Of a DNA stretch of 38,297 bases, positions 1-38,297 are shown in pieces (position 1 is the stretch's first letter; every line of letters begins with the position of its first letter). The DNA is from Micavibrio sp. (GTDB lineage Bacteria > Pseudomonadota > Alphaproteobacteria > Micavibrionales > Micavibrionaceae), in NCBI GenBank assembly GCA_019634145.1, contig JAHQVU010000061.1, positions 1-38,297 on the forward strand. Direction: 5' to 3'. The notes beneath the pieces are model-generated. The model worked only from the letters and a program-made list of their open reading frames with translations. It did not search any database and was not told where the DNA came from. Made by a program: the position numbers and the translations under genes.

Positions 1-558
1 GATTCTCCATTAACCGATTTAGGGCGGAAACAAGCCGAACGCGCATCCCAAGCCGTTGAAATGCTTAAAATAAAACCCGCAACCATATATCATTCTAACC
101 TTTCTAGAGCCAGAGAAACCGCCCAAATCATTAACCACACGCTGAATGTGCCGATGATTGAAGACGCAGGCTTTGCCGAAAAGCACTGCGGCATTAAGGA
201 AGGTCGCCCATATGCTGAAGTCCTCGATGAATTCTTAAAATGGATCGATATTGAAGGCGGTGAAACGGCGCAAAGTTTCTTCAACCGCGTTAAAGCCGCT
301 AAAATAAAGGCCCTAAGTGACCCAAAAACGCCCATTTTAATCACCTGCCATGGTGGCGTTATGCGTGCTGTCGGGGCCATACATGGTCTAATGGATGTGC
401 GTAATATTAAAAATTGTGTTCTCTACGAATTTGAGCCCAATCTTTCAAAAACGTCTTTCCCATGGGACGTCTATGAATATGACATCTGTGATACGAGCGG
501 AAAGCTCTTACGCAAAAAATCTAAAAACTATAACTCAGACTCTTCCGATTCTGAGTAA
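1..558 (+). CDS. Histidine phosphatase family protein (5' end outside the window)
   Basis: The frame is open from base 1, so the N-terminus, including the RHG motif with the first catalytic histidine, lies upstream. The visible part begins with a D-S-P-L-T-D-L-G-R-K-Q-A stretch and then S-R-A-R-E-T-A, both typical of the phosphoglycerate mutase-like fold just after the RHG motif. Further on, L-I-T-C-H-G-G-V-M-R-A-V carries the second catalytic histidine. The family hydrolyses or transfers phosphate on many small molecules (phosphoglycerate, alpha-ribazole phosphate, sugar phosphates, phosphohistidine), and nothing here decides the substrate. The C-terminus is a short Ser/Asp/Glu tail that overlaps the end of convergent folP by 31 bp. 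The family call is firm; the substrate is unknown. Confidence 0.85.
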   Translation, partial: DSPLTDLGRKQAERASQAVEMLKIKPATIYHSNLSRARETAQIINHTLNVPMIEDAGFAEKHCGIKEGRPYAEVLDEFLKWIDIEGGETAQSFFNRVKAAKIKALSDPKTPILITCHGGVMRAVGAIHGLMDVRNIKNCVLYEFEPNLSKTSFPWDVYEYDICDTSGKLLRKKSKNYNSDSSDSE

Positions 559-1388
559 TTTCCTCTGATCGCTTCAAAGACATCAAATGCCTGCCGCGTT
601 TCCTTAACATCATGAACGCGGAACATTTGCACACCTTGTGACAATCCCCACAATGCCGAAGAGAGTGAACCCGATAAACGCTCATGCGCCGGTTCACCCT
701 TTGAGAGCTTGGCAATGAAGCTTTTTCGTGATGTTCCGAGCAGAATTGGTACACCAAACTTATGAAATTCTTTTATATTTCTGAGTATTAAAAGATTATG
801 CTCCAGTGTTTTTCCGAACCCTATACCTGGATCTACCACAAGCAAATTAGGGTCAAGACGATGCGTTTCACAAAATTTTATACGCTCATGTAAATAATTA
901 CAAACATCTTCTATAACATTGTTATAACTAGGGTTATTCTGCATAGTCTGAGGGATGCCCTGGCTATGCATAAGAAATACAGGAACCTGAGCCTCTGAAG
1001 CTACATCAACACTTCGACTGTCACAGCTTAACGCACTGATATCATTTATTATATTTGCCCCAGCTTTTAATGCCGCCTCCATAGTCTGCGCATTTCTCGT
1101 ATCAACAGATATCCAGCGCACCCTTCCACGAAGACCTTCGATAACAGGAACTATACGAGATATTTCTTCTTTTATATCAACAACTTCTGCGCCAGGCCTA
1201 GTACTCTCACCGCCGATATCCAAAATATCCGCACCTTCAGAAATCAGCTTGACCCCATGCTCTATTGCATTGTTAATATTAAAAAATTTCCCACCATCGG
1301 AAAAGCTATCGGGGGTCACATTGACCACACCCATTATGTAATTTCTACCGTTAAAAACGTGATTTTCTGACACTTTATGCACCATCAT
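528..1388 (-). CDS. folP: Dihydropteroate synthase
   Basis: Condenses 6-hydroxymethyl-7,8-dihydropterin diphosphate with p-aminobenzoate to dihydropteroate in folate synthesis, in the cytoplasm. All family blocks are present: G-V-V-N-V-T-P-D-S-F-S-D-G-G near residue 20, D-I-G-G-E-S-T-R-P-G-A in the pterin/diphosphate loop, D-P-G-I-G-F-G-K-T in the middle, and L-G-T-S-R-K-S-F-I near the C-terminus. At 286 residues it has the usual TIM-barrel length. It lies 10 bp downstream of folK in the same direction, so the two folate genes are probably cotranscribed. The C-terminus is an acidic Ser/Glu tail running into the convergent phosphatase gene. Two Met codons sit in tandem at the start and either could be used. 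Confidence 0.96.
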   Translation of the reverse strand: MMVHKVSENHVFNGRNYIMGVVNVTPDSFSDGGKFFNINNAIEHGVKLISEGADILDIGGESTRPGAEVVDIKEEISRIVPVIEGLRGRVRWISVDTRNAQTMEAALKAGANIINDISALSCDSRSVDVASEAQVPVFLMHSQGIPQTMQNNPSYNNVIEDVCNYLHERIKFCETHRLDPNLLVVDPGIGFGKTLEHNLLILRNIKEFHKFGVPILLGTSRKSFIAKLSKGEPAHERLSGSLSSALWGLSQGVQMFRVHDVKETRQAFDVFEAIRGNYSESEESEL

Positions 1389-1398
1389 GAACCAACTG

Positions 1399-1905
1399 CT
1401 AAGCGACTTTTTTATGCTTGAGACGTATGATCAAGCTATCGGGTAAACATTCACACATTTCACGCACAGATCGACCAAAGAGCGGATGCCCCCAGTCAGG
1501 CGCTATCTCGCACAATGGGTAAAGCACAAAGCTGCGCTCATGCATACGTGGATGGGGCAATACTAGCCCATCATCCATCACAACATCATTATAGGCAATC
1601 AAGTCCAGGTCTAACGTGCGCGCTGCATTACGCGCCTCTCCTGCGCGATCACGCCCAAATTCAGCTTCGACCTCATGCATCAGCCTCAAAAGCAGCTCCA
1701 CAGGTAGCGCTGTCTCGACGATGGCGACCGCATTCTCATACCAGGGTTGATCAGAGCCTTCAGGCCATGGCGGACTCTCCCATACACTCGAGAACGCCAC
1801 AACACGCACCCCGGCCTCCTCTAATGCCGCCAGCGCAGCCTTAAAGGTCGCCTCCGGCGCACCGACGAGGCTTTGAAGATTTGCCCCTAAAGCAATGAAG
1901 ATCAT
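1399..1905 (-). CDS. folK: 6-hydroxymethyl-7,8-dihydropterin pyrophosphokinase (HPPK)
   Basis: Transfers diphosphate from ATP to 6-hydroxymethyl-7,8-dihydropterin, the step before FolP. The N-terminal I-A-L-G-A-N-L strand starts within four residues of the chosen Met, which fixes the start. W-E-S-P-P-W occupies the pterin-binding loop region, A-R-T-L-D-L-D-L-I-A-Y carries the Mg-binding aspartates, and L-P-H-P-R-M-H-E-R-S-F-V-L-Y-P-L is the HPPK signature. Length is 168 residues. Base composition is clearly more GC-rich than the next gene folP: three sampled 60-base lines gave 53, 60 and 68 % here against 32 and 50 % for two lines in folP. A terminator-like hairpin stands directly in front of the start codon, leaving no room for a promoter between them. 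Confidence 0.95.
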   Translation of the reverse strand: MIFIALGANLQSLVGAPEATFKAALAALEEAGVRVVAFSSVWESPPWPEGSDQPWYENAVAIVETALPVELLLRLMHEVEAEFGRDRAGEARNAARTLDLDLIAYNDVVMDDGLVLPHPRMHERSFVLYPLCEIAPDWGHPLFGRSVREMCECLPDSLIIRLKHKKVA

Positions 1906-1908
1906 AGC

Positions 1909-1939
1909 AAAAACAGCCCTTCAGATTATTGAAAGGCTG
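1909..1939 (-). terminator. Rho-independent terminator-like hairpin in the folK leader
   Basis: Read on the minus strand, arms CAGCCTTTCA and TGAAGGGCTG (bases 1939-1930 and 1923-1914) pair over ten positions with one U-G wobble around a 6-base loop. Five U follow at once (A run at 1909-1913). The U run ends three bases before the folK start codon (1905). It lies downstream of the DUF882 gene (stop at 1986), so it can end that transcript. Its position inside the folK leader also fits an attenuator. The right arm contains the only GAAGGG, SD-like stretch ahead of folK. Confidence 0.7.
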
Positions 1940-1985
1940 CACTTTATAGGATCATCTAAAAAATGAAAAGCTTTATCGGTCTAAA

Positions 1986-2558
1986 TTACCACGTACGGAA
2001 TTTACCGGTATCAACATGCACGAAGTTGCTCTTCGGATAATAGCCAACACCACCAGCCTTGAGGCCAACTGCTATATTACGAATACCACTGGTTTTATAT
2101 CCATGCATGCGAATATCCAACGCCTGCCCGTACATATGGAACGAGTTCTTAGCAACGCCGCTACTCGCCTTACGCAAAGAAGAGTTAGTCTTGGGGCTGC
2201 GATATCCAGACAAAATGCTCACAGGGCCTCTTTGCCCCATTTTCTGCTGAATAACAGTTAGAATATCAATAACGCGTGGGTCCATCGGAAAAACCTCACC
2301 AGTGCGGAAATCGCGACAAACGTAACTAATGCGTTCAAACGCATCGGGGAGATATTTATTACCAACGCGATACACACCACTAAAACTTTCACCAGTGTGC
2401 TCATTCCTAAAGGAAGTACGCCATGTAGAATTTTTGGAACTTGAAGCCTGAGCAGGCGTTGTAATTATTGTAGGTACAGCCGTCGCAACAAATCCCGCTA
2501 AACCGAATTTAAGGATATCGCGTCGCTCGAGAGTTGAGCGCGTGTTCACATCAATCAT
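1986..2558 (-). CDS. DUF882 / M15-type murein endopeptidase (MepK-like), Tat-type signal
   Basis: A 190-residue exported protein. Residues 12-36 form a twin-arginine-like signal (E-R-R-D-I-L-K-F, then a hydrophobic stretch and P-A-Q-A). The mature part has the peptidase M15-like fold: S-G-Y-R-S-P-K-T-N at 117-125, H141 with D148 in H-M-Y-G-Q-A-L-D, and H181-V-D183, giving the zinc ligands. Family knowledge: E. coli YcbK (MepK) cuts 3-3 crosslinks in peptidoglycan and is encoded next to the L,D-transpeptidase YcbB. The same pairing occurs here, with the L,D-transpeptidase gene immediately upstream (175-bp gap). The start is supported by an AAGGTGAT Shine-Dalgarno two bases before ATG. Export and metallopeptidase fold are clear; cleavage specificity is inferred from context. 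Confidence 0.9.
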   Translation of the reverse strand: MIDVNTRSTLERRDILKFGLAGFVATAVPTIITTPAQASSSKNSTWRTSFRNEHTGESFSGVYRVGNKYLPDAFERISYVCRDFRTGEVFPMDPRVIDILTVIQQKMGQRGPVSILSGYRSPKTNSSLRKASSGVAKNSFHMYGQALDIRMHGYKTSGIRNIAVGLKAGGVGYYPKSNFVHVDTGKFRTW

Positions 2559-2590
2559 TTATCACCTTTTTGTTCGAATGTTCAGTTTAC

Positions 2591-2614
2591 TTCGATTTTA
2601 CTTTCGATTTTACT
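2591..2614. repeat. Tandem 12-bp direct repeat (two copies)
   Basis: TTCGATTTTACT occurs twice back to back (2591-2602 and 2603-2614), 33 bp upstream of the DUF882 gene start and inside the gap that follows the L,D-transpeptidase. It could be a chance slippage duplication or a tandem binding site. Confidence 0.6.
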
Positions 2615-2733
2615 TAAGTGAAGGACGATCAGAGTCCTAAACAGAATATTCAGTTGAGTAAAGCCCAAAAGCTGGTTCAGACATATAAATAATCACACCC
2701 TAAAAAAAATTATGCAATGCGAGAAAAGGGTTT

Positions 2734-4446
2734 TTAGTCCTTATAACTATTATTATCCACAAATTTAAAGATTCCGTCAACATTGCTTAAATCTTTAACT
2801 AATTTTTGATCATTTCCGTAGAGGTCTCGGCCATAAACGATTTGCCCACTGTCATTTATCCAAACAGTATAATAAAGCATATATACTGGTATTGGATCTT
2901 CAAGATAGAGATCACGCATTTCACCCACACCTAACACAGCTTTAAGTTTGTCGTCCCCCCAATTCTTTCGCTCGCTCATAATAAAATTCGCCATCTTTTC
3001 AGGCTCGTACATGCGCACACATCCCGAAGAAAGGGCACGCGAGGCTTTATCAAAATACTGAGGCTTATTGGTGTCATGAAGGTAAATATTATATCTATTG
3101 GGCATAAGGATACGTATGCGCCCAAGGGGATTATGGTCTCCCGGCACCTGTACCATACTGAACTGACTCATTTGAGAGGGCGATGTATTTAGCCAATCCA
3201 CACTTAATGGGTCAATACTTATTGGTGACCCGTCCTGCACCACCATAAGCTCCATGCCTTTTTCAGCCAGATACCCAGGATTTTCTTGCAGCTCTGGTAA
3301 AATATCCTCTTTTTTGATAGTCGGCGGAACGGTCCATGTGGGGTTAAAACGCACCCCGTGAATTTCAGTAATAAAGGTATTTGTAGGCCGCGCAGACTTA
3401 CCGACGATTACCGGCATCTCAAATGCAACACGACCATCTTCTACCGCCCATACAGTGGCAGAAGGGATATTCACGACGACATATTTGGGGGGCTTACTTT
3501 CCGGTACCCAACGTAACCGCTCCAGATTAGCTATTATTTGCTCAATTTTCTGATTACGTCCTATATTAATGAGATCAAGCGTTTGATTGCCCACAATACC
3601 GTCGGGCTTTACTCCATGATAACGCTGAAATTCCACAACAGCAGCAGCCAACTTATCATCATAAAGATACGGATCACCGCCATCTTCAGGGGCACCAACA
3701 CCTAACCTTAACCTAAGCGCTGGCGCATATTCACTTTTATCATATGGCCTTAACAGCCCCTTGAATTTTATAGGTAAGACACCTTCGTACTCCGGCGGCT
3801 CTTCAGCCATAAGCCTTTGTAGCTCTTCCCTGAGCAGCTCATAGGTCTGGCCTTGCGGTGCAATCTGTTCTAATACTCCAGCGCCATCACCCGCGCGCAG
3901 AAGCATGGACAATAAAGACACAGTGCGTAAAGGCTGCTTCCAGAATGTTTTATCTGTATCCATTTTAGCCGGATTAACACGAATACCGCTTAAGTCATGA
4001 CCAATACGAATAAAAGCATCTGTTAGAACAAGCTCTAGGTCTCCCAACTGCTCGGCTTCACGTGCCTCAATGAAATTGTATATCTCATGCGTGTGATAAG
4101 AGAGCGGATTTAACCCATGCGTCCATGTGCTGTTGGCAAACGCAAAAAGTTCACGCCCCGCGGCACTCACCTCATCACCGACAATCCATAAGGGTTCATA
4201 CCCCCGCGCACTATAAAATTCGAGCAATGCCTGACGGTCTTTAAAAAAACCCTGCCCTAAAGTATTAGAGTGAAGAACAGAGTTAATGCGGTGTGCAACT
4301 GGAGTTAATACAATACCTTGCGAGACGTCAGAAGTACCATCCTCCGCACGCGCTGAAATAGGTGCATATGACACAGAGAATGCGCCTATAACGGCACTTA
4401 AAAGCACCAACTTAGCAATTGATTTATTTGTGTTTTTTGCGCTCAT
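2734..4446 (-). CDS. L,D-transpeptidase of the YcbB/LdtD type
   Basis: A 570-residue periplasmic enzyme expected to form 3-3 crosslinks in peptidoglycan. Residues 1-34 are a signal peptide ending A-R-A. A long N-terminal scaffold follows. A peptidoglycan-binding type 1 domain lies around 250-297 (V-V-E-F-Q-R-Y-H-G-V-K-P-D-G-I-V-G). The YkuD catalytic domain spans about 320-490, with H457 in H-D-T and the nucleophile C476 in S-S-G-C-V-R-M. The domain order and size match E. coli YcbB (615 residues) rather than the short ErfK-type enzymes. The DUF882 endopeptidase gene follows at 175 bp, which supports a maker/cutter pair for 3-3 crosslinks. I see no clear Shine-Dalgarno before the ATG; a small GGGTC-GAT-GACCC dyad lies 20 bp upstream. 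Confidence 0.93.
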   Translation of the reverse strand: MSAKNTNKSIAKLVLLSAVIGAFSVSYAPISARAEDGTSDVSQGIVLTPVAHRINSVLHSNTLGQGFFKDRQALLEFYSARGYEPLWIVGDEVSAAGRELFAFANSTWTHGLNPLSYHTHEIYNFIEAREAEQLGDLELVLTDAFIRIGHDLSGIRVNPAKMDTDKTFWKQPLRTVSLLSMLLRAGDGAGVLEQIAPQGQTYELLREELQRLMAEEPPEYEGVLPIKFKGLLRPYDKSEYAPALRLRLGVGAPEDGGDPYLYDDKLAAAVVEFQRYHGVKPDGIVGNQTLDLINIGRNQKIEQIIANLERLRWVPESKPPKYVVVNIPSATVWAVEDGRVAFEMPVIVGKSARPTNTFITEIHGVRFNPTWTVPPTIKKEDILPELQENPGYLAEKGMELMVVQDGSPISIDPLSVDWLNTSPSQMSQFSMVQVPGDHNPLGRIRILMPNRYNIYLHDTNKPQYFDKASRALSSGCVRMYEPEKMANFIMSERKNWGDDKLKAVLGVGEMRDLYLEDPIPVYMLYYTVWINDSGQIVYGRDLYGNDQKLVKDLSNVDGIFKFVDNNSYKD

Positions 4447-4465
4447 ATCATTATCTAAATACGGA

Positions 4466-4478
4466 GGGTCGATGACCC
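4466..4478. promoter_or_regulatory. Small perfect dyad upstream of the L,D-transpeptidase gene
   Basis: GGGTC and GACCC flank a 3-base spacer (GAT), 20 bp ahead of the L,D-transpeptidase start codon. Its size and place fit an operator half-site pair, but nothing in the window names a protein for it. Confidence 0.3.
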
Positions 4479-4549
4479 GCGAAATGAGCCATATGAATCA
4501 TTATACCAATATAAACACGCAAAAGGGGAAATATATCCCTATACCGTAA

Positions 4550-6307
4550 TCATAAATCCACAAACGTATGCGTCTCTTCCTCTGCCCCGGGATGCGTAAC
4601 CGCACCATAGCGCGCAGGGCCGACTAAAGCAGCGTATTTCTGGATTGCACCCGAATTATAGTTCGTCTTGCGTGGGCTCCAATTTTTGCGGCGTTCCGCG
4701 AGCTCTTCATCGGATAACTTAACATCCAGAGTTCCGGTTTCCGCATCAATGCGGATAATATCACCATCTTTAACCAAGCCGATCGGCCCACCTTCGGCGG
4801 CTTCCGGCCCCACATGACCTATACAAAAACCGCGCGTACCGCCGGAAAAACGTCCATCCGTGATCAATGCTACCTTTTCGCCCATTCCCTGCCCGTAAAG
4901 CGCAGCCGTCGTCGAGAGCATTTCCTTCATGCCTGGACCGCCCTTAGGACCTTCATAACGAAGAACAATGACATCACCCTCGTTATAAGCCTTATCAGAG
5001 ACCGCCTTATAGCAAGCATCTTCACCGTCAAAAACGCGTGCAGGACCTTCAAACACAAGGTTTTTCATACCCGCAATCTTCACAATCCCGCCTTCTGGCG
5101 CAAGATTGCCCTTAAGGCCAACCACGCCGCCTGTCGGATACATCGCATTTTCCACGCGGAAAACAACATCCTGCCCCTCAGGGAATACAACATCCTTATA
5201 ATTCTCGGCCAATGTCTTGCCAGTCACAGTAATACAATCACCATGCAAGTAGCCATGATCCAGCAATTCTTTGATCACCACAGCAACCCCTCCAATGTCA
5301 TGCAAATGCTTAGACAGATAAACACCACCCGGCCTTAAATTTGCGATATAAGGCGTTTTCTTGAAAACTTCCGCCACATCAAACAGGTCAAACTTTACAC
5401 CTGCTTCGTGCGCAATAGCTGGCAAATGTAGCGCCGCATTCGTTGACCCACCAGTCGCCGCCACAATCGCGGCTGCATTTTCCAAAGATTTGCGCGTAAT
5501 AACATCACGCGGCAACGGCCCACCGTTTTTAATCAAATCGACAACAACCTTGCCCGAAGCCTCTGCCATACAGCCCTTAGCCTCATCAACAGCCGGAATG
5601 CCATTCGCGCCAGGCACAGCCAAGCCCATCACTTCCGCCACGCAAGACATTGTGTTCGCCGTGAACTGGCCACCACACGCACCCGCACCCGGCAAAGCGC
5701 CACATTCGCACGAATAAAGATCTTCATCGGAGATTTTGCCAACAGAATGCTCGCCAACTGCTTCATATACAGTCACAATATCGGCGTCTTTCTCCTTGTA
5801 TTTACCCGGTAAAATCGTTCCGCCATACAGAAAAACACTTGGCACATTCAATCGCGCCATAACCATCATCATGCCGGGTAAGCTCTTATCACACCCTGCT
5901 AAGCCCACAAGTGCATCATAACAATGCCCGCGCATGGTAAGCTCGACAGAATCTGCAATCACCTCACGGCTCGACAAAGATGAGCGCATACCCTCATGCC
6001 CCATCGCAATCCCATCCGTAACCGTAATTGTCGTGAATTCTCTAGGGGTTGCACCGCCATCTTTAACGCCCGCCTTAACATCCTGAGCGATATCCGCCAG
6101 CTTAATATTACAAGGCGCAGCCTCATTCCAGCATGTCGCAACACCGACCAAAGGCTTGGCTATATCCGCATCGCTCAACCCCATAGCACGGAGCATCGCA
6201 CGGTGCGGCGCAGAATCCGGCCCCACCGTCGTATAACGACTCACAAGCTTAGATTTGTCCCACTCACCTTGGTCCGCTTTTGGATGCGCGCGCTTTTCGT
6301 TGTACAT
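4550..6307 (-). CDS. ilvD: Dihydroxy-acid dehydratase
   Basis: Dehydrates 2,3-dihydroxy-isovalerate and -methylvalerate to the 2-oxo acids in valine and isoleucine synthesis. It is a cytoplasmic Fe-S and Mg enzyme. Cluster-binding cysteines are in A-T-C-W-N-E (C59), G-C-D-K-S-L-P-G and G-A-G-A-C-G-G-Q. The ILVD/EDD signature C-D-K-S-L-P-G-M and the C-terminal D-G-R-F-S-G-G-T are intact. The ATG at 6307 has GGAG nine bases ahead; an in-frame GTG at 6322 has no better site, so 6307 is chosen, giving 585 residues. The leader contains CCTCC, complementary to that GGAG, which could form a short hairpin over the ribosome site. ilvE lies 28 kb away, so the branched-chain genes are not clustered. Confidence 0.97.
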
Positions 6308-6575
6308 GCTTATAAACTCCACTCTAATCTCTTAAGGAGGCAAAGAATGGTTGAAACAAAAACAAAACTCAAGTCTTTTTAGCGGGAAAGATTGGTCAAC
6401 GAAATACCAATACCAAGTCGATGCTCAACAACACCGGAAATCGTTACTAACTTACCCCCATATTTTACCTCGATTTCAGGCAAAACCTCACCTAAACATT
6501 AAGGGTAGTATCCATATAATGATGCCCTATCTTCATTTGATCATAAAGGGAAGAATTTAATTTTAGAAAGTAGCT
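6308..6575. other. Intergenic region upstream of ilvD
   Basis: A 268-bp AT-rich gap between the two PH-domain genes and ilvD, all on the minus strand, so the ilvD promoter probably lies here. On the plus strand AAGGAGG (6334-6340) precedes an ATG at 6347 that opens an 11-codon frame ending at 6382. I see no longer gene and no clear terminator. Confidence 0.5.
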
Positions 6576-7130
6576 CTAATTTGTGCGGCTAACAGCTTCT
6601 TTAACAACCTTATCTTCAGGGCCTTCCTCCGGCAAAGTAAGGTCATTATAAGCGCGGCGTATTTCAACCGCATTTGTAACAAAAGGAACAACCATAAAAC
6701 GGTTACCCGTCCCCATCATAACAACATTGGCATATCCCAGAATATACCCTGGTATCATACGCTCCAGTTCAATACTTTCCATCTTGGAAAAACGCAAATC
6801 CACAATATCAACCTGCAAAATCCCATAGCGCACAAGAATGCGCTTATTGGTCACGACCAGCATCAAAATCTCTTTGCGGATATAGTTGTAGATCAACGAA
6901 AATATGCCTGAGACAATGAGCAATAGACCAAGCTCGAAAATAACCCCCCCCAGTAAACACCCGCAGACAATAATCGCCACAGCTTTCCAGTATATAGCCC
7001 AATGAATTTCGGCCTCAACGATGATCTCTTCGCCTTTAACAAGCATATCATCAAGGGGCGCCTTGACAAATTTACGAGTTGATCGCTGTGGATTTGAGGT
7101 GGGAGTTGCCTCGTGCTTGGATTTTGTCAT
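6576..7130 (-). CDS. Bacterial PH-domain (YdbS/YdbT-like, bPH2) membrane protein
   Basis: A 184-residue protein with a basic, Pro/Thr-rich N-terminus. A hydrophobic hairpin at about 47-85 (two membrane segments rich in Ile, Val, Gly and Leu) is followed by a bacterial PH-like domain: L-M-L-V-V-T-N-K-R-I-L-V-R-Y-G, then V-D-L-R-F-S-K-M-E-S-I-E-L. This is the usual architecture of the DUF304/bPH2 family: membrane hairpin, then a cytosolic beta domain with T-N-x-R and an I/E-S-I/E-G-V-like strand. Function in the family is poorly defined, with links to the envelope and membrane stress. It follows a related paralogue after 61 bp, so the two may work as a pair. A Shine-Dalgarno AAGGTAG precedes the ATG. 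Confidence 0.8.
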   Translation of the reverse strand: MTKSKHEATPTSNPQRSTRKFVKAPLDDMLVKGEEIIVEAEIHWAIYWKAVAIIVCGCLLGGVIFELGLLLIVSGIFSLIYNYIRKEILMLVVTNKRILVRYGILQVDIVDLRFSKMESIELERMIPGYILGYANVVMMGTGNRFMVVPFVTNAVEIRRAYNDLTLPEEGPEDKVVKEAVSRTN

Positions 7131-7191
7131 TACCTAAACTACCTTTTAAAAAATTAGCTTTTATAATTATACATCAAATTTGATGAAATAT

Positions 7192-7722
7192 CTAAATTGA
7201 CTTTGCACGCTCAATGGCTTGACGAAATGTAATGGGGTCTTCAATCGGCGGAAGTATAACCTCACCAACCCCCATGCCGCGCACAGCCAATCTTCCAAAA
7301 TTAAAAATACGCCCCAAAATAGTCTGCAAAACATTCACGCCCTCAATACGGTCAATGCTAATCTCACCAACATTTCTGGCGATAAGCCCACGCTTATAAA
7401 CAAGGCGGCTATTGGTCACTGCAATCTCAGTTGTAGCTTTTATAACAAGCATTTGCGCAAAACTCATCACGCCGAGAATAAAGATAATAAATGCAAAAAT
7501 CCTAAAACCCGGGTGCAAATATCTGATTGTATCCAAAAAACTCAAATCAGGCGGGAAATACCCCATATTCTTATAAATATACGAGGAAGCGGATATGAAC
7601 AGAATACTGCCAATCACCCCCCACACAATCGCCATATAGGCCTGCACGGTGTAAAACCAGTGAAACTTACCGACATGAACCAATTCTTCATTTGGCCCGA
7701 GTGATTGTTCGACATAAAGCAT
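7192..7722 (-). CDS. Bacterial PH-domain (bPH2/DUF304) membrane protein
   Basis: A 176-residue paralogue of the next gene. It opens with a short N-terminal beta segment (L-G-P-N-E-E-L-V-H-V-G-K-F-H-W) of the kind seen before the membrane hairpin in YdbS-like proteins. Membrane segments lie at about 28-50 and 72-95. The PH core then has I-A-V-T-N-S-R-L-V-Y-K-R-G and I-S-I-D-R-I-E-G-V-N-V, ending with F-R-Q-A-I-E-R-A, the typical helix of the family. It stands 59 bp after the phosphofructokinase gene on the same strand; whether they are one transcript cannot be told. Molecular function is not established for this family. Confidence 0.82.
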   Translation of the reverse strand: MLYVEQSLGPNEELVHVGKFHWFYTVQAYMAIVWGVIGSILFISASSYIYKNMGYFPPDLSFLDTIRYLHPGFRIFAFIIFILGVMSFAQMLVIKATTEIAVTNSRLVYKRGLIARNVGEISIDRIEGVNVLQTILGRIFNFGRLAVRGMGVGEVILPPIEDPITFRQAIERAKSI

Positions 7723-7781
7723 AGACGTATTAACCTCTTATATTTCCGCTATCCTAGCGCGACTGAGGGATTCAGGCAATG

Positions 7782-8858
7782 CTAATCACCAAACGAAACA
7801 CCTAAAGATCGTGCAGTGTGGATAAGCGGGTCTTTCGGGTCAACAACGCGGCACTTTGCAATCGCCTGCTCAATCGGCACAGCGACCGCCGCACGGTTCT
7901 GCCACGCAACCATCTGACCAAACGCGCCTTCATCAATCAAATCAACAGCCTTAACACCCAATGCTTGCGCTAATAAGCGGTCATTATGTGTTGGCTCTGC
8001 CCCACGCTGCACATGTCCCAAGACCGTGGCGCGGCTTTCAAAACCTGTGGCCTCTGCAATTTGCGGCGCAAGAAATTGCCCTATGCCACCATAGCGCGTC
8101 TCACCACCGGTATAAACAACCTCGCGCTTTTCACCATCGGGAGATTTCACTGCTTCTGAAACAATTATAAGCGCAAAATTTCGCCCGCCCTTTTTGACAT
8201 CCAGAATTTTTTCGGCAATTTTATCAATTGAATAAGGGATTTCAGGGATCAAGATCACATCCGCCCCGCCGGCAATACCGGCATTCAGCGCAATATGCCC
8301 AGCATCTCTGCCCATAACCTCCAAAATCATCGCGCGGTCATGACTAGCAGCAGTGGGCTGCAAGCGATCAAGCGCCTCTGTGGCAATGCCTACGGCCGTA
8401 TCAAACCCAACCGACATATCTGTCATCGCAAGATCATTATCAATCGTCTTAGGCACGCCAACCATGCTGATTCCGCCCTTTTTCGCCAAACGGCTAAGGA
8501 TATCAAAACTGCCATCCCCACCAATACCGACCAACGCCTCAATACCCAACTCCTTGATCGCAGAAATGATTTCGTCCGTGCGATCTTTGCGGCTGCCATC
8601 AGGCATTGAATAATTAAATGGGTCACCGCTATTAGTCGTCCCCAAAATCGTACCACCACGGCGCATCATGAACCCATCAAAATCCTCAGGCTTTAATTCC
8701 CGCACACGCGCAGGGCGCTCCAACAAGCCCGCTGTTCCATTCTGTATACCAATCACAGTCCAACCTAAAAGCCTTGCACGGAATACAACCGCTCGCATAA
8801 CAGCATTAAGCCCTGCACAATCTCCACCACTCGTTAAAATTCCAATTTTTTTGCTCAT
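7782..8858 (-). CDS. 6-phosphofructokinase, group III type with mixed donor-site residues
   Basis: Phosphorylates fructose 6-phosphate to the 1,6-bisphosphate in glycolysis. At the N-terminus I-G-I-L-T-S-G-G-D-C-A-G-L-N begins the nucleotide fold. G-G-D-G is at 113-116 and P-K-T-I-D-N-D at 136-142, holding the catalytic aspartates. G-F-D-T-A-V and M-G-R-D-A-G-H-I complete the active site. The position equivalent to E. coli G104 is Gly (ATP type) while that equivalent to G124 is Lys (PPi type). The phosphoryl donor is therefore not certain, though Gly at the first position usually goes with ATP. The ATG at 8858 is chosen because it starts four residues before the first strand; an in-frame GTG lies 12 bases upstream. 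Length is 358 residues. Confidence 0.93.
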   Translation of the reverse strand: MSKKIGILTSGGDCAGLNAVMRAVVFRARLLGWTVIGIQNGTAGLLERPARVRELKPEDFDGFMMRRGGTILGTTNSGDPFNYSMPDGSRKDRTDEIISAIKELGIEALVGIGGDGSFDILSRLAKKGGISMVGVPKTIDNDLAMTDMSVGFDTAVGIATEALDRLQPTAASHDRAMILEVMGRDAGHIALNAGIAGGADVILIPEIPYSIDKIAEKILDVKKGGRNFALIIVSEAVKSPDGEKREVVYTGGETRYGGIGQFLAPQIAEATGFESRATVLGHVQRGAEPTHNDRLLAQALGVKAVDLIDEGAFGQMVAWQNRAAVAVPIEQAIAKCRVVDPKDPLIHTARSLGVSFGD

Positions 8859-8981
8859 ATCATCTTTCACTTGTATTTAAGTCCGTTTCCATTCATATGG
8901 TAGGCAGTTTTCTATTATCAAACAATATTTTATATGATAGAATTTATGTTCTTTGTATACTATCAGGGTTAATTTTCGCAC

Positions 8982-9185
8982 ATGCAAGATCAAGAAGAAT
9001 TAGCACAGAAACTTTCTGAATATAAATCTGAACACGCAGCTCTTGATGAGATGCTGGAGCGTATCCACACATCAGGTCAGCCGATTAACCTCCTGCATAT
9101 GCAGCAACTAAAGAAAAAAAAGCTCTGGCTTAAGGACATGATCCAAAAGCTGGAAAGTGCCCTCATAGACGATATTATTGCTTAA
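8982..9185 (+). CDS. DUF465 (YdcH-like) small coiled-coil protein
   Basis: A 67-residue, charged, almost wholly helical protein. The second half reads L-H-M-Q-Q-L-K-K-K-K-L-W-L-K-D-M-I, which matches the DUF465 signature of a leucine-rich helix ending in L-K-(K/R)-x-(K/R)-L-x-L-K-D-x-I. Small proteins of this family are common in proteobacteria and their role is unknown. Only three bases separate its stop from the purE start, so it is very likely the first gene of a short operon with purE. It is divergent from the phosphofructokinase gene across 123 bp; a TATACT box at 8956-8961 is the best -10 candidate, with no good -35. Confidence 0.85.
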   Translation: MQDQEELAQKLSEYKSEHAALDEMLERIHTSGQPINLLHMQQLKKKKLWLKDMIQKLESALIDDIIA

Positions 9186-9188
9186 AAC

Positions 9189-9686
9189 ATGACAACATCA
9201 GACAAAAATCCACTAGTAGGAATCATCATGGGCTCCCAGTCAGACTGGGAAACAATGAGCCACACTCACGATATCCTCCATGAACTCAGTATTCCGCACG
9301 AGGTAAAGATCGTCTCCGCACACCGCACGCCCGACCGCTTGGTGGAATACGCCAAAACCGCAAAAGAGCGCGGCCTGCACATAATCATCGCGGGCGCTGG
9401 TGGCGCAGCTCACCTTCCAGGCATGGCCGCTAGCATGACACCGCTTCCCGTTCTGGGCGTTCCGGTCGAAAGTAAAGCCCTCAAAGGGATGGACTCTTTG
9501 CTCTCTATCGCACAGATGCCCGGTGGCGTACCTGTTGGGACATTAGCCATCGGCAAAGCAGGTGCAAAAAATGCTGGACTTCTGGCTGCTTCAATTCTTG
9601 CAACTACGGATGATACAATCGCGACCGCGCTCGATAAATTCCGCGCCCATCAAACTGACAGCGTTGCCGAAGAGCCTAGCGACTAA
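9189..9686 (+). CDS. purE: N5-carboxyaminoimidazole ribonucleotide mutase (class I PurE)
   Basis: Converts N5-CAIR, made by PurK, into CAIR in purine synthesis. Class I signatures are present: [10 protein letters not shown] at the phosphate loop, S-A-H-R-T-P-D-R with the key histidine, [11 protein letters not shown] and M-P-G-G-V-P-V-G-T. The protein is 165 residues, the usual size, with a short Glu/Asp-rich tail. The presence of PurK nearby agrees with the class I, mutase-type route. Its last 11 bases overlap the end of a start-less reading frame on the other strand. Confidence 0.97.
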
Positions 9687-9951
9687 GGCTCCAGTCTATA
9701 ATGTCGACAAAGTTACAAGCAAAAGATTTCGCACTTTTAGAAGACATTCCATTATAAGTACGCTCAAAGCATTTTACTGCTTCAGCATCCCTCAAATTCA
9801 ATGAGCAAATCGCACTATTCAAACGGGAGTGAAATACAGCTTCACGACTCGCATCGCCCCCTGCTTCAACACACTTATAAACAGTGGTCGCAAAAATAAC
9901 GCCGCTGCAAGATAATCCATGGCTGCGGATTTTTTTATGATTAACAACTCC
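9676..9951 (-). pseudogene. Start-less cysteine-containing reading frame, possible gene remnant
   Basis: On the minus strand a frame of 91 codons runs open between a TAG at 9954-9952 and a TAG at 9678-9676. It has no ATG or GTG, and the first TTG is about halfway in. The conceptual product is cysteine-containing (five Cys, in contexts S-C-S-G, K-C-V-E, I-C-S-L, K-C-F-E and A-C-N-F) with a mix of charged and hydrophobic residues that looks protein-like. Just after the upstream stop there is a run of seven A, so an indel there could have cut the frame from an earlier start. It ends convergently inside purE by 11 bp. No family is recognised. It may also be chance. Confidence 0.35.
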
Positions 9952-10044
9952 CTAAATGATTATTTACAACCAGCAGCACAAACCGCCCTTATGACAATAA
10001 TTTTTCGGGTTCACAACCTCAGCATTTAGGGGTAAAACAGCGCC
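9687..10044. other. purE-purK intergenic region
   Basis: A 358-bp gap between two genes that are usually adjacent. It holds the start-less minus-strand frame described separately and, at 9914-9936, a weak terminator-like element (AATCC and GGATT arms, 8-base loop, then T) that could end the purE transcript. A separate purK promoter is therefore likely; I could not place a convincing -35/-10 pair. Confidence 0.45.
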
Positions 10045-11100
10045 ATGAAAAATATAACACTTGGAATATTAGGCGGTGGACAATTAGGGCGTATGAGCGC
10101 CATGGCCGCTGCGCGCCTAGGAATTAAAACAATCATATACACCCCAGAAGAAAATTCTCCTGCTTCGCTAGTAGCTTACAAAACAATCCTAGCAGATTAC
10201 CTTGACGAAATCTCTCTCGAGCATTTTGCCACACAAGTTGACTTTATTTCTTATGAATTTGAAAATATCCCTGTTAAAACAGTAGAGTTCCTCAAAAAAC
10301 TTAAACCAGTTTATCCGGATTCAACCCTACTTGAGGTCTCACAGGATCGCATTAAAGAGAAAACCTACCTCAATTCTATCAATATTCCGACTGCAAAATG
10401 GGCAGCGCCGACCTCCACCGGTGACATACTTTCGACACTGGATGAATGGAAATCAGATGAAGCCATTATAAAAACGGTACGCTTCGGATATGATGGTAAA
10501 GGTCAAGCCCGCATATCAAGGGATACAAATTTCGATACACTGTGGTCAGATTTTAATGGGCAAACATTAATCATGGAAGAAATCATCGATTTTTCATACG
10601 AAATTTCCGTGATTGTAGCCCGTGACATACAGGGTAAAATGGTCGTTTACGGCCCGATGCTGAACGAGCATGAAAACCACATCCTATCGAAAACAACCGT
10701 TCCAGCACCCATGGATGATAAAACAGCAAATTCGGCCCTATCCATGGCCGAGCGACTAGCACAGCAAATCAACCTTATCGGCCTTCTTACACTCGAGCTT
10801 TTCGTGACAAAAGACGGCAACATCCTTGCCAATGAAATCGCACCAAGAACACATAATTCTGGCCACTGGACTATTGACGCTTGCACCTGCTCCCAGTTCG
10901 AAAACCATGTTCGCGCTGTTTGCGCCTTGCCCGTTGCGCCCATTGGACGCCACTCAGATGCAATCATGCTCAACTTAATCGGTAAGGATATAGAACAAGT
11001 TCAAGATCACATTGCCCTCGAAAGCGCGTGCATACACCTATACGGTAAGAGCGAGATACGCGATGGGCGTAAAATGGGCCACATTACAATCCTCAAATAG
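10045..11100 (+). CDS. purK: 5-(carboxyamino)imidazole ribonucleotide synthase
   Basis: ATP-grasp enzyme that makes N5-CAIR from AIR, bicarbonate and ATP, the substrate for PurE. The N-terminus I-L-G-G-G-Q-L-G-R-M is the PurK pre-ATP-grasp signature. D-F-I-S-Y-E-F-E-N-I-P is the characteristic strand and loop. F-G-Y-D-G-K-G-Q lies in the ATP-grasp glycine loop. N-E-I-A-P-R-T-H-N-S-G-H-W-T closes the metal and substrate site, and the C-terminus has L-Y-G-K and G-R-K-M-G-H-I. The 351 residues match the family. It is separated from purE by 358 bp, which is unusual for this pair. Confidence 0.97.
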   Translation: MKNITLGILGGGQLGRMSAMAAARLGIKTIIYTPEENSPASLVAYKTILADYLDEISLEHFATQVDFISYEFENIPVKTVEFLKKLKPVYPDSTLLEVSQDRIKEKTYLNSINIPTAKWAAPTSTGDILSTLDEWKSDEAIIKTVRFGYDGKGQARISRDTNFDTLWSDFNGQTLIMEEIIDFSYEISVIVARDIQGKMVVYGPMLNEHENHILSKTTVPAPMDDKTANSALSMAERLAQQINLIGLLTLELFVTKDGNILANEIAPRTHNSGHWTIDACTCSQFENHVRAVCALPVAPIGRHSDAIMLNLIGKDIEQVQDHIALESACIHLYGKSEIRDGRKMGHITILK

Positions 11101-11168
11101 CGCATCGAATTTCTATAGAGGAAAACTTCCCTCCTCGCCGCTTTTGCCCCTAGACATCAATGCCCCAC

Positions 11169-11195
11169 TATGTTTGAAAGAGATATTCAAACATA
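11169..11195. promoter_or_regulatory. Perfect 10-bp inverted repeat in the fumC leader
   Basis: TATGTTTGAA (11169-11178) and TTCAAACATA (11186-11195) are exact reverse complements around a 7-base spacer (AGAGATA). The element ends 19 bases before the fumC ATG and 7 bases before its AGAGG ribosome site. It has no trailing T run, so it is not an ordinary terminator. It fits an operator for a dimeric regulator or a leader stem-loop. Confidence 0.6.
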
Positions 11196-11214
11196 AATAA
11201 TAGAGGCTTTTCAC

Positions 11215-12657
11215 ATGACAAGCGCAGCCCTCAAAAAACAAGAGCAAAAGGATGCACAAATGAGCACGAAAACACGCACAGAAACGGATTCAATCGGCGA
11301 AATCGAAGTCCCATTCGACGCCTATTGGGGCGCCCAGACACAACGCTCGCTCAAAAATTTTGATATTGGCACCGAAAAAATGCCCCAACCCATCGTTCGC
11401 GCACTCGGCATACAAAAGAAAGCCGCCGCCCAAGCAAACATGAAACAGGGCTCGCTTGACCTCAACATCGGCGAGGCCATAGTCAAGGCCGCAGATGAAG
11501 TCATTGATGGCACATTGGCTGACCAATTCCCACTTGCCGTATGGCAAACAGGCTCCGGCACACAATCGAACATGAATGCCAACGAAGTTATCGCTGGTCG
11601 TGCCAATGAAGCCCTCACCGGCGCACGCGGCGGCAAAAGCCCCGTGCACCCCAATGACCATTGCAATATGGCTCAAAGCTCTAACGATACGTTCCCGACC
11701 GTCATGCACATAGCGGCGGTTGAGGAAATCCACCATGAGCTCCTTCCAAACCTTGAAACATTGCACGGCGCCCTTAATGAAAAGGCAAAAGCCTTTGCGC
11801 ATCTCGTTAAAAATGGCCGCACACACCTTCAAGACGCTACACCACTAACCCTTGGACAAGAATTCTCAGGCTACACAAAGCAAATCGAGTATGGCATCAA
11901 GCGTGTAAAAGATACTCTGCCTCGCCTCTACCAGCTAGCGCAAGGCGGAACAGCCGTTGGCACGGGCATTAACTCCAAAGTTGGGTTTGACGTTGAGTTC
12001 GCTGCACAAGTGGCCGAAATTACAAGCCTCCCTTTCGTCACCGCAGAGAACAAATTCGAAGCACTCGCCGCGCATGATGCAATGGTCGAAACCCATGGGG
12101 CGCTTAATACACTCGCTGTATCACTCATGAAAATAGCCAACGATATCCGCCTACTCGGCTCCGGCCCACGCTCAGGCATAGGTGAGATCATTTTGCCCGC
12201 CAATGAGCCTGGCTCATCTATTATGCCTGGTAAGGTTAACCCAACCCAGTGTGAAGCACTTACTATGGTCTGCGCGCAAGTTATGGGCAACCAGACAACC
12301 GTGTCAGTCGCCGGTTCAAACGGTCATTTTGAACTCAATGTATTCAAACCTGTGATCATCTATAACGTACTGCAATCAATACGCTTGCTGTCCGACAGTA
12401 CGCGCAGCTTCACCGAAAACTGCGTTGCCGGGATTGAGGCGAATGAAAAGCAAATCACCAAGCTGATGCAAAACTCATTGATGCTGGTGACTGCGCTAAA
12501 TCCGCATATCGGCTATGATAATGCGGCCAAAATCGCCAAAAAAGCCTATAATGACGGCACATCCCTGAAAGAAGCAGGCATCGAGCTCAACCTCCTCACA
12601 TCAGAGCAATTTGATGAATGGATTGACCCACAGGACATGGTCAAGCCAAAGGGCTAA
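11215..12657 (+). CDS. fumC: Class II fumarate hydratase
   Basis: Interconverts fumarate and malate in the TCA cycle without an Fe-S cluster. The signature [10 protein letters not shown] is complete. Upstream are [13 protein letters not shown] and S-S-N-D-T-F-P-T, the other two conserved blocks of the fumarase/aspartase superfamily. The reading frame from 11215 gives 480 residues and has AGAGG eight bases ahead. The family normally begins close to T-R-T-E-T-D-S, which corresponds to an in-frame ATG at 11260 with its own AAGGA seven bases ahead (465 residues), so either start is possible. A perfect inverted repeat sits just upstream. Confidence 0.96.
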
Positions 12658-12670
12658 TCAACTTATACCC

Positions 12671-13057
12671 TCAGGCTAAAGGGTGCTGGGCATTTACCCA
12701 GCCCTTTATCCCGCCGCTCATGGACTTCACATTACTGTAGCCCATTTTCTGCAAATTATCAGCAGCAAGTAGTGAGCGCTTACCGCTACCGCAATACAGA
12801 ACTATGTCCTCTGACGGGTCATTAACAAGCGTATGGATCTTCGCTTCTATCCACCCTTTACTCAGATGAACTGCGCCATCAATGTGCCCTTCGGAAAATT
12901 CATCGGCCTCTCGCACATCTATAAGGTGGAATGTTTCACCCGCTTTGAACCTATGCCATACATCATCAAAGCTTACCTCCTTCACACGGCTTGCAGCATC
13001 GACGCACAGCGCCTTATACTCTTCCGCATGATTAAGCGGCGTTGTATCAATTGTCAT
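12671..13057 (-). CDS. Rhodanese-domain sulfurtransferase
   Basis: A single-domain rhodanese of 128 residues. H-L-I-D-V-R-E-A-D-E-F and E-G-H-I-D-G-A-V-H-L are the two N-terminal family motifs. The active-site loop is Y-C-G-S-G-K-R-S, with the persulfide-carrying cysteine, and the C-terminal G-G-I-K-G-W-V is typical. It is expected to move sulfane sulfur in the cytoplasm; no signal peptide is visible. It is divergent from the small RHH gene across 40 bp and convergent with fumC across 13 bp. The acceptor is unknown. Confidence 0.9.
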   Translation of the reverse strand: MTIDTTPLNHAEEYKALCVDAASRVKEVSFDDVWHRFKAGETFHLIDVREADEFSEGHIDGAVHLSKGWIEAKIHTLVNDPSEDIVLYCGSGKRSLLAADNLQKMGYSNVKSMSGGIKGWVNAQHPLA

Positions 13058-13097
13058 AGCGATTTGCTCCTTTTAAATTTCGTGTTATTAAGATGAC

Positions 13098-13319
13098 ATG
13101 AAAAAGAGATCAGTCAACATACTTGGCCACCAAACCAGCATCACTTTAGAAGACGAATTCTGGCACGCGCTCAAAACCGAGGCCGAATCCGCCAGCCTCT
13201 CGTTAAACAAATTAATCGCCGCTATCGATAACGCGCGGGATGAAAACACAAATCTCTCAAGCGCTATTCGCCTTTATATTCTCAAAAACCTACAAGAGAG
13301 AATAAACTCGCATAAATAG
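13098..13319 (+). CDS. Ribbon-helix-helix protein (RHH_4-like)
   Basis: A 73-residue basic protein. K-R-S-V-N-I-L-G-H-Q-T-S-I-T-L-E matches the N-terminal beta strand of the alphaproteobacterial RHH_4 family. It is followed by F-W-H-A-L-K and S-L-N-K-L-I-A-A-I-D for the two helices, and the C-terminus has the usual L-S-S-A-I-R-L-Y-I-L-K. Members are thought to bind DNA as dimers, but targets are not known. The close divergent placement with the rhodanese gene means the short shared region could be its operator; that is inference. Confidence 0.83.
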   Translation: MKKRSVNILGHQTSITLEDEFWHALKTEAESASLSLNKLIAAIDNARDENTNLSSAIRLYILKNLQERINSHK

Positions 13320-13459
13320 GAATACTATACTATTAATTTATTGTATAAGTACCAAGTATGCGCTTTCAACACTCCCCCTCCCCACCACATTCGTAAAAAA
13401 TGACGAACGAACTGAAGAAGTCAAATTTGCATTTAAAAGCAATGACTTAAAAATTGTTA

Positions 13460-16400
13460 TTACATAAATCCTTTGATCAAATTCTGAACAGCCTCTTCCG
13501 GCGTTGGCTCTGGTGCTGACTCTTCCACAACAGGCTCTTCAACAACTGCTGGTTCCTGAGCATCTTGAACCGCGTTTTCTTGCGGCGCAACATTATCATT
13601 TGCAGGCTCAGCTAACGCTGGTGCTTGATCAGGAACGATTACAGGCGTGTCAGGCTGAACCTGTTTAGGCGCAGCTGTTCCGCCACCCAAAATACCTTTC
13701 AGCGCACCATCAAGGCCAAGCTTCTTATCAAGCTTATCTCCAAGACCACCGTCTAGAACCTTATTAACTTTACGCTCGATTTTACGCTGCAGATAATCAT
13801 TAAGCAGCCCTTGCGCAAAAGTCTGTGTCGGGTTATCCAGCGAACCACTGATGTTTACCGTAAAAGATGGCACATCATCACGATCTCTAACGCTCATCAC
13901 ATGAGCTGTTTGCAACGTCCATGGTACAAGATAAATCTGTCCGGTCGTCGCAATCGAAGCGCGCGGACCATCCAGCAATAGTTTTTCAATATTCACCACA
14001 CCTTTCTGAACCTTATATGACCCATCAAGCGTCTCAAATGACGTACTTCCACCGGTACCAACACCTTTCCAGAGGTTGAGCGCAGAATCACCGGGTTTTG
14101 CATCTTCTGATAGCGCTCGGACAAAACGCTGCACATCAACACCTTCGATAACTATATCAGAGCCACTAATCGTACCTGCACCATCCAGCGCAGAAATCAA
14201 ACCTTTAATGCTCTGACCGGCTCCAGCCGCACTAACATCCATGCTGATCACACCGCGCCCTTTGAGAAGACGCGAACCGGCAGCCAGTGACGTAACCAAA
14301 GGCTCCATCTGAACTTTCGAGATTGAGGCTTGACCGTCAACATCTAGGCCACTCGTGCCCTTAGCGGGCTTCATCTTTGCCTTGGCGCTAATCGCACCTT
14401 CATATATTCCAGCCGTAAGCTCATTAATACTTAGCACACCATCCTTCATCTCAATGTCGATTGACGGCTTGTTTAACTGCCAACCTTCATAATTGATGGA
14501 ATTGGCCGCAACTTCAAAATCAATATTGGCCGCATTCATCCAGCCACTATCAATAGCCGCACTTGACCACTTATCAGCCCCGCTTTTTTGCGCCTGAGTC
14601 TTCTGTGTGGTTTTCCATGTCAAATCACCTAACTGTAATTTTCCGCTCAAAGCAGGTTTGGACGCAGCCATATCTACAGTAACAATGCCGCTAACATCAA
14701 ATTTTTGACCATCAAAATCACTCGCAGCAATACGGTTCACGACTAACTTTTGATCCGCCATGCGCGCGCCAATTTTTAGGCCGCTGATGGTTTTACCTTG
14801 AAAAATCGCTTTATGAATACTGGTATCAATTTGCAAATCAAATGGCATCTCTCCACCGGATTTCGAAGAAACTCCCGACGCTTCACTACCTTCTCTTGAA
14901 CCGCCCATAACAGCATCAAAATTAACAAAATCCGCTACAACCGCCAATTTTAAAAGAGGCGTTTTAGAGTCAGACTGAGGCGATAACGCACCAGTAATAG
15001 AATAGGCATCATCATCTAGATTGATCACACCCTCTTCCAATGCAATGGTATTTGGTGCGATTTTAACCATCGCATTAAATACACCAGTTTTGGCAGATGA
15101 AACCAACGGCAAACCCGTTTGACCCGTAAAAGCCTTGATCATGTCGGACGGATTGGCGCTCTGACCTTTGGCACGTATAGTTGCAACTGGACTTGTATAG
15201 ATAATTTTATCACCGCCCTTCACGCTTGATTTCTCAGCAAAATTCAATGCGGATGTGACTTTCAACGGCCCTTTACCAGGCATAGTCGCCGCTTCAAAGT
15301 TGAGTGTGAAACCTTTATCTGCATTGGCCAGCTCAACCGTAGCATCATTAAAATTAGCCCCACTATAGATCACCGCAGGGAAGTTAAGCGCCAATTTTAT
15401 CGCGCCCAAAGCCGGTAATTCCAGCGTTTTCGGCAAAGCATTAGTCACCTCAAGCAAAGAGCCTTGCGCCTGATTACCGTCATTTTTCTTGATGAAAAGA
15501 TCAAGGTTTAATGGCTCGGCCGCGGTAAAAGAGCCGTTAACGCTCATTGGAGAGAATTTTACATCCGCGCTACCATTTAGCTTTGTTCCAGCCAAGTTAA
15601 TAACCGCATCCTTTAAAGCTGCACTTTCCGCACCCGCAGAAATAACACCCTCAACTGATGCCTTACCCTTAAAAGGTGCACTCGGCGCATATTCTTCTAA
15701 ACTGCCTATTTCAGCCACAACCTCGCCCTTTACAGATGGTTGATCGCCACCTTGAACCACGCCGGCAAAGTTTAAATCAGCAGCACCCATAACAGCAACC
15801 AGATTGAGTTGCGTTGACATCGTGTCAGGGTCAATCTTGCCGGTCTTGAGATCGACCTCAAGCGGCTGCCCGTTATAGGCTAAATTACCATTTACGGCGA
15901 AAGGTCCGCTCAAATCATCTACCTCAATGTCGAGATTTATTGTCGTAAGCTGGGTCAATTGACCCGGAGCTTGATAGATAAACGCGCCATCTTTGATGGA
16001 GATAGCTTCGAAAGAAACAGCTACATTCGATGTTTTAGAAGACTTTTCATCACTGCCTGCGTCTTTGTTCATCATCGATTCAATTTGCGGGGTCATAAAA
16101 TTATATTGACCTTGCGCACTTTGAACCAGACGAATAACCGGCTCTTCCAGGTTAATCGATGTAACCTCGACATTACCCGAGATAAGAGCAGGAAGGCTAA
16201 CCCGCACATCGAGAAGCTTAAGCGCAAGCAAGGTTTTATCACTCGCGCTAGGGTCTGAAATCTTCACATTTTCGGCATAAAGGCGCGGACTAGGTAAAAG
16301 AGCTAGAGATATATCGCCGTCGATACTGGCCTTAAGTCCTATCATACTCTCGAATTTTGTAAGTGCCTCACCTTTATATTTGTTCCAGTCCATAAAATTG

Positions 16401-16465
16401 GGCACAATCGCTGCCACACCGAGAACAACAACAAAGAATGTGAGGAGAGAAAATATAATTTTCAT
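13460..16465 (-). CDS. AsmA family protein
   Basis: A 1001-residue envelope protein. Residues 3-22 are a single N-terminal membrane anchor, then M-D-W-N-K-Y-K and the AsmA N-terminal block with I-D-G-D-I-S-L-A-L-L-P-S-P and V-K-I-S-D-P. The long middle is beta-rich with repeated D/S-G-x and L-x-G-x-L patterns, fitting the bridge-like groove of the AsmA/TamB-type lipid transport proteins. The C-terminal AsmA_2 region has G-I-S/V-D-V-like repeats around L-K-G-R-G-V-I and ends with a Pro/Glu/Val-rich tail of about 70 residues. Family knowledge links AsmA proteins to phospholipid movement and outer-membrane assembly. It lies 88 bp downstream of the cyclic-nucleotide-binding gene. Confidence 0.92.
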   Translation of the reverse strand: MKIIFSLLTFFVVVLGVAAIVPNFMDWNKYKGEALTKFESMIGLKASIDGDISLALLPSPRLYAENVKISDPSASDKTLLALKLLDVRVSLPALISGNVEVTSINLEEPVIRLVQSAQGQYNFMTPQIESMMNKDAGSDEKSSKTSNVAVSFEAISIKDGAFIYQAPGQLTQLTTINLDIEVDDLSGPFAVNGNLAYNGQPLEVDLKTGKIDPDTMSTQLNLVAVMGAADLNFAGVVQGGDQPSVKGEVVAEIGSLEEYAPSAPFKGKASVEGVISAGAESAALKDAVINLAGTKLNGSADVKFSPMSVNGSFTAAEPLNLDLFIKKNDGNQAQGSLLEVTNALPKTLELPALGAIKLALNFPAVIYSGANFNDATVELANADKGFTLNFEAATMPGKGPLKVTSALNFAEKSSVKGGDKIIYTSPVATIRAKGQSANPSDMIKAFTGQTGLPLVSSAKTGVFNAMVKIAPNTIALEEGVINLDDDAYSITGALSPQSDSKTPLLKLAVVADFVNFDAVMGGSREGSEASGVSSKSGGEMPFDLQIDTSIHKAIFQGKTISGLKIGARMADQKLVVNRIAASDFDGQKFDVSGIVTVDMAASKPALSGKLQLGDLTWKTTQKTQAQKSGADKWSSAAIDSGWMNAANIDFEVAANSINYEGWQLNKPSIDIEMKDGVLSINELTAGIYEGAISAKAKMKPAKGTSGLDVDGQASISKVQMEPLVTSLAAGSRLLKGRGVISMDVSAAGAGQSIKGLISALDGAGTISGSDIVIEGVDVQRFVRALSEDAKPGDSALNLWKGVGTGGSTSFETLDGSYKVQKGVVNIEKLLLDGPRASIATTGQIYLVPWTLQTAHVMSVRDRDDVPSFTVNISGSLDNPTQTFAQGLLNDYLQRKIERKVNKVLDGGLGDKLDKKLGLDGALKGILGGGTAAPKQVQPDTPVIVPDQAPALAEPANDNVAPQENAVQDAQEPAVVEEPVVEESAPEPTPEEAVQNLIKGFM

Positions 16466-16553
16466 AACAAAATGCCTTTTTTACAAATTACAATTTTAGT
16501 ATAACGAGGATCATACCGCGTCCTAAAACATAAATCACGAGGCAAAGGAGAAT

Positions 16554-17090
16554 TTATTTGTCAATTTTATCTTTGAATTGACGTAAAGATTTGAGAAACA
16601 AATCCATATTCGGCACGACATCATTATGAAACATTTGCTGTTCGATTTCCGGAAGCCCGCTCATTATGTTTGTATATATAACGCGCGTAGCAGATATTAG
16701 TTCATCCACTGTATCGGCTTTGTTCAAAATAGCCTTATTAGATATTTGCATCCGTTGAGACATCATCTCGACAACGGATTTAATCATAGGATCGCTTTTT
16801 TTCAGCCTCTGTGAAAAAGCATCACGGGTGATTACAATCAACGTTGTATTTTCTAGAGCTCTTACACTTGCAGTACGGGTTCCATCCATAATAAGCCCCA
16901 TCTCGCCGAAAATCTGGCCCGCATCAAGGCGAGCGATTTCAATATCACCACCTGACTGTGGGTTGCTGGAGTATACCAATACCTTTCCGGTTTGGATCAA
17001 GAAAGCACAATAAGCCTCCTCACCCCTCTCAAAGATTGTATCACCTTTACAGAATAAACGGCGCTCGAGGATTTTAGGAATATCTTTCAT
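16554..17090 (-). CDS. Cyclic-nucleotide-binding-domain protein without a DNA-binding domain
   Basis: A 178-residue protein. Residues 10-110 form a cNMP-binding fold: F-x-x-G-D-T-I-F-E-R-G-E near 14-24, L-I-Q-T-G-K-V-L-V at 31-39, and the phosphate-binding cassette F-G-E-M-G at 61-65 followed by G-T-R-T-A-S-V-R at 70-77, where R72 would contact the cyclic phosphate. The remaining 65 residues are helical and show no helix-turn-helix, so this is not a CRP-type regulator in the usual sense. It may be a sensor partner. It is 27 bp downstream of phaB, so it may belong to the PHB operon. There is no Shine-Dalgarno; a perfect inverted repeat overlaps the start codon. Confidence 0.82.
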   Translation of the reverse strand: MKDIPKILERRLFCKGDTIFERGEEAYCAFLIQTGKVLVYSSNPQSGGDIEIARLDAGQIFGEMGLIMDGTRTASVRALENTTLIVITRDAFSQRLKKSDPMIKSVVEMMSQRMQISNKAILNKADTVDELISATRVIYTNIMSGLPEIEQQMFHNDVVPNMDLFLKSLRQFKDKIDK

Positions 17091-17108
17091 TAGGTTATTT
17101 TAACCTAA
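17090..17108. promoter_or_regulatory. Perfect 8-bp inverted repeat over the start codon of the cNMP-binding gene
   Basis: TTAGGTTA (17090-17097) and TAACCTAA (17101-17108) are exact reverse complements around TTT. On the minus strand the last A of the repeat is the first base of the ATG. It is AT-rich with no U run, so it does not look like a terminator; it could be an operator or a stem controlling translation. Confidence 0.55.
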
Positions 17109-17117
17109 TATTGAAAA

Positions 17118-17840
17118 CTATACCATATATTGGCCACCATTTATTGATAATGTTGCACCGGTTATATAGGCAGCCTTATCAGAAGCAAGAAATGCAACCA
17201 AATCAGCAATTTCATTGGGCTTACCCATGCGCCCCATTGGGATTTGCTTAACTATACTTTCCAGCACAGCTGAATCCATGGACTCTGTCATATCAGTCTT
17301 GATATAGCCCGGACACACACAATTCACCGTGATACCTTTTCGCGCAGCTTCCAGAGCAAGTGCTTTGGTAAAACCAATCATACCAGCTTTAGCAGCAGAA
17401 TAATTTGCCTGGCCGAGTTGACCTTTTTGTCCGTTGATCGAACTGATATTCACAATACGCCCCGCGCCGCGCTCACGCATACCAGCAATGACACTACGAC
17501 ACATTGTATAACATGAAGTCAGGTTCGTCTCGATCACATCATGCCAGCTATCTTCTGCCATTTTGTGAAGCATACCATCGCGTGTGATGCCGGCATTATT
17601 AACAAGTGTGTGAACAGGTCCAAGCTCATCTTCAATTTTCTTAATCACAGCTTCACACTTAGCCAACTTACCAACGTCAAGCTTGTAAGCTTTTTGCCCT
17701 GTATCCGCTTCAAAGCTTTTTGCTGCCTTATCATTCCCCGCGTATATTGCGGCAACTTTGAAACCATCAGCAATCAATGCTTTCGAAATGTCCAAACCAA
17801 TACCGCGCGTTCCGCCGGTTACAATTGCTACTTTGCTCAT
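17118..17840 (-). CDS. phaB: Acetoacetyl-CoA reductase
   Basis: NADPH-dependent reduction of acetoacetyl-CoA to (R)-3-hydroxybutyryl-CoA, the monomer for PHB. It is a classical short-chain dehydrogenase of 240 residues: T-G-G-T-R-G-I-G at 8-15 for the cofactor, N-N-A-G at 81-84, and the catalytic S134, Y147 and K151. C-P-G-Y-I-K-T-D-M and I-N-G-G-Q-Y-M at the C-terminus are typical of PhaB. FabG would be the alternative, but adjacency to phaA (29 bp) and the PhaB-like C-terminus decide it. AGGAGAT precedes the ATG. It is followed by the cyclic-nucleotide-binding gene after 27 bp. Confidence 0.94.
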   Translation of the reverse strand: MSKVAIVTGGTRGIGLDISKALIADGFKVAAIYAGNDKAAKSFEADTGQKAYKLDVGKLAKCEAVIKKIEDELGPVHTLVNNAGITRDGMLHKMAEDSWHDVIETNLTSCYTMCRSVIAGMRERGAGRIVNISSINGQKGQLGQANYSAAKAGMIGFTKALALEAARKGITVNCVCPGYIKTDMTESMDSAVLESIVKQIPMGRMGKPNEIADLVAFLASDKAAYITGATLSINGGQYMV

Positions 17841-17869
17841 TTTAATATCTCCTAAATTTATAAAAATTA

Positions 17870-19054
17870 TTAATCACGCTCTACACAAAGCGCGATACCC
17901 ATGCCACCGCCAATACATAGCGTGGCCAAACCTTTTTTCGCATCACGGCGCCCCATCTCGTGAAGCAACGTCACAAGAACGCGAGCACCCGAAGCGCCGA
18001 TCGGGTGACCAAGCGCAATCGCGCCGCCATTAACGTTCGTAATATCGGGGTTAAATCCGCACTCTTTTGTTACGCATAATGCCTGCGCCGCAAACGCTTC
18101 ATTGGATTCAATTAAATCAAGATCACTGACTGACCACCCTGCTTTTTTGAGCGCCTTCTTAGATGACGGCACCGGACCAGTCCCCATAATTGTAGGATCA
18201 ACACCAACAGACGCCCAGGACTTCACTGTAGCTAAAGGCTTCAAACCACGCTTTTCGGCATCACTCTTTTTCATCAGCAAGACCGCTGCCGCACCATCAT
18301 TAATACCCGATGCATTTGCTGCAGTCACCGTTCCGTCTTTCTTGAATGCCGGACGCAGTTTACCCAATCCTTCCGCTGTCACACCAGCGCGTGGAAATTC
18401 ATCTTTATCTACAACGATTTCTTCTTTACGAGTCTTAATTGTCACCGGCACAATTTCATCCTTGAACTTACCAGCATTAATTGCGGCTTCGGCTCGGTTT
18501 TGAGATTGCGCAGCTAGAGCATCTTGCTCCTCGCGAGAGATCGAAAACTTCTCTCCGATATTCTCCGCTGTAATACCCATGTGATAATCATTGTATGCAT
18601 CCCAAAGACCATCAACGATCATGGAATCTTTTAGCTCGACATTGCCAAATTTCACACCATCACGCATGTGAATATAATGAGGAGACGCACTCATATTCTC
18701 CTGCCCACCGGCAATAACAATATCAGCATCGCCGCACAAAATAGATTGCATACCAAGTGCAACAGCGCGCAGACCCGAACCACAAACCTGATTGATAGTC
18801 AGCGCAGTTTTATCATCTGGAATGTTGCTAAAAATTGCAGTCTGGCGCGCAGGGTTTTGCCCGGCGCCCGCAGCTAAAACTTGCCCAAGAATAACCTCAT
18901 CAACATCACTCGCACTCACACCTGTCTCGCTCAAAATATTTTCAATAACTGTTGCACCAAGCTTGGGTGCAGGAACAGAAGCAAGCCCGCCACTTAAAAC
19001 GCCAATAGCAGTTCTTTTGGCAGCTACAATTACAACAGGGTCTGATGAAGTCAT
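17870..19054 (-). CDS. phaA: Acetyl-CoA C-acetyltransferase (beta-ketothiolase)
   Basis: Condenses two acetyl-CoA to acetoacetyl-CoA, the first PHB step. The catalytic residues are C91 in [10 protein letters not shown]350 in G-H-P-I-G-A-S-G and C380 in L-C-I-G-G-G-M-G. The length of 394 residues is the biosynthetic thiolase size. AGGAG stands ten bases before the ATG. phaB follows after 29 bp in the same direction. The region upstream is shared with divergent phaR and holds a TTGTGC half-site (on the minus strand, 19088-19083) and an AGCGC/GCGCT dyad at 19092-19108. Confidence 0.96.
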
Positions 19055-19061
19055 GTTTTTA

Positions 19062-19108
19062 ATTCTCCTAAAATATTTATACGCACAATAAAGCGCTATG
19101 AATGCGCT
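19062..19108. promoter_or_regulatory. Candidate control sites between phaA and phaR
   Basis: Within the 174-bp divergent region, GCACAA (19083-19088; TTGTGC on the phaA strand) lies next to a TATAAA-like -10 for phaA. An AGCGC (7-base spacer) GCGCT inverted repeat follows at 19092-19108. On the phaR side TTGTGC recurs at 19163-19168 followed by ATAATA and GCA. PhaR operators described in other alphaproteobacteria contain TGC/GCA half-sites, so these are candidate PhaR sites; this is inference. Confidence 0.4.
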
Positions 19109-19228
19109 GTAAATCCCTAATTGAATCCCTACTTTAAATGAAGGCTTTTAATTCATTGATATTTGTGCATAATAGCAAAAATATCAACGCAACATTTTTA
19201 TGATCAACTGTTTAAAGGCAGGTGCAAA

Positions 19229-19747
19229 ATGACTAAAACCAGACCCGGTAAAGACGAACCAACCGTCATCAAAAAATATGCAAACCGTCGTCTTTATGAC
19301 ACCGGACGCAGCAGCTATATCACCCTAGAAGATTTATGCGAGATGGTAAAAGACGGATATGATTTTATCGTCTATGACGCAAAAAGCGGTGACGATATTA
19401 CCCACTCTGTTTTGACACAAATCATCGTGGATCAGGAATCAAAAGGTGAGACATTACTCCCGACCAGCTTCCTTAAGAACCTGATTGGTTTTTATGGCGA
19501 CAACATTCAAGGGATCGTTCCGAATTATCTCGAGCAAACATTTGATGCGTTCGTTAAAAATCAGGAGCAAATCCGCGAGCATGTAAACAAATCGATAGAA
19601 GGCATGGGAACCGTACCAAATATGTTCCAAATGCCCAATGTTAAAGATCTGGAAGAGCAAACACGCAAGAACATGGAAATGTTCGAAAGCACCATGAAAA
19701 TGTTTATGCCATTCAACATGTATGGCGATGATAAAGACACAAAGTAG
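19229..19747 (+). CDS. phaR: Polyhydroxyalkanoate synthesis repressor PhaR
   Basis: Binds PHB granules and DNA and represses phasin and PHB genes when granules are absent. Residues 12-72 are the PHB accumulation regulatory domain: V-I-K-K-Y-A-N-R-R-L-Y-D-T, S-S-Y-I-T-L-E-D-L and T-Q-I-I-V-D-Q-E-S are hallmark strings. The rest is helical, Met/Phe/Asn-rich, as in alphaproteobacterial PhaR. I choose the ATG at 19229 (172 residues) because the conserved block begins 12 residues later and AAAGGCAGG lies just upstream; an in-frame ATG at 19163 would add an unlikely 22-residue extension. It is divergent from phaA-phaB, fitting control of that operon. Confidence 0.95.
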   Translation: MTKTRPGKDEPTVIKKYANRRLYDTGRSSYITLEDLCEMVKDGYDFIVYDAKSGDDITHSVLTQIIVDQESKGETLLPTSFLKNLIGFYGDNIQGIVPNYLEQTFDAFVKNQEQIREHVNKSIEGMGTVPNMFQMPNVKDLEEQTRKNMEMFESTMKMFMPFNMYGDDKDTK

Positions 19748-19774
19748 AAAGCTACTTTAAAAAAGCAAAAAAAC

Positions 19775-19803
19775 AAGCCGCTTCAATTTGTTGCGGCTTT
19801 TTT
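19775..19803. terminator. Bidirectional rho-independent terminator
   Basis: AAGCCGC (19775-19781) and GCGGCTT (19793-19799) form a perfect 7-bp stem with an 11-base loop, followed by T. A runs lie on the other side, so it can work in both directions: for phaR on the plus strand and for the 925-residue protein gene (stop at 19837) on the minus strand. Confidence 0.85.
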
Positions 19804-19836
19804 CTTATTCGATAATATAAAGTAAGGTCAATAAAT

Positions 19837-22614
19837 CTAACTACCTTGCACAATCGTTTTAACAACCTTTTCTCGTACCGCCATAGCCTCGCCCAAAGTT
19901 TCAGACGGCCCCTCATGAGCAAATGTAGATAGGCTCTCTCCTGTATTTACAAAAGAGATTGCCGCTGATGAATTAACGCCTGTGCCGACACAGGCCATAT
20001 CATAATTATCAATACGCACACCATTGTAGTCGTTTGTTGCATTCAGCTCGACTGCGAACTCGCCCTTGCATCGCGATTGCGCACGTTCGAGGTAGCTTAG
20101 AACCGCACTTTCATAATCCGTATCACCACTAATGCGAATCTGCTCAGCTGACCCGAAAAGACCGCCTGTCTTCCACTGATAAATACGACGTGTTTCATTA
20201 GAAGCATTTTGCAGTAATTGTGCATCCACACCACTTGCACTTTTAACCAGCGCAGGCACAGAGAAAACTTTAAATGTAGGCCCAGATTGTGTGGGGGTCG
20301 CGTTTCGATTTACAGGGGGCGCATTTAAATTTTTCGCCGCAACTTCAGCACTTTCAATCCGTGATGGCGCATTCTCAGACCTAAGAACACCCATGTCTTT
20401 TTTTAACTGCTGCTCAAATGATTGCGCCGGGTTCACAGATTTTTTCACATCAACAGAGTTGCCAGAATCACTTAAAGCGGAAGACACATCAGCCATCTCA
20501 GCGACTTCTAGAATTTCCTCTATAGGGGGCGGCGACAATGTATCCGCCACCGTATTCTCAGGTGGAGTAGCATCTGCCATATTTTTCTCTACAAACTCCT
20601 GCGGTGAATTATCAGGCACGGCCGCCTCAACATCCTGCTGGGCAAGGGCACTAGAGAGTGTCTTGTCGAAATTACGAGGCTCTGCTTTAACAGCCACCGA
20701 CGAGATCAAGCGCGATTTAAGTGCAGAATTCTCGGCCTCCAATGCAGCAAGCGTTTGCTGTCTGGCCTCCAAATTTTCCGATAAATTGCTAATCGCTGCA
20801 TCTTTATGTTCGAGTGTTTTGCTGAGCTGAGAAACCGTCTTGTCTTGAGCGCGTACCTCGGTTTTAATCTGGGCAAGTCTTTCGTGCTGCACCTGATAGC
20901 TCGCGACAGTTTGCTCTAATGCATCATTCTCGCTTTCCAAAAATGCGATACGGTCTATAAATTTTTGAATAGAATCGCGCTGCAATGCCAACCTGTTTTG
21001 AAGACCTTCATTTTCCGCCTTTAGAGCAGCAAGCTGCTTGTCATTAGTGCCATCCTTAATCGATACATTGCTGCTCGCAGCCAATTTCATAGATTTTATT
21101 TGACTTGCGAAAGCTGCATTCTGCCTTTGTAAATTCGCCAACTGATCCTGCAGCTGTAATACTATTCCATTCTCATCACCTTGAGCAGCCACAGCCGCCT
21201 TCAATTGAGTGTTCTCATCTTCAAGAGCCGCCATTCTGCCCTTTAATTCCTCTGCAACAATACTTTGCTGCGAGACACGAAGCAGCTCTTCGGCTTGCAC
21301 TGTATTCCTCTCTTTTAATTGCACCAACTCTGCCTTCAGAGAATTCATTGCAGTAATCTGGGACTGAGAGAGTTGTGCAAGGTCACTTTCGCGGGCGCTT
21401 ACAATGTTTTTAGCGTTCTCGATCTGATTAGAATGCTCGGATTGCAAATCCATAAGCTCGGACTTCAGAGCTGCATTTTGTATTTGAAGCTCATTAATTT
21501 TGTCCAAATTTTGGTTTATAGCAGACACCGGCTCAGCTTTATTTTTTTCTGCCTGTAATGCAGCTTGTAAGGAAGAATTATCCTGCTTCAAACGTCTGAT
21601 TTCGTCAGCTAGCTGATTAATTTTTTGCGTATCTTCAACCCATACTTTTTTAGGCACCACTGGTGCAGAGTTCGCGATAGGCAATGGAGTCAGGGGAACA
21701 GGCTCTTCAATTTTCAACGGAGGCAATATTGCAATCTCATCATTTTGCAAAGGTGTTGGAGATATCTTCAACGAGCCAGAAACACCCGAAGCAAGCTCAC
21801 GCTGCTTGGCTAACTGCTCTCGCCAGCTATTCTTGGTCGGCACATTGCCTTTTGTATTAATCTTACGCTCAGGCTTTGTTGTATCTGAAATAGGCGGCGC
21901 TTCAGCCCTCTTCACTTTTTCTGACAGCGATTTATTTTGAGCCTGAACTTGCGCGAGCTGTGCCTTCAAGCTCTCGACCTCATGCGGCAACTCTGCTGCA
22001 TTGGTAAAAGGCACAGGAGGTGGAGCAAGCGACTCATCCTTCGCAGAAATTGCGTTTACAGGCGCGAAAGGTGTAGTTTGAGATACATGCTGCGTGGGCA
22101 ATGCATCGACACAGCCCACCATCTTTATACGCCCACCATCATAATCATTGATATTAAAGCTATATGTTTGCCCCCCAGTCGACACACGTAAAAATTCAGT
22201 CGCCTCTATAGCATTAAAGAAAGCTTGATCAGCCCCCAATTTAACAACAACGGCCTGATTAGATATAGCCTCGACATCAAATTTACGAAGCACGCCATGC
22301 CCTGGATCAAGAGTAATTTTTAAAGTCTCGCTACTTTTTAGAATAGGTCGCTGAAAATCAATGGCCAATGTCGATTCGCCCATTGAGTTCTTAGCTATCG
22401 TCAGTATAGTTTTGTACTGAAACTTACGGCTCAACGCACAGTAATCACCACCCGCACCAGTCATTTTCGTCACAGCCCAGTTCCCTATGGGCCTAAGCGT
22501 GCTGCCTTTTTGTGCTGATGCCGATTGAGAAAAACCGAATAACAAACCTGCCACACACAGATTAGCCGCACTGGCAAAGAGTATTTTTTTTAAGTATCGA
22601 TTTGACGTGTGCAT
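19837..22614 (-). CDS. Large exported coiled-coil protein of unknown function
   Basis: A 925-residue protein with a signal peptide at 1-34 (hydrophobic stretch ending S-A-S-A). Residues 36-180 form a beta-rich domain that opens with G-N-W-A-V and carries two cysteines, one in D-Y-C-A-L-S and one in M-V-G-C-V-D. It faintly resembles invasion-associated-locus-B-like domains, but I would not assign it. From about 215 to 640 the sequence is coiled coil, rich in Gln, Ala, Leu, Glu and Lys in heptad order, interrupted by Pro-rich linkers. A Pro/Ser/Glu linker follows to about 760, then a C-terminal domain (about 770-925) with two more cysteines, in S-R-C-K-G-E-F and M-A-C-V-G. It reads as a periplasmic or surface spacer protein with folded ends. 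It is followed by a terminator and preceded by prfB at 105 bp. Confidence 0.8.
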   Translation of the reverse strand: MHTSNRYLKKILFASAANLCVAGLLFGFSQSASAQKGSTLRPIGNWAVTKMTGAGGDYCALSRKFQYKTILTIAKNSMGESTLAIDFQRPILKSSETLKITLDPGHGVLRKFDVEAISNQAVVVKLGADQAFFNAIEATEFLRVSTGGQTYSFNINDYDGGRIKMVGCVDALPTQHVSQTTPFAPVNAISAKDESLAPPPVPFTNAAELPHEVESLKAQLAQVQAQNKSLSEKVKRAEAPPISDTTKPERKINTKGNVPTKNSWREQLAKQRELASGVSGSLKISPTPLQNDEIAILPPLKIEEPVPLTPLPIANSAPVVPKKVWVEDTQKINQLADEIRRLKQDNSSLQAALQAEKNKAEPVSAINQNLDKINELQIQNAALKSELMDLQSEHSNQIENAKNIVSARESDLAQLSQSQITAMNSLKAELVQLKERNTVQAEELLRVSQQSIVAEELKGRMAALEDENTQLKAAVAAQGDENGIVLQLQDQLANLQRQNAAFASQIKSMKLAASSNVSIKDGTNDKQLAALKAENEGLQNRLALQRDSIQKFIDRIAFLESENDALEQTVASYQVQHERLAQIKTEVRAQDKTVSQLSKTLEHKDAAISNLSENLEARQQTLAALEAENSALKSRLISSVAVKAEPRNFDKTLSSALAQQDVEAAVPDNSPQEFVEKNMADATPPENTVADTLSPPPIEEILEVAEMADVSSALSDSGNSVDVKKSVNPAQSFEQQLKKDMGVLRSENAPSRIESAEVAAKNLNAPPVNRNATPTQSGPTFKVFSVPALVKSASGVDAQLLQNASNETRRIYQWKTGGLFGSAEQIRISGDTDYESAVLSYLERAQSRCKGEFAVELNATNDYNGVRIDNYDMACVGTGVNSSAAISFVNTGESLSTFAHEGPSETLGEAMAVREKVVKTIVQGS

Positions 22615-22719
22615 TACTATTACTATCCGGAGGAAAGAGAATCTCTAACAAGAGCTTTACACGGCGGAGAGTAATTGTCAAAGCAGGGATAAACCTAATC
22701 CACAGCCAGATAAGAGGCG

Positions 22720-23824
22720 CTATTCCTTCTCCAATTTCTGAGCAAGCGCAGCTTGCAGAAACTGGTCAAGATCACCATCAAGAACCGCAGATGAATTCGA
22801 TGTCTCCACCGCGGTCCGTAAATCCTTAATCATCTGATATGGATGGAGGACATAGGAACGTATCTGATGCCCCCACCCAATATCCGTCTTCTCACCATGC
22901 TCCGCATTGGCAGCATCCTCACGACGTTGCAGTTCTTGCTCGTAAAGCTTTGCTTTCAGCATCGCCAACGCCTGGTCTTTATTCTGATGCTGCGAACGCT
23001 GATTTTGGCAGGCCGCCACTATACCTGTTGGAATATGCGTAATACGCACGGCGGAATCCGTCGTATTGACGTGCTGCCCACCGGCACCGCTGGAGCGATA
23101 AGTATCAATCCGCAGGTCTTTGTCTTCAACTTCAATATCAATTGTATCATCAATAACAGGGGAAACCGCCACAGAGGCAAAGCTGGTATGGCGCTTTGCA
23201 TTGGAATCAAAGGGCGAAATTCGCACCAAACGGTGAACACCATTTTCAGTTTTGAGCCATCCATAGGCCTGATGCCCTTCAACTTTTAAAGTCGCTGACT
23301 TAATACCCGCTTCTTCGCCATCACTCATTTCAAGGATCGAGACTTTATAGCCCTTGGATTCCGACCAGCGGGTGTACATACGCAAAATCATATTAGCCCA
23401 ATCCTGCGCCTCTGTCCCACCAGCTCCGGCATTAACCTGAAGATAAGCATCATTATTATCTGCCTCGCCGGAGAGCAGACTTTCAAGCTGCTTGCGCTCA
23501 ACATCGATTTTCAATGCCTCTATAGCTTTTTCAGACTCCTGAACAATGGCTTCATCGCCCTCGGCTTCGCCCAGTTCGATGAAATCAACGTTGTCTTGTA
23601 ATGAGGTCTCAATAGAGCGCACACCGGAAATCTGGTTATCCAGCGCCGTGCGCTCTTGCATAAGTTTCTGAGCTTTATCGGGATTGTCCCAAAGGGAGGG
23701 GTTTTCGGCCAGTGCGTTTAGTTCTTCCAACCTAAGAAGCGCGGCATCCCAGTCAAAGATGCCTCCTCAGCAACGCAAGGGACGCTTCAATGCCCCTGAC
23801 CATGCTATCGGTTTCTGCCTTCAT
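22720..23824 (-). CDS. prfB: Peptide chain release factor 2, with programmed +1 frameshift
   Basis: Releases peptides at UGA and UAA. The gene is in two frames. The first runs from ATG 23824 for 23 codons to CTT (23758-23756), where an in-frame TGA follows at 23755-23753; shifting +1 past base 23755 reads GAC and continues to 22720, giving 367 residues. Ahead of the shift site are AGGAGG (SD-like), CAT, CTT and TGAC, the same arrangement as in E. coli prfB. The joined product keeps R-R-H-L then D-W-D-A-A-L, the normal RF2 order. The RF2 anticodon motif S-P-F and the catalytic G-G-Q (in G-A-G-G-Q-H-V-N) are present. AAGGGG precedes the ATG. The DJ-1-like gene lies 24 bp upstream. Confidence 0.96.
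23750..23770 (-). promoter_or_regulatory. Programmed +1 ribosomal frameshift site of prfB
   Basis: On the minus strand the order is AGGAGG (SD-like stimulator), a 3-base CAT spacer, the slippery CTT, and TGAC. It allows RF2 to control its own synthesis: low RF2 lets the ribosome pause at UGA and slip. The spacing from stimulator to slip codon matches the classical site. Confidence 0.93.
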
Positions 23825-23848
23825 CAATTAACCCCTTAATACTGTGAG

Positions 23849-24427
23849 CTAAGCAGCTTCTAAATCTTCTTGAGCAGCGAAATTCGCAAAGAATTCTACC
23901 ATAGCTTCTACATACCCCATACGGCTTTGCTCGCTACTATCCCCAGTAATAAGGTTATCACTAACTTCATATGTTTCCTCGCTCCATTTTGCGCCAGCAG
24001 CCTCTGCATCAGCGCGAACACTTTCAGAACCAGTAATACTCAAGCCTTCACCACGTCCAGAAAATGCAAGTAATGAAACAGCATCACCCAACAGTGCTAC
24101 AGGCTTCTTGGCATTCATAAATCCATTTAGAAAACGCTTCGTATGCGCTGTCAGTTTGAGCTTCTCTACACTGCGTGAGCCACCAGGCACGATCATCATT
24201 GTAAAATCAACAGCCAGAGCCTCATTCAAAGCCTGATCGGCAGCAAAGTTCAAACCCCACCCTTGCTCATTCCAGCTATTAACCAGACCATTATCCATGC
24301 TGACAATGCGCACATCCGCACCCGCAGACAATAAAGCCTTCTGCGAAACTGTAAGATCCTTCTCGTTAAAACCGTTTGCGACTAGCACAGCAATCTTTTG
24401 ACCAAGTAATGGTTTTTGCATACTCAT
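23849..24427 (-). CDS. DJ-1/PfpI-like protein lacking the nucleophile cysteine
   Basis: A 192-residue class I glutamine amidotransferase-like fold: K-I-A-V-L-V-A-N-G-F-N-E-K-D-L at the N-terminus, with the acidic residue after the G-F, A-D-V-R-I-V-S in the second strand, and M-M-I-V-P-G-G-S-R-S for the P-G-G loop. At the nucleophile elbow, where relatives have A-I-C-H-G-P, it reads A-L-L-G-D-A-V, and I see no cysteine anywhere in the protein. It is therefore unlikely to be a cysteine-dependent protease, deglycase or glyoxalase, and could be a binding or structural member. It lies 24 bp upstream of prfB on the same strand. AAGGAG precedes two possible Met starts (residues 1 and 3). Confidence 0.8.
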   Translation of the reverse strand: MSMQKPLLGQKIAVLVANGFNEKDLTVSQKALLSAGADVRIVSMDNGLVNSWNEQGWGLNFAADQALNEALAVDFTMMIVPGGSRSVEKLKLTAHTKRFLNGFMNAKKPVALLGDAVSLLAFSGRGEGLSITGSESVRADAEAAGAKWSEETYEVSDNLITGDSSEQSRMGYVEAMVEFFANFAAQEDLEAA

Positions 24428-24790
24428 CTATCTCCTTGTATCTTTATAGTTATTTAACCCGATAGATTTGCGGGTATTAAGAGCGGTTATCGATTATTCG
24501 ATTGTATTCGGAGAATTATCTCTCCAACCCTCTATGTTATGATGGCGTCTTAAATGTCGTTTTTCTATTGAAATGTCAAGAAATATTATTAAAAATAATT
24601 ATATCTTCATAGAAACCGCGCAATACATCGCATCTATAAAAATTGCCTATATAAATGAAATATTCACAGGATAATTTTGAATACGCACTGATAATAACTT
24701 TACATTTATGATTCGCCTCTATAGAAACAGAACTTAATTACCTTATTAATTTAAACGCATAGCACCCGAATAATTGAGGAGCATTTATAA
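24428..24790. other. AT-rich divergent intergenic region
   Basis: 363 bp between the DJ-1-like gene (minus) and the OmpA-type lipoprotein (plus). It contains a GGAGA/TCTCC inverted repeat at 24510-24525 and several AT boxes. The best plus-strand promoter guess is TTTACA at 24699-24704 with TATAGA at 24720-24725 (spacing 15, short). No convincing coding frame or RNA gene is visible. Confidence 0.4.
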
Positions 24791-25705
24791 ATGAGCACGC
24801 TGCGCAAAATAGTTTTAACAGCCGCATTAGTGGCAATGTCCGGCGGATTGTCTGCCTGTACAGCCTTTAAAAGTTTCAGCGAGGTTGACGCCCTTAACGA
24901 AGCGCAAGCTGTGGGAAGCCCATTCACACAAGCTCTTGCTGCTGAATATCGCACCTTCGCAAACAGCGAACTTAAAGATATGTTCGATTATCCTGATGCA
25001 TTGCACTTTGCCCGTAAGGGTCTAGCTGCAGCAAATGGTGATGTTGTTCTTCCAGAGCCAATCGCTGATTGGAACCTGGACGAGCCGGACATTCAAGAAT
25101 TGGGCGCAGCCCGTGGCCGCTTGATCGTTGCTTATGACCTCGGCGGTCGTGAGGTTGCTCCTGTTATTGCCGCTAAGGCACAAGCCAAATTTGACTGCTG
25201 GATCGAAGGCGAAGAAGAGAATTGGCACGATGCAGGTGGCGAAAAAGCTTGTAAGGACGAGTTCCTGAAGTATCTGGCACAGCTTGAGAGCCAGCTTCAG
25301 CCTGCTCCGGTTGTAGAGCCTGTAGTTCAAGATGGCGCATTTGACGTTGATCCGAATGCACCAATGGCAACAGAGAACGCGATGTACCTCGTATTCTTTG
25401 ACTGGGATAAATCTAACCTTGATCCTGGTGCATTGAATGTTCTTGATGCAGTGGCTGATGAAGTGATGAAAAATCCACCGGTAAGCATCAACATCGTTGG
25501 TCACGCCGATACATCAGGTCCAACACGCTATAACGAGCGCTTGGCACTCCGTCGTGCAAACGAAGTAAAAGATTCTCTCGTAGCGCGTGGCGTTGACGCA
25601 TCAAAAGTTATAGTTGATGCAAAAGGTGAGAGCGAGCTACTGGTGGCAACACCGGACAATGTTCGCGAACCGGCTAACCGCCGCGTGAACATCTCCTTCA
25701 ACTAA
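24791..25705 (+). CDS. OmpA-family peptidoglycan-associated lipoprotein
   Basis: A 304-residue outer-membrane lipoprotein. Residues 1-22 are a lipoprotein signal with lipobox L-S-A-C (C23). The middle (about 30-180) is an alpha/beta region with two cysteines and no recognised family. A Pro/Val linker leads to the C-terminal OmpA domain (about 205-304), with V-F-F-D-W-D-K-S-N-L, V-G-H-A-D-T-S-G, Y-N-E-R-L-A-L-R-R-A and N-R-R-V-N-I, which binds peptidoglycan non-covalently. It looks like an envelope tether of the Pal/OmpA kind, but is not the tol-linked pal here since no tol genes are near. GAGGAG lies upstream of the ATG and a strong terminator follows. It is likely a monocistronic gene. Confidence 0.9.
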   Translation: MSTLRKIVLTAALVAMSGGLSACTAFKSFSEVDALNEAQAVGSPFTQALAAEYRTFANSELKDMFDYPDALHFARKGLAAANGDVVLPEPIADWNLDEPDIQELGAARGRLIVAYDLGGREVAPVIAAKAQAKFDCWIEGEEENWHDAGGEKACKDEFLKYLAQLESQLQPAPVVEPVVQDGAFDVDPNAPMATENAMYLVFFDWDKSNLDPGALNVLDAVADEVMKNPPVSINIVGHADTSGPTRYNERLALRRANEVKDSLVARGVDASKVIVDAKGESELLVATPDNVREPANRRVNISFN

Positions 25706-25726
25706 TTGGTTGAAAATGATATATAT

Positions 25727-25763
25727 AAGCCGGAGCGTATCACAGTTACGCTTCGGCTTTTTT
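25727..25763 (+). terminator. Rho-independent terminator after the OmpA-type lipoprotein gene
   Basis: AAGCCGGAGCGTA (25727-25739) pairs with TACGCTTCGGCTT (25747-25759) over 13 positions with one G-T wobble, 7-base loop, followed by four T. It lies 22 bases after the stop codon and separates the lipoprotein gene from trkH. Confidence 0.92.
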
Positions 25764-25800
25764 AATGCCAAATAGCTATTAACGAACAATACTGCCAACC

Positions 25801-27243
25801 ATGGATATTCGCCCCCTACTCTACATTATTGGTCTCATGCTGCTGATCATGACATGCGGCATGATCTTACCGCTATTGGCCGATCTATATCTCGGCAACG
25901 AAGATTGGCGCGTATTCTTAGTATGCGTTGTCTTAACATCCTTCTTTGGTGGAACATTGGTATTAAGCAATACCGGACAACCCTTAAAAATTAATACACG
26001 GCAGGCTTTTATACTTACCTTCATCAGCTGGATAATACTCCCCATATTTGCAGCCCTTCCTTTCCGTTTTTCAACATTGGATTTAAACTTTACAGACTCT
26101 TTTTTCGAAGCCATGTCAGGGCTTACAACAACAGGTTCAACGGTTATCACCGGTCTGGACTATGCTCCTCCGGGAATATTGTTATGGCGCGCGATCCTGC
26201 AATGGCTTGGCGGCATAGGCATAATCATTATGGCCTTATCCATACTGCCCTTTCTTCAAGTCGGGGGAATGCAGATATTTCGTACCGAACTTGGCGAAAG
26301 TAACGACGCCATGCCAAAAACCATGCAGCTAGCAAGCTCAATAGGGCTGGTTTATGTACTTCTCACCATCGCCTGCGCAGTAATGTATATGTTTGCAGGG
26401 ATGCGAACATTCGACGCATTAGCGCACGCCCTCACCACCATTTCCACGGGCGGGTTTTCAACTTATGACGCATCATTGGGAAACTTCAATTCTCCCGCAA
26501 TTGATAGCGTGGCCATTATTTTTATGATGCTTGGCGGGATGCCTTTTATATTGTTTTTAAAAACTATGCGCGGAAACGCGCGTCCGCTTTTTACAGATTC
26601 ACAAGTTAAGTGGTTTGTAAGAATTATACTTGCCGCAACACTTGTCACAATGCTCGACCTCATATTTTTAAATGGCATGGATCTTATCGAGGCTTTCAGA
26701 AAAGCTCTATTCAATGTTGTCTCCCTGATAACCGGAACAGGGTATTACAACAATGACTATGGCCAATGGGGCTCATTTGTAATCGCCCTCTTTTTCTTTT
26801 TAATGGTTGTGGGTGGGTGCGCAGGCTCTACAAGCTGCGGCATCAAAATCTTCCGCTTTCAGGTTTTCTACGCCTTTATTGTATTACAGCTTAAAAAGCT
26901 CATTTATCCCAACGGTGTATTTGTAGCATACTATAATGGGAAACCTCTACCGAAAGATCTGCCGAATGCCGTCATGGGCTTCGTGTTTATGTATGGATTA
27001 TGCTTCACGATCCTTGCCATTATGCTCTCATTCATAGGGCTGGATGTAATGACCTCCCTGTCAGCAGCGGTTGCAACACTTTCGAATGCAGGTCCAGGGC
27101 TAGGGCAGATCGTTGGCCCACTTGGCACTTATGCACCACTACCGGAATCTGCAAAGTGGGTTTTGAGCTTCGGTATGCTATTGGGTAGGCTCGAAATTTT
27201 AACGGTTATGGTGATGCTTCACCCGAATTTCTGGAAACCTTAA
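25801..27243 (+). CDS. TrkH-family potassium uptake channel subunit
   Basis: A 480-residue inner-membrane protein with many hydrophobic segments. Four selectivity-filter-like loops are visible in order: G-L-T-T-T-G-S-T, I-S-T-G-G-F-S-T, I-T-G-T-G-Y-Y and L-S-N-A-G-P-G-L, one for each M1-P-M2 repeat of the Trk/Ktr/HKT fold. The T-G-S, T-G-G, T-G-T and N-A-G patterns agree with K+ transport. A TrkA-type regulator is expected but not encoded in this window. No clear Shine-Dalgarno stands before the ATG, which lies 37 bases after the preceding terminator. Its stop overlaps that of convergent hslO. Confidence 0.93.
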   Translation: MDIRPLLYIIGLMLLIMTCGMILPLLADLYLGNEDWRVFLVCVVLTSFFGGTLVLSNTGQPLKINTRQAFILTFISWIILPIFAALPFRFSTLDLNFTDSFFEAMSGLTTTGSTVITGLDYAPPGILLWRAILQWLGGIGIIIMALSILPFLQVGGMQIFRTELGESNDAMPKTMQLASSIGLVYVLLTIACAVMYMFAGMRTFDALAHALTTISTGGFSTYDASLGNFNSPAIDSVAIIFMMLGGMPFILFLKTMRGNARPLFTDSQVKWFVRIILAATLVTMLDLIFLNGMDLIEAFRKALFNVVSLITGTGYYNNDYGQWGSFVIALFFFLMVVGGCAGSTSCGIKIFRFQVFYAFIVLQLKKLIYPNGVFVAYYNGKPLPKDLPNAVMGFVFMYGLCFTILAIMLSFIGLDVMTSLSAAVATLSNAGPGLGQIVGPLGTYAPLPESAKWVLSFGMLLGRLEILTVMVMLHPNFWKP

Positions 27244-28223
27244 TCACCAGATACGCCCGCCTTATCTCGTGCGGCCTTTCGCAACTTTTCAACGTCTTCA
27301 ATCGGAATATCATATTCTCGAGAACAAAATTCGCAGGTCATAACAATATGACCATCTTTATCCATATATTCGATATCATCATCACTCATCAACGCGAGTA
27401 CGCTTTGCACCTTATCAGCTGAGCAACGACAGCTCTTTTGAACCTGCAAGGGGTCATAAACACGCACGCCCTCCTCGTGAAAGAGACGCACTAAAAGCTC
27501 ATGCGAATGCAATGACGCATCAAGCAACTCTTCATTCTTACATGAATCCATAAAAATCATTACGCGCCGCCAATCATCTTCACCCAAATTGGAAACACCG
27601 GCCTGCGCATTGCCGCCTTCTTCGGGCATATGCTGAACCATTACCCCTCCCGCTCGCCATTTACCATCTCTCTTACCCACAGCCATCTTAATGCCAGTGC
27701 CGATCTGCTCCGATTGACTAAAATAATGCTGAACGCAATCAGTCAATGACGCACCTTGAAGCTCAACAACCCCTTGGTAACGCTCCATATCCCCAGCCTG
27801 ATCAACAGTAAAGGCAATATACCCCTTACCTAGATATTGAGCCAAATGGTTCTGTGAGTTTTCTTTAACAGCCAATTCTTGGATTTGCTCGCGTGCATGC
27901 TGAAGGCGTTCGGGATCAAAACTGGCACAGCCCCGAATATCACCATCACTAGTCATATCAGCCACCAACATCCCCACTGGCCCATCGCCCTTGGTTTGCA
28001 GGGTAAATATTCCCTCGTATTTCAACATGGATGATAACAGGCAAGTCAGCGTTATGGTCTCAGCCACCAAATGCGCGACAGGGTTTGGGTAATCATGTGC
28101 ATCTAAAATCTCATCAAGCACAGAGCCAAGCTTTACAGCGCGTCCCCTGAAATTATTGCTTTCCAATTGAAAAAGCTGCACCACATTATCGTCAGCTAAA
28201 AGGTCACTCACATCTAAACTCAT
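27240..28223 (-). CDS. hslO: Hsp33 redox-regulated chaperone
   Basis: A cytosolic holdase activated when its zinc centre is oxidised. The 327 residues contain the Hsp33 N-terminal domain (D-D-N-V-V-Q-L-F-Q-L; R-G-R-A-V-K-L-G; H-L-V-A-E-T-I-T-L) and the C-terminal zinc site C265-x-C267 and C297-x-x-C300 in T-C-E-F-C-S-R-E-Y. The four cysteines in this spacing are diagnostic. A helical Lys/Arg-rich tail ends the protein. Its stop codon overlaps that of trkH by four bases. It is followed on the minus strand by nothing; the ABC-2 permease gene is 23 bp upstream. Confidence 0.96.
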   Translation of the reverse strand: MSLDVSDLLADDNVVQLFQLESNNFRGRAVKLGSVLDEILDAHDYPNPVAHLVAETITLTCLLSSMLKYEGIFTLQTKGDGPVGMLVADMTSDGDIRGCASFDPERLQHAREQIQELAVKENSQNHLAQYLGKGYIAFTVDQAGDMERYQGVVELQGASLTDCVQHYFSQSEQIGTGIKMAVGKRDGKWRAGGVMVQHMPEEGGNAQAGVSNLGEDDWRRVMIFMDSCKNEELLDASLHSHELLVRLFHEEGVRVYDPLQVQKSCRCSADKVQSVLALMSDDDIEYMDKDGHIVMTCEFCSREYDIPIEDVEKLRKAARDKAGVSGD

Positions 28224-28246
28224 GTCTATATTATATCACAAAGTCT

Positions 28247-29041
28247 TTAGCTTTTAATCTTGTAGCCGGTTTTTAGCATCCAATAGCATAAGAACCCAAG
28301 TGCGGCATTGATAACAGCCAACGCACACAGTCCGATCATAGTGTTGCTATCATGTAACTCGATAAAACCGCTTCTAAAGCCATCTATCATGTAAAAGAAA
28401 GGGTTATAAGTTGCAAGCCCTCGCCAGAATTCTGGCAGAGTATTCACAGAGTAAAATGTTCCCGACAGAAAGGTCAGAGGCGTCACAATGAAGTTCGTAA
28501 CCGCCGCTATATGGTCAAACTTCTGTGACCATATTCCACCTGCTAGACCAAGGCTTCCCAGCATCATTGTCCCCATAAGCGCGAAAGCAATAACATTAAA
28601 GGCGCTTTCAATATGCATTGGTACAAAAAAACTCATCACAATACTGGTAACCGTCCCAACAGTAAGCCCGCGGATCACGGACCCAGTAGTGAACCCGATA
28701 TAAAGCTCAAGTGGCGAAAGCGGCGGCAACAATACATCAACAATATTTCCCTGCACCTTGGCAATAACAATAGAGGATGACGTATTCGCAAAAGCATTTT
28801 GCACCATTGTCATCATGACCAAACCGGGGGCAAGAAATTGTAAGAACGGAACACCATCAACTTCGCGCGCGACCCCGCCAAAAGCCAAAGCGAATATAGT
28901 ATAATACAATAATGTCGTCACAACAGGGGCGATAATCGTCTGCATATAAACGGCCAAAAAGCGTCCAACTTCTTTCTTAATCAGTGTTTTCAGCCCGACA
29001 ATATTGATGGTGCCTATTTCGCGCGGTGAGAGTGTATACAT
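28247..29041 (-). CDS. ABC-2 type transport permease
   Basis: A 264-residue inner-membrane protein with about six hydrophobic segments. It matches the ABC-2 permease family: a soluble N-terminal part (K-T-L-I-K-K-E-V-G-R-F), L-A-P-G-L-V-M-M-T-M near the third segment, a D-V-L-L-P-P-L-S-P-L-E-L coupling helix, and F-L-S-G-T-F-Y-S-V-N-T-L-P and Y-N-P-F-F-Y-M-I-D-G-F-R in the C-terminal half. That last pattern is common in exporters of polysaccharide or drug type (YadH/NodJ-like). The partner ATPase is not in this window, so the cargo cannot be said. A longer frame from 29128 would overlap recX; ATG 29041 fits the family length better. Confidence 0.87.
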   Translation of the reverse strand: MYTLSPREIGTINIVGLKTLIKKEVGRFLAVYMQTIIAPVVTTLLYYTIFALAFGGVAREVDGVPFLQFLAPGLVMMTMVQNAFANTSSSIVIAKVQGNIVDVLLPPLSPLELYIGFTTGSVIRGLTVGTVTSIVMSFFVPMHIESAFNVIAFALMGTMMLGSLGLAGGIWSQKFDHIAAVTNFIVTPLTFLSGTFYSVNTLPEFWRGLATYNPFFYMIDGFRSGFIELHDSNTMIGLCALAVINAALGFLCYWMLKTGYKIKS

Positions 29042-29058
29042 AGTTGGGATATGTCCTG

Positions 29059-29072
29059 TATAATGTTTCGTG
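29059..29072 (+). promoter_or_regulatory. Candidate -10 box directly before recX
   Basis: TATAAT at 29059-29064 lies eight bases before the recX ATG at 29073, the distance at which transcription would begin on or next to the start codon. No ribosome site is visible, so a leaderless message is possible. No clear -35 was found. Confidence 0.35.
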
Positions 29073-29699
29073 ATGGTACAAAATATATCAAATAACATTA
29101 AAGGCAATAGCGCAGCAGCTGATGGCAAACAGAAAAAACAGCCTCAGCGCCGCAAAGAGAAAAGACCGCCGAAGAAAATCACTCGAGACTACCTGCATAA
29201 TGCAGGGTTATTCTACCTTCAGCGCTTTTCAAGCAGCAGCGGTAATTTTCGCAAAGTTATGCAACGCAAGATCTACAAATCGTGCCAGGCGCATCCAGAT
29301 CAAGATGAAAGCGCCTGCAATGAGATACTTGAAGACGTAATCAATCGCTTTATTGAAAGTGGCCTTTTAAATGACGAGCTTTATGCACGCTCCACCGTCA
29401 GCTCGATGCGACGCAGCGGCAAATCAAAACGGCAGATAGAGAGCAAACTCATGATAAAAAGCATGAAGCAAAATCAAATCAAACAAGCCATCGAGACCTA
29501 TGAAGAAGAAAGTGACAATCATAATGATGAACTGGCGGCTGCACTAATATTTGCACGCAAAAAACGCCTAGGGCAATTCAGTCAATCAGAGGTGCGTGAT
29601 GTAAAAAAAGAACTCGCCACCTTTGCCCGAGCAGGCTTTTCATACAATACCGCACAAAAAGCATTAAACACCGACCTAGACGACTTCGCCCCCTTTTAG
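29073..29699 (+). CDS. recX: RecX family regulatory protein
   Basis: Modulates RecA filaments. The first 40 residues are a basic Lys/Gln/Arg-rich extension, and the RecX helical repeats follow: Y-L-H-N-A-G-L-F-Y-L-Q-R-F-S-S-S, then I-N-R-F-I-E-S-G-L-L-N-D-E-L-Y-A-R-S and M-R-R-S-G-K-S-K-R-Q-I-E-S-K-L. The end has A-R-A-G-F-S-Y-N-T-A-Q-K-A-L, the usual final helix. Length is 208 residues from ATG 29073; a GTG at 29070 is adjacent. It is not beside recA here. It is divergent from the ABC-2 permease gene and ends 16 bp before the convergent kinase gene. Confidence 0.88.
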   Translation: MVQNISNNIKGNSAAADGKQKKQPQRRKEKRPPKKITRDYLHNAGLFYLQRFSSSSGNFRKVMQRKIYKSCQAHPDQDESACNEILEDVINRFIESGLLNDELYARSTVSSMRRSGKSKRQIESKLMIKSMKQNQIKQAIETYEEESDNHNDELAAALIFARKKRLGQFSQSEVRDVKKELATFARAGFSYNTAQKALNTDLDDFAPF

Positions 29700-29715
29700 C
29701 AGGCGCAGTTTAAAT

Positions 29716-31641
29716 TCAATGGAGCGATTCATCGCTATCTGAATAACCGACCACAGGTTCACCTGCCCCCCCACTAGCAACCAACCGACTACTTGGAAAA
29801 ACCAATGTTGCCGTAGTCCCAATGCCCTTTTGCGAAAACAAATCAAATTCACCGCCATGCAATCGAACCAGCGATGCAACGAGTGTCAAACCAAGACCAG
29901 CACCTGAGCCACTGCGGTTAAATTCACTATTTGCTTGCCCAAATGGCATCAATGCTTTTTTGATACCCTCTGCATCCAAACCAACGCCCGTATCACTAAC
30001 CGATAGGTTCAGCGCGCCGTCATTATCAATGAGGTATGATATAGTTATACGCCCATCATCCGGCGTAAATTTGACGGCATTAGATAGCAGGTTCATCAAA
30101 ATCTGCTTAAGCGCCAATTCTTCAGCCACCAATTCAGGCGCCCCGTCCATTGATACGGTTACAGTAAGGGCGTTATTTCTGATTTTATGCTCCATAAGGC
30201 CAAGGCAATCACGCACCACCCCCTTAACATCCACAACCTCTTCATTCAATTGCCGCTCACCCGCCTCGATCTTGGAGATATCCAGAATTTCATTGATAAT
30301 TCGAAGCAAACCCTGCCCGCTTTCATAAATATCCTTGGCATACTCCCAGTATGCTTTCTGCCCGACAGGCCCAAAAACTTCATTCTTAATCATCTCTGAA
30401 AATCCAATGATAGAATTAAGCGGCGTACGCAATTCGTGGCTCATGTTGGACAAAAATTCTGATTTTGCGCGGTTAGCAAGGTCTGATTGAATTTTCGCCT
30501 CACGAATATTAATTTCAGATTCCTTACGCTCGGTAATATCTTCCAAACTCCCCTCTACAAAAAGAACGCGCCCCGCATCATCACGAACCGCACGGGCAGT
30601 CTCATTGACCCAAATAACCTTGCCATCGCGCCTGTAGACCTGAACCTCTTGCTGAAAATTACGGTTATGACTTTCTAGCAGCTTTATATATTTGCCACGC
30701 TCATCCGAATCCACATAAATGCTCACATTCGCATTTTTTACTTCCCTCAATAACTGCTCGGGAGAAGAAAAGCCTAATATTCTTGCTAAAGCTGGGTTTG
30801 CACTTAAATAAAGCCCCTCTGGAGTAAGCTGATAAATTCCACCAGCTGCGTTTTGAACAATATTGCGATACTTTTTCTCAGCCTCTGCTAAGGCACGCTC
30901 CGCGCGTCGACGCTCTTCTATATCTGTAATCGTACCCGCTACGTGAGGAGAGGCGTCCTTATCGCTATAAACCATGGATAAAGACAACTCTACGGCACCG
31001 AAAGTACCATCACTTCTCCTAATTTGCGTAAAGCCTCGATAGCGGTCCTTCCGTCCTTTAATGATGTCTGAATATTCTTGGCGGATCTCCTGCTGGTCAT
31101 CTTGATGTAAAATACTGAACAATGACTGCCCAAGGGTTTGCTCAATCTCAAACCCGCTAAGGTTTTGCCAGGCGTTATTAAGAAATATAATGCAGCCGCT
31201 CTCGTCAGCCTCAAAGATTATGTCTTTTATAGAGTTAATAATATCAAAATTCTTACGACGGGAGCCCTGTAAAACATCGTTGTTCTTTTTTAGGCCTTCC
31301 ATCTCTTCACGTAAAACACGGTTCTGAATACCCATGGCTTCAATCTTACGACGCAATTTTCGCTGCATATGCGCCCCCGATTTTACAGCTAGTATAAGGA
31401 GTGCACACAAGAGTAATCCAACAAAAACCAGACTTAAGAATACATTCTCACTGCTGATATATTTCAGAATTTGAGGCATCAGAACATATACCCCAACCAA
31501 AACAAACATACCAAATATGATAAGTATAATTGGCAGCTGCCACTGTGAACGGCTGCGGCCGAGCCTTAAACCCCTATTACTACTAATAGATGACTTGACC
31601 TTATTGGCCTCTTTGGCAACTTCAACATGTTCGAACCCCAT
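29716..31641 (-). CDS. Membrane PAS-domain sensor histidine kinase
   Basis: A 641-residue kinase. Two membrane segments lie at about 35-58 and 67-88, with little between them, so sensing is probably cytosolic. A coiled stretch leads to two PAS domains (about 132-245 and 257-373), the second ending in the PAC-type D-I-T-E-R-K. The HisKA domain carries H402 in M-S-H-E-L-R-T-P-L-N. The ATPase domain has N-L-L-S-N-A-V-K-F-T-P, D-T-G-V-G-L and G-A-G-L-G-L. No receiver or Hpt domain is fused, so a separate response regulator is required and none is beside it. It is monocistronic by layout. A CACATT-AG-AATGTG dyad lies about 33 bp upstream. Confidence 0.9.
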   Translation of the reverse strand: MGFEHVEVAKEANKVKSSISSNRGLRLGRSRSQWQLPIILIIFGMFVLVGVYVLMPQILKYISSENVFLSLVFVGLLLCALLILAVKSGAHMQRKLRRKIEAMGIQNRVLREEMEGLKKNNDVLQGSRRKNFDIINSIKDIIFEADESGCIIFLNNAWQNLSGFEIEQTLGQSLFSILHQDDQQEIRQEYSDIIKGRKDRYRGFTQIRRSDGTFGAVELSLSMVYSDKDASPHVAGTITDIEERRRAERALAEAEKKYRNIVQNAAGGIYQLTPEGLYLSANPALARILGFSSPEQLLREVKNANVSIYVDSDERGKYIKLLESHNRNFQQEVQVYRRDGKVIWVNETARAVRDDAGRVLFVEGSLEDITERKESEINIREAKIQSDLANRAKSEFLSNMSHELRTPLNSIIGFSEMIKNEVFGPVGQKAYWEYAKDIYESGQGLLRIINEILDISKIEAGERQLNEEVVDVKGVVRDCLGLMEHKIRNNALTVTVSMDGAPELVAEELALKQILMNLLSNAVKFTPDDGRITISYLIDNDGALNLSVSDTGVGLDAEGIKKALMPFGQANSEFNRSGSGAGLGLTLVASLVRLHGGEFDLFSQKGIGTTATLVFPSSRLVASGGAGEPVVGYSDSDESLH

Positions 31642-31673
31642 AATATCTAACCATTTTTATTATTTATAATGCA

Positions 31674-31687
31674 CACATTAGAATGTG
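31674..31687. promoter_or_regulatory. Perfect dyad upstream of the PAS kinase gene
   Basis: CACATT and AATGTG flank AG in the gap before the PAS kinase start (31641, minus). A TATAAA-like box on the minus strand lies between dyad and start, so the dyad is at about the -35 position. It looks like an operator. Confidence 0.4.
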
Positions 31688-31786
31688 CCCCCACACAGAC
31701 AAAAATGCCTGAAAGCTATTAACAAGTTACTAATATTAAGCATTTTATTCAAATAATTCAAAATAGGATATTTTTGAGCAATAAAA

Positions 31787-31799
31787 TTGTGCAGCACAA
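31787..31799. promoter_or_regulatory. Palindrome TTGTGC-A-GCACAA upstream of the phasin gene
   Basis: Exact 6-bp arms around one base, 95 bp upstream of the phasin ATG, in an AT-rich promoter region. The same TTGTGC half-site occurs in the phaA and phaR upstream regions. PhaR is known to repress phasin genes in related bacteria, so a PhaR operator is the natural guess. Confidence 0.5.
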
Positions 31800-31893
31800 A
31801 AAACTCCCTCTTGCCAAGCCCCAGCCCATAAACTAATATCCTGAAAATTCCATACAATATATTTTATGCAACCAACGCAAGGAAACGAAAACT

Positions 31894-32346
31894 ATGGCCG
31901 CACAAACGACTTCTTTTACAGACTTTTTCCAGAACAATAATTTCTCTAAATTCTTTGAAAAGTACCAGACTTCAGCGGTAGATATGCAATCTTTTCTCGA
32001 AACAAACAGAAGGAACTTTCTTGCCCTTTCCGAGCTTTCCCAAACTGCATTTGAAAACTTTCAGGATATAGCCACACGTCACAGCGAGATTGTTTCTCAA
32101 ATGATGGAAGATAACTCCGCACTCGCTAAAGAGTTAATGAGTGAAGGCACGCCGGAAGAAAAAATCGCTAAAAACACCGACATAATTAAAAAAATCTACG
32201 AGAGAAACATGAAAAGCATAAAAGAACTCTCGAAGGCAATCGATTCCTCCAACGAAAAAACAGGCGCGATCATAAATCGCCGCATCACGTCCAGCCTGAG
32301 CGAAATCAAATCTTCTATGGAAAAAACTACTAAAAAAGCTGCCTAA
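31894..32346 (+). CDS. Phasin family protein
   Basis: A 150-residue helical protein, rich in Ser, Glu, Lys and Asn, with F-F-x-x-N-N-F-S-K-F-F at the N-terminus, then long amphipathic helices (L-E-T-N-R-R-N-F-L-A-L-S-E-L; A-F-E-N-F-Q-D-I-A). The pattern T-N-R-R/K-N-F-x-A-L-x-E-x-x-Q is the common phasin signature. It is expected to coat PHB granules and control their size. It stands alone between the two sensor kinase genes, with AAGGAA upstream of the ATG and a terminator after it. A TTGTGC palindrome upstream may be its PhaR operator. Confidence 0.88.
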   Translation: MAAQTTSFTDFFQNNNFSKFFEKYQTSAVDMQSFLETNRRNFLALSELSQTAFENFQDIATRHSEIVSQMMEDNSALAKELMSEGTPEEKIAKNTDIIKKIYERNMKSIKELSKAIDSSNEKTGAIINRRITSSLSEIKSSMEKTTKKAA

Positions 32347-32369
32347 AGATACCGCTTAGAACATGATGC

Positions 32370-32393
32370 AAGCCACCTTCGGGTGGCTTCTTT
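32370..32393 (+). terminator. Terminator after the phasin gene
   Basis: AAGCCACC (32370-32377) and GGTGGCTT (32382-32389) form a perfect 8-bp stem closed by a TTCG tetraloop, followed by CTTT. Confidence 0.85.
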
Positions 32394-32418
32394 ATGGCTA
32401 CAGCTTTATGGCTACAGC
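32391..32418. repeat. Tandem 14-bp duplication at the end of the kinase gene
   Basis: TTTATGGCTACAGC occurs twice in direct succession (32391-32404 and 32405-32418). The second copy contains the stop codon of the minus-strand kinase gene; the first abuts the phasin terminator. Confidence 0.75.
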
Positions 32419-33749
32419 GGCAATCTTACCGCAACTTTCAACCCACCATACGCACTATCAGCCATTTCAATCATACCGCCGTGAGATTGAATAACATCCA
32501 TAGCAATTGACAAGCCTAGCCCAACCCCCCCGGTCTCGGTATTTCGTGAATTATCAACACGCTTAAACGGCTTGAAGACCTCATCATGTAACTCCGGCGC
32601 AATGCCCGGCCCATCATCTTCAATCAGAATATAGCCCTTGTTATTGTTCTGATATGTTGTGATCCAAACCTTGGAGTTCGCATACTTAACCCCATTAGAA
32701 ATAATATTGCCGATAGCACGTTCAAAAGCTACAGGACGAACATAAACTCTTTGAACCGATCCAAAATCACGAACCACCTCAACGCCTTGTCGCTCAGCAC
32801 CTTCGGCTAAAACTTCAAGAGTGTCCAGCAAAGAGACTGAACTTACAGCTTCGTCTCCCTCCCCCCTAACAAATTCGAGATAACCCGCAATCATGCGTTC
32901 CATCTGCGCCACATCTGATTTCATTGGCGAAATATCATATTCACTCGACAGCATCTCGATCTCCAGCTTAAGGCGCGTTAGTGGGGTCCGCAGGTCATGT
33001 GAAATCCCCGCTAGCATATCGGTGCGCTGCTGCACCTGTCGCTTGATCCGCCTTTGCATGTCTATGAACGCCTCTGACGCTTGCCTGACCTCACGTGCAC
33101 CTGAAGCCTTAAAAGAGTGCATATCACGCCCCTTACCAAAACGCTCCGCTGCAACTGCCAGCCTCCTGATAGGGCGCACCTGATTGCGCATAAACACAAT
33201 CGAGATAGTTAGCAAGAGAAGAGAAACAGCAAAAACCCATAGCAAGAAGATATAGCCGGAGGACGAGAACAGTCGGCGCTGCGGCAAATAAAACTCCAGC
33301 ACACCTCCGTCGACCTTAACAAAAACATTAATAGCTTTTTGCGAAAAATCAAAATCCATAACAAATGCATGACGGATCATGGCATTCAATTCACGCTCCA
33401 AAGTTTGCGCCACAATATTCTCCCACACTTCAGAGATATGGGTACGCCCCACATCAGGCAATCGCTGCATATCCTCGCGAAACGTCGTTCGAAGCTCTAA
33501 GTGCTTGCCCATACTATTAATATAGACGTCATATTCATCCTTAGTCTCGGATTGCTCAAACATATCAACTATGACCGCAATTTCGCCCGCCACAGCATAT
33601 GATAAACGCATGGTCATCTTGCTCCAGTGACGATCAAAGAATATATATGTCGTCATGATCTGGATAAGGATTACCGGCACAATTAATATGAGAAGCGATC
33701 GCCCTAAAAGCGTTCTGGGTAGCAGTTTTTTAATCACATCACGCATCAC
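32412..33749 (-). CDS. EnvZ-type sensor histidine kinase
   Basis: A 445-residue classical kinase: membrane segments at about 17-39 and 165-187 enclose a periplasmic sensor of about 125 residues. A HAMP domain follows (about 188-240, V-R-P-I-R-R-L-A). H251 lies in I-S-H-D-L-R-T-P-L-T-R-L, the EnvZ-type H box. The ATPase has N-I-I-S-N-G-V-K-Y, D-D-G-P-G-I and G-G-V-G-L-G-L-S. It overlaps the upstream response regulator gene by four bases, a strong sign that the two work as a pair. The stimulus cannot be read from the sequence; the relation to E. coli EnvZ is by architecture only. Confidence 0.92.
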   Translation of the reverse strand: MMRDVIKKLLPRTLLGRSLLILIVPVILIQIMTTYIFFDRHWSKMTMRLSYAVAGEIAVIVDMFEQSETKDEYDVYINSMGKHLELRTTFREDMQRLPDVGRTHISEVWENIVAQTLERELNAMIRHAFVMDFDFSQKAINVFVKVDGGVLEFYLPQRRLFSSSGYIFLLWVFAVSLLLLTISIVFMRNQVRPIRRLAVAAERFGKGRDMHSFKASGAREVRQASEAFIDMQRRIKRQVQQRTDMLAGISHDLRTPLTRLKLEIEMLSSEYDISPMKSDVAQMERMIAGYLEFVRGEGDEAVSSVSLLDTLEVLAEGAERQGVEVVRDFGSVQRVYVRPVAFERAIGNIISNGVKYANSKVWITTYQNNNKGYILIEDDGPGIAPELHDEVFKPFKRVDNSRNTETGGVGLGLSIAMDVIQSHGGMIEMADSAYGGLKVAVRLPL

Positions 33750-34471
33750 TCACCCACCATTTCAGCACGCAAACGATAGCCCTTGCCTCTTACAGTTTGC
33801 AGGTAACGCGGAGATTTTGTATCAGCCTCTATTTTACGGCGCAGGCGCGTAACTTGTACATCTATTGTGCGCTCACCTGCATCAAGGTTACACGCTTCCG
33901 CCAACTCTTCACGACTCATAATTTCATCAGCCTGATTCAATAATGCCTTAATTAATATAGCTTCCGTAGTCGTCAAATTCTGAACCCCATTTGCACAAGT
34001 TAATTCATCACGCGCAGGATCATAAAGCCACTCGCCAATACGCCAAAAAGCATCTTTCGCAATAGTTTTAGGGACGCGCCTTAAAATAGCATTCAAACGC
34101 AATATAAGTTCACGCGGTTCAAAAGGTTTTGGCAAATAATCATCGACTCCACTTTCAAGCCCTTCAATACGATTCTCTGCCTCTCCCAAAGCTGTAAGCA
34201 TAATAATAGGCAGATTCATACCTTCGGATCGCCAAAGCTTAGCCTGCTCTAACCCACTTCTGCCTGGCATCATAACATCCAGAATAATGACATCGACCTC
34301 AAAAGCTTTAAGAATACGCTCTGCTTCAATAGCATCACACGCATTAATGACCACGAATCCTTGCGCACTTAAATAACGCACCACCAACTCCCGAATGCGT
34401 CGATCATCATCCACGATTAAAACATGCGGTGCGGATGCACTTTTTTGTATTTTTCTGTCGTTTTTGCTCAT
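33746..34471 (-). CDS. OmpR-family response regulator
   Basis: A 241-residue two-domain regulator. The receiver (about 15-130) has the acidic pocket D21-D22-D23, the phosphoacceptor D65 in I-L-D-V-M-M-P-G, the switch T93 and K115 in L-P-K-P-F-E-P-R-E-L. The C-terminal winged helix has R-T-I-D-V-Q-V-T-R-L-R-R-K-I-E and T-V-R-G-K-G-Y-R-L, the OmpR/PhoB DNA-reading helix and wing. It is translationally coupled to the kinase (4-bp overlap) and divergent from ilvE across 105 bp. Targets are unknown. Confidence 0.93.
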   Translation of the reverse strand: MSKNDRKIQKSASAPHVLIVDDDRRIRELVVRYLSAQGFVVINACDAIEAERILKAFEVDVIILDVMMPGRSGLEQAKLWRSEGMNLPIIMLTALGEAENRIEGLESGVDDYLPKPFEPRELILRLNAILRRVPKTIAKDAFWRIGEWLYDPARDELTCANGVQNLTTTEAILIKALLNQADEIMSREELAEACNLDAGERTIDVQVTRLRRKIEADTKSPRYLQTVRGKGYRLRAEMVGE

Positions 34472-34576
34472 TATAATGTTTACAAATTACAAATATTTAA
34501 ATTATAGCTATAACTATCAAGGGGCTTAAACCCAACATACTTACAAATAAGCATAAAGCATAGAGGATTGATAAAG

Positions 34577-35452
34577 ATGTCGGTAATTCCTTTCGACGAT
34601 CGCGATGGATTTATATGGATGGATGGTAAAATGCTGCCTTGGCGTGAAGCCAAAGTGCATTATCTTACCCATGCCCTGCACTATGCCACATCAGTATTCG
34701 AAGGCGAGCGCGCTTATAACGGCAAAATTTTTAAAAGCCGTGCCCACTCCGAGCGCTTAATAAAATCGGCTGGCATCATCCGCATGAAAATGGATTATAG
34801 CCCAGAAGAGATCTGCAAGGCTAAAGAAGAGGTCATAAAGGCAAACAGTTTGGAAAACGCTTATGTCCGCGCTGCTGCTTGGCGTGGAGCCGAACAAATG
34901 GGCATCGATGTAGGACAAACACAAACTCATATCGCCATCGCCGCATGGGACTGGGGCAGCTATTTTGATCCCAAGATCCGCGAAACAGGCATTTCCCTTC
35001 AAAGTACACACTGGCGCAAGCCCTCCCCCGACTGCGCACCTGTTCATGCTAAAACCGCATCCCTCTATAATTTGAGCTGCATCGTAAAACTCGAGGTTAA
35101 AGAGGCCGGTTATAACGACGCGCTAATGCTGGATTATGAAGGCTACATCGCCGAGGCTACAGGTGCAAATATCTTCCTGATGAAAGATGGCGAGATCCAC
35201 ACCCCAATCGCCGACCGATTCTTGAATGGCCTGACCCGTCAAACCATCATCGAACTTGCAAAAGATTTCGGGTACAAAGTGTATGAGCGCCGCATTAAGC
35301 CAGAAGAACTCGACAGCTTTGATGAAATTTTTGTCACAGGCTCCGCTGCTGAAGTAACAGCGGTAGGTAAAATCGATGATCGCCGCTATCAGGTTGGGCC
35401 AATTACGCGTAAACTTCGTGAAGCCTATGAAAAACTGGTCCGCGGAGAATAA
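34577..35452 (+). CDS. ilvE: Branched-chain amino-acid aminotransferase
   Basis: PLP class IV aminotransferase that converts 2-oxo acids to valine, leucine and isoleucine. The Schiff-base lysine is K159 in H-A-K-T-A-S-L-Y-N. The signature Y-N-D-A-L-M-L-D-x-x-G-Y-I-A-E-A-T-G-A-N-I-F and L-N-G-L-T-R-Q-T-I are complete, and V-F-E-G-E-R-A-Y lies in the N-terminal domain. ATG 34577 is chosen (291 residues) because AGAGGA lies nine bases upstream and the family starts here; an in-frame TTG at 34568 is less likely. It is divergent from the response regulator, and a large unknown gene follows after 155 bp. Confidence 0.95.
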   Translation: MSVIPFDDRDGFIWMDGKMLPWREAKVHYLTHALHYATSVFEGERAYNGKIFKSRAHSERLIKSAGIIRMKMDYSPEEICKAKEEVIKANSLENAYVRAAAWRGAEQMGIDVGQTQTHIAIAAWDWGSYFDPKIRETGISLQSTHWRKPSPDCAPVHAKTASLYNLSCIVKLEVKEAGYNDALMLDYEGYIAEATGANIFLMKDGEIHTPIADRFLNGLTRQTIIELAKDFGYKVYERRIKPEELDSFDEIFVTGSAAEVTAVGKIDDRRYQVGPITRKLREAYEKLVRGE

Positions 35453-35607
35453 TCACCCCCAATTTACCATAAAATTAAAGCCGTATTAAGAGTCCGTTAA
35501 CCCTTGACCTATATAATGCACTTAAATATCGGGTAATCCCGTTAATTTAAGAGAAAAAAAGCCCAATAAAAACAAAGGGCTAAATAGAGACAAAGGGTGT
35601 AACTGAC

Positions 35608-38297
35608 GTGGCTGACACTACAGAGACCACAAAAGAAGAAGAAAAAGTAACCGAGGAAAATAAAATCATCGGAACCCCTTATGCCGACCAATATGGTGCA
35701 TTTGTCGACGGTGAAAAATTTCACAGCGAGCTTGTAAATATCCAGCTTGATTTCGGGTTAACCCCCTCTATCGGTGCGCCTGATCAAGCCACAATTAAGG
35801 CTATAAATGATTATATAGTCGATATTCTCACCAATCATGCCGAAGAAACTCTAGATCCGGACCCAACAGGAAAACACAATCGCATCACAATAAACACCAA
35901 TGTGAGCACAGACCCTAAAAAAGTAGAGATTGAGCCGCGCACATATGAGTTCGAGCCAGCCACACGTGGCAACGAAAGCACTTTCAACGTTTATGAATTA
36001 GACGATAAGGGCAAGCGCGTTAAAGGCGACCCAACTCCACTTGAAGTGCTATACGATAAAGAAAACCAAAAAAATGCCCACCCCGCATTCATGGAGGTCG
36101 CCAGCAAATATAACGAACACCTAAGACAGAAAATCGCTGAAAACACACCAAGCGATAGCGACCTTGCAATGCTCGACGAGTTTCAAAGTCTGCGCGAAGA
36201 GGTGCTAAGAAGCCAAAAAGGTGCTATCGGCATACCAGAAGACCTGGCGGAAGAGTTTGCACAAAGCGTTTCAACTCCCGGTTTTACACAGGAGCAATTC
36301 AAAAAAAGCGAACTTTATCAAAAGATAAAAGAAAAGGCCGAGAAGCCTGAGCAGATAGATGACTTTGTTTATACCATGCTGCTCATTACGCAAGATATGC
36401 AAACATTCGGCAGCAACTTCCCTCAATTGAGGGACGAACAGCAAAAAGCCGACGGCATTTATAAATGGATGCATAAGGCAGTCGGTCAAGGCGCATCAAT
36501 GGCAGCAGCTCATAATTTCGAGCTCTCTCAAGGTAAAATCGATGACAACATTTTCGCTCATAACGTATACGACATTCTAAACCGTATGCCAGAAATTTCA
36601 TCCACACGCCTCTCATTATTAACCAATGAAAAATACCCGAAGCAATACAATGAATTAGTCGCCTACTTCGGCACAGACGGCAACAGATTGATCACAAAAG
36701 ACGAGATCGAGGACTATGCCCGCGATCGCTTTGAGATATATGCCATTCAAAAACTGTCAAAGGGAGAGAAAACACTTCCTGGTGATGCCGACAAAGAAAC
36801 AATCAAAGCATTCATCAAAGAAAATGAAAACTTACTAAGCAATGTAAATGACGCAATTCACGGTGATTATATCCCCGAAGGTGACACTAAGCCCTTACTG
36901 TTTAACCCCTATGAAAAAGATTTGCAGTTTGTATATAAAGGATTTGAAAAAACAAACCTAGACGACCCATTTTTCCGTCAGGAAGTAGATAAAATCTACA
37001 ATAAAATGCACTTTGCACCTGACTTAAATTACGTTTTACAAACCTGCAACCCAAAGCAAATTTCAGATCTTTACGAAGCTGGACGCGAGTCATTATCCAA
37101 AGATCCGGAAGCATTTACAGCGGCACTTCGCAAGCACGCTCAACGCTTTGGCGTGCCGAAGAAAAATATTAATGACGTTGCTCAAAAGATTTTTGAAAAG
37201 GTTAATAATGATGACATAGCGTCCCTAGCGCGCTTTAAAGAAAGTGAACAACATATCATCATAGAAGCTCTCGCATCTAAACTACGCCCTGAGCTCTACG
37301 AAAATGAGTCCTACAACCGTCTTATAACAAATTATTATAAGAACCATTCTACCGGCATTACAAAAGCCGCTGCTGGCCAAGCTGAACTGGATGAATATGG
37401 CGCTGTAAAGCTCGATGAAAACGGACAATCAAGCTGGAATGGCGGATTTAACGGGCGCTATGGCGGCCCTGATAATGACCAAATGTTGAGAAGCTTTGTT
37501 CGCGGCATGGGCAGAGACTTCGCTAAACATTTCGGCACTAATGGCGCGACCATCGAGGATGTTCTATATAACGCGGATGGTACAAAAAACTATAAGATCG
37601 GCCTTGATGAAGCCGTAGACAAGATAAGGTCAGAAGCCGGGGATGCAGCAGCCGATGGGTTTAAAAATGCCGTTCTAAGCAACTCACAAGCTAACGTATA
37701 CCAATACTTTATGGTTATGCGCCTGAGCGAATACCGTAACAATCGTCAAAAATTTGCAACAGGCATTCTTGAGCAGCAAATGCTGGATCGCAAATTGAAT
37801 CAAGCGCAAAATGCTGAAGCAGCGAAAGAAAAGCAAGACGCGAATAGCGCCGATGGCTCTGAAAATGATAATGATGAAGAATTAAGCCCAGAAGAAATTG
37901 AACAGCTGCTTAAAGAAAACGGCTATGATTTTTCGCTTGATCCTGAAAATCCGGATGATGGCATAGACAACGAATGGGCCAAAGGCGGTGGCGTTGTTCC
38001 TGCGCGATACGCTGCAATGGGTATCACCAATATCATGCCCGATTTAAAAGCCAAGACCATTCAAAAGTATGGCGTAAACACCCCCTCCATAACACCTGAC
38101 GAGCGTCCACTTCGCACAGCTGATGCCCTTGCCAAAAGAGCCTTGGATCCAGCAAGCTCACAAACTGAAAAAGAATTAGCTGGCCGCCTGCTCCGCAAGC
38201 ATATGGCAAAGCACGGCATCCCTATGGAAAAAATCGCCACATTTGGTCACAATGCCGACAACTTGAACAAATTATTCCCGGATGTAGCTCCAAAGCC
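35608..38297 (+). CDS. Very large acidic protein of unknown function (3' end outside the window)
   Basis: An open frame of 896 codons runs off the right edge. It starts at GTG 35608: TAA at 35581 lies in frame upstream, no other start comes before residue ~160, and AAGGG lies about ten bases ahead. No signal peptide or membrane segment is visible. The protein is mostly helical and charged. The opening 20 residues are Thr/Glu/Lys-rich, and I see only one Cys (480). Residues 355-366 resemble a calcium-binding EF-hand loop, with D357, G358, N359, I362 and E366 in the right places but Gly instead of Asp at position 1. A Gly/Asn/Asp-rich stretch lies at about 590-640 and an acidic low-complexity stretch at about 735-770. 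No family is recognised. Size, low Cys and mixed helices could suit an effector, scaffold or surface-related protein, but that is not evidence of function. Base use resembles the neighbours. Confidence 0.85.
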   Translation, partial: MADTTETTKEEEKVTEENKIIGTPYADQYGAFVDGEKFHSELVNIQLDFGLTPSIGAPDQATIKAINDYIVDILTNHAEETLDPDPTGKHNRITINTNVSTDPKKVEIEPRTYEFEPATRGNESTFNVYELDDKGKRVKGDPTPLEVLYDKENQKNAHPAFMEVASKYNEHLRQKIAENTPSDSDLAMLDEFQSLREEVLRSQKGAIGIPEDLAEEFAQSVSTPGFTQEQFKKSELYQKIKEKAEKPEQIDDFVYTMLLITQDMQTFGSNFPQLRDEQQKADGIYKWMHKAVGQGASMAAAHNFELSQGKIDDNIFAHNVYDILNRMPEISSTRLSLLTNEKYPKQYNELVAYFGTDGNRLITKDEIEDYARDRFEIYAIQKLSKGEKTLPGDADKETIKAFIKENENLLSNVNDAIHGDYIPEGDTKPLLFNPYEKDLQFVYKGFEKTNLDDPFFRQEVDKIYNKMHFAPDLNYVLQTCNPKQISDLYEAGRESLSKDPEAFTAALRKHAQRFGVPKKNINDVAQKIFEKVNNDDIASLARFKESEQHIIIEALASKLRPELYENESYNRLITNYYKNHSTGITKAAAGQAELDEYGAVKLDENGQSSWNGGFNGRYGGPDNDQMLRSFVRGMGRDFAKHFGTNGATIEDVLYNADGTKNYKIGLDEAVDKIRSEAGDAAADGFKNAVLSNSQANVYQYFMVMRLSEYRNNRQKFATGILEQQMLDRKLNQAQNAEAAKEKQDANSADGSENDNDEELSPEEIEQLLKENGYDFSLDPENPDDGIDNEWAKGGGVVPARYAAMGITNIMPDLKAKTIQKYGVNTPSITPDERPLRTADALAKRALDPASSQTEKELAGRLLRKHMAKHGIPMEKIATFGHNADNLNKLFPDVAPK

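Follow-up and report, generated by a model that had tools for sequence, protein, structure and literature searches.

The phasin and phaR loci of the window

The stretch of DNA analysed here, which we call the window, comprises 38,297 nt of a Micavibrio draft genome (1,866,965 bases, or 1.87 Mb; 92% complete) and carries a phasin gene together with phaR and phaAB-like genes. An earlier, sequence-only reading of this DNA had named a phasin gene, phaA and phaR; the gene products were upheld as a phasin, PhaR, an acetoacetyl-CoA reductase and a thiolase. The features that concern us are the following:

17118..17840, minus strand: phaB-like acetoacetyl-CoA reductase gene (TIGR01829)
17870..19054, minus strand: phaA-like acetyl-CoA acetyltransferase (thiolase) gene
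19083..19088, minus strand: TTGTGC on the phaA side, a possible weak half-site
19163..19173, plus strand: TTGTGCATAAT, a conserved element before phaR in which a PhaR-type half-site runs into a -10-like CATAAT
19229..19747, plus strand: phaR (TIGR01848 above cut-off; PF07879 and PF05233 domains)
31784..31804, plus strand: canonical-register reading TTGTGCA-G-CACAAAA, with one core mismatch at the inner G (GCA to ACA); local matrix score 16.1
31787..31799, no strand: TTGTGC-A-GCACAA palindrome, candidate PhaR operator with an inner spacer of 1 nt instead of 3 nt
31811..31816, plus strand: predicted phasin promoter -35, TTGCCA (consensus match only)
31834..31839, plus strand: predicted phasin promoter -10, TAATAT, after a 17-nt spacer (consensus match only)
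31894..32346, plus strand: phasin gene, the presumed target (TIGR01841, PF09361)

Besides phaR, no other PhaR gene was found in the draft genome. The ATG start of phaR is favoured over a TTG at 19163, M1 being conserved, and the sequence KKYANRRLY of the N-terminal domain is present at 64 of 64 PhaR loci; the genome encodes, then, a PhaR with a conserved N-terminal DNA-binding domain. A sequence search for a solved PhaR structure gave no significant match. Just downstream of phaB and on the same strand lies the gene of a 178-aa protein (16554-17090, minus) whose sole Pfam domain is a cyclic-nucleotide-binding domain, and which is perhaps part of a phaAB operon.

The palindrome itself, TTGTGCAGCACAA, has arms of 6 bp, and no more, on either side of a single central A and lies between a divergent sensor (histidine) kinase gene (29716-31641, minus) and the phasin gene, whose ATG follows it by 94 nt, so that the perfect 13-bp palindrome described earlier is indeed present before the phasin. 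The genome-wide count that had been proposed returns one exact copy of the 13-mer in the draft genome, although at 92% completeness the absence of further copies is no proof. The warning that a lone 6-mer is uninformative was also sound, as TTGTGC occurs 27 times in the window against 29.9 expected, which is chance level. The window contains 12 perfect inverted repeats with 6-bp arms and a 1-nt spacer, and palindromicity alone is for this reason weak evidence that needs other support. The pairing of half-sites fares better. When the letters of the 252-bp intergenic region are shuffled, a TTGTGC-N0-6-GCAMAA pair arises in only 1 of 20,000 trials, and the pair therefore exceeds chance, allowing for its post hoc choice. 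What is notable about the palindrome is the identity of its half-site and its position, rather than its symmetry. Arms of 6 bp with a 1-nt loop are unable to form a hairpin, and a search for an RNA element at the palindrome gave no Rfam match.

PhaR-type motifs at phasin promoters of the order

The standard PhaR operators in the literature consulted have the core TGC-N3-GCA: for S. meliloti (AniA), with the consensus WNWD2NYGCRNYGCRNH2WNW (PMC12542648), for B. diazoefficiens, with TGCRNYGCASMA (PMC6201568), and for R. eutropha, with YTKNTGCRNYGCANMAR (PMC12849132). Beside NGCN(3)GC[GA]N(3), a later B. diazoefficiens paper describes a 'long PhaR box' of 22 nt that differs from it, and suggests that alternative sites may have longer or shorter gaps (PMC10888616). 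PhaR binds phasin promoters in S. meliloti (PMC12542648) and B. diazoefficiens (PMC6201568) and represses phaP1 in R. eutropha (PMC12849132). Judged by title and the start of the abstract, none of the four articles found to name both Micavibrio and polyhydroxybutyrate deals with this subject.

How the motif is used closer to the window was assessed in 103 phasin upstreams from its own genome and its order, hand-chosen among the phasin matches listed; these are related and unweighted sequences, several of them from one genus, and the shuffles against which they were compared ignore kinship. The relatives are Micavibrio sp. and mostly alphaproteobacterial metagenome-assembled genomes. A count of TGC-Nk-GCA with k from 0 to 12, compared with 300 dinucleotide-shuffled versions, singled out three spacings, each reached in 0 of 300 shuffles: k = 3 with 91 matches (7.7 expected), k = 1 with 23 (7.5 expected) and k = 6 with 18 (7.1 expected). 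All other values of k were at or below expectation. Some of the minor matches overlap k = 3 sites (for k = 1, 4 of 23; for k = 6, 6 of 18); the isolated remainder is 19 for k = 1 (18 without the window), against 7.6 expected and 0 of 300 shuffles, and 12 for k = 6, against 6.8 expected and 19 of 300 shuffles, an excess less clear than that of k = 1. The isolated TGC-N1-GCA matches consist in part of TGCAGCA at 25-40 bp before the start codon, a sequence that is also an arm of some canonical, N3-type sites. From 83 distinct sites the consensus of the order is TTKTGCANTGCAMAA.

At least one k = 3 site is present in 57 of the 103 upstreams, and the strict motif is missing from the other 46; not every phasin promoter has it. 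Both the 103 and the 46 include a second phasin of the window's own genome (L141, contig C60), whose start was placed too far downstream and which really carries two canonical sites (3910-3930 and 3966-3986; local scores 25.3 and 22.6) that lie 56 bp apart and bracket a TTGACA. This second phasin has a lysine-rich N-terminus, and paired sites in a similar arrangement are seen again elsewhere in the order. With it left out, the 45 upstreams that lack TGC-N3-GCA are enriched in single half-sites, none of the counts being reached in 300 shuffles and each including one contributed by the window: TTGTGC 10 times (2.7 expected), GCACAA 12 times (3.8 expected) and TTGTGCA 7 times (0.84 expected).

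The layout of these promoters was measured with one unsupervised rule that takes the best -35/-10 pair of each upstream, and the same rule was applied to the window. Among the 90 canonical sites with a promoter call, 33 lie at -17 to -12 from the start of the -35 and 23 at +40 to +49, while 34 fall outside both slots, in part because the rule picked another promoter. Before the window's phasin, TTGCCA-N17-TAATAT is the sole promoter called by the promoter tool (shuffles average 1.8), and the centre of the palindrome lies 18 nt before the start of this predicted -35, at position -18, next to the predicted core promoter and adjoining the upstream operator slot of 12-17 nt. A second, promoter-proximal PhaR-type site was not found in the window.

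Set beside the operators known elsewhere, as far as the cited sources describe them, the window's site shares with that of S. meliloti the half-site TTGTGC/GCACAA, the AT-rich arms and the place at a phasin promoter (the phaP1 site there is TTATTGTGCACTGCACAAATT), but the inner spacer is 3 nt there and 1 nt here, and S. meliloti phaP1 and phaP2 each have two sites flanking the -35 where the window's phasin has one. At B. diazoefficiens phaP1 a footprinted site lies 6 bp upstream of the -35, much as in the window (PMC6201568), though with the canonical 3-nt spacer and as one of two sites. At R. eutropha phaP1 PhaR has one site beside the -35 and another around the transcription start, which resembles the two-slot layout of the order (PMC12849132); unlike the window, R. 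eutropha has the canonical spacer and several sites per promoter.

The exact palindrome is not conserved at orthologous promoters: it occurs at none of the five phasins of 52-54% identity (G012, G003, G002, G034 and G030). Among these, G030 has an N3 site, G003 has TGC-N1-GCA with different arms, G012 has a lone TTGTGC and G002 has TTGTGCATTGCGGCAC. Enrichment at PHB promoters had been put forward earlier as a check on the idea of a shared operator, and the outcome depends on which sequence is counted. The N3 motif is strongly enriched at phasins, as described above, and in its full-arm form, TTGTGC-N3-GCACAA, it occurs 71 times in 142 genomes against 17 for the reversed control, with no copy in the window's own genome; the exact TTGTGC-N1-GCACAA, in contrast, shows no enrichment in the same 142 genomes (14 against 16 for the reversed control). 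As a marker of an order-wide regulon the exact N1 palindrome was rejected on this count. Of its 13 other copies 11 are inside ORFs, and the two outside adjoin genes that, by eye from their translations, are aldehyde-dehydrogenase-like and dihydrolipoamide-dehydrogenase-like, with no evident PHB link.

How the palindrome may be read

TTGTGC and GCACAA both fit the local consensus half-site TTKTGC, with TGC/GCA and TTG/CAA in place, and the arms are one of the two commonest forms of the PhaR half-site in the order. The inner spacing departs from TGC-N3-GCA, the half-sites being 2 bp closer together. Read in the canonical register, the site presents one perfect half (TTGTGCA) and one half with a single core mismatch (CACAAAA), and a local matrix built from phasin sites only gives it 16.1, the second-highest score in the 38 kb window. 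Such a score is reached at a rate of 0.7% per 250 bp in real DNA (17 in 609 kb) and in 7 of 20,000 shuffles of the intergenic region. The highest score, 16.9, belongs to 13575-13595, inside a 1001-aa ORF (13460-16465), and that match is probably due to chance. A matrix of 26 published S. meliloti sites, all belonging to promoters rated efficient or weak, with 2 of the 4 listed exoH sites and two divergent duplicates left out, likewise places the window's site second, at 12.4. Shortening the matrix by 2 bp, and so tailoring it to this very geometry, makes the palindrome the clear best in the window (19.75; next 14.4).

We consider it reasonably likely that the PhaR encoded at 19229-19747 has an operator in this palindrome, which the protein would most probably recognise in the canonical register. 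This is the best reading of the site because its half-site is among the two commonest in the order and because it adjoins the upstream slot; it is probably a PhaR operator of atypical geometry within a known kind of switch. Of the earlier proposal of a candidate PhaR operator, the half-site and the position stand; the spacing is 2 bp short and the exact palindrome is unenriched in 142 genomes. If the reading is right, PhaR that is free for want of polymer would bind just upstream of the phasin -35 and keep phasin transcription low, and once granules form it would be drawn to the polymer and the phasin would be made, steps that we infer here and that have been published for other PhaR proteins. 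With one perfect and one mismatched half, the site would be weaker than either of the textbook operators before the second phasin.

A true spacing variant, in which the PhaR dimer would use both perfect half-sites at 1-nt spacing and hence 2 bp (about 70 degrees) closer together, is a reading we hold to be rather doubtful. Both arms are of one of the order's two commonest forms, the shortened and fitted matrix ranks the site first, and a parallel exists in another phasin upstream (L107, G025), which has TTGTGC-A-GCAAAA; sites with longer or shorter gaps have, as noted, been proposed in B. diazoefficiens (PMC10888616). The isolated N1 excess at phasins favours this variant over the canonical-register reading and keeps it alive, but most of the isolated N1 matches are weak-armed, 3 of the 19 overlap a looser YGCRNYGCR site, and the TGCAGCA that makes up part of them can also be an arm of a canonical site. 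Across the order, moreover, the full-arm N3 form is strongly enriched and the N1 form is not. Since single half-sites are enriched at phasins without the strict motif, sites with one good half seem usual there, and for this reason we prefer such a site to a new spacing class. It is unlikely that the PhaR of this lineage accepts a TGC-N1-GCA compressed by 2 bp and that the repression strengths of the genome's two phasins differ by operator spacing (an N3 pair at the second phasin, a single N1 at the window's phasin).

Two further explanations dispense with PhaR. The perfect symmetry around a single base and the divergent intergenic region would suit another transcription factor that recognises an odd-centred 13-bp palindrome, for instance a LysR-type T-N11-A site, and that controls the phasin or else the histidine kinase gene divergent from it (29716-31641), and a cyclic-nucleotide-binding protein and two kinases are encoded in the window; yet the half-sites coincide with that of PhaR, the draft genome has a single exact copy and the nearest phasins do not share it, and we regard another factor as very improbable. 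That the sequence has no function, being either a canonical site that has lost 2 bp or a random palindrome, accords with the 12 perfect spacer-1 palindromes in the window, with the lack of conservation at the nearest phasins and with the control-level frequency of the exact form in the order. The rarity of the half-site pair in shuffles and its position adjoining the operator slot argue against chance or decay, which we think improbable.

PhaR-type sequences before other genes

The earlier reading had pointed out that the half-site is shared with the upstream regions of phaA and phaR, and TTGTGC does lie there, at 19083-19088 (minus) and 19163-19168 (plus) respectively. This sharing stands up better than the count of the 6-mer would lead one to expect. 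The copy before phaR is kept in 31 of 35 loci, and TGTGCATAAT is found there in 23 of the 35. The element, TTGTGCATAAT in the window, is thus conserved throughout the order (loci compared: the window, L027-L057, L066, L069 and L090), and in several loci a GCAGCAAA-like half-site comes after it. This upstream element could take part in autoregulation or be a plain promoter. In S. meliloti, binding of PhaR to the phaR/phbAB region was seen only with the highest protein level assayed (PMC12542648).

A divergent phaA neighbours phaR in eight regions, the window included; in 25 other loci phaA is 1.2-1.5 kb from phaR, and a further 2 yielded no phaA. Four of the 8 divergent regions (L028, L031, L032 and the window) have a phaA-directed TTGTGC at most 56 nt from the phaA start, at distances that differ among the regions; shuffles give 0.29 on average (0 of 2000 reach this count; the genomes are related). 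The phaR-phaA gap of the window has no canonical site, the best local score being 1.0, before phaR, or 3.9 with the S. meliloti matrix. Of the 7 relatives in which the two genes diverge in this way, 5 (L028-L032) do have TGC-N3-GCA in the gap, with local scores of 11.6 to 20.6. This N3 site is some 90-105 bp before phaR and is missing from the window, L027 and L038.

Beyond the window, scoring of its own genome covered only the 15 places with at most one mismatch. Canonical-type sites lie before pdhA (local score 21.4; C25:16090, L181), before gltA (23.6; C25:33492, L186) and before an acetate-CoA ligase gene (20.1; C70:24663, L193). A site scoring at least 16 precedes pdhA in 11 of the 24 genomes scored and gltA in 6 of the 28, the own genome being included in both and the background being 0.7% per 250 bp; for pdhA 24 of 29 loci were scored, 5 having no start found, and for gltA 28 of 28, with 2 more, fragmentary loci left out. 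The tests at pdhA and gltA are independent of the local matrix, which was built from phasin sites only. They fit what the available parts of earlier reports describe, namely that PhaR shifts the pdhA promoter in B. diazoefficiens (PMC6201568), a gene that in the present order also has PhaR-type sites, and that S. meliloti gltA has predicted PhaR sites (PMC12542648). The sequences at pdhA, gltA and the acetate-CoA ligase gene suggest that PhaR may control the supply and use of acetyl-CoA. Polymer storage in Micavibrio-related bacteria would be controlled by the same PhaR circuit as in rhizobia, its motif and layout being measurable, and pdhA and gltA are likely targets through which storage would be tied to acetyl-CoA flux. 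The palindrome is a minor and atypical instance of this control. The own genome also has a site scoring 22.6 before a 415-aa ORF without an NCBIfam match (C61:3656, L192), and one scoring 23.6 that falls within an ORF whose matches to electron-transfer-flavoprotein alpha models are below cut-off.
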